64,000 bases of DNA from Gordonia pseudamarae (GTDB lineage Bacteria; Actinomycetota; Actinomycetes; Mycobacteriales; Mycobacteriaceae): NCBI RefSeq assembly GCF_025273675.1, contig NZ_CP045809.1, positions 186,001 to 250,000 on the forward strand, written 5' to 3'. The position numbers and the translations under genes were made by a program. Shown here piece after piece: positions 1-64,000 of this stretch; position 1 is the stretch's first letter, and each line of letters begins with the position of its first letter. The notes under the pieces are model-generated. The model searched no databases. It was not told the DNA's origin and worked only from the letters and a program-made list of their open reading frames with translations.

Positions 1-277
1 CGGTCTCGGCGAAGCCGAGTACCGTTGCCGTAGCGGATAATTCCGTCCCGATGCGGTCGACGACGAGGTCGGCGAGCCGGTCGGCGGCACCGCGTACCAG
101 CGCCGGGTCGGTGGGGATGTGCTTGCCCAGCACCGTCGACACCAGCAGATGTGCCCGTTTGGGATTGCGGCGCAGGCCCAGACGCACCAGGTCGCCGACC
201 CCTTCACCCTCGAGCCGTACCGCGAATGCCTCGCCCACCCAGGTCCGGCCGGTATCGCGATCGATCCCGGCGCTCAC
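1..277 (-). CDS. Phosphoribosyltransferase-like Ter-operon protein (partial)
   Basis: Translating the minus strand from a GTG at 277 gives an open frame running off the left edge of the window. The visible part is the first 92 residues, with a stretch reading LRRNPKRAHLLVSTVLGKH. I recognise that style of sequence from the PRTase/TRSP-type proteins found beside tellurium-resistance (Ter) genes, where they are thought to make a nucleoside-like metabolite. The GTG overlaps the stop of the upstream CitE-like gene by four bases (GTGA), so the two are translationally coupled. The catalytic region lies partly outside the window, so the family call rests on this N-terminal signature and on the neighbours. 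Confidence 0.65.
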   Translation of the reverse strand, partial: MSAGIDRDTGRTWVGEAFAVRLEGEGVGDLVRLGLRRNPKRAHLLVSTVLGKHIPTDPALVRGAADRLADLVVDRIGTELSATATVLGFAET

Positions 278-1446
278 GCCGGAACCAGCGCCGTCAGGAG
301 GTCGACGAAGGTGATGTTTGGATTGGTCACGCCGAAAACATGCGCCCGGTCGAGCACTGCCTGTGCCCAATGACGGTGCGGTTTCAGTTCATTCATCTTG
401 TTGCGGTATGTCGACGGACGCACGCCGCCAGCCTGCCCGCCGATGATGTCGACGGCGTCGTGGTACTCCTCGTGGGTCACCGCCGAAAGGGCGTGCACAG
501 CCGCGACGTGGGTGGGATGGATGACGGTCTTGCCGTGCATGCCGTTGGCCCGGTCGAGCGCGATCTCGCGTAGCAGCCCGTCGATATCGCGGCTCACCAG
601 ATGCTGGCGGAACAGCACCGCGTCGTGTTCGGCGAACGGGGTCTGCCGCAGCGTCGGCCGGAACAACCGTTCGTGGTCGGCGAAGTACTCCCACACCGGG
701 CCGGTGACCACATGCCCGGTGCCGTCGCACCGGCCGAGATAGTTGATGATGCTCGCGATTGCGTCGGCGGCCACCCGGACGTCGTAGATGGTCAGGTCGC
801 GGTCACGGCGGATGCCGAACATCCCGCACATGTCCGTGGCGCCGATCCGCACGGCCAGCACATGCCGGCGATAGGTGTTGAGGCACTCGGATATCCGCGC
901 GAGTTCGGTGTCCCGGGTCTCGCGGTGCACGATCTCCGGTGACTCCAGCACCGGCATCGCGTAGAGCTTCTTGTCGAGCACCTGCGAGGCCCGCGTCACG
1001 GCGTCGAGCCAGTCGTGGGCGGCGGCCGCGGTGAATTTGGGCAACACGAAGCCCGACAGCGCGGTGCGGCCGGCACCCAGTTCGGCGGCGATCTTCGGGA
1101 TCCGTTCCGGGCTGCGGGTGCGCACGAACAACAGCATCGCCGCGGCCGGTGTACCGGCCAGCTCGTCCAGGGCCGCCACGGCGCAGGCGGCGGCGTGATC
1201 CTCGTCGTGATCGGCGACGGCGTCCTCGAGGTCGATGACCATCGAGGTAAGCCCGCCGGCGAATCGTCTGCCGATCGTGCCCGCCAGATCGTCGCGGTCA
1301 CCGGGGACGTACAGCGTCGCCCCCAGCGCCAGCGCCAGGACGCGCGTGGCATCGTCGTGCCCGACCGGCCGGGGGCGATGCAGGAACAGGTGATCGATCA
1401 CGTCGTCATCGAGATGGCGGAAGTGCCGGAGTCGGGGCGTGCTCAT
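274..1446 (-). CDS. CitE-like HpcH/HpaI aldolase/lyase family protein
   Basis: A 390-residue protein of the TIM-barrel C-C bond lyase (CitE-like) family. It shows the acidic metal-binding stretch IDLEDAV (about residues 71-77), AMPVLESPEI, AVRIGATDMCGMFG, and the family's late HGKTVIHPTHV motif. Related proteins sit in Ter-linked operons together with a phosphoribosyltransferase, an ATP-grasp enzyme and a HAD phosphatase, and are believed to take part in making a small metabolite; the substrate is unknown. I chose the ATG at 1446 because it overlaps the preceding stop (ATGA) and because the family similarity starts there; a longer in-frame extension upstream has no family similarity. It is the middle gene of a minus-strand operon. 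Confidence 0.85.
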   Translation of the reverse strand: MSTPRLRHFRHLDDDVIDHLFLHRPRPVGHDDATRVLALALGATLYVPGDRDDLAGTIGRRFAGGLTSMVIDLEDAVADHDEDHAAACAVAALDELAGTPAAAMLLFVRTRSPERIPKIAAELGAGRTALSGFVLPKFTAAAAHDWLDAVTRASQVLDKKLYAMPVLESPEIVHRETRDTELARISECLNTYRRHVLAVRIGATDMCGMFGIRRDRDLTIYDVRVAADAIASIINYLGRCDGTGHVVTGPVWEYFADHERLFRPTLRQTPFAEHDAVLFRQHLVSRDIDGLLREIALDRANGMHGKTVIHPTHVAAVHALSAVTHEEYHDAVDIIGGQAGGVRPSTYRNKMNELKPHRHWAQAVLDRAHVFGVTNPNITFVDLLTALVPA

Positions 1447-2654
1447 GTCTTGGCGAGTTGTCCTCTCATGCGGTCGATGATCTCGGTGATCCGGGCGTCG
1501 ACCGCGCGCAGCTCGGTCCAGTACGCCCAGTAGTCGGAGTGTATCCGAGTCAGTAGAGTGGTGGCCCGGTCGATACGGTCGCCCTGAGCGTCGAGCACCG
1601 AGCCCCAATCGTCAACCAGTGCGTGATTGACGGCAAACTGTTGGGCGTCGCGCAACCGGAATCTCACCTTGCGTTCGTGTCCTGCGGGATCGGCGCGTAC
1701 ATCGCGCAGGGTGCGCAGCCTGTCGAGCACCTGATCGACCGCCCGTTCGGCGGAGTCGAGATGCTCGCGCGCCCGTCCGGCGTCCTCGATCGCCACGTCA
1801 GGGTCGGTGCGCACGTGCCGGCGGGCCTGCTCGACATCGTCGCGGGCGTCGGTGAGATGGCGGTCCACCTCACGCCGGTTGTCGCGTAGATCGGCCGAGC
1901 AGGCACTGCTGAACTCGCGTAGCAACCCCGACAGCGCATCGGGCAGGGCACCCGCCCGGTTGCCGATCGCCGACATCCGGGTTTCCACCGACCGAATGAC
2001 CCGGTCGGCCTGCTCGGGCAGCGTCACCGCCTCGGTGACCGCCGCCCGCAGCCGGTGCGCGTTCGCCGACAGGGCCGCGGCCGCACGCCGCCGCTCGGGA
2101 AGAGTGGCGGCCACCTCGAGCCGTGACAGACCCTCACGCACCGTGCGCGCGGCCGACTCGACCGAACGGAGCCGGCGGATCCCGTCAGGTGCCCGCTCGA
2201 GTTGGGCAAGACTCTCGTGGGCGGCCACCCTCGCCCGATGAGTCTCCTGGTGGGCGAGGCTGCCGGCCCCGGAGGCCGCGGTCAGTTCGTCGTGGTGGTG
2301 CTGGGCGAAGCCACTCATATCGGTCGAGAGGGCGTCGATCGCGGTGGTGCAGGCGGCGATCTCGGCCGCTGTCGGTGGCGGGGTCCGGTCGCGCGCCCCG
2401 GGGTCGGGCGTCGCGGTGAGTCGCAGGTACTCGGTGACGATCTGCAGTTGCCGGTCACGCAGCGACTGCCAGTCGCGGGTCGTCCGCGTGTTCGGGTCGA
2501 GTTGGCGGGCCAGCCCGACGGCGATATCGATCTGTGAGAGTTGGCGCTCGGAGTCGAGGAACTTGTCGGTCAGCGCGTCGAGCTGTTCGCGGGTGCGCGA
2601 CTCCTGCGCGCGCGTTCGGCCCCCGAACATGCGTCTGACGAAGTTCCCGGCCAC
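1443..2654 (-). CDS. Hypothetical coiled-coil protein of the Ter locus
   Basis: A 403-residue, charged, almost entirely helical protein that starts at a GTG (2654). It is rich in heptad-like Arg/Glu/Leu/Ala runs (for example residues about 20-60 and 150-330), has no transmembrane segment or signal peptide, and shows no catalytic motif I recognise. The N-terminal MAGNFVRRMFGG is basic and amphipathic and could touch membranes. It is the first gene of the minus-strand operon with the CitE-like and phosphoribosyltransferase-like genes, and it is divergent from the AIM24 row 136 bp away. The layout resembles PspA-like or TelA-like helical scaffold proteins, but I cannot assign it to either. Confidence 0.7.
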   Translation of the reverse strand: MAGNFVRRMFGGRTRAQESRTREQLDALTDKFLDSERQLSQIDIAVGLARQLDPNTRTTRDWQSLRDRQLQIVTEYLRLTATPDPGARDRTPPPTAAEIAACTTAIDALSTDMSGFAQHHHDELTAASGAGSLAHQETHRARVAAHESLAQLERAPDGIRRLRSVESAARTVREGLSRLEVAATLPERRRAAAALSANAHRLRAAVTEAVTLPEQADRVIRSVETRMSAIGNRAGALPDALSGLLREFSSACSADLRDNRREVDRHLTDARDDVEQARRHVRTDPDVAIEDAGRAREHLDSAERAVDQVLDRLRTLRDVRADPAGHERKVRFRLRDAQQFAVNHALVDDWGSVLDAQGDRIDRATTLLTRIHSDYWAYWTELRAVDARITEIIDRMRGQLAKT

Positions 2655-2790
2655 GGCACGATGCTATCCAATGCCCGGTGCCCGCCCGGAGTGCCACGTG
2701 CGGGCGCCGTCGATCGGACAGTCGACGCGACCTGCGGGTATCGGTCCCGCACTGTCCTCAGACGCCTGTGGGTATGTCACTATCGGGATT
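2655..2790. promoter_or_regulatory. Divergent intergenic region between the two Ter-locus operons
   Basis: These 136 bases separate the start of the minus-strand operon (2654) from the first AIM24 gene (2791) and must hold promoters for both directions. A loose -10-like TATGTC sits at 2773-2778, about 12 bases before the GTG at 2791, which would give a very short or absent leader. I could not find a convincing operator palindrome, and the minus-strand promoter is not obvious by eye. Confidence 0.35.
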
Positions 2791-3411
2791 GTGCAACTGG
2801 TACAACGATCCAAACGGGTACTCGAAGCGCATCTGGCGGGTACGTCGGTGCGTGCGCTGAGTGGCTCGATGGTGGCCTACGAAGGTCAGGTCACATTCAA
2901 ATCGGCGGGTTTCGGCGGCGGCGCGGGCGTGGTGGCCGGCCTCAAACAGAAGGCGACCGGCGAATCGCTGTCGCTGATGGAATGCACCGGGCAGGGCGTG
3001 GTGTACTTCGCGCACGACGCCGCGGAGGTGTCGATCCTCGACCTGAACGGGGAAGCACTGCAGGTGGAGTCCGAGCAGTTGATGCTGCTCGCCGGAAACC
3101 TGTCCACCAATGTCACTTTCGCCGGTGTTCGCGGTGCGAGCAGCGGCCAGGGCCTGTTCACCACCACCGTGAGCGGGCACGGGCAGGTGGCGCTGCTCTC
3201 GCGTGGCGGTCCGCTCATCCACCTGGAGGTGAGTCCCCAGTACCCGCTCGTCGTCGATCCGGACGCGTTCGTGTGCGCCCGGGGCCAGCTCACGCAGTCC
3301 TTCGACACCGACGTGTCGTGGCGCACGATGGTCGGGCAGGGCAGCGGGGAGGCGTTCTCGCTGCGCTGGGCCGGTACCGGCGTCGTATCCATCCAGCCGG
3401 CCGAACGATAG
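2791..3411 (+). CDS. AIM24-family protein 1
   Basis: A 206-residue beta-rich protein of the AIM24 (TIGR00266-like) family. Visible family traits are SGSMVAYEGQVTF near the N-terminus, GESLSLMECTGQGVVYFA in the middle and a closing GEAFSLRWAGTGVVSIQ. These proteins form trimeric beta barrels; the bacterial role is not settled, but they recur beside Ter and vWA genes. The reading frame stays open upstream, but the first plausible start is the GTG at 2791, giving MQLVQRSKRVLE. It is followed 11 bases later by a second AIM24 gene with a strong GGAGG ribosome site on the stop codon, so the row is one operon. Confidence 0.8.
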   Translation: MQLVQRSKRVLEAHLAGTSVRALSGSMVAYEGQVTFKSAGFGGGAGVVAGLKQKATGESLSLMECTGQGVVYFAHDAAEVSILDLNGEALQVESEQLMLLAGNLSTNVTFAGVRGASSGQGLFTTTVSGHGQVALLSRGGPLIHLEVSPQYPLVVDPDAFVCARGQLTQSFDTDVSWRTMVGQGSGEAFSLRWAGTGVVSIQPAER

Positions 3412-3422
3412 GAGGGCGAGTG

Positions 3423-4142
3423 ATGTTCACAGCGGTCAACAGCAAGGTCGTCTCCGTCAACCTGGCGCATTCCGGGCCGGTCGTCGCGCGGCGCGGCGCG
3501 ATGCTCTTCTACACCGGCCAGGTGCACTTCCAGCCCCACCAGGTGCCCGGCATGGGTGGCGGCGCAGGAGGTTTTGGGGGCGGTGGCGGATTCGGCGGCA
3601 TGGCCGGGCGCATGCTCTCCGGCGAACACGAGGCGACGATGATCGCGCAGGGCAGCGGCGTGGTGCACTACGGATTCCGCGGCATCGAGGCGCTGGTGGT
3701 GGATCTGGGTTCGGTGGGCGGGCAGATGCGCGTGGAGGCGTCCCGGCTGCTCGCCTACACCGCGGGCGTTCAGGCGTCGGTGGTGTCGGTGGCCTCCGGG
3801 GCGGGCGGCCAGCCGGGCGGCGGTGGCGGCGGCCTGTTCGGCGCGCTGCGTAACGCGGCGTCGGGTGCGATGACCGGTCAGGGCATGTTCACCACCCAGT
3901 TGATGGGTGCGGGCAGCGCCGTCCTCCTCGGGCACGGGGGCATCTTTGAGTTGCCGGTGAATCCGAACCGGCCGGTGTTCGTCGATCCGCAGGCATTCGT
4001 CGCCTCCGCCGGTCAGGTCAGCTCGACGCTCAAATCGGCGATGAGCTGGCGCAATGTGGGCCGTGGCGGCGGCGAGTCCATGCAGCTCGAATGCACCGGA
4101 CAGGGCGTGGTGTACGTGCAGGCATCAGAACAGAAGCTGTGA
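3423..4142 (+). CDS. AIM24-family protein 2 with glycine-rich insert
   Basis: A 239-residue AIM24-family paralogue. Core strands are LAHSGPVVARRGAMLFYTG, EATMIAQGSGVVHYG and ESMQLECTGQGVVYVQ. Two glycine-rich, low-complexity loops interrupt the fold at about residues 42-58 and 123-132, which the other two paralogues lack. The ATG at 3423 is chosen over the GTG at 3420 because the GGAGG at 3411-3415 then sits seven bases away. Its stop overlaps a possible GTG of the next gene (GTGA at 4139), consistent with co-translation. The three AIM24 copies are divergent from one another and may form a hetero-oligomer; that is inference. Confidence 0.82.
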   Translation: MFTAVNSKVVSVNLAHSGPVVARRGAMLFYTGQVHFQPHQVPGMGGGAGGFGGGGGFGGMAGRMLSGEHEATMIAQGSGVVHYGFRGIEALVVDLGSVGGQMRVEASRLLAYTAGVQASVVSVASGAGGQPGGGGGGLFGALRNAASGAMTGQGMFTTQLMGAGSAVLLGHGGIFELPVNPNRPVFVDPQAFVASAGQVSSTLKSAMSWRNVGRGGGESMQLECTGQGVVYVQASEQKL

Positions 4143-4156
4143 GTGGAGAATCGACT

Positions 4157-4918
4157 GTGAGCGTTTACAACACGGTGTGGAATCCGCACACCCTGCCCGC
4201 CGACGACAACATCGAGGGCAACCAGTACGCCTTCTCCATCGACCTGAACCAGCCGTGGTTCATGTCCAAGGGGGCGATGATCGCCTACTACGGGCAGATG
4301 CGGTTCACTTCGCTGCAGCACGGACTGCAAGGGCATCTCTTGCAGATGGTGGCGGAAAAGTTTTCCGCTCCTTTGCATTTGGTGGATTTCATCGTCGCCG
4401 AAGGTCAGGGCAAACTGGTCATCGGCGACCGCGGCTACGACATCAACGCCTACGATCTCGACGACGGCAATCTCACGATCCGGGCCGCCAACCTGCTGGC
4501 GTTCCAGCCGACGCTGTCGCTCAATCAGTCGATCGTGCCGGGCTTTGTCACCCTGATCGGCACCGGCAAATTCCTGGCCTCCTCCAACGGTCCGGTGATG
4601 TTTGTCGAGCCGCCGGTCCGCGTCGATCCGGAAGCTCTTGTGGGCTGGGCCGATTGTCCGTCGCCGAGCCATCACTACGACGAGGCGTGGGTCAACGACT
4701 TCATCGCCGCCGCCGGCCGGCGGATGGGGGTGAACTCGGGCGAGGAACGGCAGTTCGACTTCACCGGCGCCGGGACCGTTCTGGTGCAGTCGAGCGAGAA
4801 GGTCATCAACGACAGCTCGATCATCCGCTCGATCCAGGGGCAGCTGCCGGGATTGTCGGTTCCGGGGCTGCAACAGATCAACGCGCAGATCAGTCAGCAA
4901 CTCGGCCAGCACCAGTAG
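4157..4918 (+). CDS. AIM24-family protein 3
   Basis: A 253-residue AIM24-family protein with MSKGAMIAYYGQMRF, EGQGKLVIGDRGYDINAYDL and a terminal FTGAGTVLVQSSEKV. It carries an extra C-terminal tail of about 35 residues rich in Gln (ending QISQQLGQHQ) that the other two copies lack. GTG at 4157 is preferred because TGGAGA lies at 4144-4149; an in-frame GTG at 4139 that overlaps the previous stop is the alternative. It is the last of the three AIM24 genes; a 104-bp gap with a short tandem repeat follows. Confidence 0.8.
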   Translation: MSVYNTVWNPHTLPADDNIEGNQYAFSIDLNQPWFMSKGAMIAYYGQMRFTSLQHGLQGHLLQMVAEKFSAPLHLVDFIVAEGQGKLVIGDRGYDINAYDLDDGNLTIRAANLLAFQPTLSLNQSIVPGFVTLIGTGKFLASSNGPVMFVEPPVRVDPEALVGWADCPSPSHHYDEAWVNDFIAAAGRRMGVNSGEERQFDFTGAGTVLVQSSEKVINDSSIIRSIQGQLPGLSVPGLQQINAQISQQLGQHQ

Positions 4919-4932
4919 CGCAGGGCGTCCCG

Positions 4933-4974
4933 TGGGACGTTGACCTCTGGGACGTTGACCTCTGGGACGTTGAC
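4933..4974 (+). repeat. 15-bp tandem repeat, 2.8 copies
   Basis: The unit TGGGACGTTGACCTC occurs twice in full (4933-4947, 4948-4962) and once as 12 bases (4963-4974). It lies between the third AIM24 gene and the small membrane protein, and nothing in it resembles a gene. Identical copies imply recent slippage. Confidence 0.9.
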
Positions 4975-5022
4975 TATCGAAGGGCTCAAATCCGGCGTCG
5001 GCAACGCCACCGTGTCGGTCCG

Positions 5023-5592
5023 ATGTGGAACGATGCGAAGGTGTCTTCCGGTAATCCCTTTGGGCCTGGCCCCAGCAGCGGCGGCCCCGCGAGCAACGAC
5101 GGCCGCGCGCGGTCGCCGTTCGGTCCGCCCGGTGGCGGCCCGGTCGGTCCGCCACCCGGCCCCTTCGGCCCCGGGCCGTTCACGCCCGCGGGCGGGCAGT
5201 CGCCGTTCGGCCCCGGGTCTCCGGGTTCTGGGTTTCCGGGTTCCGGGACGTCACCGGCCCCCGGTCCGGTGGGTGCGCCGACTACCGATCTGACCCCGGT
5301 CGGGCCGCCGGCCGCGCTGCTGGCGGTGGCCGGAACGCTGGCCGCCGCCGGGACCGTCGTGGGCGTGCTGTTCTGGGATCACTGGCAGGCCCTGATCGGC
5401 TGGCTGCTGGCCGGTCCCGTCGCGATAGGCGTGGTGGCCCTGTTCTCCTCGCGCGATACCCTGCGCCGTACGTCGGCGGTGTACCTGCGTCCCGGCTGGA
5501 TCATGGCTGCCTATGCGGCGGTGATGGTGCTGGTCGCGGCCGGTGTGATCGTCGGTGCCTGCGGTTTCGCCATCTGGGTGGGACGCCGGTGA
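5023..5592 (+). CDS. Proline/glycine-rich small membrane protein
   Basis: A 189-residue protein. The first 90 or so residues are a low-complexity Pro/Gly/Phe-rich cytoplasmic tail with repeated FGP-type units. After that come three hydrophobic helices (ALLAVAGTLAAAGTVVGVLF, LIGWLLAGPVAIGVVALF, and a final helix spanning IMAAYAAVMVLVAAGVIVGA). The frame is open far upstream but only as a shadow of the AIM24 gene; the ATG at 5023 lies after that gene ends. The stop overlaps the GTG of the exported vWA gene (GTGA). The disordered N-terminus echoes the C-terminal tail of the vWA protein, suggesting that the two pair at the membrane; this is inference. Confidence 0.75.
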   Translation: MWNDAKVSSGNPFGPGPSSGGPASNDGRARSPFGPPGGGPVGPPPGPFGPGPFTPAGGQSPFGPGSPGSGFPGSGTSPAPGPVGAPTTDLTPVGPPAALLAVAGTLAAAGTVVGVLFWDHWQALIGWLLAGPVAIGVVALFSSRDTLRRTSAVYLRPGWIMAAYAAVMVLVAAGVIVGACGFAIWVGRR

Positions 5593-8540
5593 ACAGGCAT
5601 GGGATCCGGCTCCGCCGGTCGACGGGCGAACGTGCGCGTGCCCGCAGCTCAACCAGTGTGACGGGGCGGTTCGGGGTCGCCGTCGCGACGATCCTGGCCA
5701 CATTCCTGGTCGTGCTCACCGGGGCACCCGCCGCGTTCGCCGCACCCGACCCCGGGCAGTCCGGGGTCGACAGGTTCGGCGCATGCGTGGCCGGCGGCGA
5801 AACCGGCCGTGTGCTGCTGCTGGTCGACGAGTCGCGCAGCCTCGCCTCGACCGACCCCGACGCCGCGCGCGTCACGGCCGCCCGATTCCTCACCGAACAG
5901 CTCAGCACCTACGCCGACGACACCGGGGCGTCCCTCGACGTGGCGATCGCCGGGTTCTCCGATACCTACACCGAGCGCAAGGGCTGGACCAGGCTGTCGA
6001 AGGATTCGCTCGGTTCGCTCACCTCGGCCCTGGACGGCTTTGCCGACCGGACCGGCGGCACCGACACCGACTATTGGCTGGCGCTCGACGGCGCACGCAC
6101 GACGATGCAGTCCGGTGACGCACCGCCGTGCCGGATGATCGCCTGGTTCACCGACGGCGAACTCGACTTCACCATCCGGTCGAACGCCGACAAACCGTAC
6201 GCGCCGGGCGTGTCCCTCAACACGGAGCAGGACCGCGCGACGATGGTGGAGGCGGCCAGGACCAGCCTGTGCCGTCCCGGTGGACTCGTCGACCAGGTGC
6301 GTTCGTCCGACATCATCACCGTCGCGATCGGCCTGGCGGGCAAGGACGTCGATGAGGCCGATTTCGATCTGCTCAAGTCCATCGCGACCGGCGAAAAGAC
6401 CTCCACCGGTGCCTGCGGCGACGTGCTCAGCCCGGTGCCCGGCGACTTCTACCTCGCCGACAACATCGACGAACTGCTGTTCGCGTTCGACAAACTCAGC
6501 ACGCCGGGGCAGCCGCCGCTGACCGATGAGGCCGGCGCGTGTGCGGTCAAGGTGTGCGACTCGGGCAAACATCGATTTGTGCTCGACTCGTCGGTCGGCA
6601 GTGTCAACATCCTGGCCAGCGCCGACCGCACCGGTCTGACCCCGGTGCTCGTGTCGCCGGACGGCACCGAAACGCGGATGGCCGCGGGCAGATCCGGTGA
6701 TGTCACGGTGGGTGGAGTCGACGAAAACCCGACGGCCGGCACCGAGGGCGGTGATGTCACGGTGGGCGGAGTCGACGAAAACCCGACGGCCGGCACCGAG
6801 GGCGGTGATGTCACGGTGGGCGGAGTGAAGGTCGGCTACAGCTTCCCCGGCGACAAGGCCGTCGCGATCCGCATGACCAACCCGCGGGCCGACCAGTGGC
6901 GGGGTGCATGGGCCTTGGTGTTCATCGCCCCGGACACCGAGTCCGCCGCCAGGACCAGATCGCAGATTCATATCCGCGGCGATCTCGCACCCACCTGGCT
7001 CGGCCCGAAGAACACCGCCCTGCGCTCCGGTGACACGGTCGAGATGACCTTCGGCCTGCGCAACGGCACGGGCGAGCAGATCGAGCCCGCGGATATCCCC
7101 GGCACCGCGAGGCTGACCACCGAACTCGTTCCCGCCGAGGCACACCGGCAGGACGGGAGCGATTCGGTGACGATCGCGCGGGAGGTGCCCAAACGCGAGA
7201 TCGCCGATGCCCAGCGGCTCGACCTGGGCTCGGTGGCCCCCGGCCGCGCCACGCTGCGGATGACCCTCGCGGTCACCACCGCTTCGGCCCGCGACCACGA
7301 CGGCACCCTCGTGCCGGGCACCGCGCTGTCACCGTCGACGGTGGAGCTGCCGGTCACGATCGACCCGCCGGTCGGGTATCCGAAGGTCGGCGGCACGGTC
7401 GATTTCGGCACCTTCGAGGGAAACGGCACCGCGACCGCCACCCTCACGGTGACCGGTCCGGGTTGCGTCTGGCTCGACAAGAGCACGGTCATCGCGGCCC
7501 CCGACGGCACCGATGGCCTCGCCGTCACCTCCGATGCCCGCGCGCAGGACACGTGCGTCACGGTCGCCGACGGCGCCGAGGGCGGGATCACCCTGCGGCT
7601 GGCGGTGCCCACCGCCGTCAACGGCGATGTCAACGGCACTCTGCGGCTGCTGCTCGGACCCGACCGGGCCGGTGCCGAACCGATCGCCACCGAGGTGCCG
7701 TTCACCGCCGCATTGCAGAAGCCGCTCAACACCACCAGTTTCGCGATCGCGCTGATCGTCGGGCTGATCCTCGGCCCGCTCATCCCGCTGCTCGTGCTGT
7801 ACCTGGCCAAATGGCTGACCGCGCGGATTCCGGGGCGGGCGTTGCGGGCCGAACAGATCCAGGTCCGCCTCGACGGGTCCGCGGTCACCCGTGGCGGCGC
7901 CCCGTTCGCCGTCCGCGACGACGAGTTCGTGCGGCTCGTGCCGGGTATCGTGTCGTCCACCCGTAAACTCGATCTCGGCGGGATCACGTTGCGGGCCCGG
8001 ATCGGCCGGTCCCCGTTCGGTACCGGATATGTGGTGGCGAGTGCGCCGGGCATGGCCGGGGCCGCCGGCCGATCCGGTGACCGGACCGGCCCCACCCCCG
8101 ACGCGCGGCTGCCGCTGGCCGTGCACAACACCTGGTTTGTGTTGCACGACCCGCGCGGTCCTGAACAGGAGGCCACCGTGGTCCTGCTGGTCGGCGGCGA
8201 CGCGGGCCGCGAGGTGATCGACCGGCTCGTCGCCGACGTCACCGAATACCTGCCGCGGGTGTTGCCGCAGCTGCGCGCCGACGCGCTGCGCAATGTTCCC
8301 GAGGATCAGCGTCCGGCACCGCAGTCGGGGCCCGGAAATCCCTTCGGGGGCGGCGGATCCGGTGGCGGCGCGCCCGCGAACCCGTTCGGGCCACCTCCCG
8401 GTGGTCCGGGTTATGGGGGTCCCGGTTATGGGGGTCCGGGTTATGGGGGACGGGGTTATGGGGGACGGGGACATCCCGGGAACCCGCCGGCTCCCGGCAC
8501 TCCACCCGGACCCACGGGCAGACCGAATCCGTTCGGGTGA
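5589..8540 (+). CDS. Exported, membrane-anchored vWA-domain protein
   Basis: A 983-residue type I membrane protein. A basic N-terminus and hydrophobic signal end at AFAAPD (about residue 54). The vWA domain follows, with metal-site motif LLLVDESRSLAS (about residues 75-86) and the later DGE segment. The middle has beta-rich domains and an identical 18-residue tandem repeat. One transmembrane helix (FAIALIVGLILGPLIPLLVL, about residues 718-737) leads to a cytoplasmic part that ends in a Gly/Tyr/Pro tail with GYGG repeats. vWA domains with Asp-x-Ser-x-Ser sites bind partner proteins through a metal ion. The GTG start overlaps the previous stop. The protein probably links an extracellular signal to the cytoplasmic tubulin/GTPase components encoded next. 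Confidence 0.82.
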   Translation: MNRHGIRLRRSTGERARARSSTSVTGRFGVAVATILATFLVVLTGAPAAFAAPDPGQSGVDRFGACVAGGETGRVLLLVDESRSLASTDPDAARVTAARFLTEQLSTYADDTGASLDVAIAGFSDTYTERKGWTRLSKDSLGSLTSALDGFADRTGGTDTDYWLALDGARTTMQSGDAPPCRMIAWFTDGELDFTIRSNADKPYAPGVSLNTEQDRATMVEAARTSLCRPGGLVDQVRSSDIITVAIGLAGKDVDEADFDLLKSIATGEKTSTGACGDVLSPVPGDFYLADNIDELLFAFDKLSTPGQPPLTDEAGACAVKVCDSGKHRFVLDSSVGSVNILASADRTGLTPVLVSPDGTETRMAAGRSGDVTVGGVDENPTAGTEGGDVTVGGVDENPTAGTEGGDVTVGGVKVGYSFPGDKAVAIRMTNPRADQWRGAWALVFIAPDTESAARTRSQIHIRGDLAPTWLGPKNTALRSGDTVEMTFGLRNGTGEQIEPADIPGTARLTTELVPAEAHRQDGSDSVTIAREVPKREIADAQRLDLGSVAPGRATLRMTLAVTTASARDHDGTLVPGTALSPSTVELPVTIDPPVGYPKVGGTVDFGTFEGNGTATATLTVTGPGCVWLDKSTVIAAPDGTDGLAVTSDARAQDTCVTVADGAEGGITLRLAVPTAVNGDVNGTLRLLLGPDRAGAEPIATEVPFTAALQKPLNTTSFAIALIVGLILGPLIPLLVLYLAKWLTARIPGRALRAEQIQVRLDGSAVTRGGAPFAVRDDEFVRLVPGIVSSTRKLDLGGITLRARIGRSPFGTGYVVASAPGMAGAAGRSGDRTGPTPDARLPLAVHNTWFVLHDPRGPEQEATVVLLVGGDAGREVIDRLVADVTEYLPRVLPQLRADALRNVPEDQRPAPQSGPGNPFGGGGSGGGAPANPFGPPPGGPGYGGPGYGGPGYGGRGYGGRGHPGNPPAPGTPPGPTGRPNPFG
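6696..6826 (+). repeat. 54-bp in-frame tandem repeat inside the vWA gene
   Basis: Two 54-base units (6696-6749 and 6750-6803) plus a 23-base partial third unit encode GDVTVGGVDENPTAGTEG twice and then GDVTVGG. The units are nearly identical at the base level, so this is a recent in-frame expansion that lengthens a linker without breaking the frame. Confidence 0.9.
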
Positions 8541-8603
8541 TGACTCTTTCACGTACGCATAACCAGGTGACCGGACCGGCCACCGCGAAGGGTTGAGGGA
8601 CAT

Positions 8604-11600
8604 ATGAGGCGACTACTGATCGTCGGTTGCGGTGGCTCGGGCGGCGCGACGCTGGCTTACATGATGGATCAGCTGCGCTCGGAACTGGCCGCGCATGGCA
8701 TCGGCCGGATTCCGGCCGGCTGGCAGTTCGTGCACCTGGATGTGCCGACCACACCGTCGCGGGTCGGGGGCGTGGGCTCGGTCCGCGATCAGGGCGGCGT
8801 GTACGTGGGGACCGGACCGGAGAGCGACAGCTACAAGGTTCTCGACAACGCGCTGTCGCAGCGACTGGCCGCCGGTCAACAGCTCGACACCATCGCCACC
8901 TGGGCACCCCGCGAACCCGACACCGTGTACACGCCGCTGTCGACCGGCGCCGGACAGTACCGGGCGCTGGGCCGGATGATCACACTCAGCCGCGTCACCC
9001 AGGTGCGCGAGTCGTTGCAGCGGGCCTGGGATCAGCTGTATCTGACCTCCACCGACACCGAGATGCGTTCGCTGCATATCCCGGGCGCCGGCGCCTACCG
9101 GCCCGACGATCAGCCGCTGGTGCTGGTCGTCTCGTCGATGGCGGGCGGGGCGGGGGCGTCGATGGCGCTGGACATCTGCCGCGTACTGACCCTCGTGCAG
9201 GGTGTGGACCCGCGACTGATGGCGGTGTTCATGGTGACCCCCGACATCTTCGAGACGCTGCCACCGTCCGCGGTCACCGGAACCCGGGCCAACGCGCTGG
9301 CGATGCTCGGTGAGATCGTCGCCGCGCAGACGGGATCGGCCCGCCAGTCGGATGTGGAACTGCTGCGGGCACTGGGCCACGAACACGGCGAGGGCGCTCG
9401 GATCCCGTTCGCGCGGGTCTTCCCTGTCGGCCGGTACGTCGGCGCGCAGCGCACCGTGTTCGGCGACGGCACCCCGGATGCGGTCTACCGGGGTCTGGGC
9501 CGCGGCCTGGCCGGCCTGACGCTGTCCGCGCCGGCGATGCAGCAGTTCGTCGAGTGGGATCTCACCAACGGTGTCGGCGACCAGGGTTCGCTGGAATATC
9601 TGGGCTGGGGCAATCGGCAGTGGAACAACATCCCCTGGGGCACCTTCGGTTTCGCCAGTCTGAGTATGGGCCGCGATCGGTACGCCGAATACGCCGCCCA
9701 GCGACTGGCGCGCAGCAGCGCCGACCGCCTGCTGCACGGTCACCTGCGTCCGGGCAACCCCGCCTCCGATGAGGAACAGGTCAACGCCGCCCTCGACAAT
9801 CAGTGGGACAACATCTGCCGCAACCTGGGATTGCCCGGGGCGAGTGGAGCGACGGGAAGTGCCGGGGCGGGTACCGCGCAGTGGCTGTCGAATGTGGTGC
9901 TGCCCGCCCAGCAAGTCAACCAGCAGTCCTCGATGATCGTCAACCAGACGGTGCGCCCGCGGTTGGACGTCTCGCCGGGTGTCAACGGCGAACAGTGGGC
10001 CGGACAGGTGTACCGGGTGCTGGCCGAGCAGCGCGAAACGGTCAAGAGCGATGCTGCCTCGGCGGCGTACGCGATCGCCTACCATTGGCAGCAGCGGCTG
10101 GCCGATGCCCTCGAACGCGCGGTCACCCATGCCTTGGCCACACTCGGATTGCCTTATGCCACCGGCCTTGTCAAGCGGGTCTCGCGGATGCTGCAGGACG
10201 TGGTGATGCCCGAGGCGTACAACCTTTCGAGTTACACCCCCGCCGACGTCGTCGAGGCGACCCCTGAGGTCAAGCGCACCCTGTCCGCGTTGCGCGGCAC
10301 CCTGGCCAGCCCCGGAGCGGTTGCCGATCAGGTGTTCTCCGGGCTGCAGGCCAACATCAACCAGCAGCTGTACGCCGCCCTGTCATACCAGATCTCCACC
10401 GCCGCAGGGGCACTGGTCACCGAGGTCATCGAGCCGCTGATTACCGCGCTCAACGAGTCGCAGTCGCTGCTGCGCCAGGCCGCGTCGACGCCGCGCCGCG
10501 AGGCGGGCCTGGCCCATCTGCAGACGGACGAGTACGCGGCCTGGCCGTCGGATGCCGACGAGCGGGTGTCCGAACGGTTCGCCGAGGCCGACAACGAGGT
10601 GATGCTGACCCGCTCCGGCGAGTTCCAGCAGCGCTACGAAACCGACCTGCCAAGTTCGGTCGGGCTGACCTCGGTGGACGCCCAGGCGCTGGTCCTGGCG
10701 GTGACCAGGGCCTCGCACCACGTGATCACCGGGTCGTGGACCACCGTCGGCGGCAAACGCCCGCCGAGCGAGCTGTGTCCGGTCGTCGAACGCACCACCG
10801 CGTGGGTGTCGCGGGCCTTTCCCCGCCACCCGGAGACCGGCGACACCCTCATCGCCGCACCCGCCGCGTACAAGGTGCACACCGCGCCCGGTGAACTGCT
10901 CAGCAGAGCAAGGGAATTCATCGCCCGAACGGGTGAGTCGTTCGATCGGTTCTGTGCGGTGTCGTTGCGCGAATACGTGACCGGCTCCGAAAGCAGGGTT
11001 CCGGAGACGGAATTGAACAGGCGCAGACAGGATCTGCTGCTGCGCTTCGGGGAGGCCGTCGACCTGGCCCGGCCGCTGGCGAGCGTCAACGAGAACGCCA
11101 TGCAGGCCATCCACGGAGTGTCGGAGATGGTGTACCGCTACAAGTTCTCGGCGGCCCCCTTCCACGGTCTTGAGGTGGGCGACCGCCTGGGAACCGCGCT
11201 GGCCCAGCGCGGCAAGGTCGACAGCAACAGTGTGAGCGCCTTCGAGAACGCGCTCAGCGATGAACGCAACATCAAACGGATCGACATCTTCGGCTCGTAC
11301 CCCAACTATTCGCCGCTGGCCTACGAGTCGGTCGTCGAACCCGCAGCCCGGCAGTGGCTCGCAGCCTCGCCGGCCGAGCGGTCGGCGTTCTGGACGTACC
11401 GCCGCGCCCGGCCGCTGGAGGCGAGTCTGCCGATGCATGAGGCCGAACGCCGCGCCATGGTGGCGGGCTGGCTGCTCGGGCGGGTCGTCGGCTTCGTCCG
11501 TACCCCCGAACCGCCGTTCGGCCAGCCGGTGCGGGTGTGGGACACCGATACCCGGCAATGGCTGCCCTTCCCGCACCCCCTGCTCACCCCGCCGTCGGAG

Positions 11601-12230
11601 TTCCTCGCCGACTACGACTGGCTGCCCGCGGTCCTCGAATCGGTGCTGCTGGCCATCGCGCAGTCGCATCAGCCACCGGTGATGACCTCGATGCAGCCCT
11701 ACCGGGCGTTGCGGCACATCTTCGACAGCGCGCAGGAGAACTCCACCACCGGACCGGAAGCGCGCACCCTGCTCGCCGGGCACCGCAACCTCGCCGACTG
11801 GCTGCGCACCGGCGACTCGGGCACCGGACTGGCGTCGGTGGTCAAGGACACGGGGGAGGGGCTGGGCATCGATGAACGCGCCGAACGGGCGAGCGCCTAC
11901 CTGCGCGACTACGCCGGTTTCGTCTCCCAGCACTTCATGGCGCCCGGTGACGCGGTCGTGGCCGGTGTCCCGCCCGCCCGCGGCGGCGGGGTGTTCTCGG
12001 TGATCGGGGTGCGCGCTCAGGCCGCCAAGACCCCGTTCTTCCGCGACCTCGCCCCCGACGTGTACTGGGCCGCGAACGAACTGCTCGCCCTGATGCCGTC
12101 CGCGGTGGCCGCCGCCAAACGGCCCCCGCAGACGAACGGCGCCGCACCCCTGCCCACCGCCCAGGGTGAGGACTGGTCGGCGCCCACATTCAGTTCGGGC
12201 TTCGAGGGTCCGCTCGGGGGGATGCTCTGA
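8604..12230 (+). CDS. Tubulin-like (Tubulin_2 type) NTPase, 1208 residues
   Basis: A very large protein starting with a Rossmann-type strand and the glycine loop VGCGGSGGATLAYMM (residues 7-21), followed by VSSMAGGAGASMALDI (about residues 173-188). This matches the nucleotide-phosphate loop of the tubulin/FtsZ fold in the bacterial Tubulin_2 group; the rest of the chain is alpha-helical with no domain I can name. Such proteins occur in multi-gene clusters with vWA, GTPase and GAP1 components. Start ATG 8604 follows a GAGGGA ribosome site and a 63-bp gap, so an internal promoter is possible. Its stop overlaps the next ATG (TGATG). It would be a filament or NTP-sensing core of the complex; function is inferred from fold and context. 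Confidence 0.8.
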   Translation: MRRLLIVGCGGSGGATLAYMMDQLRSELAAHGIGRIPAGWQFVHLDVPTTPSRVGGVGSVRDQGGVYVGTGPESDSYKVLDNALSQRLAAGQQLDTIATWAPREPDTVYTPLSTGAGQYRALGRMITLSRVTQVRESLQRAWDQLYLTSTDTEMRSLHIPGAGAYRPDDQPLVLVVSSMAGGAGASMALDICRVLTLVQGVDPRLMAVFMVTPDIFETLPPSAVTGTRANALAMLGEIVAAQTGSARQSDVELLRALGHEHGEGARIPFARVFPVGRYVGAQRTVFGDGTPDAVYRGLGRGLAGLTLSAPAMQQFVEWDLTNGVGDQGSLEYLGWGNRQWNNIPWGTFGFASLSMGRDRYAEYAAQRLARSSADRLLHGHLRPGNPASDEEQVNAALDNQWDNICRNLGLPGASGATGSAGAGTAQWLSNVVLPAQQVNQQSSMIVNQTVRPRLDVSPGVNGEQWAGQVYRVLAEQRETVKSDAASAAYAIAYHWQQRLADALERAVTHALATLGLPYATGLVKRVSRMLQDVVMPEAYNLSSYTPADVVEATPEVKRTLSALRGTLASPGAVADQVFSGLQANINQQLYAALSYQISTAAGALVTEVIEPLITALNESQSLLRQAASTPRREAGLAHLQTDEYAAWPSDADERVSERFAEADNEVMLTRSGEFQQRYETDLPSSVGLTSVDAQALVLAVTRASHHVITGSWTTVGGKRPPSELCPVVERTTAWVSRAFPRHPETGDTLIAAPAAYKVHTAPGELLSRAREFIARTGESFDRFCAVSLREYVTGSESRVPETELNRRRQDLLLRFGEAVDLARPLASVNENAMQAIHGVSEMVYRYKFSAAPFHGLEVGDRLGTALAQRGKVDSNSVSAFENALSDERNIKRIDIFGSYPNYSPLAYESVVEPAARQWLAASPAERSAFWTYRRARPLEASLPMHEAERRAMVAGWLLGRVVGFVRTPEPPFGQPVRVWDTDTRQWLPFPHPLLTPPSEFLADYDWLPAVLESVLLAIAQSHQPPVMTSMQPYRALRHIFDSAQENSTTGPEARTLLAGHRNLADWLRTGDSGTGLASVVKDTGEGLGIDERAERASAYLRDYAGFVSQHFMAPGDAVVAGVPPARGGGVFSVIGVRAQAAKTPFFRDLAPDVYWAANELLALMPSAVAAAKRPPQTNGAAPLPTAQGEDWSAPTFSSGFEGPLGGML

Positions 12231-14974
12231 TGGTGGCGTTCACCGTGTTCATCGCGCCGGGCGGCCGCACCGACGGCGTGCTGGCCGCCCTCGTCGACCT
12301 GTCAGCCGCGGGTATCGTCGACCGGTTCGCCTGGATCTCCGATCCCTCAGCCGACGTCCCGATCGAGGGGCTGACGGTCATCGAGGCGGGACGGTCCACC
12401 GATGTCCGGCTCGATCAGTTCGTCACCGCGCAACAGATCTCGCTGCTGCGGGTGTGTTCGCTGGTACCCGCCTACGAGGCCGAGCGCACCCTGTCGGTGC
12501 CCGCGGAACTGTCGGTGGTGTCGGCGCTGGCGACGGCGACGGCAGCCGCCGGCGTGGTGCGCATCCGCTGTCTGCTCACCGGGCCGCAGGGCTGTGCGGC
12601 CGATCTCGGCACCACCGTGGTCGAGGGCTGGCACAACATCATTGTCTCGCCCGAGGATTCGCGTGGACCCGATTTCGGCCGGGTGGCCACACCCGCCGAT
12701 CCATCGCCCGCCGACATCGGCCGCACCGCCGCGCCGGTGGTGGCCGGCCTGTGCGGGTTGTGGACGGGCCCGGCACACGCACCCCTCGACGACACCGCAG
12801 TGCTTCCCGGACGTGTTGTCCGCCTGGCCCGTTCGTACTATCGGCGACTGGACGCCACTGCCGCCGAGGCGGCGCTGCGCCATCAGGTGCTCGCCCAGGA
12901 CGGGCGGTTTCCGCTGCCCGGTGATCAACAACGGACCCGGGTGGTCTACGTCGACGACGTGGGTATGGCGGCACACACGATGGCGACGGCGTTGTGGCGC
13001 AAGCACGCCGACGTGCTCCGCGGGCCCAGGATCGCGTACGAAACCGAAACCGTCGACGCCCTCAGCGGTTGGGCGGCACTGAAGATGTTCTTCGGATTCC
13101 TCTGGGCGGCGATGAAGAACGCGCCATCGGCCTGGTACAACAAGGTGGTCGGCAATGCCGCGGGCCGGATGGCCGCACAGGTCCAGCAGGCGGTGTTCTC
13201 CGAGGGCAACGCCGCCTACGAGGTGGTGGTGCGTGGTCGCCGCGCAGACGGCGGCTACGCCAACTGGAACGAGATCGGGTCCGCCTCAGGCTATATCAGC
13301 GATACCATGGCCGCGGGTGCGAACTCCGGTCAGCAGCCGCTGCAGGAGGCGGCGGCCGATCTGTCCGGGGTATGGCAGGACTACGCCCGGGCGGCGATGA
13401 CGCTCGGCGACGCCGGCGACCGCTCCGGTGAGCTCCCGCCGATCAGGGTGGGTGCGGCCCGTGGAATCCTGCCACGCGCCCAGGATGCGGTGCCCGGCAA
13501 GGAGTCCCGGTTCAGCGACATCCCCGGCGTGGTGGCCGCGGCAACCGGCTTCGACGGAGTCGACGCCACGGACCCGCTCGGTATCGGGGATCTGCGCCGC
13601 CGCCTGAGCGAGTTGCAGCGCGACCGGGACCTCGGATTGGGTGCCGCGTCGACACTGACCGCGCTGGGCCAGTGGCAGCGAGCTCACGCCCGCAGCTTCG
13701 GTGTGCAGGTCGGCGATCAACTCGCACATGCTTTCCACAACTGCAACCAGGAGGCGGCGCACCTGTGGGAGAAGCTGCGCAATGCCCAGCCCGCCCCGCA
13801 GGCGCCGGCCGGCGATCTGCGCCTGGCCCGGTGGGTGCAGGTGACGGTCGCGGTGCTCGTGGTGCTGGCCGTGGTCGTGGGCTACCTCGGCTACCGGGAG
13901 GTCATCGGGGTCTGGACGGCCGTCAGCATCGTCGCCGGATCGATCGCGGCCGCACTGACCTGTCTCGCCGTCGCCTTCATCAACATTCAGCGCCGACTGT
14001 TCGCACTGATCCATCAGCGCACATCGGTCACGAGCGAGCAGAGAATCGACCAGCAGAACCTGCAGACAGCACTGGCCGACCTGCGCAGGCTGTCCCGAGC
14101 GTACGGACAGTTCTTGTCGTGGAGCCGGGCGATCGGCGCCTTCCTGGCCGGACCGCTCGGTCCGGACGCACACACCGACGCCGACCCCGTGCCCATCGCG
14201 TGGGGCCTGCCGATGGCGGCGGGGCTGGGGGCGGTGGTGCCCGACGAGGCCGAGACGGCCACCGCCGCCGGCTATCTGCGCCGCGACCTATTCCGTCCGG
14301 GCTGGCTCACCGACTCCTGGGACAAGCTGCTCGCGGTGGCCGCGCCGCAGCAGTTCGGTTACGAGTTCGCCGCCACCACATCGCCATTGTGGACCGATAA
14401 CGGGAGCGGCTCGGGGTCGGAACTGGATCGCTGGTCGTCGGATCTGTACAGCAGGGCCATCACCTCGACCGGCGCCGAACTGGTGTGGCAGGAGTCGCTC
14501 GGGCTGCTGGACGGTTCGCTGGCGGGCCTGACCGGGCGACTGGTGGGCAGTGTCTCCGTCACCGGCGGACCCCAGGTGTCGGTGGCCGACTTCCTGGCCG
14601 GGCTCGACCGTCCGGCCGCGCCCGCCGGTTCGTTCCCGACGAGCTTACTCACCGACACCGCGATCGCCGGATCGGCGGCCCGCGTGGTCACCGACATCCG
14701 GCACAGCTCCCGACTGGGTCTGGGCATCGTCTGTGCGGCAACCCAGTTCAGTGACGCATTGCGGCCCGACCAGATCCGGTCGGTGGCCGGCCCGGCGGTT
14801 CCCGATGCCGGCTGGGCCGCCGATGCGGGCAGCGCCCCCGATTCGGGCCCACCGCCGTTGTACAAGACCGGTGCGGACAGGGCGGGAACAGACAGGGCGG
14901 GAACAGACAGGGCGGGAGCCGGCCGGTCCGATGAGTTCCGGGCCCCGGACCTCGGAAAGGGATTTGAGTTCTGA
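12230..14974 (+). CDS. Hypothetical two-helix membrane protein, partner of the tubulin-like protein
   Basis: A 914-residue protein with no family I can name. The N-terminal 200 residues look like an alpha/beta fold (MVAFTVFIAPGGRTDGVLAA). Two transmembrane helices close together (VTVAVLVVLAVVVGYLGY and AVSIVAGSIAAALTCLAVAF, about residues 538-582) form a hairpin, leaving both long ends on the same side. Near the C-terminus an in-frame 15-base repeat at about 14874-14926 encodes DRAGT-type units. It overlaps the tubulin-like gene by one base, a strong sign that the two products act together; I infer a membrane anchor for the tubulin-like protein. Confidence 0.75.
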   Translation: MVAFTVFIAPGGRTDGVLAALVDLSAAGIVDRFAWISDPSADVPIEGLTVIEAGRSTDVRLDQFVTAQQISLLRVCSLVPAYEAERTLSVPAELSVVSALATATAAAGVVRIRCLLTGPQGCAADLGTTVVEGWHNIIVSPEDSRGPDFGRVATPADPSPADIGRTAAPVVAGLCGLWTGPAHAPLDDTAVLPGRVVRLARSYYRRLDATAAEAALRHQVLAQDGRFPLPGDQQRTRVVYVDDVGMAAHTMATALWRKHADVLRGPRIAYETETVDALSGWAALKMFFGFLWAAMKNAPSAWYNKVVGNAAGRMAAQVQQAVFSEGNAAYEVVVRGRRADGGYANWNEIGSASGYISDTMAAGANSGQQPLQEAAADLSGVWQDYARAAMTLGDAGDRSGELPPIRVGAARGILPRAQDAVPGKESRFSDIPGVVAAATGFDGVDATDPLGIGDLRRRLSELQRDRDLGLGAASTLTALGQWQRAHARSFGVQVGDQLAHAFHNCNQEAAHLWEKLRNAQPAPQAPAGDLRLARWVQVTVAVLVVLAVVVGYLGYREVIGVWTAVSIVAGSIAAALTCLAVAFINIQRRLFALIHQRTSVTSEQRIDQQNLQTALADLRRLSRAYGQFLSWSRAIGAFLAGPLGPDAHTDADPVPIAWGLPMAAGLGAVVPDEAETATAAGYLRRDLFRPGWLTDSWDKLLAVAAPQQFGYEFAATTSPLWTDNGSGSGSELDRWSSDLYSRAITSTGAELVWQESLGLLDGSLAGLTGRLVGSVSVTGGPQVSVADFLAGLDRPAAPAGSFPTSLLTDTAIAGSAARVVTDIRHSSRLGLGIVCAATQFSDALRPDQIRSVAGPAVPDAGWAADAGSAPDSGPPPLYKTGADRAGTDRAGTDRAGAGRSDEFRAPDLGKGFEF
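14874..14926 (+). repeat. 15-bp in-frame repeat, about three copies
   Basis: The motif GACAGGGCGGGAACA is repeated in tandem near the 3' end of the two-helix membrane protein gene. It encodes ADRAGTDRAGTDRAGAG. It is one of several 15-17 bp repeats in the window. Confidence 0.85.
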
Positions 14975-14975
14975 C

Positions 14976-17459
14976 ATGGTGTCCGGTGATACTGACGGCA
15001 ATCTGGACGTTCTGCTCAGGTGGTTTCGCGACGCGGCCGACCGCGGCCTGATGGTGCCGGAATCGAAACGCCTGACCGAGATCTCGCGCCACCCGGCGGA
15101 CTGGTGGATGAGTGCGACCGATCCGGTGGAGCTCGCCTGGCGGCCCACCGTCGACCATCTGTTCCACCAGGTGCGCCTCGGGGTGTTTCCGGCGGCTGCT
15201 GTCGACTTCCTGCCCGACGCGTTGCGCACCCCGCCGGGGGTGCCACGTGTTCCGGAGGCCCCGGCGGCCGAGGACCGGATGCCGGCATCGGCCGCCGCGG
15301 CCGTACCCCCGATCGCTGAGCCCGAGTCCGAACCCGAACCACCACAGCCGGTTCCGGACCGTCGGACGCTGATCTTCCAGGCTCTCATCGACTGGCGGGC
15401 CGGGCAGATCGCGGCCGGAGTGGAGGGTGCCGAGGCGATCAAGGACATCACCCTGCGCAACCTGGTCAAATACAACCAGACCGGTGAGGACGTCATCCGG
15501 GTGAAACTGCCCGGCCAGGCCAAGGGCCTGGCCGCCGATATCGCCGCGGTGTTCGCCCGCTTCGCCGTCGACGAGCCGAGCACCACCGAACCGGCTGCCG
15601 GACAACGTTCCACCCCGACGAACCCGAAAGTAGCCACTCCGACAGCGACGACCCCGGTCGCGGCCGTGCCGACACCGGCCGCGCCCCCGGCACCCGTACA
15701 GCCCGCGGCGCCGGTCGACGGTGGCCTGCTGAACCTGACGCACCGCGACTTCTGCGACTATGACTATCCCGAGACCGATGTCGAACCGGGTCGCATCACC
15801 ATCACCGGTGACGCCGACGGCGTCGCGCTGTCGTGGGATCCGTGGCCGGCTCAGCCGGGGGAGGTGGTGGTGTACCGGTTGGTGTCGGCCGACGGGTCGG
15901 GGGCCGCGCCCCCGACGGTCTACCGGCCCGAGGCCGGAGAACTGATCACCACCACCACATCGACAACGGCTGCCGACGGCAGGTTTCTGAGTTCGGCGGT
16001 GCGGCTGTTCGAGGTGTGGTGCCACGTCGGGGCCGACGTGTCGTCGGCGTGCGCACGACAACCGGTCAGATGGGCGGTCGGCCACGAATTGAGCCCGGTC
16101 GACTCGATGACGATCACCGAGGACGGTGGCCGGATCATCGGTCGGTGGACGGTGTTTCCGGGTACCCGTGCGGTGCGGGTGTACCGGATCCCGCTCGATG
16201 GCTCCGCGCCGCCCGCGAGCAACCCGCACAACCAGATCTGTGTGGATCGGCCCAACCTGACCGGTTTTGTCGACGTCGACGCCCCACGCGGTCTGCGTTT
16301 TCTGTACCGGGCGATCGCCGAGGTGGATCTGGCCGGCACGGTGCGGCTCTCGCGCCCGCGCCAGCAGGAAGTCCTCGTGCCCGTGGAACTGACACCCATC
16401 ACGGACCTGCACGTGGAGATGGGCGATGACCGGAGCACCTTCGGATTACAGTGGACCACACCGGATTCAGGACAGAGCGTGCGCATCTACCGGTTCCCGG
16501 CCGAGCCGCCCGCGGGCCTGGACAGCGAGGACCGCGACGAATCGGTCATCGTCGCGGAGGGATTCACCGACGAGAAGCTGATCAAGGACCCGATCGTGGC
16601 CCTGGATCCGACGCGGTCGCAGATGGTCGGGGTGATCTGGCCGCAGGACTGGGAGCGTGCCTACATCACCCCGGTGACGGTGTCGAACGGCCGGGTGCGG
16701 GTCGGCGGCACCCGCGTGCACACCAGGCCGCTCGCGGCGGTGTCCGAACCGCGGATCGTCGAGCGTTTCCACACCCAGCTGGTCACCTTCGGCTGGCCCG
16801 CCGGGGCAGCCGCCGTGCAGGCCTTCGTCGGGTCGGTGTCGTTGTCGCCGGAGGAGATCTGCGCCCAGGAATATCCGTCGGCCGAGATCACCAAGGCGGT
16901 CCACGAAAGCGACGGTGCGCTCACCTTCCGGCCACGGCTGTTGCACTGGTCGGGATGTCAGGTGTGCCTTGTGCCGGTTGCCTATTCACGCGGTGAGACT
17001 ATTCGCGGTGAGGTCGCCTCGCTGCTGTATCCGGGTCTGGAACGGCTGTCGTACTGGTTCGAGGCGGTGGAGCCCGGGTCTCGGCGGGTGCGGCTGTTCC
17101 TGCGGGCCGACAACGACATCGAGGCGCCGCCCACACTGGGGCTGGTCAACAATCCCTCCCGGTTACCGCTCGAACAGCACGACGGACAGCACATCGAGCT
17201 CGATTCCCCGGCCGGACCGGTGCCGCACTGCCGGATCGGCGGAGTGCTCCGGGCGGGCCGGGTCGTGCCCACGGAGTGGACGTTCGATATCGGCAGGCTC
17301 CGTGGCTATCTACGGTTGTTCGTCACCGGAGGCCGGCGGACACGCCAGGTCGCGCTCTTCGATCCGCCGCTACGGTTTCTGTACATCCCCGATCAAATGT
17401 CCCACAATCCTGTGTCCCAGAACCCCATGCCCCCGACGGCACCCGGAATGTGGGGATAG
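14976..17459 (+). CDS. Hypothetical protein with HRDC-like segment and fibronectin-III-like repeats
   Basis: An 827-residue protein starting at the ATG two bases after the previous stop; the longer open frame upstream is a shadow of that gene. Residues about 130-185 (LIDWRAGQIAAGVEGAEAIK onward) resemble the small helical HRDC fold seen at the ends of RecQ helicases; this is an eye match only. A Pro/Ala/Thr linker follows, and from about residue 255 there are several beta-sandwich repeats with Trp/Tyr patterns such as VALSWDPWP, IIGRWTVFPGTRAVRVYRIP and FGLQWTTPDSGQSVRIYRFP, typical of fibronectin type III-like modules. It would serve as an adaptor between the NTPase parts. No signal peptide, so cytoplasmic. 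Confidence 0.7.
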   Translation: MVSGDTDGNLDVLLRWFRDAADRGLMVPESKRLTEISRHPADWWMSATDPVELAWRPTVDHLFHQVRLGVFPAAAVDFLPDALRTPPGVPRVPEAPAAEDRMPASAAAAVPPIAEPESEPEPPQPVPDRRTLIFQALIDWRAGQIAAGVEGAEAIKDITLRNLVKYNQTGEDVIRVKLPGQAKGLAADIAAVFARFAVDEPSTTEPAAGQRSTPTNPKVATPTATTPVAAVPTPAAPPAPVQPAAPVDGGLLNLTHRDFCDYDYPETDVEPGRITITGDADGVALSWDPWPAQPGEVVVYRLVSADGSGAAPPTVYRPEAGELITTTTSTTAADGRFLSSAVRLFEVWCHVGADVSSACARQPVRWAVGHELSPVDSMTITEDGGRIIGRWTVFPGTRAVRVYRIPLDGSAPPASNPHNQICVDRPNLTGFVDVDAPRGLRFLYRAIAEVDLAGTVRLSRPRQQEVLVPVELTPITDLHVEMGDDRSTFGLQWTTPDSGQSVRIYRFPAEPPAGLDSEDRDESVIVAEGFTDEKLIKDPIVALDPTRSQMVGVIWPQDWERAYITPVTVSNGRVRVGGTRVHTRPLAAVSEPRIVERFHTQLVTFGWPAGAAAVQAFVGSVSLSPEEICAQEYPSAEITKAVHESDGALTFRPRLLHWSGCQVCLVPVAYSRGETIRGEVASLLYPGLERLSYWFEAVEPGSRRVRLFLRADNDIEAPPTLGLVNNPSRLPLEQHDGQHIELDSPAGPVPHCRIGGVLRAGRVVPTEWTFDIGRLRGYLRLFVTGGRRTRQVALFDPPLRFLYIPDQMSHNPVSQNPMPPTAPGMWG

Positions 17460-17464
17460 CGGTG

Positions 17465-20164
17465 ATGGATATCGCGGCAGCCGGTAGTAGTAGCGGTGTC
17501 GCGCCGTCTCCGGCGGCGCAGTTGACCTACACCAGTTTCGACGACGGTTCCGGGCCCGGTGGATGGCAGATCAAACAGGTTGTGGGACAACTGCATCAAG
17601 CCGAGCAGGATGTGCTGATCAAGCGCATCCCGACGGTCTTCGATCTCGAACCGAGGCTGCCGCAATTCCCCACCCAGAATCAGATCGACTCGCGCCCAGG
17701 ACGATTGAGCTACCAGATGCTCGACGGGTCGGGTGCCTACTGGCACACCGTAGATGCCGGGCGCGACGCGTCGGGACGTCCGGGCAATGTGTTCGCACAT
17801 GTGGCCGTCGACCGGCGGCCGGTCGCTGCCCGCGCGGACCGGCCCATCGTCCGCTGGCGTTCGGCGGACTGGCTCATCCCCTACGGTCCGGTGAACGTCG
17901 CGGCGGCGACCATCGACGGGCAGGGGTTACCCCGGCCCAATCCGGAGATCAACCTGGTGTCGGCGGTTCAGTTCCTGCTCGGGCAGGCCATCGATCGGCA
18001 GGGGGTGTTCCGGGTGCTGCTCGACGCGGTTGCCCGCGCCCTCGCCGGTGGGCCGTCGGTGGTGCTGTTGACCGCCGACCCCGGTAGCCCGCAATCGGGC
18101 AGCCCGGGACAGAGCACCGCGGCCCGGTGGATCGCCGCGGTGAGTTTCTTTCTGCCGCTTTCGGTCGCACAACGATTCTCGTGGGCCACCCACGACGGAC
18201 TCGAGTACGCCGAGGCCGACATCGGCCGGGGCGTGCATCTGATAGCGATGCCCAGGACCGCCGACCCCGAACCCGGACGTCCCACCGGTGCCGTCGTCAT
18301 CGACGAGGCCGAGGTGCCCGACCTCGGTGATCTGGGCTCCACGCACGGGGTCGCCCGTGGCGAGGTGCCGGTCGGGTTGCTCTCGGTGCTCGCCGAGGGT
18401 GTGCTCGCCGACGAGCACATCGCGATCAGCGTGCTCACCCGCTGTGAGGAGGTGGCCGAGGAGTTCGCCGATGGCACGTTGACCCCGTTGTGGCCGTTGG
18501 CGATCGCAGTCGAAGAGGTTCCGGATCTGGCCGAGTTCCATGCCGATGCGCTCAGGGCGATCGCGGAGGACGCCCCCGATGGTGTGAACCGGGTGCCGTG
18601 GGCCGCCCGGCGTGTTGCCACAGCCCGAGAGGCCAACCCTCGCACCGCCGATCAGCTGCTGGCCGAGTTCGTGCAGGCCCATGAGCACGGCGGACCGGTC
18701 GATGCGCGCGGTATCCGGTTCTTGGCGGCCGTGATCGCCGACCCACGATGGGTTGTGACGGGACCGGTGGAGTCGGTGCCGTCGGTGCGGGTGGTGGACC
18801 TGACCGTGTTGCGTCCGGACCTCGACGAACGTATTGCCGCACTCGCCGGTCGCCGTGGCGGGGAGGACTCGGCCGGACTGTTGACGGAGGGACTGCGGCT
18901 GGCCGAGGTCATCGACCGGGTGGCCCTGCGCGGCGACGAGTTCGACCGGATCAGCAATGAACTGGTCGGCGCGCTGGACGTGAGCGGACTGGGCGAGTTC
19001 TTCTGGGAACCGCAACAGAACTGGCCGGTCGGCTTAGCACCGACGTTGATCGGCCCGGACGTGCGCGCCGGGTATGTGCGTCCGCTCCTGGCCCGGTATC
19101 GCGCCGATGGCCTGTGGGCGATCCCGGCCGCCCACTGGATGTGGGTGTTCGCCGATTCCCGTACGGAGCCGGGCATTCCGGTGCCCGCCAATCCCACCCG
19201 CGCCGACTCCTATCTGTATCCGCTTGCGGTGGCCCAGGTTCTGGGCGATCCGCTCACCGTGCGCACCGACCGCGCCACGCGACGGGAATGGGCCACCGAC
19301 GCGGTGAACTCGGCGATCGCCTCGGAGCACTACAGCGACGCCGAATGCCGGGGGCTCGTCGCCGCGATCATCGAACTCGAATGCCCCGATGTCGAGGACC
19401 TGCGCAACTGGTCGAGTAGCGAACCCGAACGCACGGGCCCGGCGTTGTTGCGTACCCCCGTGTTCACCGGGCCGGTCGATCAGCGGCTGTTCGACCAGGT
19501 GATCACCGCCGAGCGCGATCCGGGCCGGGAACCGGAGGGCACCGACGCGACGGTCGCCGCCGCCGTGCTGCGCCGTTGGCGCGCCGATCCGAACCGGGCC
19601 CCGCTGACCCGTGAGCAACTGCTCGGTGCGGTTCGCCTGTGTGTCGCCGACGACGTGGTGTCGATGCGTGCGTGCGCTCCCGACCTGACACAGACGATCT
19701 GCGCGGGCTACGTCGTCGGGCAACTCGCGGGCGAGGCGTGGGCACCGCCGGCCGGGGTGGCGCCCACACCGATGTCGACGGCGCTGAGCCCGATCCGCAA
19801 GCCGGTGTACCAACTGCTCAAATATCTGAGTCAGACCGGTGTCATCGACACGAACTGGTTGGTGGCGCAATCATTTCTGCGGTTCGTCGACGGACGGCCG
19901 CCCGTCCGCACTCTCATGGACATCGCCGATCCCGCCTGGGTCGACCGTATCCTTGAGAGGCTGATCGCCGACGGATATCCGGTGGCCGACTCGGAGAGCG
20001 CGCTGCGCGATACGGCGTGGCCCGTCGTGGCCCGCGGCGATGCGGCGCGGGCCGAGGCGTTTTTCGATGAGTACCGGAACGCGGCGAAGGACTGGCTCAA
20101 GGAGTTCGGTCACCAGGCGCGTGATCGTGGGTTGTCGCCCCGAAGCGGAAAGGATATACGCTGA
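17465..20164 (+). CDS. GAP1-like GTPase-associated protein
   Basis: An 899-residue protein. Its N-terminus (LTYTSFDDGSGPGGWQIKQV, about residues 19-38, then GRPGNVFAHVAVDRRP near residue 105) matches the N-terminal domain of the GTPase-associated protein 1 (GAP1) family, described computationally as a regular partner of P-loop GTPases in NTP-dependent conflict systems. The remainder is long and helical, as in GAP1 middle and C-terminal regions. ATG 17465 is chosen because GGGGAT lies 8 bases upstream; a GTG three bases earlier is possible. The GTPase is encoded two genes downstream. Its likely role is to control or sense the state of that GTPase. Confidence 0.75.
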   Translation: MDIAAAGSSSGVAPSPAAQLTYTSFDDGSGPGGWQIKQVVGQLHQAEQDVLIKRIPTVFDLEPRLPQFPTQNQIDSRPGRLSYQMLDGSGAYWHTVDAGRDASGRPGNVFAHVAVDRRPVAARADRPIVRWRSADWLIPYGPVNVAAATIDGQGLPRPNPEINLVSAVQFLLGQAIDRQGVFRVLLDAVARALAGGPSVVLLTADPGSPQSGSPGQSTAARWIAAVSFFLPLSVAQRFSWATHDGLEYAEADIGRGVHLIAMPRTADPEPGRPTGAVVIDEAEVPDLGDLGSTHGVARGEVPVGLLSVLAEGVLADEHIAISVLTRCEEVAEEFADGTLTPLWPLAIAVEEVPDLAEFHADALRAIAEDAPDGVNRVPWAARRVATAREANPRTADQLLAEFVQAHEHGGPVDARGIRFLAAVIADPRWVVTGPVESVPSVRVVDLTVLRPDLDERIAALAGRRGGEDSAGLLTEGLRLAEVIDRVALRGDEFDRISNELVGALDVSGLGEFFWEPQQNWPVGLAPTLIGPDVRAGYVRPLLARYRADGLWAIPAAHWMWVFADSRTEPGIPVPANPTRADSYLYPLAVAQVLGDPLTVRTDRATRREWATDAVNSAIASEHYSDAECRGLVAAIIELECPDVEDLRNWSSSEPERTGPALLRTPVFTGPVDQRLFDQVITAERDPGREPEGTDATVAAAVLRRWRADPNRAPLTREQLLGAVRLCVADDVVSMRACAPDLTQTICAGYVVGQLAGEAWAPPAGVAPTPMSTALSPIRKPVYQLLKYLSQTGVIDTNWLVAQSFLRFVDGRPPVRTLMDIADPAWVDRILERLIADGYPVADSESALRDTAWPVVARGDAARAEAFFDEYRNAAKDWLKEFGHQARDRGLSPRSGKDIR

Positions 20165-21213
20165 TGGCCACTTTTGTTCTGGACGGCAAGGCGTCGGCGG
20201 AGTTGCCGCGCAGGCCGATCGCCGTGGCGCTGACCGTGGGCGGTGCCGTGGGCCCGGGTGCCCGGCTGCTGGCGCGGGCACGGGACGGGCGGGAGGTCCG
20301 GGTTGTCCAGCACACCGGGAGTCTGCTGATCCTGCCGCGGGTCGACGTGGAGGTCGTGGTCGCCGCTGTGCCCGACGGCGGCCGGGACAGGTTCGATCAG
20401 GGCACGGTGCTGCACGTGACCCTGGGTCCGGACGACTCCGGTGACATCGGCGCCGATGTGATCCAGCTGGCCCCGCGCGATGTGTCCGGACTGAGTTTCC
20501 TCGAACTGGCCACCCTGGCGCCGCAGGATCAGCATCTGGGTGAGGGCGCCTCGGTGCGGGTGACCACGAGGCTCGCCATACCGGACGCCCCGCTGCCGCC
20601 GGTCGCCGCGCAGGCGCGAGTGGCCTGCCGTGGGGTGCTGCACGCCGACCAGATCGATGAGGCGCACCGGGTCACGATGGGCTGCGTCGTCGACACGTCG
20701 GTGTCGATGGCGCCGTTGTTCGCCTCCGGGATGGTGGCCGCTGCCGCCGACATCGTGGCCGGGATGGCGGCGGTGCTCTCGACCGGGGAGCCGATCACGC
20801 TCACTGTTCCGGGTCCGGCGACAGCCGGGCAGCAGTCGTTCGCCGGTGACGCCCTCGGCGGTCATCTCGGCGCGGTCCCGGCGCCGGGCCTGGGATTTTC
20901 GGTAGACGTCAATGCGGCGATCACCCGGCCCGGCGGACGGTCGCTGACGGTGGTGCTCACCGACGGCGCCGGAGTGGTCGATACGGTGAAAGGTGTTTTG
21001 GCCTTGGTGCTTTCGGACTGTTCGTCGGCCACCGACGGACCCGGATTCGCGGGTTCCCGCTGTCCGCTGCCGCCGCCGGGCGTCGACGGCCGGGAGTTTC
21101 TCGCCGGGCAACCGCAGTTGGTCTCGCGGGTGGTGGGGGAGTTGCTCGCGGCGGCGGGCCTCGCGGCATCGAGCAGTGTGGCATCGAGCAGTGTGGCGAG
21201 GGACATCCGATGA
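20164..21213 (+). CDS. vWA-domain protein (cytoplasmic)
   Basis: A 349-residue protein with a beta-rich N-terminal half that could be a divergent TerD-like or ubiquitin-sized domain (I could not decide) and a vWA domain in the C-terminal half. The metal-site motif is CVVDTSVSMAPL (about residues 173-184), followed by a Thr-containing loop and VVLTDGAG. It has no signal sequence, unlike the first vWA protein of the locus, so it belongs to the cytoplasmic part of the complex. It overlaps the GAP1-like stop by one base (TGATG) and the GTPase start by four (ATGA). Two identical 15-base repeats near 21167-21196 (GCATCGAGCAGTGTG) lengthen its C-terminus. Confidence 0.72.
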   Translation: MATFVLDGKASAELPRRPIAVALTVGGAVGPGARLLARARDGREVRVVQHTGSLLILPRVDVEVVVAAVPDGGRDRFDQGTVLHVTLGPDDSGDIGADVIQLAPRDVSGLSFLELATLAPQDQHLGEGASVRVTTRLAIPDAPLPPVAAQARVACRGVLHADQIDEAHRVTMGCVVDTSVSMAPLFASGMVAAAADIVAGMAAVLSTGEPITLTVPGPATAGQQSFAGDALGGHLGAVPAPGLGFSVDVNAAITRPGGRSLTVVLTDGAGVVDTVKGVLALVLSDCSSATDGPGFAGSRCPLPPPGVDGREFLAGQPQLVSRVVGELLAAAGLAASSSVASSSVARDIR

Positions 21214-22376
21214 TCAAATGTCCCCGATGTTTTCACGATCTTCCCGAGGACGATTTCGCCTGGACCGACACCGGGGCGAGCGAAGCGACGGGGGATTCCA
21301 CCGACAACCGGATCGAACTCGATCCGGTTGCCTCCCGGTACGCGGGCGGCGATGTGCACGGCCGCCCGGTGCGGTCGGTGCGTCGTCCGGCGGGCGCCGA
21401 CCACACCTGGACGCCGATACCCTCGGAGGCCAACGGGATCGAGGTGTGCCCGATCTGCCACTACGAACTTCCGCCGCACTGGCGGTCGGGCGAGGCCACC
21501 TGCATCGCGATGGCCGGCGCCCGCTACACCGGCAAGACCGTGTATATCGCGGTTCTGATCAAGCAGCTCAAGAAGTTCCTCGCCCATTCCGAGGCCGAGA
21601 TCACCGCCGCCGACGCGGTCACCGAACGCACGTACGCAGCCACCTACGAGCGGCCGCTGTTCGAGCAGCGGGGCATCGCCGCGGCCACTCCGGCGGCCGC
21701 CGTCGCCGCCCATCAGCCGCCGCTGATCTTCGCCATGGGTTTCTGGGGCGACCGGCAGCGGTACCTGGTGATCCGCGACGTCGCCGGCGAGGATCTGGAG
21801 AACGCCGACACCGGGGGACCGTCGTGGGAGTTCTTCGGGCTCGCGCACGCGGTGTTGTTCCTCTTCGACCCGCTGCGGGTGCGGGACGTCTCCGATCAGC
21901 TGCTCGACCTGGTGCCGCCGACCACTCTGATCGGCGGCGATCCGGGTGATGTGTTGCGCAAGGTGATGGCCCTGATCGGGGCCGGCAACCCGAAGATCGG
22001 CCTGGTGCTGTCCAAATTCGACGCACTGCAAGCCCTGTCGAGGGTCGAGCAGAGCTCGTGGGGGCGGGTGATGGCCAATCCAGGGGCGGCCTTCAACCGC
22101 GACCCTGGTCTGATCGGTACCGAGTATGACGAGGATGACGGCATCCTCCTGCACGCCGAGGTGGTGAGCCTGCTGCAGCGGCTGCATGCCGGACCGATGT
22201 TGCGGACACTGCGTAATCCGGTCACCGGCCAGTACTACGAGAACAGGTTTTTCGCGGTCTCGGCACTCGGGATGCCGCCGGTGGGCGAAAAACTCCACCG
22301 CAGTGGGATCTCGCCGTTCCGCTGTCTGGACCCGATCGGATGGGTACTGGCCGACGGCGGCGTGTCCAGATCGTGA
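21210..22376 (+). CDS. Zinc-ribbon P-loop GTPase (double-GTPase/TRAFAC type)
   Basis: A 388-residue protein that opens with a zinc ribbon (CPRCFHDLP at residues 4-12 and CPICHYELP near residue 83). The GTPase domain follows: P-loop GARYTGKT (about residues 104-111), DxxG motif as RDVAGED (about 188-194) and base-recognition motif as LSKFDAL (about 265-271). This matches GTPases coupled to GAP1 proteins and vWA proteins in predicted conflict systems. GTP binding and hydrolysis are therefore expected; effector function is unknown. It is coupled by ATGA overlap to the vWA gene, and a TerD gene follows 37 bases later. Confidence 0.8.
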   Translation: MIKCPRCFHDLPEDDFAWTDTGASEATGDSTDNRIELDPVASRYAGGDVHGRPVRSVRRPAGADHTWTPIPSEANGIEVCPICHYELPPHWRSGEATCIAMAGARYTGKTVYIAVLIKQLKKFLAHSEAEITAADAVTERTYAATYERPLFEQRGIAAATPAAAVAAHQPPLIFAMGFWGDRQRYLVIRDVAGEDLENADTGGPSWEFFGLAHAVLFLFDPLRVRDVSDQLLDLVPPTTLIGGDPGDVLRKVMALIGAGNPKIGLVLSKFDALQALSRVEQSSWGRVMANPGAAFNRDPGLIGTEYDEDDGILLHAEVVSLLQRLHAGPMLRTLRNPVTGQYYENRFFAVSALGMPPVGEKLHRSGISPFRCLDPIGWVLADGGVSRS

Positions 22377-22413
22377 ACCGGGCAGGCACACACATGACGG
22401 GGGAGAGGGCAGC

Positions 22414-22929
22414 ATGGCGATAGACATGAGCAGGGACCGGGGCGGCCCGGCACCGGACCGGGTCACCGTCACCGTGGAGGTCGACCCGGTCGGTTCGCTC
22501 GGCTACGAGGTGGACCTGTCCGGCTACGCGCTGGACCGGACGGGAAAGGTCATCTCCGACAAGCACTTCGTCTACTTCAACAACGCCGCCACACCCGACG
22601 GGACCATCAGCTTGGACAAGCAGGGACCGGAGCAGACCTTGGTGATCGACCTGGCCACGCTCGACGTGGAGGTCGCGCAGGTCGCGGTCGCGGTCACCGT
22701 CTACGGCGCCGAGGTGGGCTTCGGCCGGATCCCGGGAGCGAGGATCACCCTGCGCCGCAACGATGCCGTCTTCGCCGACTACAACCTGAACTCGGGTGTG
22801 CCCGACGCCCGGTCGGTGGTGTACGGGCGCCTGGTCCGGGAATCTGCCGCCTGGAAGTTCTGGGCCGAAGGCACCGCCTATCCGGACCTGGCGGCGACCG
22901 TCGCGAGCTTCGGCGTCACCACCGGCTGA
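22414..22929 (+). CDS. TerD-family protein (divergent)
   Basis: A 171-residue TerD-family beta-sandwich protein: YEVDLSGYALDRTGKVISD, KHFVYFNNAATPDGTI, VAVTVYGAEVGFGRIPGARI and a C-terminal WKFWAEGTAYPDLAATV. TerD proteins bind calcium and are linked to tellurite, phage and oxidative stress. The usual acidic GDGDDE loop is not present here (DGTISLDKQGPEQ instead), so calcium binding may be weaker than in the second TerD at 24298. ATG 22414 is preceded by GGGAGAGGGC. It is the last gene of the plus-strand row and is followed by a perfect terminator hairpin. Confidence 0.88.
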   Translation: MAIDMSRDRGGPAPDRVTVTVEVDPVGSLGYEVDLSGYALDRTGKVISDKHFVYFNNAATPDGTISLDKQGPEQTLVIDLATLDVEVAQVAVAVTVYGAEVGFGRIPGARITLRRNDAVFADYNLNSGVPDARSVVYGRLVRESAAWKFWAEGTAYPDLAATVASFGVTTG

Positions 22930-22951
22930 CCGAACATTCTGTCCCCGAAAC

Positions 22952-22987
22952 ACACATCCCGCCCGGAAGAATCCGGGCGGGATGTGT
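22952..22987. terminator. Perfect 16-bp bidirectional hairpin terminator
   Basis: The arms ACACATCCCGCCCGGA (22952-22967) and its exact complement (22972-22987) flank an AGAA loop. It sits between the ends of the convergent TerD gene (22929) and DUF475 gene (23003), so it would serve both. No long T-run follows, as is common in actinobacteria. Confidence 0.85.
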
Positions 22988-23002
22988 CGGGAGCGGACGC
23001 CG

Positions 23003-24127
23003 TCAGACCGAGGCCAATTCCTTGGCCTGCTCGTTGCGGCGGCGGATGACGCTTGAGATGAGCGCCGCGCCGATGAGCACCACGCCGACGAGGCCGGTGA
23101 CGACCTCGGGCACGTGGGTACCGATGGAGTACAGCAGGATCAGCGCGAGTGCGCCGATCGCCCAGTGCGCACCGTGCTCGAGGTACACGTACTCCGACAG
23201 GGTGCCCTGGCGGACCAGGTACACCGTCAGCGAACGCACGAACATGGCGCCGATCAGGCCGAGACCCAGCGCGATGATGATCGGGTCGGCGGTGATCGCG
23301 AACGCGCCGATCACGCCGTCGAACGAGAACGACGCATCGAGCACCTCAAGGTAGAGGAACAGGAAGAAGCCGGCCTTACCGGTGGCCTTGGCCAGTTCGC
23401 TCGGGCCCTTGCGGCTGTTGCCGGCGACGTTCTCTGCCGTGGACGATTCCGCGGTGGATGCCTCCTCTGCGTCCTCGTCCTCCTCGAACTGCTCGGTGTG
23501 GAACAGTTCGCCGAGCCCGTTGACCGCGATGTAGGTGATCATGCCGAGGGCACCGGCCACCATGACAGTGGCCCGCTTGTCGTCGGGGGCGATGAATTCG
23601 GCCGTGATGAGCAGCAGACCGATGGCCAGGACGACCTCGAGTGCTTCGAGTTTGCCGATCTTCTCCAGTGGACGTTCGATCCACGTGAGCCAGGTCAGCT
23701 CCTTCTCCTCCAGCACGAAGCCGAGGAAGAGCATCAGCAGGAACATGCCGCCGAACGCCGCGATCTGCGGGTGGGCGTCGGTGATGATCGATTCGTAGGT
23801 TTCGCCCTGGGCCGGTGGGTTGAGCGCGAGGTCGAGGGCGTCGACCGGGTTCAGGCCCGCGGTGAGCCACACGATGGCCAGCGGGAACACCAGGCGCATA
23901 CCGAAAACGGCGATGAGCACACCGATGGTGAGGAAGATCTTCTGCCAGAACTCACTCATCCGGCGCAGGACGGTGGCGTTGATGACGGCGTTGTCGAAGG
24001 ACAGGCTGACCTCGAGAATACCGAGGATCAGGGTGAGGAAGAGGGCCTCGGGCCCGCCATAGAGGAACGCGACGATCAGCGAGATGATCGTGATGGCGAA
24101 CGAGAGTCCGAAGATGCGAAGTAGCAC
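23003..24127 (-). CDS. DUF475/TerC-like integral membrane protein
   Basis: A 374-residue multi-pass membrane protein (about eight to nine helices). It has the two matching acidic motifs characteristic of the TerC superfamily: GILEVSLSFDNAVINA (about residues 37-52) and LYLEVLDASFSFDGVIGAFA (about 248-267). The paired Glu/Asp-in-membrane motif suggests metal-ion transport or binding. A charged, disordered loop of about 35 residues (EDEDAEEASTAESSTAE) separates the two halves. The start is a GTG (24127). It converges on the plus-strand Ter row and shares its terminator; physical proximity to two TerD genes fits a membrane metal component of the Ter response. Confidence 0.85.
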   Translation of the reverse strand: MLLRIFGLSFAITIISLIVAFLYGGPEALFLTLILGILEVSLSFDNAVINATVLRRMSEFWQKIFLTIGVLIAVFGMRLVFPLAIVWLTAGLNPVDALDLALNPPAQGETYESIITDAHPQIAAFGGMFLLMLFLGFVLEEKELTWLTWIERPLEKIGKLEALEVVLAIGLLLITAEFIAPDDKRATVMVAGALGMITYIAVNGLGELFHTEQFEEDEDAEEASTAESSTAENVAGNSRKGPSELAKATGKAGFFLFLYLEVLDASFSFDGVIGAFAITADPIIIALGLGLIGAMFVRSLTVYLVRQGTLSEYVYLEHGAHWAIGALALILLYSIGTHVPEVVTGLVGVVLIGAALISSVIRRRNEQAKELASV

Positions 24128-24246
24128 GAGAGTTCGCGGGGCCTTTCATGCGGGCAATAGGTTGCGCGGACGATGCGGTGATCGTCCGGGGCACTACGGA
24201 GTCGGGGTCCGGGAGGTCGGGGTCCGGCGCAAGGATAACCCGCAAA

Positions 24247-24285
24247 ACGTGCTCGGGCCCGGCATGGTGCCGGTCCCGAGCACGT
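24247..24285 (-). terminator. Terminator hairpin of the minus-strand terD
   Basis: The outer arms ACGTGCTCGGG (24247-24257) and CCCGAGCACGT (24275-24285) pair perfectly, with an inner six-base stem at 24259-24264 and 24268-24273. On the minus strand the stem is followed by TTTT, as expected for intrinsic termination after the TerD stop at 24298. The remaining 24128-24246 holds only a short direct repeat (GTCGGGGTCCGG) and no gene. Confidence 0.8.
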
Positions 24286-24297
24286 GAGGTGCGCTGG

Positions 24298-24873
24298 TCA
24301 GACGTTGACGCCGAAGTCTTGCGCGATACCGCGCAGACCCGAGGCATAGCCCTGGCCGACCGCGCGGAACTTCCAGTCGGCGCCGTGCCGGTACAGCTCA
24401 CCGAAGACCATCGCGGTCTCGGTGGAGGCGTCCTCGGTCAGGTCGTAGCGGGCGATCTCCTGGCCGTTGGCCTGGTTGAGCACGCGGATGTAGGCGTTGC
24501 GGACCTGGCCGAACGACTGTGCGCGGGTCTCCGCGTCGTAGATGGAGACGGGGAAGACGATCGAGTCGATGGTCGGGGGGGTGCCCGCCAGGTCGACGTT
24601 GATCACCTCGTCGTCGCCGTCGCCGCTGCCGGTCAGGTTGTCGCCCAGGTGCTCGATCGAGCCCTCGGGCGAACGGAGGTTGTTGAAGAACACGAAGTGC
24701 TGATCGGACAGCGTCTTCTTGTCCGGTCCCAGCGCGATGGCGCTGGCGTCGAGGTCGAAGTCGGCGCCGGTGGTGGTCCGGACATCCCAGCCGAGGCCGA
24801 CCGAGACCGCGGTGAGGCCGGGGGCCTCCTTGCTCAGCGAGACATTTCCGCCCTTGCTCAGGCTCACGCCCAT
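24298..24873 (-). CDS. terD: TerD-family calcium-binding stress protein
   Basis: A 191-residue canonical TerD: MGVSLSKGGNVSLSK at the N-terminus, LGWDVRTTTGADFDLDASA, FFNNLRSPEGSIEHLGDNLT, acidic loop GSGDGDDEVINVDL and C-terminal WKFRAVGQGYASGLRGIA. The Asp-rich loops are the known calcium sites of the family. The start is set by family alignment and by AGGAAGGG upstream of the ATG at 24873; the longer frame upstream runs through the repeat-containing promoter. It is monocistronic with its own terminator. The family acts in tellurite and general envelope or oxidative stress; the exact biochemical role is unknown. Confidence 0.92.
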   Translation of the reverse strand: MGVSLSKGGNVSLSKEAPGLTAVSVGLGWDVRTTTGADFDLDASAIALGPDKKTLSDQHFVFFNNLRSPEGSIEHLGDNLTGSGDGDDEVINVDLAGTPPTIDSIVFPVSIYDAETRAQSFGQVRNAYIRVLNQANGQEIARYDLTEDASTETAMVFGELYRHGADWKFRAVGQGYASGLRGIAQDFGVNV

Positions 24874-24901
24874 TGTGAAAACCCTTCCTGTGGTCAGTGT
24901 G

Positions 24902-24939
24902 CCGACGGTGAGGTGTACCGACGGTGAGGTGTACCGACG
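24902..24939 (+). repeat. 16-bp tandem repeat upstream of terD
   Basis: CCGACGGTGAGGTGTA is present twice (24902-24917, 24918-24933) and a third copy is begun (24934-24939). It lies 29 bases upstream of the terD start, so it falls in or next to the minus-strand leader or promoter and could alter expression if its copy number changes. Confidence 0.85.
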
Positions 24940-25113
24940 TCTGTCGTGTCGACATACAACAGACACCACTCTATGCGAACACGGAAAAACCGAACATCGT
25001 CGAAGCAGATGATACGCGGGGCGGCTGCCGGTTCCGTGTAACAATTCTCGCGCTGTCGACGGTACAGATATCGGTGCCACGACGGTATGGAGAACAACGG
25101 GAGCAGGTAATCG

Positions 25114-26379
25114 ATGCCATCAGGTATGCCGACCGCGGGATGGTTCGCCGATCCGGCGGGCACTGGGCGAATGCGCTGGTGGGACGGGACCGCATGGTCC
25201 GACCGCTATGCCGACGCCGACGGCCTGCCACCGTTCACGCCGCCGCCGGACCCGACCGGGTCACCGGGCGCGCCCCGCCGCCGGCCTCGTCGATGGCTGT
25301 GGCCGGCAGGTGTCGGTGCGCTGATCGTCGGGTTGCTCGTCGTCGTGGGGCTTGTCGGCTCACCGGATGACGATGAGGTCGACACCGCTGCCGTCACCGC
25401 GTCCACCACCGCCGCGTCCGGCGGTTCGCCATCGACCCCGTCCGGCCCGTCCGTCTCGGACCGCGCCTCGACCACCGAGCCGATGTCGACCACCCGGATG
25501 CTGGGCCGGGAGGCGACGGCGGCGCTGCGTCGGCTCGACGAACTCGATGTGAAGGGGCGCGCGCCCAAGACCGGGTACAGCCGGTCGGAGTTCGGCAGCG
25601 GGTGGTCCGACGATGTCGACGTCGACGGCGGGCACAACGGCTGCGACACCCGCAACGACATGCTCAAGGATCTCGACGAAGTCACCGTCAAATCCGGCAC
25701 CCGCGGCTGCGTCGTCCTGTCGGGGACCCTGCACGACCCGTACACCGGCCGCGATATCGCCTTCGTGCGCGGGGAGGGCACGTCGTCGGCGGTACAGATC
25801 GACCACGTCGTCGCCCTGTCGGATGCCTGGCAGAAGGGAGCGCAGCGGCTCACCGTGGACGAACGCCGCAACCTCGCCAACGATCCGGTCAACCTGCAGC
25901 CCACCGACGGCCCCACCAACTCGCGGAAGGGTGACGGCGACGCGGCGACGTGGCTGCCGCCGAACCGGTCGTATCGGTGCACCTATGTCGCCCGTCAGAT
26001 CGAGGTGAAGGCGAAGTACCGCCTGTGGGTGACGGCGGCGGAGAAGTTGGCGATGCAACGGGTGCTCGCCACCTGCGGTGCCACGACGACCGACTCGACG
26101 GTCTCGCGGAAGCCGACCACCACCGATCGCACCACCACCGTGCCGAAGGATTCGGAGACCACGACGGCAACCCCGAGGCGGGTACTGGAAACCTCGACGG
26201 ACGAGGTGACCGAGGCCCCGACGACGACTGCCGCCCCGACGACAGGGGACGGCGGGGGCAGCGTCCGCTACTCCAGTTGCGCACAGGTCCGGGCGGCGGG
26301 CAAGGCGCCTATTCATGCAGGTGATCCGGGCTATTCACGCACACTGGACCGGGACGGCGACGGTGTCGCGTGTGAATAG
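25114..26379 (+). CDS. Membrane-anchored HNH-type (DUF1524) nuclease with DUF2510 and Excalibur domains
   Basis: A 421-residue protein with a clear domain order: DUF2510 (AGWFADPAGTGRMRWWDG, about residues 8-25), a Pro-rich linker, one transmembrane helix (about 62-82), a Ser/Thr/Pro linker, a DUF1524 nuclease domain with VQIDHVVALSDAWQKGA and NLQPTDGPTNSRKGDGD (about 225-280), a second Thr-rich linker, and a C-terminal Excalibur calcium-binding motif ending LDRDGDGVACE. The His of IDHV and the Asn of the NLQPT stretch are the expected catalytic residues. The nuclease would face outside the cell. ATG 25114 follows GGGAGCAGG; an ATG at 25126 is possible. Probable role is DNA degradation at the envelope; the substrate is inferred. 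Confidence 0.82.
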   Translation: MPSGMPTAGWFADPAGTGRMRWWDGTAWSDRYADADGLPPFTPPPDPTGSPGAPRRRPRRWLWPAGVGALIVGLLVVVGLVGSPDDDEVDTAAVTASTTAASGGSPSTPSGPSVSDRASTTEPMSTTRMLGREATAALRRLDELDVKGRAPKTGYSRSEFGSGWSDDVDVDGGHNGCDTRNDMLKDLDEVTVKSGTRGCVVLSGTLHDPYTGRDIAFVRGEGTSSAVQIDHVVALSDAWQKGAQRLTVDERRNLANDPVNLQPTDGPTNSRKGDGDAATWLPPNRSYRCTYVARQIEVKAKYRLWVTAAEKLAMQRVLATCGATTTDSTVSRKPTTTDRTTTVPKDSETTTATPRRVLETSTDEVTEAPTTTAAPTTGDGGGSVRYSSCAQVRAAGKAPIHAGDPGYSRTLDRDGDGVACE

Positions 26380-26490
26380 TCCGCTTCGGGCCATACGGGT
26401 CAGGGGATCCGTATGATGTGACGCTGCTAACTGATATTGTCCTCCCGAATATGTGATATCGCATGTTCTTCTGCGGGAGGGAATGGATAC

Positions 26491-28539
26491 ATGACTCGGC
26501 GGCGGGGAGAGCGCCCGAAGATCGGATTTCGAGCGGCGGCGCTGGCAACGGTGTCGGCGGTCGTGGTCGGCCTGGGCGGAGCGGGTGTGGCCACGGCCGA
26601 TCCGACCGGAGGCCCGGCAGGCAAACAGTGGACGGCCACACACGACGGCAAACAAAAGTACGCCGGGGTGAGTGTGCGGACCGACGTCCCGATCCGGATG
26701 AGCGACGGCACCGTCCTGCGGGCCGACATCTACCGTCCCGCGGACGCCCGGCAGCGGCCCGTCGACACCAGGACGCCGGTCATCGTCAACCTGACCCCGT
26801 ACACCAAACTGCTCACCTCGCTGGGGTCGGCGGTCATCCAGCACCCGGTGCTCGAGCCGTTCCTGGATCAGGTCCTGTCCAAGGTGCGCCTGACCGGCCC
26901 GTTGCGCGGTGGTGACGACCTGATCGGCACCATCCGCGACAAGGGCATCAAGACGATGATGGTCGATGACAACCTCATTCGCAGCGGCTATACCCAGGTC
27001 GTCGTCGACGTGCGCGGCACCGGTTTCTCCCAGGGCACGTGGGATGTGTTCCGCAGCCGGGAGCAGATGGACACCATCGAGGTCATCAACTGGGCGGCCG
27101 CACAGAAGTGGTCCGACGGCAAGATCGGCATGGCCGGGGTGTCGTATTCGGGGATCAACCAGATTTACGCCGCCAAGATGGCGCCCAAGGCGCTCAAGGC
27201 GATTTTCCCCGTCGAGCCGGGCGGCGACCTGATCCGCGACGTGGTGGCGCCGGGCGGCGGACTCGGTGTCGGGTTCCTGCCGCTGTGGCTGACATTGGTC
27301 AACGCCACCAAGCTGATCCCGAACGTCGCGTCGATGATGAACGGCACCTTCGACTGGAAGTGGCTGGCCGACAGGATGAGTGAGCCGGGCACCTTCTACC
27401 CGCAACTTCTCGCAGCGCTGACCGTTCCGGATATCGCGTCGATCCCGCCGAATCTGAAGAGCCTGTTGGACGAGAGTTCCGACGAACGTTCGTCGTGGCT
27501 GTCGGGTGCCGACAAGATCACCGTGCCCACCATGATCTATGGCGGCTGGTTCGATCTGTTCACCAACAGCGAGGTGCGGATGTTCAACCGGATCCCGTTG
27601 CCGCCGAACAAGAAGAAGCTGATCATGGGCGACGGCTACCACATCACGATCGGTGCCGGGCAGTTCGGCAAGAACGGCACCCCGTCGCGCCTGGACGTGC
27701 TGCAACGAGCCTGGTTCGACAAGTGGCTCAAGGGCATCGACAACGGTATCGACGAGTACGGGCCGGTGGTCCTGCAGAACGTGGGCGACAACTGGATCAC
27801 CGCCGACCAGTTCCCGCGCGCCGGAATGCACCGTCAGCGCCTATATCTGAGCGACAGGCGTTCGGGCACGGCACCGTACGCGGTGCGCGACGGATCGCTC
27901 ACGACCGCGAAGGTGAACTCGCGTGGGCGACTAACTGTCTCGCCGGGTCTGGCGACCGTCTGTTCCCGTGACAGTGCGCAGCAGACGATCGGTGTCGTCG
28001 CCGTCCTCCCGGTGTGTTCGGACGATGCACGGTTCTCCGAGCGTGACGCGCTCACCTTCACCAGTGCCCCCGTGGCCACCACCCGCAGCGTGTCCGGCTA
28101 CACCAACGTGCGGCTGAACACGGTGCTCGACGCCACCGACGGCTACTGGGTGGCCACCCTCAACGATGTTGCGCCGGACGGTACGTCCAAGGTGCTCGCA
28201 TCCGGTCAGCTGGTCGCGTCGCTGCGTGACTACGACGCCGCCAAGTCGGAGTTCGCCCCCAACGGCGACGTCATCGACCCGCACCTCACGATGACGCTGA
28301 GTGCACGGCAACCGGTCACTCCGGGTAGGCCGGTGACCGTCGACATCGGTCTGCTGCCCACCGAGGCAAAGATCAGGGCCGGGCACCGGCTCCGCGTCGA
28401 CGTGTTCGCGATGAACCTGCCGCGCGGTCTGCCGTTGCGTCCGTTGCTCAACGCCTCCCAGCTCAGGCCGCAGCACATTCGGCTCGACCCCGATCGGCCG
28501 AGCTTTGTGAACCTGCCGATTTCGAAACCCCTGGGCTGA
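26491..28539 (+). CDS. Secreted CocE/NonD-family (S15) hydrolase
   Basis: A 682-residue serine hydrolase. A signal peptide ends at about VATADP (residues 38-43). The catalytic domain has DVRGTGFSQGTWD, the nucleophile elbow MAGVSYSGINQ (Ser about 217), MIYGGWFDLFTN with the acidic residue, and a His in DGYHITIG. The C-terminal half is the jelly-roll domain of the X-Pro dipeptidyl-peptidase/cocaine-esterase family. Substrate could be an ester, acyl ester or peptide; sequence alone does not decide. GGGAGG at 26475-26480 supports ATG 26491. No partner gene is obvious; the MarR gene downstream is 157 bases away. Confidence 0.85.
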   Translation: MTRRRGERPKIGFRAAALATVSAVVVGLGGAGVATADPTGGPAGKQWTATHDGKQKYAGVSVRTDVPIRMSDGTVLRADIYRPADARQRPVDTRTPVIVNLTPYTKLLTSLGSAVIQHPVLEPFLDQVLSKVRLTGPLRGGDDLIGTIRDKGIKTMMVDDNLIRSGYTQVVVDVRGTGFSQGTWDVFRSREQMDTIEVINWAAAQKWSDGKIGMAGVSYSGINQIYAAKMAPKALKAIFPVEPGGDLIRDVVAPGGGLGVGFLPLWLTLVNATKLIPNVASMMNGTFDWKWLADRMSEPGTFYPQLLAALTVPDIASIPPNLKSLLDESSDERSSWLSGADKITVPTMIYGGWFDLFTNSEVRMFNRIPLPPNKKKLIMGDGYHITIGAGQFGKNGTPSRLDVLQRAWFDKWLKGIDNGIDEYGPVVLQNVGDNWITADQFPRAGMHRQRLYLSDRRSGTAPYAVRDGSLTTAKVNSRGRLTVSPGLATVCSRDSAQQTIGVVAVLPVCSDDARFSERDALTFTSAPVATTRSVSGYTNVRLNTVLDATDGYWVATLNDVAPDGTSKVLASGQLVASLRDYDAAKSEFAPNGDVIDPHLTMTLSARQPVTPGRPVTVDIGLLPTEAKIRAGHRLRVDVFAMNLPRGLPLRPLLNASQLRPQHIRLDPDRPSFVNLPISKPLG

Positions 28540-28638
28540 AAGACTTTTCGACTGGGTGGGGAGTGGCCGGGTGGGAACGGGTACGGCGGCCCACACGGCT
28601 GTCGGCTGTCGGAATGCGGAGGGGTCCGGACACGTGTG

Positions 28639-28666
28639 CATAGATTCTTTATATAAAAAGACTATG
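28639..28666. promoter_or_regulatory. Imperfect palindrome upstream of marR, likely operator
   Basis: A 28-bp AT-rich dyad: CATAG (28639-28643) pairs with CTATG (28662-28666), and an inner TTTATATAAA block is itself palindromic. It stands out in GC-rich DNA and lies about 30 bases upstream of the MarR start, where MarR dimers commonly bind to repress their own promoter. Its TATATAAA core may double as the -10 region. The operator role is inferred. Confidence 0.5.
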
Positions 28667-28696
28667 TATCCTGTTCGGATCCCTTACACTCGGAGC

Positions 28697-29161
28697 GTGA
28701 CCCGCGAAATGGAAATACCGGACACGCTGCTCGGTACGGTGGGCAATGCCGAGCTGGCGGATACGATCTTCGCGCTGCTGAGCGCGATGCTCCGGCACCG
28801 GCCGCGCGAGATGAGTATGACCTCGTCCTCGACGCTGTCGGCGCTGTTCACCGACGGCCCGATGCGGGTCACCGCCCTCGCCGCCCGGCAGGGGGTCACG
28901 CAGCCAACGATGACCACCCTGGTGCACTCGCTCGAACGCGACGGCCTGGTGGTGCGGCGGGCTGACCCCGCCGACGGCCGGGCCTCCCTGGTCAAGCTCA
29001 CCGAAAGCGGCGCCGAGCTGGTCCGCGCCCGTCGGCGCGAGTACACCGAGATCGCCGAGGGCTATGTGCGGATGCTCGCCGACGACGATCGCAGGGCACT
29101 GGCCGACGCGGTGCCGGCGATCAGGGCACTCGAGTCACTGATGCGCGGTGAACGGTCCTGA
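28697..29161 (+). CDS. MarR-family transcriptional regulator
   Basis: A 154-residue winged-helix regulator. The helix-turn-helix reads MRVTALAARQGVTQPTMTTL and the wing RRADPADGRASLVKLTESG, both typical of MarR. The start is uncertain: GTG 28697 gives the usual family length, ATG 28709 and ATG 28664 are in frame, but the last would overlap the palindrome. MarR proteins bind small ligands such as phenolics or antibiotics and release DNA. The gene is alone on the plus strand and converges on the alcohol dehydrogenase gene; the CocE-type hydrolase upstream is a candidate target, but autoregulation is the only role the sequence suggests. Confidence 0.85.
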   Translation: MTREMEIPDTLLGTVGNAELADTIFALLSAMLRHRPREMSMTSSSTLSALFTDGPMRVTALAARQGVTQPTMTTLVHSLERDGLVVRRADPADGRASLVKLTESGAELVRARRREYTEIAEGYVRMLADDDRRALADAVPAIRALESLMRGERS

Positions 29162-29213
29162 CCTGCGGCACCCGACCCCGTCGGCCCGGTGAACGACAGT
29201 CCGATGACCGACG

Positions 29214-30257
29214 CTAGTCCGGGACCACCACGGCCCGGCCACGCAGAGTGCCCGCGGCCAGCCGCCGGTATGCCTCCAATCCGTCGTCGAGACCGAACCT
29301 CTCGGTCTCGACCCGCACAACTCCGTCCCGGGCCAGGTCGAGCACCTCGATGAGCTCGCTCCGTGAGCCCCAGTAGGGCGCCCGGACCGACACCTCGTAC
29401 GGCTGTGCGAAGAAGCCGACCTTGGCGGCGGCCACCCCGTCGCCGATGCCGACGATGGTGACGTCGCCGAGCACCCCGACCATGGCCATCGCCATGTCGA
29501 TGGTCGGCTGGTATCCGACGAAGTCGAAGACCGCCGTCGCGCCCTGCTTCCCGGTGAACTTGCGGACCTCGGCGACGGTGTCCTCGTTGCTGAGCACAGC
29601 CTCGTGGGCCCCGACCTCCTTCGCGAACGCCAGCTTGTCCTCGGAGACGTCGACGGCGATGATCCGGGAGGCGGTGAGGTGGCGCAGCAACTGGATCCCG
29701 ACATGCCCGAGTCCGCCCGCGCCGATGACGACGGCGGTGGTGCCACCGACCAGTTTGGGCAGCGAGGCCTTGATCGCGTGATACGGGGTCAGACCGGCGT
29801 CGGTGAGCGCCACCGAGCCGACCGGATCGAGGTCTCCGAGTGGCACGAGGTGGCGGGGGTCATCGACGAGCAGATATTCGGCCATGGCGCCGTCGGTGCC
29901 GAGCCCCGGCGGTGTGATGGACAGTTCGGCCGCGTTCAGGCAATAGTTCTCCTGACCTTCGGCGCACCGGTAGCAGGTGCCGCAGCCCCACGGCCCGTAC
30001 ACCGCGACCGCCGTTCCCTCGGACACCGTCCGTACGCCGGAACCCACCTCGGCGATCACTCCGACGCCCTCGTGACCGAGTGTCATCGGCAATGGGTAGT
30101 CGAATGCCCCGGCCGGGGCGTTGAGCACGAAGTCATCGGAATGGCAGGCCCCGGCGGCGGTGATCTTGAGCAGCACCTGTCCGGGGCCTGGCGTGGGCTT
30201 GTCCACCTCACGCAATTCGGGGGGTTGTCCGGGGGCAATGAACTGGATCGCCTTCAT
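29214..30257 (-). CDS. Zinc-dependent alcohol dehydrogenase
   Basis: A 347-residue medium-chain dehydrogenase. Catalytic zinc ligands appear as GACHSDD and GHEGVGVIAEVGSG, the structural zinc as CGTCYRCAEGQENYC, and the dinucleotide site as VIGAGGLGHVGIQLL followed by an acidic Asp in IIAVDVSEDK, which favours NAD over NADP. ATG 30257 (MKAIQFIAPG) matches the family start and has GAGAGG upstream; an in-frame ATG at 30275 has no ribosome site. It oxidises primary or aromatic alcohols in related actinobacteria. The gene lies downstream of helR (136-bp gap) on the same strand and may be independent of it. Confidence 0.9.
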   Translation of the reverse strand: MKAIQFIAPGQPPELREVDKPTPGPGQVLLKITAAGACHSDDFVLNAPAGAFDYPLPMTLGHEGVGVIAEVGSGVRTVSEGTAVAVYGPWGCGTCYRCAEGQENYCLNAAELSITPPGLGTDGAMAEYLLVDDPRHLVPLGDLDPVGSVALTDAGLTPYHAIKASLPKLVGGTTAVVIGAGGLGHVGIQLLRHLTASRIIAVDVSEDKLAFAKEVGAHEAVLSNEDTVAEVRKFTGKQGATAVFDFVGYQPTIDMAMAMVGVLGDVTIVGIGDGVAAAKVGFFAQPYEVSVRAPYWGSRSELIEVLDLARDGVVRVETERFGLDDGLEAYRRLAAGTLRGRAVVVPD

Positions 30258-30393
30258 CGCGGGATTGCCTCTCATTGTCGACAGTCGTCCTGCTCACCGG
30301 TCTACCCGCCCATGCGCGTGCGCGCATGGGTTTGGGATCGGAATGGGGTGTCTTTAGGGTCGTAGGTCCCAGGCCGGTGACCCCGCTCCGCGA

Positions 30394-32523
30394 TCAGCTC
30401 AGGATCACCAACCGCTGCGTGGCGCGGGTCATCGCCACATACCTGTCGACGGCGCCGGCCACCCCGGCGCCGAACGACTCGGGCCGCACCAGCACCACCA
30501 GATCGAACTCCAGGCCTTTGGCGGTGCCCGGGGTGAAGGTCCTGATCCGGGGGTGGTGTGCCGGACCGGATCCACCTATCACACAACCGGTTCCATCGGG
30601 ATTCTCGCGGAGCCACGCATCGAGCACGGCGTCCAGGTCATCGATCCCGGCCCGGATCACCGGGAGCCCGGACGACCGGATCGACCGGGGCACATTGGCG
30701 TCGGGAACGGCTGCCCGGATCAGCGGCTCGGCCTCGGCCATGATCTCGACCGGGGTGCGGTAGTTGACCGACAGACCGGCCACCGCGATGTGGCGCAACC
30801 CGACCCGTCCGAGCCGGGCGGTCCACGACTCGGTGAACCCGTCGCGCGCTTGTGCCCGATCGCCGACAACTGTGAAACTGCGTGCCGGACAACGGCTGAT
30901 CAGCATCTGCCACTGGGCGTCGGTGAGTTCCTGGGCCTCGTCGACCACGATATGCGCGAACGGCCCGGCCGTCTCGTCGGGATCGGCGACGGGCGAGACG
31001 GTGTGGTCGTCGAGGGCGTTGCGCAGATCGGCCGAACGTAGCATCGAGGCGACCTGCATCTCGCTGTCGTCGGCGTCGATCACGTCGTCGATGACATCGT
31101 CCATCCGGGCACGTTCGGCGCGGAGTGCGGCGGCGTGGCGGTGCCGGCGCCGGGTGTTCTCGGGATCGCCGATGCGTCGTCGCGCGGCATCGAGCAACGG
31201 CAGATCGGAGGTGGTCCACGCGCCGGGGTCGTCGCGCTGCAGCAGAGTCACTTCGGTGCGGTTCAGCTGCGGCGCACACCTGGCGAGGTAGGCGGGCACC
31301 GACCATAGGTCGCCGACGATGTCGGTCGGGTCCAGCAGGGGCCACGCCCGGTTGAACGCGGTGGTGAGGGCCCTATTGCGGCGTAGCGAGGCGCATGCCC
31401 GGCCGCGCTCGCCGGATTCGACGCCGGGCAAGGATTCCAGCATGATCTCCAGCAGCTTCTCCCACACCGCGTCGCGGGCATCGTTGTGCGTCGCGGCGGG
31501 ATCGGCCTCGGCGAACGCCTCGGCCCAATCGTTGGGCGTGAGTGTCGCCTCACCCCAATATGTTTCGATGCGCAACGCGGTACCCGGGGATTCCTCGTAG
31601 AACCGTACCGCCGGTTCGATCGCTGCCACCATCGCCGCCGACGCCTTCAGTCGTGCGACCTCCGGGTCGGATTCGGCCGCCGCCGACGCCGATTCGGGCA
31701 CCATATCGGCGATCGTGCACGTCAGTACGCCCTGTTCGCCGAGTCCGGGCAGTACGTCGGCCACATACGACAGATACGGCCGGTGCGGCCCCACCACCAG
31801 CACCGAGCCCCGCTGTCCGCTCAACCGCGGGTCCGCGTACAGCAGGTAGGCGGCCCGGTGCAGGGCGACAACGGTTTTGCCCGTTCCCGGCCCGCCGTCG
31901 ACGACGAGGGTCCCCGCCGACCCGGCCCGGATGATCGCGTCCTGGTCGGCGGCGATGGTGCCGAGTACATCCCGCATCTTCTCGCCCCGGCCGCCGCTCA
32001 ACCCTGCCAGGAACGCCGAGTCGCGGTCGAGAACGAGATCGGGTGGTGTGTCGGCGGTCAGCGATTCGTCCCAGAAATCGACAATCGATCCGTGCGACCA
32101 GCGGTAGCGGCGTCTGCTGGTCAGGCCGCGCGGGTCGGCGAGGGTGGCGGTGAAGAACGGTTCGGCCGCTGGTGTGCGCCAATCCACCAGCAACTGCTCA
32201 CCCATCGGATCGGTCAGTCCGAGTCTGCCGATGTAGGTGACGGTTCCGTCGGTGCCGACCATTCGGCCCAGACACAGATCAAGCCCGTACCGCTCGATTG
32301 TGGCCAGCCGGGTGTGGGTGCGGTGGATGTCCATGTCGCGTTCCATCGCATGATGTCCGGCTCCGCCGGGTGCTCTACGCAGGGCGTCGATGCGGGCGGT
32401 CAGGGTGGCGACGGTGTGGCCGAGTGCGGCGTCGATGGCCGCGAAGTGCGCGCCGTCGCCGCCGATGAACCGTGAATCAGATTTGTGGGCAAGGGATTCC
32501 GGGAGATTGAACGCGTGGTTCAT
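30394..32523 (-). CDS. helR: HelR-type RNA polymerase recycling ATPase
   Basis: A 709-residue UvrD-like ATPase. The N-terminal coil and LDLCLGRMVG, YIGRLGLTD, LVDWRTPAAEPFF and SRRRYRW stretches are those of the HelR branch of HelD proteins. Walker A is DGGPGTGKTVV (about 209-219), the DEAQE box reads VVDEAQELTDAQW and late motifs include KGLEFDLVVLV and YVAMTRATQRLVIL. HelR removes stalled or rifamycin-bound RNA polymerase from DNA and gives rifamycin resistance in Streptomyces and Mycobacterium abscessus. ATG 32523 is chosen because GAGGAG precedes it and the upstream extension contains the regulatory palindrome. A rifamycin-associated-element-like sequence lies 52 bases upstream, which strongly supports the call. 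Confidence 0.9.
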   Translation of the reverse strand: MNHAFNLPESLAHKSDSRFIGGDGAHFAAIDAALGHTVATLTARIDALRRAPGGAGHHAMERDMDIHRTHTRLATIERYGLDLCLGRMVGTDGTVTYIGRLGLTDPMGEQLLVDWRTPAAEPFFTATLADPRGLTSRRRYRWSHGSIVDFWDESLTADTPPDLVLDRDSAFLAGLSGGRGEKMRDVLGTIAADQDAIIRAGSAGTLVVDGGPGTGKTVVALHRAAYLLYADPRLSGQRGSVLVVGPHRPYLSYVADVLPGLGEQGVLTCTIADMVPESASAAAESDPEVARLKASAAMVAAIEPAVRFYEESPGTALRIETYWGEATLTPNDWAEAFAEADPAATHNDARDAVWEKLLEIMLESLPGVESGERGRACASLRRNRALTTAFNRAWPLLDPTDIVGDLWSVPAYLARCAPQLNRTEVTLLQRDDPGAWTTSDLPLLDAARRRIGDPENTRRRHRHAAALRAERARMDDVIDDVIDADDSEMQVASMLRSADLRNALDDHTVSPVADPDETAGPFAHIVVDEAQELTDAQWQMLISRCPARSFTVVGDRAQARDGFTESWTARLGRVGLRHIAVAGLSVNYRTPVEIMAEAEPLIRAAVPDANVPRSIRSSGLPVIRAGIDDLDAVLDAWLRENPDGTGCVIGGSGPAHHPRIRTFTPGTAKGLEFDLVVLVRPESFGAGVAGAVDRYVAMTRATQRLVILS

Positions 32524-32574
32524 GCGGTGGTGAACTCCTCGTGGGCTGGGGATCCACGATTGTGCACCACGCGG

Positions 32575-32595
32575 GGGGTCTTGCGGCAAGGCCCC
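32575..32595. promoter_or_regulatory. Rifamycin-associated element (RAE)-like palindrome
   Basis: A 21-bp near-perfect palindrome with core CTTGCGGCAAG (32580-32590), GGGG on the left and CCCC on the right. This agrees with the RAE inverted repeat as I remember it from the promoters of rifamycin-inducible genes (rifamycin phosphotransferase, rox, helR). A -10-like TATATC on the minus strand (32607-32602) lies a few bases before it. Induction by rifamycins is therefore expected. Confidence 0.72.
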
Positions 32596-32635
32596 GTCCG
32601 CGATATACCGTTGAAGGGGAAAGAAATTCTTGGCG

Positions 32636-33958
32636 TCAGCTCCCGACGGCTTCCAGGATCAGATGCAGCGCGGCCGTGACGGTGAGAGCGCGGACGGTGG
32701 CGCGGTCGCCCGGGAACCGGATGGTGTGGGTCCGGGTGGGCGAACCGGACACGGAGATTCCGAAACATACAGTGCCCACGGGCTTTTCCGGAGACCCGCC
32801 ATCGGGGCCGGCGATCCCGGTGGTGGAGACGGCGATGTCGGTGCCCAGGACGCGCCGCGCACCGTCGGCCATCGCCTCGGCCACCTGCTCGCTGACGGCG
32901 CCGTGCTCGGCGATCATCTCGGCCGGTACGCCCAGGACGTTCGTCTTCACCTCGTTCGAGTACGACACCACCCCGCCCGCCGTATACGCCGACGATCCCG
33001 CGCGGTCGGTGAGCCGGGCGGCGACCTTTCCACCGGTGCAGGACTCGGCGGTCCCGATCATCCGTCCCGTCAGGGCGGCGGCCAGCAGGTCGTCGACGGT
33101 GGATCCGTCGGTGGAGAAGATCTGTGCGCGGTGACGGTCGGTCAGCAGATCGACCAGACGCGCGTACGCCCGGCCGCCGGGCGAGCGGGGCTGCGGGGAG
33201 TGTTCGGCAGACCCCGCCACCGGGGAAGAAGGGTCCTCGGCGAACCGGGTGACCATGTCGATTTCGCCGCCCCGGATGCAGGTGGTGATCTCCAGGGAGT
33301 CGAAATCGGGTATCTCGTGCTCGGCCAGACGCAGGGTGTCGGCGAGTTCGGCCTCCGACAGCCGATACGCGCGGATCGTCTCCTCCCGCAACGCCGGCAG
33401 CGCGGCGATGACGTCGGTGAACGCCGGGGTGGCGACGGCGGCCGGCCACATCGCCCGCAGTTCCCGAGGCGGGCCGGGCAGCACGATGATCGCGGGCACC
33501 GAGTCCGTGCGCGAGATGGCGATGCCGGGTGCGGTGCCGGTCGGCGGGATATGCCGCGCGCCGTCCGGGACATACGCCTGTTTGTGCACCCCGGCGGCGG
33601 CGGCCGCGGGCAGCCGGCCGTCGATGCCGCGCCAGCGCCGCAGGATGTCGGTGATGTGCTGTTCGAGTTCCGGGTCGTGCCGCAGCGTGAGTCCGCAGAA
33701 CCCGGCGACGCCCGCGACGGTCAGATCGTCGGCGGTGGGCCCGAGTCCGCCGGTGGTGACGATCAGGTCGACGCCCTCGTCGGCGAGGAACCGCAGTTGC
33801 GCGGTGAGGTCGTCGGGACGGTCGCCGCAGAGGGTGATGTGGGCGACGTCGACGCCGAATCCCAGGAGTTGTTCGGATACCCACGGCCCGTTGCGGTCGG
33901 CGATCCGGCCGGTCAGGACCTCGGTTCCGGTGACGATGATTCCTGCGCGTGCGTTCAC
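32636..33958 (-). CDS. cinA: CinA-family nicotinamide-nucleotide amidase
   Basis: A 440-residue two-domain CinA. The N-terminal MoCF-like domain has AGIIVTGTEVLTGRI and DLIVTTGGLGPTADDLT; the C-terminal amidase domain has GTAESCTGGKVAARLTD, GGVVSYSNEVKTNVLGV and VSTTGIAGPDGGSPEKPVGTV. The C-terminal domain deamidates nicotinamide mononucleotide in pyridine-nucleotide recycling. Length is normal for full CinA. The start is a GTG at 33958. helR follows in the same direction 112 bases later but has its own promoter. A strong hairpin lies upstream at 34005-34040. Confidence 0.93.
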   Translation of the reverse strand: MNARAGIIVTGTEVLTGRIADRNGPWVSEQLLGFGVDVAHITLCGDRPDDLTAQLRFLADEGVDLIVTTGGLGPTADDLTVAGVAGFCGLTLRHDPELEQHITDILRRWRGIDGRLPAAAAAGVHKQAYVPDGARHIPPTGTAPGIAISRTDSVPAIIVLPGPPRELRAMWPAAVATPAFTDVIAALPALREETIRAYRLSEAELADTLRLAEHEIPDFDSLEITTCIRGGEIDMVTRFAEDPSSPVAGSAEHSPQPRSPGGRAYARLVDLLTDRHRAQIFSTDGSTVDDLLAAALTGRMIGTAESCTGGKVAARLTDRAGSSAYTAGGVVSYSNEVKTNVLGVPAEMIAEHGAVSEQVAEAMADGARRVLGTDIAVSTTGIAGPDGGSPEKPVGTVCFGISVSGSPTRTHTIRFPGDRATVRALTVTAALHLILEAVGS

Positions 33959-34004
33959 CCGTCCGAGACTAGCGTTCTGGGGTTATCCGGTACCCCGGAT
34001 ACCG

Positions 34005-34040
34005 ACGACGCCGGTTGAAGCGGACCTCAACCGGCGTCGT
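34005..34040. terminator. 14-bp perfect hairpin, probably the terminator of the secreted-protein gene
   Basis: ACGACGCCGGTTGA (34005-34018) and its exact complement (34027-34040) flank an eight-base loop. It lies just outside the IS481 element. Before the insertion it would have stood about 12 bases after the stop codon of the small secreted protein gene on the minus strand, the right place for a terminator. Confidence 0.7.
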
Positions 34041-34052
34041 GGGTGATCAGGG

Positions 34053-35057
34053 CTAGGTGTACTTCCCCGTGAGGTTGTGAACGCGGTCTGAGGGGACTTG
34101 GCCTCCGATTCCGGTGTGGGGTCGGTGGTGATTGTAGTGGTGCAGCCACGCGGTGTAGGCGGTGGTGCGTTCGGCTTCGCTGGTGTAGGGGCGGGCGTAG
34201 GCCCACTCGGCGGCCAGGGTTCGGTTGAAACGTTCGACCTTCCCGTTCGTCTGCGGCCGATACGGCTTGGTCTTCTTGTGCTTGATCCCGGTCTCGGCCA
34301 GTGCCTGGGCGAACGCGTTGGAGCGGTAGCAGGAACCGTTGTCGGTCATTACCGCGGTCACTTCGACGCCGCGCTCGGCGAAGAACGTGTTGGCGCGCCG
34401 CCAGAATCTGGCCGCGGTCTCTTTCCGTTCGTCGTCGAGGATCTCCGAATACGCCACCCGGGAGTGGTCGTCGACGGCATGGTGCAGGTAGCGGTAGCCC
34501 CGCGAGTGCGGTGCTCCCGAGCGTGCTGCCCGGCCACGGGCCACACCGGCAGTACGGTCCGCGGCCGATCCGCGACCATGAGCACGCCAGCCACCACCGT
34601 CGGGGATTCGGCCTTGCTTCTTGATGTCGACGTGCACGAGTCGTCCGGGCCGGTCGACCTCGTACCGTTTCGGTTTCGGTCTGCGCACCGGTAGTCCGGT
34701 GGCCTGGTCGATGTTCGACAGCAGCGGCATCCGGTAGCGCTCCAGGACCCGACCGACCGTCGAACGCGCGATACCCAGGTGATAGGAGATCCGGTGCGGT
34801 CCCCACCGGCGGGAGTAACGCAGGCAGATGATTCGTCGTTCGGTGCGTCGGGGCAGCCGGGCCGGTGAGCGGGCGGGGCGGGAACTGCGGTCGGTCAGGC
34901 ACTGGCCGGCGCGGTAACGGTCGGCCCACCGCTTGGCCGTGGCCGGCGAACACTGGAACCGTTCGGCAGCGCGCCGCAAAGACCAGCCCTCATCGATGAT
35001 CAGGGAAGCAAGACGGCGACGCCCCTCGGGCGTCAACGGTGCGTTAGCGTGAGTCAC
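34053..35057 (-). CDS. IS481-family transposase
   Basis: A 334-residue DDE transposase. The N-terminal helix-turn-helix reads EGRRRLASLIIDEGWSLRRA and CSPATAKRWADRYRAG. Catalytic residues lie in VHVDIKKQGRI, VMTDNGSCYRSNAF and VERFNRTLAAEW. GTG 35057 (MTHANAPLTPEG) is the family-type start. The frame reads through the terminal inverted repeat and takes its TAG stop from the flanking target duplication (34053-34055), so the last codons depend on the insertion site. No frameshift is seen. Confidence 0.92.
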   Translation of the reverse strand: MTHANAPLTPEGRRRLASLIIDEGWSLRRAAERFQCSPATAKRWADRYRAGQCLTDRSSRPARSPARLPRRTERRIICLRYSRRWGPHRISYHLGIARSTVGRVLERYRMPLLSNIDQATGLPVRRPKPKRYEVDRPGRLVHVDIKKQGRIPDGGGWRAHGRGSAADRTAGVARGRAARSGAPHSRGYRYLHHAVDDHSRVAYSEILDDERKETAARFWRRANTFFAERGVEVTAVMTDNGSCYRSNAFAQALAETGIKHKKTKPYRPQTNGKVERFNRTLAAEWAYARPYTSEAERTTAYTAWLHHYNHHRPHTGIGGQVPSDRVHNLTGKYT

Positions 35058-35154
35058 GAAGACCTCCGTGGCTAGATGGTGAGTGTGGTAACCCACATCC
35101 TGCCCGGAGGTCTTCGCCTTACCTCAGATGTTCACAACGTGTCGGGGAAGTACA
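34058..35154 (-). mobile_element. IS481-family insertion sequence with 6-bp target duplication
   Basis: Inverted repeats of 25 bases (34058-34082 and 35130-35154) share TGTACTTCCCCG and TTGTGAAC and differ at three positions. Both ends are flanked by GCTAGG (34052-34057 and 35155-35160), a six-base target duplication. The element is 1097 bp and carries a full-length transposase, so it looks recent and may be active. Confidence 0.9.
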
Positions 35155-35155
35155 G

Positions 35156-35761
35156 CTAGGCGTTGAGCCAGTTCAGCACCGCGTGGAAAGCGCGGGGGTT
35201 GGCATCGTTGATACCGATGGCGGCACCGACGACAGCGCCGATACCGGCCAGCCACAGGCAGCCGACGAAGATGAAGCAGCCGACGACGAGACCGACGACC
35301 GCGCCGATGGCGGCGGTGAGGCTGCCGCCGTTGTTCCAGCCGATCATGACCTCACGCATCATCCGGTTGTAGGCGGCCTGCTTGGACGCGTACGGTCGCA
35401 CGTCCTTGCTGATGATGTTGCGTGTGTCCGGGGTGACGATCGGGGTCAGGGTTGCGCTGGTGCGGTCGGCGCTCAGGTTCACCCGCAGCGGGACGTCGAC
35501 ACCACTGATGGGAATGGTCAGCGGAACGCGCTCGATGACCTTGCCGCTGCGGTTGGCCACGTCGAGGGTGGTGCCGCCGCTATAGGGGAGGAATGTCGCG
35601 TTGGTGAGCTTTGTGGTGAGCTTTCCGGGGGCGGCGGTGGTGATGCCGGTCGGGTTGGCGCCCGATACCGGGGCCGCGTGTGCGGTGCCCGCACCGACGG
35701 CGAGAACGGTGGCCGTTGCGGTGACGCCGAGGGCGAGGCCGATACGTCGGAGGAGTCTCAT
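35156..35761 (-). CDS. Small secreted protein with glycine-zipper C-terminus
   Basis: A 201-residue protein with a clean signal peptide (MRLLRRIGLALGVTATATVL to about AHAAP, residue 31). A beta-rich central part follows, then a hydrophobic Gly/Ala-rich region (AAIGAVVGLVVGCFIFVGCL and AGIGAVVGAAIGI, about 149-184) of the glycine-zipper kind seen in envelope and pore-forming proteins. I recognise the type from mycolic-acid actinobacteria but not a function. Its stop codon TAG lies inside the IS481 target duplication, so the coding frame is intact while the terminator has been pushed 1.1 kb away. A 17-bp tandem repeat precedes the gene. Confidence 0.75.
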   Translation of the reverse strand: MRLLRRIGLALGVTATATVLAVGAGTAHAAPVSGANPTGITTAAPGKLTTKLTNATFLPYSGGTTLDVANRSGKVIERVPLTIPISGVDVPLRVNLSADRTSATLTPIVTPDTRNIISKDVRPYASKQAAYNRMMREVMIGWNNGGSLTAAIGAVVGLVVGCFIFVGCLWLAGIGAVVGAAIGINDANPRAFHAVLNWLNA

Positions 35762-35787
35762 GGTTAACCGATGCCTTTCGGTGGTGT

Positions 35788-35830
35788 ATGTCCGTCTCGG
35801 GTGGATGTCCGTCTCGGGTGGATGTCCGTC
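35788..35830 (+). repeat. 17-bp tandem repeat, 2.5 copies
   Basis: ATGTCCGTCTCGGGTGG occurs at 35788-35804 and 35805-35821, with nine bases of a third copy. It lies 27-69 bases upstream of the secreted-protein start on the minus strand, that is, in its promoter or leader. Confidence 0.88.
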
Positions 35831-35960
35831 TTGCCCACTCTGCCAAATCGCCGGCCCGGTGTCTGAATATCGTTACCGCTGAGCTGGGTCGTTGCCGGAT
35901 CGATGCATGAGGAATCTGTGCATTCGGCCCGGGGGATTGTTGACAAGACCGCCCGGTAAC

Positions 35961-35979
35961 TAAGGTGAGTCTGGCCTTA
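35961..35979. promoter_or_regulatory. DtxR/IdeR-type iron box before irtA
   Basis: TAAGGTGAGTCTGGCCTTA matches 15 of 19 positions of the DtxR/IdeR consensus TWAGGTWAGSCTWACCTWA. It ends 27 bases before the irtA ATG, so iron-bound IdeR would block transcription when iron is plentiful. This is the standard arrangement for siderophore import genes. Confidence 0.8.
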
Positions 35980-36006
35980 CATCGATCCGGCCGCCGGGAG
36001 GACGTG

Positions 36007-38700
36007 ATGTCGAGAGGTTTTAACGGAGCGTTGATGCGTGCATTCGGTGCGCGCGATCATCGGGCGAAAGTTACTGGCGTACAGTATATTACACCGCACT
36101 GCAGGCGTGTGTGGTTCGTGTCCGGGACGCTGTTCGAGGAGGCGGAGGACTTCCCGACGGCCTTTGTGCGGGGCTGGTTCCCCGACGGGGAGGGCAAAGA
36201 GTTCCAGCGCGGCTACACATTCGTCGACGCCGATCCCGAAACGGGGGAGTTCTCCATCGACTTCGTGCTCCATGAACCGGCCGGACCTGCGTCGACGTGG
36301 GCCGCGACCGTTGAGCCCGGTGCCGAGATTTCATTCATGTGGATGAGCGCGATGCCGTTCGAGGTGCCCACCGTGGGTCGTCCGGACGGCTATCTGCTGA
36401 TCGGTGACTCGGCCTCCCTGCCGGCGATCCGTACCGTCGTGTCCGTCATTCCCGACGACCTGCCGATCGAGCTGTACCTGGAGGAACACGACCGGCTCGA
36501 CCACCGGTTGCCGCTGCCCGAACATCCGCGGCTGCGGGTGCACTGGGTGCCGCGGCTGGATGCGACGTCGGTCGCCTCGGCGCTGGAGAACCGCGACTGG
36601 TCCAACTGGTACCTCTGGGTGTGCCCCGAATCGGGCACCCTCAAGGAGGTCCGCAAACGGGCCAAGGAGTTCGGCTTCCCCAAATCGGAAACACATGCGC
36701 AGGCGTACTGGGCGCACGGCAAGGCGATGGGCAAGGAGCGAGATCCCGAGGCCCAGGCCCAGGCCGATACCGAGGCCGACACCGGGGACGCGGCCCGGAC
36801 GGCTGCCACCGAACCCGAACAGGTGGCCCCGGCGACCGCATCGGCTGCCGGGCGGTCGGCGCCGGCCACCGAGCCGGCCACCCCGTCGGCGGTCCAGGGT
36901 GAATGGAATGCGGCGGGCGCGGGCAGACTGATCGCGCCGCTCAAGGGCAAGCTCATCGTCGCCGGTCTCGCGCAGGCGATCCTGGTGTTGCTGCAACTGG
37001 CGCCGTTCGTGCTGCTGGTGGAGTTCGCCCGGCGCGTACTGCGCGACGCGCCCACGTCCGAACTGTGGAATCTCGGTTTCTGGGCGCTCGGGCTGCTCGG
37101 CGCGGGGCTGCTGCTCGAATTCGCGCTACAGCTGTGGCTGCACCTGGTCGATGCCCGGTTCTCGCACGATCTGCGGCATCGTCTGCTCGGCAAGATGGCG
37201 CGGATGCCGTTGGGCTGGTTCACCGCACGCAATTCCGGTGTGATCAAGTCGCAGATCCAGGACAACACCCTGGCCCTGCACTATCTGGTCACCCACGCGG
37301 TGGTGGACGCCGTTGCCGCGGTGGTCACGCCGATCGCGGTGCTGATCTATCTGTTCACCGTCGACTGGGGTATCGCGTTGTGCATGTTCATCCCCGTCCT
37401 CACCTACGTGGTGGTGATGTGGCGGATGATGGCGCAGTCGGGCCCGAAGATCCCGCAGGCGCAGAAGTGGGCCGAACACATGAACGGGGAGGCCGCGGCC
37501 TATCTGGAGGCGCAGCCGGTGATCCGGGTGTTCGGCGGAGTGATGGCGTCGAGTTTCCGGCGCAATCTCGATGACTACATCGGCTTCCTGGGCAACTGGC
37601 AGCGCCCGTTCATCAAGGCCAAGACCGTGATGGACCTGGTCACCCGGCCCACCACCTTCCTGTGGCTGATCTGCTTCACCGGAACGCTGTTCGTCATCTG
37701 GGGATGGGCCGAGCCCGTCGACCTGCTGCCGTTTCTGTTCCTGGGCACCACCTTCGGTGCGCGGCTGCTCGGAATCGGCTACGGTCTGGCCGCTTTGCGG
37801 TCCGGCACGATCGCCGCCCGCGATATTCAGGCGACCCTGGAAGAGCCCGAACTAGCCGCACTCGAAGCCGAACCGACGGCCGTCACCGGGACCCCCGTTG
37901 TCCGCAGCCCCGAGGTCGTCTTCGACCGGGTCACCTTCGGCTACCGCAAGGACGCCCCCGTCCTGCACGACATCTCGCTTCATCTGGCGCCCGGTACCGT
38001 GACCGCGCTGGTGGGCCCGTCCGGCTCGGGCAAGTCGACGCTGGCGGCGCTGCTGGCCCGCTTCTACGATGTCGGCGGCGGGTCCATCACGATCGGTGGT
38101 CGCGACATACGCACGATGGCCGGCGACGAACTGTACCGGCATCTGGGTTTCGTTCTGCAGAGCACGCAGCTCGTCGCGGGAACGGTCGCCGAGAACATCG
38201 CGCTGGCGGTGCCCGAGGCGTCCCGGGAGCGTGTCGAGGCCGCCGCCCGCGCGGCCAATATCCACGACCGCATCGAGCGGATGCCGCAGGGCTACGACAC
38301 CTTCCTCGGCGCCGATGCCGCCCTGTCCGGCGGTGAACGGCAACGCCTCACCATCGCGCGTGCACTCCTGGCCGACGCACCCATCCTGGTGCTCGACGAG
38401 GCCACCGCATTCGCCGATCCGGAGTCGGAATACCTGGTGCAGCAATCGCTGAGCACGCTGGCCGCGGATCGGACGGTTCTGGTGATCGCGCACCGGCTGC
38501 ACACCGTCGTCGACGCCGACCGGATCGTCGTCCTCGACGACGGCAGAATCGTCGAAACCGGTACCCACGCACAGCTGTTCGAAGCACGGGGGCGGTATCG
38601 GGCGTTATGGGATTCGTTGGAGGGGAATTCCGCCGGGAATCCGGCCGACACCGCGGCGCCCGACAACGGTGCCGACCTGAGTATGGGAGCACAACGATGA
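36007..38700 (+). CDS. irtA: Mycobactin/carboxymycobactin importer and reductase subunit IrtA
   Basis: An 897-residue fusion. The N-terminal siderophore-interacting flavin domain (about residues 1-250: [46 protein letters not shown]) reduces ferric siderophore. A disordered Ala/Glu/Thr/Pro linker (about 250-300) leads to an ABC transporter half with membrane helices and a nucleotide-binding domain ([16 protein letters not shown] about 667-682, [29 protein letters not shown]). GGGAGG six bases before ATG 36007 sets the start. It is the iron-box-controlled first gene of the pair with irtB (ATGA overlap). IrtAB heterodimers import ferric mycobactins across the inner membrane. Confidence 0.93.
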
Positions 38701-40454
38701 TCCGCACGGTGCTGGCGCTGATCCCACCCGGCTACTCCGGGTTCGTGCGCCGTTTCACAATTCTGACGGTGGTGTCGGTGATCATCCGCGCGGCGAGCGT
38801 GGTGTTCCTGGTGCCCCTGTTGTCCGGACTGTTCGACGGCGATCACGACAAGGCACTGCTCTGGCTCGGTGCGCTCACGGTGTCGACCGCCGTGGGCTGG
38901 ATCGTCGACAGGATGATCTCCACGAGTGGTTTCGGTCTGGGTTTCGGCATCGTCGACAACGCGCAACGCGACGTGGCCGAACGACTGTCACGGGTCCGGC
39001 TGACCTGGTTCAACGCCGCGAACACCGCCGACGCCAGGCAGGCGATCGCCGCGACCGGCCCCGACCTGGCCGGGCTGGTGGTGTATCTGGTGGTCCCGGT
39101 GGCCGGTGCGGTGCTGTTGCCCGCGGTGATCGGTATCGTCCTGTTCCCGGTGGCCTGGCAACTGGCGCTGGTGGCACTGGCCGGGGTGCCGTTGCTGCTG
39201 GGTGCGCAGTGGGCGACGACGGCGATCACCAAGAAGGCCGATGCCGTCGCCGACGAGGCCAACGCCGAGCTCAACGGCCGGGTCATCGAGTTCGCCCGCA
39301 CCCAGGAGGCGTTGCGGGTGTCCCGGCGGGCCGAACCGGAACGGAGTCTGGTCGGTGACGCGCTGGACCGTCAGCACGGCGCGCTGACCAAGCTGTTGAT
39401 GTACCAGATCCCGGGTCAGGTGTTGTTCAGTCTGGCAAGCCAAGTGGCGTTGTTCGCGCTCGCCGGGACCGCGGCGTGGCTGACGGTGCGCGGTGACCTG
39501 TCGCCGGCCGAGTCGGTGGCGCTGATCGTGGTGGCCGTGCGTTACCTCGAACCGTTCACGGTGCTGGCCGAACTCGGCGCGGGCCTGGAGACCACACGGC
39601 TGACCCTGCGCCGGATCGGGTCGGTACTCGACGCGGAAACCGATGGTCCGCAAGAGGGTTCGGCGCTCACCTCGAACCTCGTCGCATCCAATCCCGTCGG
39701 GGCACCCCGGATCGAGTTCGAGAACGTCACATTCGGTTACGGTCGGGACCACCCGATCCTGGAGAACCTGAACCTGACCATCGAGGCCGGTTCGGCGACG
39801 GCGATCGTCGGCGCATCCGGATCGGGCAAGTCCACGATCCTGGGTCTGATCGCGGGACTGCACGAGCCACGGGCCGGGCGCATCCTGTTCGACGGCGTGG
39901 ACGTGGCGAAGCTCGAACTGCCGGCGCGCCGGGCATTGTCGAGTGTGGTGTTCCAGGAGCCGTACCTGATCCAGGGCACCATCGAGGAGAACGTGCTGGC
40001 CGGAGATCCGTCCGCCGGGCCCGACCGGGTCGCCGCCGCGACGCGGCTGGCCCGGGTCGACGAGATCGTCAGCCGACTGCCGGACGGACTCAGGGCGCCG
40101 GTGGGGGAGGGCGGTTCGGTGCTCTCCGGTGGTGAGCGACAACGCATCAGCATCGCCCGGGCCCTGCTGAAACCGGCACCGGTCCTGCTGATCGACGAGG
40201 CCACCAGCGCCCTCGACAACGAGAACGAGCGGGCCGTCGTCGACGCGTTGTCGACGGGCGGCATCCCGCGAACCCGGATCATCGTCGCCCACCGCAAGGC
40301 CGGTATCCGCCGCGCCGATCAGGTGATCGTGATCGATGACGGCCGGATCGCCGAACAGGGCGCACCCGCCGAACTGCTCGCCGCGGGCGGACTGTTCGCC
40401 CGGTTCTGGGAGCATCAGGAGGCCGGTGCCGGCTGGAAGCTCACCGACCGCTGA
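38697..40454 (+). CDS. irtB: Mycobactin importer ABC subunit IrtB
   Basis: A 585-residue ABC exporter-fold half transporter with six membrane helices in the first 310 residues and a complete nucleotide-binding domain: [15 protein letters not shown] (Walker A), [17 protein letters not shown] (signature), [16 protein letters not shown] (Walker B). It has no flavin domain, as expected for the IrtB partner. ATG 38697 overlaps the irtA stop; the longer frame is a shadow of irtA. The complex moves iron-siderophore inward despite its exporter fold. Confidence 0.93.
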
Positions 40455-40805
40455 CGACCCGGTCCGCGTCGGCGCCGGGCGAGGTACCGCCGTCGCGCCC
40501 ACGTCGCGGCCGCCGTCTCGGTGGCCCCGTCCACGTCGTGCCCGACCGTCGACCTGCGGTAGTCGATGTCGGCCCCGGCCGCGCGTGGGTCCCGCACGGA
40601 GGCCTCGGCAAGCGGGCTGATCGCGAATCGACCGCGGAGTGGGCACGTGCGGGCGAGACGCCCGCGCGTGCCCACTCCGCGACTTCCCCGTTGGTCGGCA
40701 CCCGGGCACCCGATACCACCGACTGCAGCATTCGCTGCCGCGAGACCGATCCGACCGCATTAAACCCCGATGCCACAGGGGTTGTCCACCCTTGGGCCAC
40801 AATCG
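40455..40805. other. 351-bp convergent intergenic region with a large hairpin
   Basis: No credible gene lies between the ends of irtB and the AddA-like helicase. The main content is the 22-bp stem-loop at 40633-40681. The first part is GC-rich sequence without a clear coding pattern. Confidence 0.7.
40633..40681. terminator. Large 22-bp stem-loop, likely bidirectional terminator or REP-like palindrome
   Basis: The arms at 40633-40654 and 40660-40681 pair over 22 bases with one mismatch around a GAGAC loop; key blocks are GTGGGCACG on the left and CGTGCCCAC on the right. It is much longer than a usual terminator. Position between convergent genes fits termination in both directions, but a repeated extragenic palindrome is equally possible. 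Confidence 0.65.
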
Positions 40806-43800
40806 TTACCTACTTCGGTCGGACAACGGCCGGTCGACGACGGCCGCGCCGCCCGGCCGGCAGAACACCAGTTCGAGTCGGCCGACCCGTTCGCCGGTCG
40901 CCTGCCCGATCAGATCGGCGTAGATCGACAGCTGTGCCCAGTACGCCTCCAGCGTTTCCCGCCGCACCCTCCTGTCGGTCTTGTAGTCGACGATCACCAG
41001 CGTGTTGTCGTCCTCGCGGTACACCAGGTCGGCGATGCCTTCGACGACGGTCACACCATCCGGGCCGAGCCCGGCGAGTTGCATCTCCTGCCAGTGCTGA
41101 CGGACCGCCGCCCGCTGCACGGGTGCGGCGGTGATCGCCGAGCAGGCCAGCGCCACGAAGAAGTCGGAGTCCTTGATGCCCGCGGCGATCGCGATGTTGC
41201 GGGCGGTGTCGCGGAACGTCTCATCGGCACCGTCGGCCAGCGGTACCGCTTCGAGAACGGTGTGCAGGGCGATGCCGAGCAGCCGTCCGCTCTCGGTGCG
41301 TTCCTCGTCGTCGGCGATCGGTGCGTAGATGCCGTCGGCGATGAGTCCTTTTGTCCGGTAGGACGCGAGCAGCGTCGCCGCGCTCTCGGTTTCGGGATGG
41401 GCGATGTGTGTGGAGGCGTACGACGCACGGCGCGCGGACATGCCGGCGATCAGTTCGGTCTCGGCCCGCCAATCGTCCCAGCTCTGATGTCCGGTCGCGG
41501 CCGGTGATTCTTCGTCCCGACGGCGTGCCTCGATGAGATCGGGAACCTGATCGGCGACGTCGGCGATCCCGTCGGCGAGGACCGCGGTCCAGCAGCGGGA
41601 GGGCCCGGAATGGCCGGACACGGCGAGATGGCTTTCGGCTCGGGTGCAGGCCACGTACAGCAGCCGTATCCGCTCCGCGGCGATGTGCGCGTCCTCGATG
41701 ACCGAGGCCGCCTCGTAGCCCGCGGTCTGCACCGACTTGGCCGCGCGCACCTGCAACGTTCCCGACGAATCCCAGAGCACGGGTTCGAAGTCGTTGCGGA
41801 AGCCGCCGCTCATCCCCGCGACGATCACCATCGGGAACTGCAACCCCTTGGCCGCGTGAATCGTCATAATACGCACCGCGTTCACCCCGATCTCGGGGAG
41901 TACCGCTTCGGCGACGCGGGCGTTCTCGTCGGCCTGGGTGGCGGCCCAGTCCAGGTAGTCGCGCAGGCTGCCGCGATCCTCGGCGTACCAGGCATGGGCC
42001 TGGTCGATGACGAACCGCAGCCGCCGCCACACGTCGCGGTGCCGGGGCGAGTCCATCGACACCTCGAACACGCGCCGATCCGCCGCCAGCCGCGACAGCA
42101 ACGCTCCCGGGTTCATATCGCCGATCTCGTGGGAGAGTGCCTTCAGGTAGCTGAACGCGCGGGCCACCGGCGAATCGTCCTGACCGTCCGGCGGATCTTT
42201 GTGGATGATCCAGTGTCCGTTCGCGTTCCGCCAGCGCAGCAGGTCGTCGTCGCCGCACCCGAACAGCGGGGTGCGCAGCGCGGCGACCACGGCCGCGGAG
42301 TCGGCGGTGTCGGCCAGCGCCCGGCAGGTGACCAGCAGGTCATGCACTTCTTGTGTCGAATACACCAGACTTGATGCCTCGGAACGGAACTCGATACCCG
42401 CCGCGTCCAGGCTCCGCTCCAGGAGGGGCAGCACCGCCCGCGACGGGATGAGGATGCAGATGTCGCTCCAGCGAAGCGGCACCTGGTCGTAGTCGCTGTC
42501 GCCGCGGTACTTCTCATGGCACCAACCATTTTCGGTTGCGGTGGCGATGATGCGCGCGACGTCGCGGGCTTCGCGGGTGCGTGACAGCTCGGCCTTGCTC
42601 AAACCCGACTCGTCGGCGGAGGGCTCGCCGGCATCGGAGAACACGAACGGGCCCGGGCCGCAGCCGGCTGCGGGCAAGGGGCGGTCGGGTCGTGGGGTGA
42701 GCTTCACGTATCCGGGCTGAACGTGTCCCTGCGCCTGTACGAGTACTCCGAAAACACTGTTCACCCAGTCGATGACGGCACGAGTGGAGCGGAAGTTGGT
42801 GGTCAGCTGCACCACGTCGTCGGCCGGAAGTCGTTCACGCGCGCCCATATAGGCGGCGATGTCGGCGCGGCGGAACCGATAGATGGATTGCTTGGGATCG
42901 CCGACGGTGAACAACCGGCCCGCGATACTCGCGGCACCCGCGCCCGCCACGATCCGCCGCGCCAGCTCAAGTTGCAGTGGATCGGTGTCCTGGAATTCGT
43001 CGAGCAGCACCCGCCGGTACCGATCGTGGGTGGCGGCGGCCACCATCGGGTTCTTCAGCACTTCCGCGGCGTGGACCAGCAGGTCGTGAAACTCCAGTTG
43101 CCCGGTGCGCCGACGCTCGTCGGCCTCATCCACGATCAGTGTTGCCATATGGTGTACGACAACCCGCAGCGCTCCGTCGAGATATGTGTTGCGGATCCTC
43201 GAAATAGTGTCGTCCCGAAGGGATTTGATGTGACTCTTGATCTGCTTGACCTGTGCGGAGCCGCCCGACCAGTTGCCGCCTCTGCCGCCGCTGCCGGGGC
43301 CCGGGCAATCCTCGACGATGGGGAGCCAGCCGGTGGGATTCTTCTCCGCGCGTAGCAGTGCGAGCCAGTCTGTGAGCCGATACAACTGGATGGCGAGTTT
43401 GTCTTCCTGATCGGTGCAGTCGGTGAGGTGGCCGCAGATCGACTCCGCCTCCCACAGGATGGTGTCGATGTCGGCGTCGGCGACGGCGACGCCACGCGGG
43501 GCATCGAGGGCTGTCAGACGGTCCCAGTTGCGGTCGAGAGCATCTGCGAGATTGCGTATCTGATCCACCGACACACCGACGGCGATCAGAGCATGCATGG
43601 CGTCGACGACCTCGGCCGGGGCGTTGTCGGTGAACAACTGCTGCTGCATCCGGTGCCACCGGCGCTGGAACGACAGTTGCGATCCCATCGAGTCGACGAC
43701 GGTGATGCGCGGCGGCACCCCCGCTTCGAGCGGATGCTCGCCGATAATGCGTCCGGCAAACGAATGCAGGGTGCCGATCGCGGAGGTATCGAGTTGCCGC

Positions 43801-44063
43801 AGAGCGGAATGCGCCGCCGGTGAGTCGACCTTGGCGAGCTCGGTGCGGATCCGTTCGCGGAGTTCGGCGGCGGCCTTCTCGGTGAAGGTGATGGCGGCGA
43901 TCCGGTCGAGTTCGATGCCGTCGTGCAGGACCAGACGGCAGATGCGCTGCACCAGCGAATGGGTCTTGCCGCTGCCGGCCCCGGCCTCCACGAACAGTGT
44001 GGTGGCGGTGTCCTCGGTGATGCGGACACGGGCTGCGGCGTCGGCGAGTTTCGGGTCGATCAT
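40806..44063 (-). CDS. AddA-like UvrD helicase-nuclease
   Basis: A 1085-residue superfamily I helicase with a terminal nuclease. Motif I is FVEAGAGSGKTHSLVQRI (about 24-41), motif II VLLDEFQDTDPLQLEL, then TNFRSTRAVIDWV, IHAAKGLQFPMVIVAGM and VACTRAESHLAV. The C-terminal PD-(D/E)XK nuclease shows GIALHTVLEAV and TLVIVDYKTDRRVRRE with QLSIYADLI. Such enzymes resect double-strand breaks as the AddA half of AddAB. ATG 44063 (MIDPKLADAA) overlaps the upstream stop (ATGA); the longer frame has no family similarity. The partner nuclease gene is directly upstream, so the two form a complex. Confidence 0.85.
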   Translation of the reverse strand: MIDPKLADAAARVRITEDTATTLFVEAGAGSGKTHSLVQRICRLVLHDGIELDRIAAITFTEKAAAELRERIRTELAKVDSPAAHSALRQLDTSAIGTLHSFAGRIIGEHPLEAGVPPRITVVDSMGSQLSFQRRWHRMQQQLFTDNAPAEVVDAMHALIAVGVSVDQIRNLADALDRNWDRLTALDAPRGVAVADADIDTILWEAESICGHLTDCTDQEDKLAIQLYRLTDWLALLRAEKNPTGWLPIVEDCPGPGSGGRGGNWSGGSAQVKQIKSHIKSLRDDTISRIRNTYLDGALRVVVHHMATLIVDEADERRRTGQLEFHDLLVHAAEVLKNPMVAAATHDRYRRVLLDEFQDTDPLQLELARRIVAGAGAASIAGRLFTVGDPKQSIYRFRRADIAAYMGARERLPADDVVQLTTNFRSTRAVIDWVNSVFGVLVQAQGHVQPGYVKLTPRPDRPLPAAGCGPGPFVFSDAGEPSADESGLSKAELSRTREARDVARIIATATENGWCHEKYRGDSDYDQVPLRWSDICILIPSRAVLPLLERSLDAAGIEFRSEASSLVYSTQEVHDLLVTCRALADTADSAAVVAALRTPLFGCGDDDLLRWRNANGHWIIHKDPPDGQDDSPVARAFSYLKALSHEIGDMNPGALLSRLAADRRVFEVSMDSPRHRDVWRRLRFVIDQAHAWYAEDRGSLRDYLDWAATQADENARVAEAVLPEIGVNAVRIMTIHAAKGLQFPMVIVAGMSGGFRNDFEPVLWDSSGTLQVRAAKSVQTAGYEAASVIEDAHIAAERIRLLYVACTRAESHLAVSGHSGPSRCWTAVLADGIADVADQVPDLIEARRRDEESPAATGHQSWDDWRAETELIAGMSARRASYASTHIAHPETESAATLLASYRTKGLIADGIYAPIADDEERTESGRLLGIALHTVLEAVPLADGADETFRDTARNIAIAAGIKDSDFFVALACSAITAAPVQRAAVRQHWQEMQLAGLGPDGVTVVEGIADLVYREDDNTLVIVDYKTDRRVRRETLEAYWAQLSIYADLIGQATGERVGRLELVFCRPGGAAVVDRPLSDRSR

Positions 44064-46921
44064 GCTTGTTCTGCTCCGTATTTCGCGACGAAATCGGCGA
44101 TCTCGGGCACGTTTCCGAGGTGTGACCACGAACGCTGCAGTCCGACCTTGCCGACGAGGTCGAGGATGGCGTCGGGCCACCGGGTGTCGGGGGTACGAGG
44201 CGGGAAATAGCCGCCGCTGATCATTTGGTGTACCAGCCGCAGATCGTCTCTGAGGATGTCGATCACCTCATCGGTGACGACGTAGCCGACCTCGTCGAAG
44301 TTGCCCTTCTCGGTGACGAACCAGTATCGGGCACTGACCGTGGATCCGAACTCCTGTGCCAGCAGGCCGTAGACGGGGAGCTGAAAGTGGGTTCCGCCGT
44401 GTGTGGGACTGTCGATCGTGATGTTCTTGTACCGGTTCTTCTGTCCCGACTTGTAGTCGGTGACGCGGATACGTCCGTCGCGGCGGGCGTCGATCCGGTC
44501 GACGGATCCGCGGAACTCGATGGTGGTGGTGCCGAGATCGAAACGGACAACGGGATTCTCGGGTGGTTCGGAGTAGGGAAGTCCGTGCGGTGGCATCCCG
44601 AAGGTTCGTTCCACATGCGTCGGGGTCCAGCCTGCCGCATGGTCGGCGCTGTCCTCCTCGAACCAGCGCCGCAGGTCCCGGACGATGGTGCCACGATCCC
44701 GATCCCACAGGTGGTCGAGCCAACCCGGATTCTCCCGGTCGGCATGATCGAGCACCTCGTCGGCGATGGCTATGAGAAGGGAAACATCGTGCGGCGCTGC
44801 GCCTTCTATGGAGTCGCGAACATACAGTTCGAGGATTTTGTGGATGATGCTGCCCCGGGTGAGCGCATCGATCTGGGTGGCCTCGTCGGGGTCCGCGAGC
44901 ACTTTCACGCCCAGTACCACGGTGAGGAAGAACAGGTACGGGCTTTTCACCCACTCCTCAAGCTTGGTGGGCGAGACCGGATTGTCGAACACCGTGATCA
45001 GGTCGCGGACTTCGTGCACGTTGCCGTTGAATCGGGTGAACCGGCCGTGCAGCCGGTCGCTGCGCATCCGCATCCCGAGCCCGACGATCGGATCGGTCAG
45101 GGTGGCCTGACGCTGCTCCGCGGGTACCGACGCCAACGCCCGTAGCCGCCATTCGGTTTCCGACGCCGCCGACGCCCCGATCCGTTCGTTCGCGTTCTGT
45201 GCTGCCACGTCGAAGGATTCGACAACGACAATCCGTTGGGCGTCGGCGGTCTGTGTCTGCCAGCCGACGACGTCGACGGGCGCACCGGCCAGCGCGCCGA
45301 GTGCGGGCAGCAGCCAGCGGCTCGGTACCCGTTCGGCGCCGCCGCGCAGACTGCCGCGAGGGAACGTGACAATCCGCTCGCCGGCGCTGGTCGCGAGCGC
45401 GGCCCGGTAGACCCGGTGCTGCGCGTCCGTGCTGTCGGCGGGTGAGCGCCCGGTGAGTTCGGTCGGCAGCAGCGGATCTTCGCGCCGAGGTACCGGCAGG
45501 AGTCCTTCCGCAGCACCGAGCACGATGACGACATCGAGGTCGCGGCCTGCGGCGTCGGCGAGCTTGCCGACGGTGACCCCGACCCCGGATGTGCCGTGGA
45601 CACCGCCGTGCGATGCGATCCGCACGTTCACCGCGTCACGGATCCGGTCGATGCCGGGGGCCGGGGCGAACTCGTCCATCATGGCCAGGGCCGCGCAGTC
45701 CTGTGTCAGCGTCAGCAGGTCGGCCGCGGCCCGCTCCGACCGACCCTGGAACCTGCCGGTGAGCAGCTCGCCGAGCTGTTCGGACACCTCGGCCCACGTC
45801 TGGGCCTGGTGCAGCCGGACGAGATCGGCGCGCAGTGCGGTGACGTAGGCGTGCAGGGCGGCCGTCTCTTCGGGGTAGGTGTTTCCGGTACGCGCACCGT
45901 CCGGCAGCGGCTCGGCGAGGCGGTCCCAGTCGGGGAAGCCGACGATCTTGCGGATGTCACGGGTGATCAGTTCGGTGCGTCGCTGACTGAACGGCTTGTC
46001 GGCGCCCGGGACCGTCGGGCGGCGCAGGGCTCCTTCGGCGAAGAAGTCGAGAAGCTCGCGGCGCGGCATCACCGCCGGGTCGATGCTGAGCAGACCGAGC
46101 AGGGCGCGAGCGGTGGGCCGGTCGGCGAGCGTGTGGCACAGGGGCGCGGTGAACGTGATCCGGCCGGCCGTCAGATGTTCGTGCAGCAACGTCAGATACG
46201 GATCCGGAGTGGGGTAGTAGATGCCTATCCGATGGCCGGGGACACCCGCGGCCAGATGTTTGCGGACCAGCCGCACCACCGCCCGCACCTCGTCGTCGGC
46301 GTCGGAGGTGTGAATCACCTGCGTCGGCTGGTTCTCCCCGTCCGGTTCGATGACGGTATAGCGTTCGCCGAGCACCTCGAGCAACCCATTGATGGCAGGT
46401 GTGCTGCGCGTTGGCGCGAACACCACCACATTCGTCAGGGTCGCGGCCATCGTGCGTGCCGCCGTCAACGCCTCATGTCTCAGGTAGTACCGCCGCACGA
46501 GATCGTCGCCGACAGCCTCCCCGTACACCCGCAACATGTCGGCCACCAGCGGTGTCGGTTCGTCGATGTGTGGCTCCGCCAGCTCGGTGAGCTGCCACGC
46601 CGCCTGCGACAACGCCTCCGCTGTCACCGCGGCCGTCGCGACCTCCCTGAACGCACCCGGCCGCTCATCGAGCACCCGAGCGACCGCCGCCGCCAACAAC
46701 GGATACGGCAACGGCTGCCGTGGCTTCAGCACCGGTGCCGCCAGCCCGTCCACCATCTGCCCGGGCGTGACGATGCTCGTATTGGCGACCGCCCCCGCAC
46801 GCGCCAACGCATGCAACACATCCCGACCCGCCGCATGATTGGGTACCACGACCAGCACCGGGGCCAACGGGTTCCCACCCTTGGCGTCGGCCACCGCAGC
46901 CACCAGTCCGTCGAACGTCAT
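44060..46921 (-). CDS. AddB-like PD-(D/E)XK nuclease subunit
   Basis: A 953-residue partner of the AddA-like helicase. The N-terminal half has a degenerate helicase fold: VLVVVPNHAAGRDVLHAL stands where a Walker A would be, with no GKS/T, so it should not hydrolyse ATP. The C-terminal PD-(D/E)XK nuclease has TRGSIIHKILELYV, EFRGSVDRIDARRDG, IRVTDYKSGQKNRY and FQLPVYGLL. I use ATG 46921 (MTFDGLVAAV); ATGs at 46933, 46930 and 46951 are in frame, but a 7-bp hairpin (46957-46974) would crowd a start at 46951. It is the first gene of a two-gene operon for recombinational DNA end processing. Confidence 0.82.
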   Translation of the reverse strand: MTFDGLVAAVADAKGGNPLAPVLVVVPNHAAGRDVLHALARAGAVANTSIVTPGQMVDGLAAPVLKPRQPLPYPLLAAAVARVLDERPGAFREVATAAVTAEALSQAAWQLTELAEPHIDEPTPLVADMLRVYGEAVGDDLVRRYYLRHEALTAARTMAATLTNVVVFAPTRSTPAINGLLEVLGERYTVIEPDGENQPTQVIHTSDADDEVRAVVRLVRKHLAAGVPGHRIGIYYPTPDPYLTLLHEHLTAGRITFTAPLCHTLADRPTARALLGLLSIDPAVMPRRELLDFFAEGALRRPTVPGADKPFSQRRTELITRDIRKIVGFPDWDRLAEPLPDGARTGNTYPEETAALHAYVTALRADLVRLHQAQTWAEVSEQLGELLTGRFQGRSERAAADLLTLTQDCAALAMMDEFAPAPGIDRIRDAVNVRIASHGGVHGTSGVGVTVGKLADAAGRDLDVVIVLGAAEGLLPVPRREDPLLPTELTGRSPADSTDAQHRVYRAALATSAGERIVTFPRGSLRGGAERVPSRWLLPALGALAGAPVDVVGWQTQTADAQRIVVVESFDVAAQNANERIGASAASETEWRLRALASVPAEQRQATLTDPIVGLGMRMRSDRLHGRFTRFNGNVHEVRDLITVFDNPVSPTKLEEWVKSPYLFFLTVVLGVKVLADPDEATQIDALTRGSIIHKILELYVRDSIEGAAPHDVSLLIAIADEVLDHADRENPGWLDHLWDRDRGTIVRDLRRWFEEDSADHAAGWTPTHVERTFGMPPHGLPYSEPPENPVVRFDLGTTTIEFRGSVDRIDARRDGRIRVTDYKSGQKNRYKNITIDSPTHGGTHFQLPVYGLLAQEFGSTVSARYWFVTEKGNFDEVGYVVTDEVIDILRDDLRLVHQMISGGYFPPRTPDTRWPDAILDLVGKVGLQRSWSHLGNVPEIADFVAKYGAEQA

Positions 46922-46956
46922 GGCGCCCATCATGCCGCACCCCAACGACATCCCGG

Positions 46957-46974
46957 CCCGGGTTGTGACCCGGG
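46957..46974. promoter_or_regulatory. Short hairpin upstream of the addB-like gene
   Basis: CCCGGGT (46957-46963) pairs with ACCCGGG (46968-46974) around TGTG. It would lie in the leader of the minus-strand operon. Its role is unknown; it mainly argues against the longest start of the downstream gene. Confidence 0.4.
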
Positions 46975-47106
46975 CAGGTTGCGCACACCCGCGCTATCGG
47001 GCCAGGAGTGATGGCTTCCCGCCGCCGGTTGAGGTGCGAGGAGGACCGGCGGCGAGTCCCGAAGCCGGGTGAGATCGTGCTGCCCCACAGTGCTCCACCT
47101 TGCCCA

Positions 47107-47793
47107 CTATTCAGGAGCGGGTGGTTCCATCTTGGGGATCGTGAGTGTGGTGAATTCGATTGCTTGGGCACAGAGTTCGGAGGGTGGGGTGTCCGAGATG
47201 CGTGACACGAGAGTGGACACGGGTGCGCGTCCCGATTTCACGGTGGTCATACAGGTGTAGCGTGCACGCGCGTCGACCATTACCGGCCGTCCGTCGATGA
47301 CGATGTCATACGATGTCGCGTACCACTCCCGGTCCTGCATCTGTTGTTCGAAAGTCGGCTTGTTTCCTGTTGCCTGAGTGACCCCTGACAGCTTGACGTC
47401 ACGATATTCCCACCTGCACCCTCGTGCCGTTTGGCCGTTTGCCATGGCGACGTCTATCACACTGCCGGGATCGATACCCACTGCGGCGAGTTCGTCGTCG
47501 GTCAGTGCGGTGCAGGGTTCGTATGTGGTTCCGTTGTTGTTTGTCGACCATCTGTCCGGAAATCGATTATCGAAGGGGAGTCGTTTCCCGGAATCGTCGA
47601 TCTGCCGGATCGATGCGGTGGTGGTTGGTCCAGCGGGCGCAGGGTTGGCCTCGCCGGTAACCGAACATGCGGTGGCGGCAGCGCCGAGCGAGGCGATGCT
47701 GGTGAACGCCAACAGTTGGCGGACTGCTCTCGTCCTGCGGCTGTGCGGTCGGATTGGCAACTCACCGAGGAGCAATGTTCTGTGCCGCTTCAT
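47107..47793 (-). CDS. DUF3558-type lipoprotein
   Basis: A 228-residue predicted lipoprotein. After a long basic N-terminus (MKRHRTLLLGELPIRPHSRR) comes a hydrophobic stretch and the lipobox SLGAAATAC, then a Thr/Pro linker, SIRQIDDSGKRLPFDNRFPD and Cys pairs typical of DUF3558 proteins of mycolic-acid actinobacteria. The mature protein would sit on the outer face of the membrane. Its start overlaps the end of the small helical protein gene by 32 bases, so the two are co-expressed. Function of DUF3558 is unknown. A decayed copy of this pair lies at 49577-50012. Confidence 0.78.
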   Translation of the reverse strand: MKRHRTLLLGELPIRPHSRRTRAVRQLLAFTSIASLGAAATACSVTGEANPAPAGPTTTASIRQIDDSGKRLPFDNRFPDRWSTNNNGTTYEPCTALTDDELAAVGIDPGSVIDVAMANGQTARGCRWEYRDVKLSGVTQATGNKPTFEQQMQDREWYATSYDIVIDGRPVMVDARARYTCMTTVKSGRAPVSTLVSRISDTPPSELCAQAIEFTTLTIPKMEPPAPE

Positions 47794-48115
47794 TATCGGC
47801 CTCGGTGAGAGTCCGCGCGGCAACGAGGCAGGCATCCGCGAGGTTCTCCGCCGACGTAGCTTGCTCTCGGAGATCTGCTACCCAATCCTCAACAATTCCT
47901 CGGAACAGTTTATGGATCGTCCGACCTTCGACACATTCTCCATAGTAATTCCTGACAAACAGGGTGTCGGTGGTGTCGGCGATCTTATTGATGTCTATCG
48001 CGGCATCCGCGGCCGCCTTCGCTCGCGCTTTCCACCACGCCGGATCAGATTCGACCTCCCCGGACACATCGAATGCGTACCGCATGTCCAACGGCTGTTC
48101 GTCGTCGCCCGCCAT
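47762..48115 (-). CDS. Small helical protein paired with DUF3558 (possible type VII secretion-related)
   Basis: A 117-residue, all-helical protein (YAFDVSGEVESDPAWWKARA, then LFVRNYYGECVEGRTIHKLF). Length and the early Trp pair recall WXG100-like or EspC-like secretion substrates, which often neighbour DUF3558 lipoproteins, but there is no strict WXG motif, so I leave it unassigned. The ATG at 48115 lies only about 20 bases from the end of the IS3 element, which probably removed or replaced its promoter. A paralogue fragment beginning with the same YAFDVSGEVESDPAWW string exists at 49815-50012. Confidence 0.65.
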   Translation of the reverse strand: MAGDDEQPLDMRYAFDVSGEVESDPAWWKARAKAAADAAIDINKIADTTDTLFVRNYYGECVEGRTIHKLFRGIVEDWVADLREQATSAENLADACLVAARTLTEADNEAAQNIAPR

Positions 48116-48188
48116 CGTACGGGACTGGCCCCGGTTTAGTTGACATCTGATCTGTGAGGATTCCCCTCACGATGGAAGGATGCTCACC

Positions 48189-48479
48189 ATGCCGAAAGCG
48201 TTCCCCGAAGAGTTCCGCCGCGACGTCGTCGCCGTCGCCCGCAAGCGCGAGGCCCCGCTGCGCCAGATCGCGAAAGACTTCGGAATCTCCGAGGGCTGTC
48301 TGCACCGCTGGCTCAAGCTCGCCGACCAACAAGACGGCACAGCCAGCGGCACCGCAGTCGGCCCTGATGCGTCTGTGGAGCTGAAGGAGGCCCGCAAGCG
48401 GATCAAGCTCCTCGAGCAAGAGGCCGAGGTCATGCGCCGGGCCGTCGCCTATCTGTCCCGGGATGTCAACCCAAAATGA
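48189..48479 (+). CDS. IS3-family transposase OrfA
   Basis: A 96-residue DNA-binding subunit: FPEEFRRDVVAVARKREAPL, helix-turn-helix IAKDFGISEGCLHRWLKLAD and a C-terminal leucine-zipper region (KEARKRIKLLEQEAEVMRRA). ATG 48189 follows GGAAGGA; an in-frame ATG at 48180 is less likely. It overlaps OrfB by four bases (ATGA), so OrfB can be made by re-initiation or frameshifting. Confidence 0.88.
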   Translation: MPKAFPEEFRRDVVAVARKREAPLRQIAKDFGISEGCLHRWLKLADQQDGTASGTAVGPDASVELKEARKRIKLLEQEAEVMRRAVAYLSRDVNPK

Positions 48480-49330
48480 TGTACCCGCTGGTCCTCGACC
48501 TTGCTGCTGACGGCGTCCCCGTCACAGTGACCTGCCGGGTGCTCGGATTCTCCACCCAGGGCTTCTATAAATGGAAGAAAAACCCTGTCACGCAACGTGA
48601 TTGGGAGGACGCCCACCTGATCGACGCCGCCCGCGCCATCCACGCCGACGATCCTGCGTTCGGCTACCGATTCATCGCCGACGAACTCTCCGACCGCGGC
48701 ATCAGCGCGGGCGAGAACCGCGTCGCACGACTCTGCTCGCAAGAGCGCATCCGGTCGGTGTTCGCGAAGAAGAAGGGCCTGACCACCAAGTCCGGCCCGC
48801 CGGTCCACGACGACCTCGTAGAGCGCCGGTTTACTGCCCAGAAGCCGAACCAGGTGTGGCTGACCGACATCACCGAGCACCGCACCGACGAAGGCAAAAT
48901 CTACCTCTGCGCGATCAAAGACCTGTATTCGAACAAGATCGTCGGCTACTCCATCGACTCCCGCATGAAGGCCTCGCTGGCGGTGACAGCGTTGACGCAC
49001 GCGATCGGCCAGCGCTCGCCGGCCGGCACCATCGTCCACAGCGACCGCGGGAGCCAATTCAGGTCCCGGAAATTCGTTCACGCGTTGTCCCACAATGGGT
49101 TACGGGGATCGATGGGGCGGGTCGGGGCGGCCGGCGACAACGCAGCAATGGAGTCGTTCTTCGCGTTGTTGCAGAAGAATGTGCTCGACCGTCAGCGGTG
49201 GTCGACCCGCGAGGAACTACGGCTGGCGATCGTGGTCTGGATTGAGCGGACCTATCACCGCAAGCGCCGGCAGCGCCGCCTGGGCCGGCTCACCCCGGTC
49301 GAGTTTGAGACCATTAACAATGCCGCATAG
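48476..49330 (+). CDS. IS3-family transposase OrfB (DDE)
   Basis: A 284-residue integrase-fold transposase. An HTH_21-type helper domain (WEDAHLIDAARAIHADDPAF) is followed by the catalytic core with VWLTDITEH, TIVHSDRGSQFRSRKF and NAAMESFFALLQKNVL holding the D, D and E. All catalytic residues and the C-terminal RLGRLTPVEFE are present, so the element is probably functional. Confidence 0.9.
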   Translation: MMYPLVLDLAADGVPVTVTCRVLGFSTQGFYKWKKNPVTQRDWEDAHLIDAARAIHADDPAFGYRFIADELSDRGISAGENRVARLCSQERIRSVFAKKKGLTTKSGPPVHDDLVERRFTAQKPNQVWLTDITEHRTDEGKIYLCAIKDLYSNKIVGYSIDSRMKASLAVTALTHAIGQRSPAGTIVHSDRGSQFRSRKFVHALSHNGLRGSMGRVGAAGDNAAMESFFALLQKNVLDRQRWSTREELRLAIVVWIERTYHRKRRQRRLGRLTPVEFETINNAA

Positions 49331-49420
49331 ACGGCCTGAACCGCTCAACCCCACGAGTCAACCGAAGTGGGGGCAGTCCCTACCCCCTGGATCACGAACA
49401 TTCTTCACGCTACGAAAGTG

Positions 49421-49499
49421 ATTGCTGGTCTGTCTGATCGGACAGTCAACACGGCGACGGCGCGATTGTCCAGGGTCGAGGTAGGAGCTGTGGATGAAT
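49421..49499 (+). repeat. Imperfect direct repeat, copy A
   Basis: About 70 bases (TCTGTCTGATCGGACAGTCA onward) match copy B at 50011-50089 at roughly three bases in four. The two copies flank the decayed DUF3558/helical-protein pair. They look like duplicated noncoding or promoter sequence; no gene is evident here. Confidence 0.65.
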
Positions 49500-49576
49500 C
49501 GGTCAACAACAGGGCCGGTGGCCACCCACGGTGGCGGCACGGGTGCTATGTCGGCGGTCCGCAAGAGTCACGGCGA

Positions 49577-49864
49577 TCAGTCAACCGAGCAACGTGGCAT
49601 CGTCGAGCAACTCCGTGTCGACAACAGCGACCTGTATGAGGCGTACATTGGGAATCCTGTGACGAAGGGTAGGATATTGCCGAACGCGTCAGTTTGTCGG
49701 ATCGGTTTCGAGTGCTTCGACGAATCCGCCGGGTTTGCAGGTACGGTTGGCAGGGCATCGCCGTGGGCAGTACAGGCTGTCATCCCTATCGATGAATCAG
49801 TATCACTGGTCGTCTTAGCTGTGGTGTAACCCGTGTATTGAACGGCCTTCGATGCAGTCACCAT
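49577..49864 (-). pseudogene. Remnant of a DUF3558-type lipoprotein gene
   Basis: The minus-strand frame contains GMTACTAHGDALP, a lipobox-like Cys region, followed by SKPIRQTDAFGNILPF and GFP. This parallels the intact lipoprotein at 47107 (ATACSVTGEANPAP, then SIRQIDDSGKRLPFDNRFP). The hydrophobic signal segment is absent and the rest of the gene after about residue 75 is unrelated, so it is a truncated relic. The plus-strand open frame across the same bases (49494-49829) has no family similarity. Confidence 0.6.
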
Positions 49865-50012
49865 GGTGATTCTTGGAGTGTAGAGGCTCGACGTCGAACG
49901 CCAGTTTCAGTAGTTTTTCGGCTGCCTGCTCGGCAGCCTTCCCCCGCGCGTTCCACCATGCCGGATCGGACTCCACCTCCCCGGATACATCAAAGGCGTA
50001 CTGCTGAAAGAA
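49815..50012 (-). pseudogene. Remnant of the small helical protein gene
   Basis: Sixty-six codons without a start, ended by TAA. They read QQYAFDVSGEVESDPAWW and later HHGDCIEGRSIHGL, clear counterparts of YAFDVSGEVESDPAWW and YYGECVEGRTIHKL in the intact gene at 47762. A TAG immediately upstream removes the start, and the C-terminal half is missing. With the neighbouring lipoprotein relic it forms a decayed duplicate of the 47107-48115 gene pair in the same order and orientation. Confidence 0.8.
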
Positions 50013-50089
50013 CTAGCCAATCTGTGTGATTGGACAGTAAACACGGTGGCGGCACTCTTGTCCAGAGTGGATGCGGGGTGTGGATAGGA
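50011..50089 (+). repeat. Imperfect direct repeat, copy B
   Basis: Second copy of the repeat described at 49421-49499, containing TCTGTGTGATTGGACAGTAA and CTTGTCCAGAGTGGATG. It joins the decayed gene pair to the truncated nucleotidase and marks a breakpoint. Confidence 0.65.
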
Positions 50090-50286
50090 ATATAGGTATC
50101 GAACAAGCCGCTGAGTTCGGAGTCGGCGTCGATCGCGCCGGGGAGCGGGTCCATGAGCGCGAAGATGCCGGGGGCATCGTCGTAGTGACCGTCGTAGCGG
50201 GTGAGGTTGGCGGCGGAGAGTCTGTCGATGCCGGACTGGACGTCGACGATGGTGTTGTCGAGGTCGACATACAGGATCTTCTTCAT
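50090..50286 (-). pseudogene. Truncated 5'(3')-deoxyribonucleotidase-like gene
   Basis: From ATG 50286 the frame reads MKKILYVDLDNTIVDVQSGI, then PGIFALMDPLPGAIDADSEL and LFDTYI. The DxDxT nucleophile motif (DLDNT) and the order of blocks are those of the NT5C-type haloacid-dehalogenase nucleotidases. Homology stops at LFDTYI, exactly where repeat copy B begins; two-thirds of the enzyme are missing. It cannot be active. Confidence 0.72.
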
Positions 50287-50407
50287 GACGTAAGCATGTC
50301 TGTGAGGTACGATATCTGCTGGCCAGCCGGCATTCCGAAGCCACGTGCATTCGTTCGATCAGATGAATCTCAACCACCGTGCGCAATGTCAGATCAAAAT
50401 CCACGGT

Positions 50408-50423
50408 TCGAACGTATGATCGG
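50408..50423. promoter_or_regulatory. LexA/SOS-box-like site before the DUF222-HNH gene
   Basis: TCGAAC-GTAT-GATCGG matches 10 of 12 fixed positions of the mycobacterial-type SOS box TCGAAC-N4-GTTCGA. Some 13E12-family genes in Mycobacterium tuberculosis are LexA-controlled, so the position is meaningful, although the right half-site is weak. Confidence 0.5.
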
Positions 50424-50426
50424 TAT

Positions 50427-52028
50427 ATGGCTTGGGGAGAAGCACACCACGACGGCGAATCGTGTTCGACCGATTCGCCGGTGGCGACGATATCGGACCG
50501 CCGCTCACCCTTACGGATGGTGCGCGAGACCGCATCCGACAACGACCTGTCGGCACCTGAGCTGGTGGAGGTGCTCGCCCATTGCGCGTCGACGGTGGCC
50601 GCCGCCCAGTACCGAATGATCAGGACGGCCAGCCTGATTCACGACGAGCGCGCCGAAGAACACGCCTATGAGTGCAGTCTGGTCGACTCGGGTGAACGTA
50701 CTCCGGCCGAGTTGATGGATTCGGTTGCCGCAGGTAAAGATCCGCATAGAGATTTCGGCCCGGACGGTCTCGAACGCGCAATCGCGGAGGTGGGTGCGGT
50801 GTTGACGGTCACTCCGGCCCGCGCCAAGGCGTTGATCATCGCGGGCGACGCAGCCCGCTACCGTCTGGTGTTCACCTCGCACACGCTGGCCGAGGGACGT
50901 ATCGATCTTGACCGATTCCTGCGCGCTGTCACACGCACCGACCTGTGCTCCCCGGAGGCGATCGCCGATATCGACGCTCACCTGGCCGGGGCGATCCTGG
51001 ACAACCCGCCGATGTCCACGATCCGCTTCACCACCCTTGTCGACGCGTTGATTGCCCGCTGGGATCCCGAGTCTGTGCGTCGGCAGACCGAACGCAACAA
51101 ATCCGACCGCAAGGTCACCATCACCCCCGACCGTTTCGCCCGCGGCAACTCGCGTCTTGGAGCGTCGCTACCGGCAACGGACGGCGCAACGGTTGACGCC
51201 ACCCTGAACGCGATGGCGGGTTCGGTCCACTCAGCCGACCCACGCAACAAGCAACAACGCCGCGCCGACGCCCTGGTCGCGCTCGCCAAAGGCCGCACTG
51301 ATCTGCCGTGCCTGTGCCCAGCCTGCACCGCCTTCGCCGACATCGACGAGGTGCCAGAGCCCGCCGATCGCGACGAGGCATCGCAGACGAGCGCTGCCGA
51401 CGCCCGTATGGGTGCCCGTCCGGTGTTCCACATTGTGGTGAACCTGTCGACTCTCCTCGGCCTGGACAACGACCCCGGTTTCCTCGACGGGCACGGCATC
51501 GTCGACGCCACCACGTTGCGCTCCCTGCTGGCTGAGGCAGACCGCAGCTACATCAACCGCCACGCTGCGCAGCCAGACACTCAGCCAACCAAGTACACCC
51601 CGAGCCGAAAGCTGATCAACCTCGTCAAAGCGGGTGAGCTGTGCTGCACATTCCCCGGCTGCAACGCCCACGTCTGGACCGCCGACATAGACCACACCGT
51701 CCCGTTCGACCACCGCAATCCCACCTGCGGAGGACAAACCGTCCTCGGCAACCTCAAACCGCTATGCCGCTTTCACCACCGCGCAAAGACCTTCACCTCC
51801 TGGCAGGACTACCAGGACGACCTCGGCCGCGGCTGGTTCCAATCACCCACAGGCCACATGTTCTACGGCGCCTTCTTCACTGGCCGAACTCTGTTCCCAG
51901 GCCTCATCCCGCACCGAGACCCCGAACATCCTGGCCGCGCCACCCTCGATGCCGCCCGCCGCAAACGGATCGCCAAACAAGCCGATGACCAGCGGCGATG
52001 GGACGAAGCTAACCCACCTCCGTTCTAG
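50427..52028 (+). CDS. 13E12-type DUF222/HNH endonuclease protein
   Basis: A 533-residue protein of the 13E12 repeat family. The N-terminal DUF222 region is helical (LSAPELVEVLAHCASTVAAA onward). The C-terminal HNH nuclease has LCCTFPGCNAHVWTADIDHT, VPFDHRNPTCGGQTVLGNLK and PLCRFHHRAKT, with both Cys pairs of the zinc site and the catalytic His intact. ATG 50427 is chosen because it lies just after the SOS-like box; an ATG at 50379 is upstream of that box and one at 50517 is also possible. These genes are mobile-like and multi-copy in actinobacteria; their role is unclear but damage-inducible nuclease activity is likely. Confidence 0.82.
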   Translation: MAWGEAHHDGESCSTDSPVATISDRRSPLRMVRETASDNDLSAPELVEVLAHCASTVAAAQYRMIRTASLIHDERAEEHAYECSLVDSGERTPAELMDSVAAGKDPHRDFGPDGLERAIAEVGAVLTVTPARAKALIIAGDAARYRLVFTSHTLAEGRIDLDRFLRAVTRTDLCSPEAIADIDAHLAGAILDNPPMSTIRFTTLVDALIARWDPESVRRQTERNKSDRKVTITPDRFARGNSRLGASLPATDGATVDATLNAMAGSVHSADPRNKQQRRADALVALAKGRTDLPCLCPACTAFADIDEVPEPADRDEASQTSAADARMGARPVFHIVVNLSTLLGLDNDPGFLDGHGIVDATTLRSLLAEADRSYINRHAAQPDTQPTKYTPSRKLINLVKAGELCCTFPGCNAHVWTADIDHTVPFDHRNPTCGGQTVLGNLKPLCRFHHRAKTFTSWQDYQDDLGRGWFQSPTGHMFYGAFFTGRTLFPGLIPHRDPEHPGRATLDAARRKRIAKQADDQRRWDEANPPPF

Positions 52029-52505
52029 ACTAGTAGGGATGGGCGCCGACTGACGGTCTTGATGTTGTTTCCCGCTCAGGATCGTGCAACTCCGCTGCGG
52101 GAAGTCGTGGGGCGGGGCGGGGATACCCTACGGCTTCTGCTGATTCGCTCACTGTAAGATCGCCAGATTCAGTTCGGGCGAGTAGCTGACATCCGATGCG
52201 GCGCTGCTGAATGCCGATCTCGAAGCCCGTGCGCAAGCGCTCGGCATTCAGATCTCGGAGCGGATGGAGGACGCTGTCCCAATGTTGGCGATGCGGTCGT
52301 CGCGATCGGTGACCGGGAAACTGCTGCTGCGCGAAATGTGCGAGACGCGAGCGGTAGCGTTATCGACGTCGGGGACGTGGGCCTGAGCAAAGCGCGCAGG
52401 ACGGTCGGCTGCAGAAGGCGGCGCTGCACGTGAGACGTCAAGGCGAATGCGATCGGACGATGACGCGGTCCAGGTTGTCAGTTGTCGGCCGGTATTCTCA
52501 GACCT
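52029..52505. other. 477-bp gap with possible gene relic before vsr
   Basis: No complete gene is visible. From about 52192 to 52386 on the plus strand there is an open stretch (ADLEARAQALGIQISERMED, then SVTGKLLLREMCETRAVALS) without a start and closed upstream by TAG, so it may be the end of a deleted gene. A -10-like TATTCT at 52493-52498 lies at the right distance for a leaderless transcript of vsr. Confidence 0.45.
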
Positions 52506-52985
52506 GTGGCTGACACAGCACGTTCACGCAGCGCCGACGGAATGGCTAAGCCGGTGGCGTCGTCAGAACGTGTTCGCAGGCAGATGAGCCGCCAACGAAA
52601 CAAGGACACCGGTCCCGAAACGGCGGTTCGCAGGGAGCTTCACTCCAGAGGCCTCCGGTTCAGGACGGACGTCAAACTTGAAGACGATCTGCGGACCCGG
52701 GCCGATATCGCGTGGCGAGGCTTACATGTGGCGGTCTTCGTCGACGGCTGCTTCTGGCACGGCTGCCCCGACCACGCGACGCGGCCTGTCGCGAATGCCA
52801 AGTGGTGGGCAGCAAAGCTGGACAAGAACATCGAACGTGACCGCGCGACGACAACCTCTCTGGAGCGGCGAGGATGGACAGTTCTGCGCTTCTGGGAGCA
52901 TCAAGACGCGACAGAGATCGCGGCTGAGATCAGTCGGGTCGTGGCCTGCGCGCGCAGTGGTTCGGGAGTGCTGCATCCAAGGTGA
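52506..52985 (+). CDS. vsr: Very short patch repair-type endonuclease Vsr
   Basis: A 159-residue PD-(D/E)XK-type nicking nuclease. The hallmark block is SSERVRRQMSRQRNKDTGPE, then RADIAWRGLHVAVFVDGCFW, HGCPDH and a closing GWTVLRFWEHQ. The Asp of RADI and the Phe/His/Cys of CFWHGC are the catalytic and zinc-site residues. Vsr normally nicks next to T:G mismatches made by 5-methylcytosine deamination, beside a Dcm-type methyltransferase, but none is in this window. In many actinobacteria a Vsr gene instead heads DrmA/DrmB defence clusters, as here. GTG 52506 (leaderless) is preferred; TTG 52482 and ATG 52542 are in frame. Confidence 0.88.
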   Translation: MADTARSRSADGMAKPVASSERVRRQMSRQRNKDTGPETAVRRELHSRGLRFRTDVKLEDDLRTRADIAWRGLHVAVFVDGCFWHGCPDHATRPVANAKWWAAKLDKNIERDRATTTSLERRGWTVLRFWEHQDATEIAAEISRVVACARSGSGVLHPR

Positions 52986-53113
52986 GAGTTTGATGGCACG
53001 TATTCGTTTAGCAGACGCAAGGTTGTTCAGTCCCGTTCTTTGAGCGCTACCTGGGATGTTGTGGCGGAACTCGTTCGGGCCGAGTAGCCCGCCGCACAGA
53101 GAGGACACTCCCC

Positions 53114-53458
53114 TTGAGTTGCGAAGCGACCATGCCGAAGGGCTCGCGGTGGTTCTACGACGACGCGGTCGACAGTCAGTTAGATGCGGCATACTTCCTC
53201 GACTCGTTCCCTGAGTCTCCCCTGCAGGGCCTGACACGCCAGGCCCACCTGTTTGACGGTGACCGGATTGCCGGACGGGTGCTGAGCAACGACAAGGGCG
53301 GTTGTGATGTTGTGTACGACCCGGACGGACCTGCACTGGTGCCCACCAGGGCGATCTTGCGTCTGCGGCTGCTGCGTGCGCAGGTCAAGTCGGTCACCGA
53401 GGTATTCGACTTGTTGGTTGAAGAGTTCGGTCAGCGTGGTCGCAGGCCACCGCCCTGA
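53114..53458 (+). CDS. Unknown 114-residue protein in the defence cluster
   Basis: An open frame with good actinobacterial codon structure between vsr and the UvrD-type helicase. TTG 53114 has AGAGGA nine bases upstream; an ATG at 53132 gives MPKGSRWFYDDAVDSQLDAA. The product is mixed alpha/beta with acidic N-terminal half and a basic, helical C-terminal end (LRLRLLRAQVKSVTEVFDLL). I recognise no family. Its place inside the cluster and co-orientation suggest a role in it, for example an adaptor or a regulator, but this is context only. A 175-bp gap follows before the helicase. Confidence 0.55.
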   Translation: MSCEATMPKGSRWFYDDAVDSQLDAAYFLDSFPESPLQGLTRQAHLFDGDRIAGRVLSNDKGGCDVVYDPDGPALVPTRAILRLRLLRAQVKSVTEVFDLLVEEFGQRGRRPPP

Positions 53459-53632
53459 TGACCCGTCATCATCATGACCTTCCCCGCCAGCCTCACCGCC
53501 GTGCCGAGCCAGTTAGACCGTTGTCCGGACAGTCCCTACCGACACGCTCGAACATCTGGTGCATGTCATACCTATGCGGTACGACTAGTGAGACGTAACT
53601 GACGCGGCGGGCGCACTCGTGGTAGCTACCGC

Positions 53633-55486
53633 GTGAGTACTCGAACATGGTTGGCGGAACGTGGATGGGAAGGTTCGGTGCGGGCGCTGAACGACGGATC
53701 GACGCCGGATCTCGATGATTCGCAGAGACGAGTGGCCGAGGCGGACGCGGAGGCCCGCCTTGTGGTGATAGCGGGTGCCGGCCAGGGCAAGACCGAAGTG
53801 GTCGCGGCGAGATTGCAGCACCTTATGTCGGAGGAAGGCCTGTCTGGGTCGACCGCAATTCTGGTGCTCAGCTTTTCGCGGGCTGCTGTACATGCGATAC
53901 GGACACGGATGCTCGATCGGGATCTGGCCGAGGTCAACGTGCGGACGTTCGACTCCTTTGCCGCGGAGATCCTGCTCGAACTCTCGGACAACGAGCCCTC
54001 CGGGTCGTTCACCGAACGAATCAGGGAGGCCACTCGCCTCATTCACGAGGCCAAAGAGACCCCGGACGGGATCGTTGATCTTGAACACGTGATCATCGAC
54101 GAGGTTCAGGATCTGGTAGGCGATCGCGCAGAATTTGTCCTCGCGATTCTGGATCGTCTCGATGATGAGGCCGGACTGACGGTGTTGGGGGATCCACTGC
54201 AAGGTGTGTACGACTTCGTTCTCAAGGAGTCGACGAGCAAGCTGGCGTTCGACGATTTCTACTCACAGCTGAGTACCAAATATGGCACCGAGCGTGTCTC
54301 TCTCGACACGAATTACCGTGCGCAGGGGTACGACTGCAGACGGATTGTCGCGCTTGCCGACGATCTGCGCGCTCTCGATGCCGAGAGCGCGCTGGCGAAG
54401 CTCACCGAGTTCGAAAACTCGTTGGAGCACCTGGACAACATCCAGGAATGGGATTTCGTCGAGCTGTATTCGGGGCGGTCGGCTATCCTGTGCAGAAGCA
54501 ACGCCGAAGTCTTACGGGTCTCGCGGGCACTGATGGAACAGGGAATCGTGCATTCGGTTCGGTGCCAGGCCCAATCATTTGGAGCCGCGAGGTGGATCGC
54601 GTCTGCGCTGTCCGATACTCGGGGCCCCATTGTTCCGCAGACCTATATTGAAGCAGCAGTCGCGTCGATGGCCGGCGACATCGACGCGGTAGATGCGTGG
54701 AATCAGCTCAAAGTCGCCGAGGGACCGTCGCGAAATTCCGGTCAGATCAATCTGGATCGGATCCGCAAGAGGGTCCGATCGACTGCGGTTCCCTTACAGT
54801 TGACCCAGGTCGACGGCGCCGATCTGATCGTGTCTACGGTACATCGAGCCAAGGGGCTCGAGTTTGACAACGTGTTTATAGTCGACGGCGGTTATACGCC
54901 TGCGCATGAGGATAGTTTGGCAAAGCTTCGGCGAAAGTATGTGGCGCTCAGTCGCGCACGCGACAACATTGCGATTGTGAAACCAAAGTGGGGTGGGACG
55001 ACCATTGTCGACTACCGGTGGATGCCGGGGCGGTTGCAGGAACGTTGCGGACGTGCGGGTAGGTCCCGCGCCGTTGCTCTGGAGATCGACGGCGACGACG
55101 TATACACGTCGCGGCCCACATCCGCAGGGGGGTCCGATGCTACTGCGATACAAGATGCGCTCCGGCGAGCTTCATTGGGGACTCCCGTCGAAGCCGAACT
55201 CGACCGAAAGCGAGCAGAATTCGAGTCTCCGATCTACACCTTGACGTGTGACGACAAGCCGATCGGCCGCACGACAGAGGAATTCGGCAGGGACTTCGCG
55301 AAGACCTTCAACCTGAGGGACGGCAAGTGGCCTGTGGAGCTTGGTGGTGTACTGCTGGTGTCTGTTGAGACGACCGCGGGCGATCCGGCGTTCACAGAGC
55401 AGGAAGGAATCGGCGTAGGGGGGTTCTGGCTGGTGCCACGTGTGGCCGGCCTGGCCAAACCGTCGTGGGATGTGATGGAGAAGTGA
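53633..55486 (+). CDS. UvrD-family superfamily I helicase of the DISARM-like cluster
   Basis: A 617-residue helicase. Motif I is VIAGAGQGKTEVVAARL (about 45-61), motif II HVIIDEVQDLVGD (about 152-164), then VLGDPLQGVYDF, LDTNYRAQGYDC, STVHRAKGLEFDNVFIVDGG and YVALSRARDNIAIV. It is short, with small 1B/2B subdomains, and carries a beta-rich C-terminal extension of about 130 residues that I cannot name. The GTG at 53633 has no good ribosome site and may be leaderless. It ends one base before drmA, so the two are co-translated. Role: DNA unwinding or translocation alongside DrmA. Confidence 0.82.
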   Translation: MSTRTWLAERGWEGSVRALNDGSTPDLDDSQRRVAEADAEARLVVIAGAGQGKTEVVAARLQHLMSEEGLSGSTAILVLSFSRAAVHAIRTRMLDRDLAEVNVRTFDSFAAEILLELSDNEPSGSFTERIREATRLIHEAKETPDGIVDLEHVIIDEVQDLVGDRAEFVLAILDRLDDEAGLTVLGDPLQGVYDFVLKESTSKLAFDDFYSQLSTKYGTERVSLDTNYRAQGYDCRRIVALADDLRALDAESALAKLTEFENSLEHLDNIQEWDFVELYSGRSAILCRSNAEVLRVSRALMEQGIVHSVRCQAQSFGAARWIASALSDTRGPIVPQTYIEAAVASMAGDIDAVDAWNQLKVAEGPSRNSGQINLDRIRKRVRSTAVPLQLTQVDGADLIVSTVHRAKGLEFDNVFIVDGGYTPAHEDSLAKLRRKYVALSRARDNIAIVKPKWGGTTIVDYRWMPGRLQERCGRAGRSRAVALEIDGDDVYTSRPTSAGGSDATAIQDALRRASLGTPVEAELDRKRAEFESPIYTLTCDDKPIGRTTEEFGRDFAKTFNLRDGKWPVELGGVLLVSVETTAGDPAFTEQEGIGVGGFWLVPRVAGLAKPSWDVMEK

Positions 55487-55487
55487 T

Positions 55488-58400
55488 ATGAGCAAAGCGG
55501 CCCTGGAGGAGAAGTACCGGTTTCGGGAGCAACTGGTCGATGCGTTGGCCGCCGACCTCGTCGGTCCGGGAGGCGGTGTGGACGAGGTCATCTCAGAACC
55601 GCCGCTCAACCGCTACATTGTCGGTGCACTGTGGCCTAGGCCGGCGGACGTGAACATGGCGATATCGACTGCACAGCAAAGGGCGTCGGAACCGGAAGGG
55701 GCTGAGTCCGACACTGAATCCGACGAGGGCAGTCCGGTGGCCCAGGCGCGGATGCGGTTCCCGTCATCGATGGGTATGACATTCTCGGTCCGTGGCTCGG
55801 TGAGCGAGATCGTCATAACCCCAACCGCCGGCCGCTATGAGCAGCAAATGAACGGCGACAAGCCGGCCGATGAGTGGAAGAGGATCCCGCTCGAAGCAGA
55901 TCCGATTCACCAGAACATCGAGACCCCGGGAAAGTTCGAACACCAGCTCGGCAACGAACTGGAAGTCTACTGCCTTGTTCGACGTAAGCGCGAGGGCGCT
56001 GTTGCCGTGACGGTTGCTCTCAAGAACAGGGCGATCGCTGTGAAAGGGGAGCTCAGGGATTCAAAGGCCTGGTTTCAGGCTGGACTCGCGGTCACAACCG
56101 ACGGTCCGTGCATCGCGGACCGTACGGCACCTCGACGGGCCCTCTATGATCCCGACCTGGCGAGCGCGGCGCTGATGTATCGGAATGCACACACCTTTGC
56201 CATCGGCCATGGGTGCGCTGTGCAGTGGGACCTGAGCGCGGCTCAACATCGAGCCATCGACCGTGTGGAGACCACGTTCATTCCTTCGCATGAGGTGCAC
56301 CGTGCCAAGCCAGGAGAGCTCGATGATGTCGACCTTCGCATGGTCACACTAGCTGAAGCCGACAAAGCGACGGTTGTGGCCAACCTGCGAGACCTCACCT
56401 ACGGTTACCACGCGTGGATCCAGAAGGTCGAAGGTGACATCGAATCTGGGACAGCGGACGTAGTCACCGAGCTGCGGGCCGTTGCGCGACACCATATCGA
56501 GGAAATGGAGCAGGCAGCCAACCGGATCGATGCGGGAATCCAGCTGCTGGAGAACGATGACGATGCGTTCCGGGCATTCCAGCTCGCGAACCGGGCCATG
56601 CAAATGCAGCGTTCGAGGCAGGATTGGATCCGAGCCGGCCACAAGCCGGGAGAACTGTCCGATGGTTCGGAATCAAAGTGGCGCCCTTTCCAAATCGCCT
56701 ATTTACTGTTGAACCTCCCCGGCATCACCGATCCGGAGCATGAGGACCGCGATGTCGCGGATCTGCTCTGGTTCCCCACCGGTGGTGGCAAGACCGAGGC
56801 ATACCTCGGTCTGGTCGCCTACGTAATCCTACTGCGTCGGGTTCGTGACCGCGGTGCGTTCGGAGTGGCCGTGCTGATGCGGTACACATTGCGGCTGCTG
56901 ACAATTCAACAGTTCGAGCGCGCATCGATGTTGATGTGCGCGCTGGAGACCATCCGAAAAGAGAACCGTGACCTGGGGGAGCGGAAGTTCTCGATCGGGC
57001 TGTGGGTCGGTTCGGGCGCTACTCCGAACAGTCTCAAGGATGCCAAGACCGCACTCCGCAAGCTCGGGAACGGGGAGATACTGGAACAGAACAATCCGGT
57101 GCAGCTAAAGCAGTGTCCGTGGTGCGGTGCCCCGATGGATCACGAAAACTATCAGGTTGTGCAACGTCCCAAGCCTGGTCTCAAAATCGCCTGTGGAACT
57201 GATGGTTGCGACTTCGGTGACCGACTGCCGGTGCACGTCGTCGACGATGATGTCTATGCGGCACGGCCGGAACTGTTACTGGGAACGGTCGACAAGTTCG
57301 CCATGATGGCGTGGAACGAGAACGTGGGCAGTCTATTCGCACGCGACGAAGGGCTGCCGCCGGAACTGATCATCCAGGACGAGCTCCACCTTATCTCAGG
57401 ACCCTTGGGTTCGATCGTCGGCCTTTACGAGACCGCTGTCGACGCGGCCTGCACGGTGAGAGACCTCGGCGATGAGTCCGGTCGTTCACGCCCCAAGGTC
57501 ATCGCGTCCACCGCTACCATTCGTCGTGCTTCGGAACAGATCTCGGCGGTATTCGCGCGAGGCGCTGCACTGTTCCCGCCCCCTGGAATCGATCCGGACA
57601 CCTCGTTTTTCGCGGAGCCTTCTACGAGGGAGGAGTTCGGTACCAGGCGGTATGTCGGGGTAATGGCGTCCGGCACGTCCCATGCGACGCTGCTTATCAG
57701 GGTCTACAGCGCGTTGTTGCAGGCCGCCGCAGACATCGACGGCGATGATGTGACGCGCGATCCGTACTGGACGCTCTTGGGATACTTCAACAGCCTGCGG
57801 GTGCTGGGCAGCGCAAACCTACAGGTCGAAGGTGACGTGCGTGAGCAACTTGGAGTTGTTGCGGGCCGGTCCAAGACGACCACACGACCGGTGGAGCGGA
57901 TCAGTGAGCTGACGAGCCGGGTGCCTTCGTCGGAGATCCCGGGCAACCTCAAGCAGCTTGAGAACCAACTCGGCGGGTCGGAGAGCCCCATCGACGTGGT
58001 GCTGGCCACTAACATGATCTCGGTGGGTGTCGACATCGACCGTCTGGGATTGATGGCCGTGATGGGCCAGCCGCAGGCAAGTGCGGAGTACATCCAGGCC
58101 ACCAGCCGCGTGGGGCGTAAACACCCCGGGCTTGTGGTCACCATCTTCAACTCCGCACGTTCTCGGGACAGGTCGCACTACGAGAGCTTCCTACCGTTCC
58201 ATCAGGCAATGTACCGGGCCGTTGAGGCCACCAGTGCAACGCCCTTCGCCGCGCGAGCGCGTGACCGGGCACTGCATGGTGTGTTGATTTCGATGGTCAG
58301 GATGCTCGTTCCAGGGATGATGGACAACTCGTCTGCCCATCTTGCCGGCGAGTACTGCGACGACCTGACGAAGATCGGGAGGCTCATCGAACAGCGTGTC

Positions 58401-58670
58401 GCCGCAGTGGGAGACGATGAGATGGACGCGACCGCAATGGAACTCGGCAAACTTCTCGACGTCTGGTCAACAGCAGGCGATCAACGTCCGAACATGAAGT
58501 ACAGCAACACGAACATGGACTCATCCCTGATGGTGCGTCCCGCGGTCGCGCTGGTCAACGACGATATCGCCTACTCCCAGGATGATGTTCCTTGGCCGAC
58601 GTTGCAGAGCATGAGAGATGTTGACGCGGAAAGCAATCTGTACCAAGTCCCGGCTGGAGGGAAGAAGTGA
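55488..58670 (+). CDS. drmA: DrmA-like helicase
   Basis: A 1060-residue superfamily II helicase. The Walker A is LLWFPTGGGKTEAYLGLVAY (about 425-444), a four-Cys zinc knuckle is CPWCGAPM plus CGTDGCDFG (about 543-575), the motif II position reads IIQDELHLISGPLGSIVG (about 626-643), and the C-terminal RecA-like domain has LATNMISVGVDIDRLGLMAV and QATSRVGRKHPGLVV. This set is that of DrmA, the helicase of the DISARM anti-phage system, which with DrmB loads on foreign DNA ends. The gene lies one base after the UvrD-type gene and overlaps drmB by four bases (GTGA). Confidence 0.88.
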   Translation: MSKAALEEKYRFREQLVDALAADLVGPGGGVDEVISEPPLNRYIVGALWPRPADVNMAISTAQQRASEPEGAESDTESDEGSPVAQARMRFPSSMGMTFSVRGSVSEIVITPTAGRYEQQMNGDKPADEWKRIPLEADPIHQNIETPGKFEHQLGNELEVYCLVRRKREGAVAVTVALKNRAIAVKGELRDSKAWFQAGLAVTTDGPCIADRTAPRRALYDPDLASAALMYRNAHTFAIGHGCAVQWDLSAAQHRAIDRVETTFIPSHEVHRAKPGELDDVDLRMVTLAEADKATVVANLRDLTYGYHAWIQKVEGDIESGTADVVTELRAVARHHIEEMEQAANRIDAGIQLLENDDDAFRAFQLANRAMQMQRSRQDWIRAGHKPGELSDGSESKWRPFQIAYLLLNLPGITDPEHEDRDVADLLWFPTGGGKTEAYLGLVAYVILLRRVRDRGAFGVAVLMRYTLRLLTIQQFERASMLMCALETIRKENRDLGERKFSIGLWVGSGATPNSLKDAKTALRKLGNGEILEQNNPVQLKQCPWCGAPMDHENYQVVQRPKPGLKIACGTDGCDFGDRLPVHVVDDDVYAARPELLLGTVDKFAMMAWNENVGSLFARDEGLPPELIIQDELHLISGPLGSIVGLYETAVDAACTVRDLGDESGRSRPKVIASTATIRRASEQISAVFARGAALFPPPGIDPDTSFFAEPSTREEFGTRRYVGVMASGTSHATLLIRVYSALLQAAADIDGDDVTRDPYWTLLGYFNSLRVLGSANLQVEGDVREQLGVVAGRSKTTTRPVERISELTSRVPSSEIPGNLKQLENQLGGSESPIDVVLATNMISVGVDIDRLGLMAVMGQPQASAEYIQATSRVGRKHPGLVVTIFNSARSRDRSHYESFLPFHQAMYRAVEATSATPFAARARDRALHGVLISMVRMLVPGMMDNSSAHLAGEYCDDLTKIGRLIEQRVAAVGDDEMDATAMELGKLLDVWSTAGDQRPNMKYSNTNMDSSLMVRPAVALVNDDIAYSQDDVPWPTLQSMRDVDAESNLYQVPAGGKK

Positions 58671-60436
58671 GCGCGGTCGAGGCAACGGCACGTCGCAGCC
58701 AATTGGTGTCGACATACGGTGTAGGAGGACTTTTCCCGTCCGATTCATCGAGCTTCATGATCGTCGGGCTGGATGACTGGAACAAGGATCGCGCGCCGGT
58801 GGTCAGTGAACCTCGCCTGGCCAGGTCGCTCGGGGTGCTCGTGCTGAAATCGCCGCCGGCGAGTGAGGGCTCGTTCGTTCGGAGCAAGAAGTCCAAAGAT
58901 GTTCCGGTGATCCGGTTCCCGCGTCAACAGGTTTGTCCGGTCTGCCGTCGCATCGGCACCCACAGAGATCTGGGACTTGATTGGAATGCGGCGCAGTGTA
59001 AATGCCAGCAGAAGAAGGACGGCGCATCGCTGTCACCGTTCCGTCTGGTCGCGGTCTGTCCTCGGGGACATATTGATGACTTTCCGGTCTTCGGATGGCT
59101 TCACGCGGGCCAGGAATACGCCCGCGACAGCGAACACCGCATGACGATGAAGGCGTTGGGACGCACCTCCTCACTCGATGACCTGGAGCTGAACTGTTCG
59201 TGCGGAGTGCGGTCCAGGACCCTTGATAAGGCGACAGATGCGGCGTCGCTGAAGAACATCAAGTCGTGTTCGGGTCGGCGGCCCTGGTTGCGGGATGCCG
59301 AGCCAGAGGAGTGCCGTGAGGTACTCAGCGTGGTCCAGCGAGGTGCCTCGAACGTCTGGTTCCCGTCAGTGCGGTCGACGATCTCAATTCCCCCTTACTC
59401 GGAGAAGATCGCCAAATTGGTCGACAAGCATTGGGTGATTCTGTCGAGTCTTCCCAGTGACGCGTTGCGTGGGGCGGCAGAGAGAATTGCCAAAGCAGCG
59501 TCGAAAGTCACGACCGACGACATATTGTCCGAGGTAACACGTCGCCACGACGAAGAGAGCGGCGAATCGGTCAACGAAGAGGAGTTGCGGCGTCAGGAGT
59601 TCCGGGCGCTCATGGAGGGTCGCGACCCATCGCTGGGCGACGGGGACTTCGTGTGCGAAGTAACGGTGAGCGGGAGTGACTTCGACGTCGACGTACCTGA
59701 AATCTTCACTGACTTGCGCAAAGTGACACGACTTCGTGAGGTTCGGGCACTCCGTGGCTTCACGCGGCTGAAGGGTGACGAGGGTGCGGATGAGCTGTGC
59801 CAGCTGTCGATGTGTGTGACCGATTGGTTGCCTGCGATTGAGGTCATCGGCGAGGGCATCTTCCTGGGCATGGATCGGGGAGCACTCGATGATTGGGCTG
59901 CAGAGCCGTTTGCCCAGAAGCGCTTGGCGATGCTCCAGGCGTCGGCTGACTATCAGGCCGCCGAATTCGGCAGACCGGCCAAACCGGTCGACATCGTGAA
60001 GGTGGCTTTGCATACCTTCGCCCACGTCCTCATCGACCAGCTGTCGCTGGACGCCGGCTACCCGGCGTCGTCGCTGCGGGAACGGCTGTATGTGGACCCG
60101 GAAATGGCCGGGATCCTGATCTATACCGCGAGCAGTGATTCAGCGGGCAGCCTCGGCGGTGTCGCATCGCAGGCCGACCCGGATCGCTTTGCCGCCGCTG
60201 TCCGGGAGGGGCTCAAGCGACTCTCGTGGTGTTCGTCGGATCCGGTGTGCATCGAGACCGAGGCATCCGGCACCGACGCCATGAATCTGGCCGCCTGCCA
60301 CGCGTGCGTGCTGGCTCCGGAGACCTCGTGCGAACTGAACAACACGCTGCTGGACCGTGCGTTGCTGTTTGGAACCCACGATCCGGATGAGGAGGACGCC
60401 GGCATCTTCAGTACATTTGTACAAGACCTGGACTGA
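58667..60436 (+). CDS. drmB: DrmB-like DUF1998 protein
   Basis: A 589-residue DUF1998 protein. The N-terminus (SQLVSTYGVGGLFPSDSSSF) is typical of DrmB. Several Cys/His zinc motifs follow: CPVCRRIG (about 90), CKC, CPRGHIDDFP (about 131), CSCG, and the C-terminal DUF1998 block DIVKVALHTFAHVLIDQLSL followed by ACHACVLAPETSCELNN (about 544-560). DrmB pairs with DrmA in DISARM and binds DNA with it. It overlaps drmA by four bases. The next frame begins 35 bases later and is the broken helicase gene. Confidence 0.88.
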   Translation: MSAVEATARRSQLVSTYGVGGLFPSDSSSFMIVGLDDWNKDRAPVVSEPRLARSLGVLVLKSPPASEGSFVRSKKSKDVPVIRFPRQQVCPVCRRIGTHRDLGLDWNAAQCKCQQKKDGASLSPFRLVAVCPRGHIDDFPVFGWLHAGQEYARDSEHRMTMKALGRTSSLDDLELNCSCGVRSRTLDKATDAASLKNIKSCSGRRPWLRDAEPEECREVLSVVQRGASNVWFPSVRSTISIPPYSEKIAKLVDKHWVILSSLPSDALRGAAERIAKAASKVTTDDILSEVTRRHDEESGESVNEEELRRQEFRALMEGRDPSLGDGDFVCEVTVSGSDFDVDVPEIFTDLRKVTRLREVRALRGFTRLKGDEGADELCQLSMCVTDWLPAIEVIGEGIFLGMDRGALDDWAAEPFAQKRLAMLQASADYQAAEFGRPAKPVDIVKVALHTFAHVLIDQLSLDAGYPASSLRERLYVDPEMAGILIYTASSDSAGSLGGVASQADPDRFAAAVREGLKRLSWCSSDPVCIETEASGTDAMNLAACHACVLAPETSCELNNTLLDRALLFGTHDPDEEDAGIFSTFVQDLD

Positions 60437-60471
60437 CCGGGGGCTCCGGGCGGGCGGCCGATGAGGAGAGT

Positions 60472-60711
60472 GTGCGGGTCATCGTCCGTGACGAGGAGTG
60501 GATCGTTCGTTTGGTGAGGTCGGCGGGGTTCGACGGTACGCGGGTGGAGGTGGCCAGGGTCAGCGAACTGGTGCGTGACCAGGACTCGGCGTTCTTCGAT
60601 CATCCCGAACTCGACACCATCGAACGCCTCGACTCGCGGGACGAGCGGCTCGTCGCCGATGCCTCGACAGGCTCTGGTTGGAGTCGGTTCGGCGTGGCGG
60701 GTCCCCGATAG
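60472..60711 (+). pseudogene. 5' remnant of an SNF2-type helicase gene (drmD-like)
   Basis: GTG 60472, after GAGGAG, opens a frame reading MRVIVRDEEWIVRLVRSAGF and ELVRDQDSAFF, then ERLVADAS. As I recall them, these are the opening blocks of SNF2-like helicases encoded next to DUF1998 genes, which continue with a DDSP-YRRSRLWLE-type stretch. Here the frame shifts: the +1 frame directly after VADAS reads RLWLESVR, so a small deletion has removed about eight codons and shifted the frame. Everything after codon 80 is lost and replaced by IS sequence from about 60720. The system has lost its third helicase. Confidence 0.6.
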
Positions 60712-60721
60712 CCGGTCCAGG

Positions 60722-61190
60722 CAGTCCTAGAGCCAGTTCCTTGTTGTGATCGTCAGTCGATCTCGCAGCCCACGGGGTGATGCCGGTGGGCGCATCCGGC
60801 AGCGTACTCGGCCGGGGTCTGGTAGCCCAGCGCTGAGTGGCGATGGCGGTGGTTGTGGTCGTCTTTGAAGTCTTCGATGACTACACGGGCCTCGTGATTG
60901 CTGAACATCGTGGACCGCTCGATCACCTCCGAGTGCCTGATCGAGGAGTTGGAGAAAACATTCGCGATCTGGGGTGGCCACCGATGGTGCTGCGTATGGA
61001 TAACGGCCCTGAATTCATCTCAGAAGCCCTACAAGCGTTCTGCGCAGGGGCGGTGGGGATCTCCTACATCCCGCCCGGCACACCGTGGAACCGCCCGGCA
61101 CACCGTGGAACAACGGGTTCATCGAGTCGTTCAACAACCGCTTCGTGATGAGTGTTTGAACCGCAACTGCTGGCCCACACTGCTCGAGTG
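60722..61190. pseudogene. Fossil IS3-family transposase with internal inversion
   Basis: The C-terminal end of an IS3 OrfB lies on the minus strand (60753-60896: VVIEDFKDDHNHRHRHSALG to the TGA). The preceding part of the same protein lies on the plus strand (60901-61187): LNIVDRSITSECLIEELEK, then VLRMDNGPEFISEALQAF and SYIPPGTPWN, DECLNRNCWPTLLE. The two halves would join at LLE/ARVVIE, so a piece of about 290 bp is inverted. The plus part also has a one-base loss near 60975, a 20-bp tandem duplication at 61071-61110 and another one-base loss near 61134. It is dead. Confidence 0.75.
61071..61110 (+). repeat. Exact 20-bp tandem duplication
   Basis: CCGCCCGGCACACCGTGGAA occurs twice in a row inside the IS3 fossil. 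Because 20 is not a multiple of three it shifts the frame right after the PPGTPWN motif. Confidence 0.95.
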
Positions 61191-61202
61191 ACGAGGCTCA
61201 AG

Positions 61203-61278
61203 AAAGTTCCCCAGGTGTGCTCACTGAAATTCCCCACCTTGTGGGCGGCTCCTACTGTAGCGACCTTCGGGTGGGGGA
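61203..61278. mobile_element. Probable outer end of the IS21 element
   Basis: This 76-bp strip between the IS3 fossil and the younger IS3 carries two TTCCCCA words (61208-61214 and 61231-61237) around GTGTGCTCACTGAAA. That spacing of short repeats resembles the multiple terminal repeats of IS21 elements. If so, it was once joined to the end of istB and the younger IS3 element split the two. Confidence 0.5.
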
Positions 61279-61305
61279 TGATCCATCCCGGTGTTTCTGG
61301 AGAGC

Positions 61306-62259
61306 TCAGATCGTGAGTGCCTCCTCCGGATTGAGGGTGGCGATCCGATCGTAGTGGAGTCGCTCGGCGTGGTCGGGGGTGAGGTCGTGGCAGTAGCTGT
61401 GCGGCCGTTGCCGGTTGTAGAACGCAACCCATTCGGCGGTGGCCAACGATAGTTCGGCGACGCCGTGGAAGCGGGGCTGGTTGTCGACGAGTTCGTTCTT
61501 GTAGTCGGCGTTGACCGATTCGGCCAACGCGTTGTCGTAGCTGTCCCCGATGCTGCCGATCGATGCGGCGATCCCCGCTGCAGCCAGCCTCTGCCCGAAT
61601 GCCAGAGCGGTGTACTGCGACCCCGCATCGCTGTGATGGATCAAATTATCGAATATCGTTGTTCCACAACGCCATCAATTGTCGATCGCGTTGTTAATAG
61701 CGGTAGTGACCAACTCGGAAGTCATCTCCGAGGCAACTTTCCAGCCGACGATCTTGCGGGCGAATACGTCGGTGACGAACGCGGTGTACGCCCAGCCGCC
61801 GACGGTGCGGCAGTAGGTGAAGTCGGCTACCCACAGCCGGTTGGGCGCGGCCGCGTAGAAGTGGCGGTCGACCAGGTCGGCCGGCCGGTGATGGTCGGGG
61901 TTGGAGACCGTGGTGCGCGGAGACTTCTTCTTCGACGCCCCCCGCCACCCCATCTCACCCATGACACGCTCGACGGTGCAGCGCGCCACATCAATTCCGT
62001 TGCTTCGCAACATAATCCGTGTCTTCCGCGATCCCAGGACGCTCGTCAACGGGTGCTGCTGGCGCATGGTGTAGATCGCGTCAATGACGCGGGCATCAGC
62101 ACGCATGCGCGCCGATGCGACGCGGCCCCGATGTTCGTAGTAGGTGGATGGGGCGATGGCCATACCGTGCTCGGTGAGCACCCGACACATCGAATCGACT
62201 CCCCAGATAAGACCATCGGCGCCCACCCGGTTTCCCTGATGAGCGCCGATGAACTCCAC
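61306..62259 (-). pseudogene. IS3-family transposase OrfB with in-frame stop
   Basis: From 62259 the frame holds CRVLTEHGMAIAPSTYYEHR, RTTVSNPDHHRPADLVDRHF and LWVADFTYCRTVGGWAYTAF (first catalytic Asp) up to INNAIDN, then a TGA at 61675-61677. The same frame continues with IFDNLIHHSDAGSQYTALAF (second Asp), ALAESVNADYKNELVDNQ (Glu) and ends at 61306. The bases around the stop (ATGGCGTTGTGG out of frame) suggest an insertion and a compensating loss near 61650-61680 rather than a single point change. The transposase is therefore split before its second catalytic Asp and should be inactive. Confidence 0.82.
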
Positions 62260-62261
62260 AA

Positions 62262-62588
62262 TCAGCGATGTGCCCGGTCGATCTCGGCCGCGAAGAAAGC
62301 CGATGCCGCCTTCAAAATGCCGTTGGCTCGCTTGAGTTCGGCGACCTCCTTCCGGAGCCGACGAACCTCCTCCGCCGTTTCGACTGAGGCGTCGCCCGAG
62401 GACGCCGAGGCGGCGCCGGGGGCCTTACGCACCCACTGACGCACCGTTTCGGCCGCGCCCACACCAAGCAGGTCCGCGGTCTTCTTCATCGCCGCCCACT
62501 CCGTCGAACCCTGACCCACCAACTCCGCCACCATCGACACCGCGTCGCGCTTCAACTCCGCCGAGTAATGCTTCGTACCTGCTGCCAT
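62262..62588 (-). CDS. IS3-family transposase OrfA
   Basis: A 108-residue DNA-binding subunit: KHYSAELKRDAVSMVAEL, TADLLGVGAAETVRQWVRKA and a C-terminal coiled coil (EEVRRLRKEVAELKRANGIL) ending in FFAAEIDRAHR. I use ATG 62588 (MAAGTKHYS); an ATG at 62597 is in frame. OrfB starts in another frame just after its stop, so the fusion transposase would need ribosomal frameshifting, as usual in IS3. Confidence 0.87.
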   Translation of the reverse strand: MAAGTKHYSAELKRDAVSMVAELVGQGSTEWAAMKKTADLLGVGAAETVRQWVRKAPGAASASSGDASVETAEEVRRLRKEVAELKRANGILKAASAFFAAEIDRAHR

Positions 62589-62636
62589 GAGATCCATCTT
62601 CCCTTGAGACGAACCCTCCGGAAATCCCGGGACGGA

Positions 62637-63473
62637 TCAGGCGGTGGCGGTGCGCTGGTTTTGGGTGCGGGCGTGGTGGTCGCGTAGCCGGTAGGAGTCG
62701 CCGTCGAGTTTGAGCACGACTGAGCGGTGCAGCAGGCGGTCGAGCATGGCTGCGGCGACGGTGGTGTCGCCGAGTACCTCGCCCCATTCGGCGACGGACC
62801 GGTTGGTGGTGATCACGACCGATGTTTTCAGATAGCGTTGTGCCACAACCTGAAACGGTGCTGATGCGGCTTCGGCCGGCAGCGGCAGGTAGCCGAGCTC
62901 GTCAATCACCAGAAGAGTGGGTCCAGCGAAGAATCGCATGCAGGTGGACCAGCGGCCCTCGATGGCCGCTTTGTGACACCGTGCGGCCAGATCGGCCGCG
63001 GTGGTGACGTAGGTGCGATACCCGGCGTGTACCGCGGCATGCGCGAGCCCGACCGCGAGGTGGGTCTTGCCAGTGCCGGGCGGGCCGATGAGCAGCACAT
63101 TCGTGGCCGACTCGAGGTAGGCGCAGGTCCCGAGTTCCCGGATCAGTGCCCGATCGACTCCGGGTGCGGCGTCGTAGTCGAAGCCGTCCAGGGTGGCCGG
63201 GGTGGGTAGGCAGGCAAATCGCAGCCGCCCGGCCAGTCGGCGGGCTTCTGTAGCGTCGACCTCGATCGAGAGGAGATGTTCGAGTGTGTGGGCCATCGAC
63301 CACTCCTGTTCGCCGGCGGTTGCCAAGACCTGCGGCAGGGCTTCGGCCGCGGCGTCGAGTTTGAGGACGGCGAGATGTCCGCGTAGTTGCTGATAGACCG
63401 AGATCGCTGATTGTGACTGTGGCTGAACACTATTCGAAGAGTCCGGTCCGGTCTTGTTGGTGTGGGTGGTCAT
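62637..63473 (-). CDS. istB: IS21-family IstB-like ATPase
   Basis: A 278-residue AAA+ helper of IS21 transposition. Walker A is LLIGPPGTGKTHLAVGLA (about 127-144), Walker B TLLVIDELGYLPL, and the sensor region VVITTNRSVAEWGEVLGD. An N-terminal helical domain (VYQQLRGHLAVLKLDAAAEA) precedes it. Its TGA (62637-62639) is formed by the last three bases of the IS3 element, so the natural C-terminus may have been a little different. The start overlaps the istA stop by four bases (ATGA). Confidence 0.92.
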   Translation of the reverse strand: MTTHTNKTGPDSSNSVQPQSQSAISVYQQLRGHLAVLKLDAAAEALPQVLATAGEQEWSMAHTLEHLLSIEVDATEARRLAGRLRFACLPTPATLDGFDYDAAPGVDRALIRELGTCAYLESATNVLLIGPPGTGKTHLAVGLAHAAVHAGYRTYVTTAADLAARCHKAAIEGRWSTCMRFFAGPTLLVIDELGYLPLPAEAASAPFQVVAQRYLKTSVVITTNRSVAEWGEVLGDTTVAAAMLDRLLHRSVVLKLDGDSYRLRDHHARTQNQRTATA

Positions 63474-64000
63474 GGGAGGTGGGTCCTGTTCTGTGCGGCG
63501 CGTTCGTAGACGCTCATGTCGATCACCGACGCCTGCGTGGCAACATCAACGTTGGTGGTGGATGTGTTGCGGCGCAGCGCGTCTGCTGCGTCACGGGCGG
63601 CCTGACCGGGTGGGATGCGTTCTTTGCGGCGATGTGGCCGCCGGCTGCTGGAGGCGCCGGCCTTGGCCAGGGTGTCGAGTGCGACGAGGTGCCCGTGATC
63701 ACGCACCTGTGCTCCCGACCCCGCAGCAGCCAGTCGGTGACGGGCGATCACGATGCCCGAAACGGTGGCGATATCGATGTGCCCGTCGCCGAGGCGCTCA
63801 CTCACACTGACCTCACTCATCGCCACCTCCGGCGGCACCGAGTACTGGTTGCCTCGCCACGCCACCAGCGCCTGACCAGACACCGTGCGCACTTCGGTGA
63901 CCGTAGCCGGATACGGCGCAGCTGGCGGGGCGCTCGGCGGTTCGCGTTTGGCCACGGTGATCACACTCACCCGACCGTCAGAGGTGGGGCGCATCCGCAC
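63470..64000 (-). CDS. istA: IS21-family IstA transposase, C-terminal part
   Basis: The frame enters from the right edge and ends at 63470; 176 codons are visible. It contains the C-terminal Mu-type beta domain (TVSGQALVAWRGNQYSVPPE, GDGHIDIATVSGIVIARHRL) and a basic tail. The catalytic D, D, E residues are outside the window. It is coupled to istB, giving the normal istAB order on the minus strand. Confidence 0.85.
   Translation of the reverse strand: MRMRPTSDGRVSVITVAKREPPSAPPAAPYPATVTEVRTVSGQALVAWRGNQYSVPPEVAMSEVSVSERLGDGHIDIATVSGIVIARHRLAAAGSGAQVRDHGHLVALDTLAKAGASSSRRPHRRKERIPPGQAARDAADALRRNTSTTNVDVATQASVIDMSVYERAAQNRTHLP

Follow-up and report, generated by a model that had tools for sequence, protein, structure and literature searches.

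The window, a stretch of 64,000 nucleotides from Gordonia pseudamarae analysed as a whole, carries on its + strand a gene for a Vsr-type endonuclease (ORF 52482-52985 from TTG, with the likely start at ATG 52542), an ORF of 114 codons (53114..53458), a gene for a UvrD-type SF1 helicase of 617 aa (53633..55486; PF00580 at 5.9e-19 and UvrD_C), drmA encoding a YprA-family SF2 helicase (55488..58670) and drmB encoding a DUF1998/MZB protein in an open frame (58667..60436). Downstream, on the same strand, the N-terminal part of a BrxHII/DrmD-like SNF2 helicase gene was detected by tblastn (about 60472..60716). The ORF frames of the region 60717..64000, at the truncation edge, correspond to insertion-sequence remnants, namely fragments and a pair on the - strand, which we take to be IS3-type fragments and an IS21-type pair. 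The UvrD and DrmA genes are separated by 1 bp and drmA overlaps drmB by 4 bp, in agreement with the near-zero spacing noted in the preliminary description. Profile matches showed that the Vsr, UvrD helicase, DrmA and DrmB named there are all real and encoded on the + strand; with the broken SNF2 gene they account for five of the six parts that it had listed, and the sixth, a 114-residue protein, did not stand as a part of the system.

DrmA matched NF038325 with 1040.9 bits (cut-off 950) and 7s9v_A with an E value of 6.7e-173, and it keeps 206/206 columns that are invariant in 37 relatives. The adjacent DrmB matched NF038324 with 457 bits (cut-off 240) and 7s9v_B with an E value of 3e-70 and retains all 14 invariant Cys residues, so that the DrmA helicase and the neighboring DrmB required of a DISARM system are both present. 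For Vsr, TIGR00632 scored 114 bits (cut-off 97.85) and PDB 1cw0 gave an E value of 9.5e-12; 36 of 37 columns are kept. The front module (Vsr-UvrD-DrmA-DrmB) still looks intact, a term meant here by sequence only, since DrmB differs at 8-9 otherwise invariant columns in comparison with 0-5 in other full rows. These changes may hint at relaxed constraint.

The 114-residue protein matched only itself among about 5.8 billion proteins, gave zero matches to Pfam, PADLOC or NCBIfam models and nothing significant in 75 loci (best E 1.3). The Vsr-UvrD gap is only about 155 bp in two close relatives, which lack the ORF. Having no relatives and missing from these two genomes, the protein was ruled out as a component, and the 114-codon ORF is unlikely to be one of the system's genes. 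Remnants of two other genes between Vsr and UvrD were also rejected. A tblastn search over the window with sacsin found no such remnant in the cluster: its best match (E 0.03) was at 51 kb, and another, with E 0.8, fell inside DrmB. The best tblastn matches of Dcm (E 4e-4 to 0.02) sit at 14-32 kb.

The truncated SNF2-type gene proved real and broken, as described at first, but it belongs to ARMADA type II and not to DISARM. In tblastn alignments of 72-96 aa it shared 55-59% identity with the SNF2 helicases of three relatives (G262, G875 and G923), and it was 41-46% identical to more distant ones; the longer G784 and G777 alignments begin within DrmB and were left out of this evidence. About 80 codons survive, the frame is broken near the end and clear homology ends at about 60716, beside transposase gene remnants. 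The homology identifies the remnant as the start of ArmA. The possibility that it is a class 1 DrmD was rejected because of its similarity to the array's ArmA genes. Of the ARMADA type II set ArmA-ArmB-ArmC-ArmD the window thus holds the ArmA remnant only, and no ArmC of the ARMADA II type was found in the window genome.

The UvrD search returned at least 78 loci, of which 41 (L120-L160), with weak or partial UvrD matches, were left unannotated, and 5 of the remaining 37 repeated genomes counted elsewhere, which left 32. DrmA was present in 75 genomes, 40 stretches from 38 of them being taken at length; those lacking a UvrD of this type fall outside the 54 loci tabulated, as do two sacsin loci (L163 and L164), in which a UvrD (35% and 42%) lies between sacsin and DrmA. 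UvrD was located directly upstream of DrmA-DrmB in 54/54 other loci, a figure conditional on 49 of them having been found through UvrD. In a quick-method tree of 63 DrmAs, for which the tool warned of long branches in outlying rows, the UvrD-partnered DrmAs formed one clade separate from class 1 DISARM DrmAs, including that of the separate class 1 DISARM in the window genome itself. UvrD, for which the best PADLOC models are GajB, is a conserved part that accompanies this clade of DrmA. In 44/54 loci the gene directly before UvrD encodes a sacsin-type ATPase with a fused SF2 helicase; this ATPase matched TmtA models (4e-49) and NF047352 P_loop_sacsin over the cut-off. The TmtA models presumably belong to the system named Tiamat. 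In G784, G777, G923 and G907, four close relatives, it is Vsr that stands directly before UvrD instead of the ATPase, the same arrangement as in the window, and window Vsr is 65-69% identical to the Vsr of the first three.

All 17 same-family genomes with this UvrD have ARMADA type II genes after DrmB on the same strand, the four Arm genes being present in 12 and ArmD only in 5. The strict order of a BrxHII-like SNF2 helicase, a PglX-like methyltransferase, a YprA helicase and a GajB-like helicase was found in 12/17. In these relatives ArmA is an SNF2 helicase, ArmB an Eco57I-type methyltransferase, ArmC a YprA helicase and ArmD a RelE-fold plus UvrD-type helicase; the RelE-like domain is N-terminal, and Pfam on this terminus was weak or without result. 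G784 ArmA matched BrxHII and DrmD (best NCBIfam model DrmD, 312 bits, below the cut-off of 610), ArmB gave Eco57I-type, DrmMI and weak PglX matches, ArmC is a DruE-like YprA protein (best PADLOC matches DruE, 1.5e-87) and ArmD is GajB-like. A Vsr-type nuclease at the ArmC C-terminus is weakly supported: Pfam MTES_1575 appeared at E 0.015, below cut-off, in one of two rows, and profile comparison with Vsr gave 2.8% probability. In the closest relatives the front module runs into ARMADA II with almost no spacing (-4 to 35 bp in G784, where measured).

The locus is therefore a DISARM-like, YprA-helicase defence variant joined to ARMADA II, and the window probably holds the surviving front module of a decayed composite anti-phage array that is joined to ARMADA type II in relatives. 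How closely the two halves work together may be read in two ways. We tentatively propose one integrated two-engine defence machine in actinobacteria, encoded in a single operon. On this tentative view, DrmA and ArmC would supply a pair of YprA-family helicases, combined with one methyltransferase and either two or three helicases of the UvrD type; the leading gene, which codes for either a Vsr nuclease or a GHKL sacsin-type ATPase, might provide an interchangeable sensor or trigger. It is also conceivable, if short of probable, that ARMADA II and the front module are independent of each other and merely neighbours in a defence island. In G285 and G210 the 2 kb upstream of ARMADA II contain no DrmB, and nothing was recognised after DrmB within the roughly 5 kb seen in 19/54 loci. 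With Vsr or Dcm following DrmB in some others, the front module evidently also lives without ARMADA II. The shared strand and order in 12/17 same-family genomes, the presence of ArmD after DrmB in 17/17 and the tight G784 spacing argue against independence.

The preliminary description had considered the locus a possible methylation-independent subtype with no methyltransferase in view. Within the window this view was correct, as no DrmMI or DrmMII was found in the cluster; however, an open cytosine methyltransferase gene lies on the same contig 14 kb beyond DrmB, on the opposite strand. DISARM operons 'typically' contain the DNA methyltransferase DrmMI and/or DrmMII, according to the available text of PMC9142583. 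Methylation independence is unsupported, because close relatives (G784, G777, G923 and G942) carry ArmB, a large Eco57I-type methyltransferase, two genes after DrmB (as two ORFs in G923), which the window lost with the ARMADA II module. A Vsr gene preceding UvrD is no evidence of it either. A functional minimal subtype, with target DNA nicked by Vsr and removed by UvrD together with DrmAB, is accordingly quite unlikely for the window copy: the front genes look intact in DrmA, DrmB and Vsr columns and four relatives are also Vsr-led with no adjoining cytosine methyltransferase, but none of the four ends at DrmB (G784, G777 and G923 have ArmA-D with ArmB, and G907 has ArmD) and the window array stops in a truncated gene beside insertion-sequence remnants.

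Class 1 DISARM consists of DrmD, DrmMI, DrmA, DrmB and DrmC, and class 2 of DrmE, DrmMII, DrmA, DrmB and DrmC. As initially stated, the locus fits neither, with Vsr and UvrD in the lead, and the suggested neighborhood check recovered Vsr-UvrD-DrmA-DrmB in four relatives, followed in G784, G777 and G923 by full ArmA-D. A merely degraded classic DISARM had been expected to show a non-conserved UvrD and a Dcm gene always next to vsr. UvrD was conserved, and cytosine methyltransferase genes were common (33/54 main stretches, adjoining Vsr in 11/18 loci with Vsr) but not beside vsr in the four window-like loci, so the locus is not just a degraded classic DISARM. A simply degraded class 1 or class 2 system is very improbable even though DrmA and DrmB score above the cut-offs of the DISARM models, the intact counterpart of the truncated SNF2 gene matches DrmD best among NCBIfam models and the genome holds a separate class 1 DISARM. 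Against it stand the clade of the window DrmA, the constant UvrD and the assignment of the SNF2 gene to the ARMADA II string, which in G285 and G210 occurs without DrmB just upstream.

Another reading groups the UvrD-DrmA-DrmB core with genes for Dcm, a sacsin-type ATPase and DUF262 that lie downstream on the opposite strand, at a distance of 7-15 kb, and from which a rearrangement would have split it. In its favor, a sacsin-type ATPase usually precedes UvrD, the contig has a sacsin-type gene and Dcm at window coordinates 69795-75830, and ArmD is followed in G067 and G989 by a sacsin gene that shares 55% identity with that of the contig. However, the contig sacsin is 54% identical to that of L037 and 31-35% to those of L039, L041, L042 and L043, the DrmAs of the latter four are nearer to the window's (56-60%) than L037's (43%), and the closest relatives of the window have no sacsin gene before UvrD. 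As its sacsin comes from another subgroup, the Dcm-sacsin-DUF262 unit is only a rival, and an unlikely one, for the torn-off front of the array.

In the composite array, DrmA-DrmB would load on phage DNA that is entering the cell or being replicated, at free 5' ends in single-stranded form, by analogy with Serratia DrmAB, for which such loading has reportedly been shown. UvrD would extend the unwinding, Vsr or the ArmC C-terminus could cut the opened DNA and ArmB methylation would protect the host. In the window, ArmA breaks off after about 80 codons, next to insertion-sequence remnants, and nothing else of ARMADA II is left. With the marking and ArmC parts gone, the copy most likely no longer works as a complete system; at most it would be a helicase block assisted in trans by the nearby cytosine methyltransferase or by the class 1 DISARM of this genome.

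A joint DISARM-like and ARMADA II array was not found in the open-access literature, including the available main text of PMC12458937, PMC11090510 and PMC9142583; nothing found there linked DISARM with sacsin, or ARMADA, DISARM and actinobacteria. The Figure 1 legend of a preprint (Bell et al. 2025, PMC12458937) states that, among YprA helicases, the DISARM-like clade includes many classes yet to be characterised. The analysis sets out the gene layout of one of these: UvrD-DrmA-DrmB, in most loci preceded by the fusion of a sacsin-type ATPase and a helicase, and in one bacterial family physically linked to ARMADA II. This makes it possible to test whether a single self-marking methyltransferase serves two helicase-based systems that differ in their parts.

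The window locus resembles class 1 DISARM in DrmA and DrmB over the NCBIfam cut-offs and, in relatives, in a nearby SNF2 helicase and Eco57I-type methyltransferase, but its DrmA belongs to another clade, UvrD leads, the gene order differs and no DrmD was established, the SNF2 gene being a truncated remnant whose G784 counterpart scores 312 bits vs 610. Between DrmB and the ArmA remnant there is no ORF room for DrmC, a PLD nuclease often missing from DISARM according to the available text of PMC9142583. DrmA, DrmB and the cytosine methyltransferase near many relatives recall class 2, yet other type II models, and not DrmMII, gave the best matches to the one Dcm scanned. No DrmE was found among the listed PADLOC/NCBIfam matches of window genes (for UvrD, the best 25 of 43), with library DrmE models unconfirmed, or among the listed matches of the sacsin protein. 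Very-short-patch repair with Dcm is approached by a Vsr over its family-model cut-off and by the Dcm adjoining Vsr in 11 of 18 Vsr-bearing loci, whereas the window and four analogues place Vsr before UvrD with no adjacent Dcm. The ATPase preceding UvrD in most relatives matches the TmtA models of Tiamat, but it ends in an SF2 helicase and its gene leads into UvrD-DrmA, and the window has no sacsin-type ATPase at that place. The four genes after DrmB in relatives share their order and the RelE-fold ArmD N-terminus with ARMADA type II (PMC12458937), the available text of which does not describe a UvrD-DrmA-DrmB module in front; of this set, the window retains the ArmA remnant alone.

The window holds a decayed copy of a recurrent array in which a DISARM-like module is joined to ARMADA type II genes. 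At 52482-60436 on the forward strand, genes for a Vsr-type nuclease and a UvrD-type SF1 helicase precede those for DrmA and DrmB. The NCBIfam cut-offs were passed by Vsr, DrmA and DrmB. Among solved structures, DrmA (E = 6.7e-173) and DrmB (E = 3e-70) each matched their chain of the Serratia DrmAB complex 7s9v, and Vsr matched three Vsr endonucleases. The intergenic spacing was +1 bp for UvrD-DrmA and -4 bp for DrmA-DrmB, with a gap of 647 bp between Vsr and UvrD. A protein search with the 114-residue ORF in this gap found the ORF itself as its only relative. Downstream of DrmB, at about 60472-60716 on the forward strand, lies an SNF2 helicase gene of which the N-terminal portion remains, with its frame broken near the end; similarity to SNF2 is clear up to about 60716, next to remnants of transposase genes on the other strand, presumably of the IS3 and IS21 types. 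The gene directly upstream of Vsr (50379-52028) is one which we take, from its sequence, to be DUF222/HNH-like. The gene content given in the preliminary description stood, including the broken SNF2 gene and the tight spacing of the last three genes, apart from the 114-residue ORF, which is without relatives; its reading of the cluster was supported in part, as a DISARM-like locus outside the classic classes.

A UvrD search of 401 same-family genomes gave 18 matches at E 1e-90 or better, own genome included, and one with alignment over GTDB genome contigs gave at least 78 loci, 37 of them full-length and all titled Actinomycetota. The DrmA search gave 75 matches in 397 genomes of the order and 7 in 59 genomes of the genus. 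After removal of repeats, 54 loci besides the window were tabulated by tblastn (17 same-family UvrD, 32 GTDB-contig UvrD and 5 order-level DrmA). DrmA directly followed UvrD, with DrmB next, in 54/54 loci, which means, as 49 were found via UvrD, that UvrD of this type occurs with DrmA and does not give the share of DrmAs having UvrD. Within the roughly 5 kb covered downstream of DrmB, 19 of the 54 loci showed no recognised gene.

In 44 of the 54 loci, the gene directly 5' of UvrD encodes a sacsin-type ATPase fused to an SF2 helicase (about 1570 aa); in the one or two proteins scanned it scored above the cut-off of NF047352 (P_loop_sacsin) and matched PADLOC TmtA (4e-49) and Pfam ResIII (2e-18). 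In the relatives' genomes G784, G777, G923 and G907, Vsr took its place, with a 340-aa ORF between Vsr and UvrD in G923, and in G942 UvrD was preceded by Dcm and a 470-aa ORF, with no fusion. The fusion was also missing directly before UvrD in G1031, G921, G913, G989 and G067, where the ORF that contains UvrD is about 1050 aa long. UvrD ORFs of this length, in five genomes (L191, L193, L195, L197 and L040), are extended at the N-terminus by more than 400 residues. In the main stretch of each locus, Dcm was found on either strand in 33/54 loci and Vsr in 18/54. The preliminary description had tied a degraded classic DISARM to Dcm always lying beside vsr and to a UvrD gene that is not conserved; Dcm adjoined Vsr in 11 of the 18 loci, and UvrD was present in all 54.

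ArmD of the array has an N-terminal domain of the RelE fold. Four genomes carry a second, related UvrD gene directly 3' of ArmD (L173:535-2346, L172:4552-6360, L179/L180 and L182:17796-19589), so that the array is flanked there by two related helicases. Other loci (among L045-L069; L170 and L171) represent a parallel variant, likewise DISARM-like, with a NERD-SF1 helicase before DrmA instead of UvrD; some of these are also headed by the sacsin-type ATPase.

When 63 DrmA rows were analysed by a quick maximum-likelihood method, the window and the UvrD-partnered DrmAs fell in one clade of 39 rows (SH-aLRT 100), which includes L163, a locus also carrying UvrD. Class 1 and NERD-SF1-partnered DrmAs fell outside this clade; the tool warned of possible long-branch attraction involving class 1 and three outlying rows. 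The nearest sequences were those of G923, G784, G777 and G942 (support 100), and the window's terminal branch was 0.30 versus 0.09-0.24 in these four sisters.

The window DrmA retained 206/206 columns invariant in 37 relatives, as did 22 of the 37 relatives. UvrD had 4/115 invariant columns changed (other rows 0-10) and Vsr 1/37 (others 0-6); DrmB had 8/199 (other full rows 0-5; one start-truncated row 32); in a second set, DrmB showed nine departures with all 14 invariant cysteines retained. Judged by sequence, the front genes look intact, with a hint of relaxed constraint on DrmB. Full function of this copy is unlikely because the marking and ArmC parts have been lost; searches of the rest of the genome for array-type ArmC gave no match at 1e-100, and the best one obtained, at 43%, covered part of a different YprA-type protein.

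This genome is a single contig (C1) of 5.15 Mb, with the window at C1:186001-250000; the names carried by the nearest UvrD proteins indicate that it is probably a Gordonia. Beyond the window end, in window coordinates, three open genes on the reverse strand (L080) encode a 785-aa protein, DUF262-like as read from sequence (67389-69746), a sacsin-type ATPase/SF2 helicase of 1608 aa (69795-74621) and a cytosine methyltransferase (74715-75830), which may form a separate defence unit. A separate class 1 DISARM with DrmD, DrmMI, DrmA and DrmB and mobile-element insertions lies at C1:3641692-3661570 (L004:1693 to L005:2171); between its DrmMI and DrmA are a transposase, presumably IS256-type, a resolvase and a second copy of the DrmMI C-terminus on the other strand. 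A third YprA-family locus (L212:10958-18944; C1:4772957-4780943), with a YprA-like helicase in a 1733-aa frame and then an SNF2 helicase, is possibly ARMADA type I.

The known role of Vsr, beside Dcm, is in repair; an effector role would be in keeping with its location ahead of UvrD in four relatives, where Dcm is not adjacent. In the proposed mechanism, the front module (Vsr-UvrD-DrmA-DrmB) would open phage DNA ends, the dedicated UvrD would prolong unwinding, a nuclease, either Vsr or the ArmC C-terminus, would cut, and the methyltransferase ArmB would mark host DNA. The chief interest is outside the window, in the recurring DISARM-like and ARMADA II array. As for its known counterparts, Serratia DrmAB is described as kept off by a DrmA loop and activated by 5'-overhang DNA (PMC9142583), and ARMADA II as giving direct, non-abortive protection, which mutations in each of its four genes abolish or reduce (PMC12458937).
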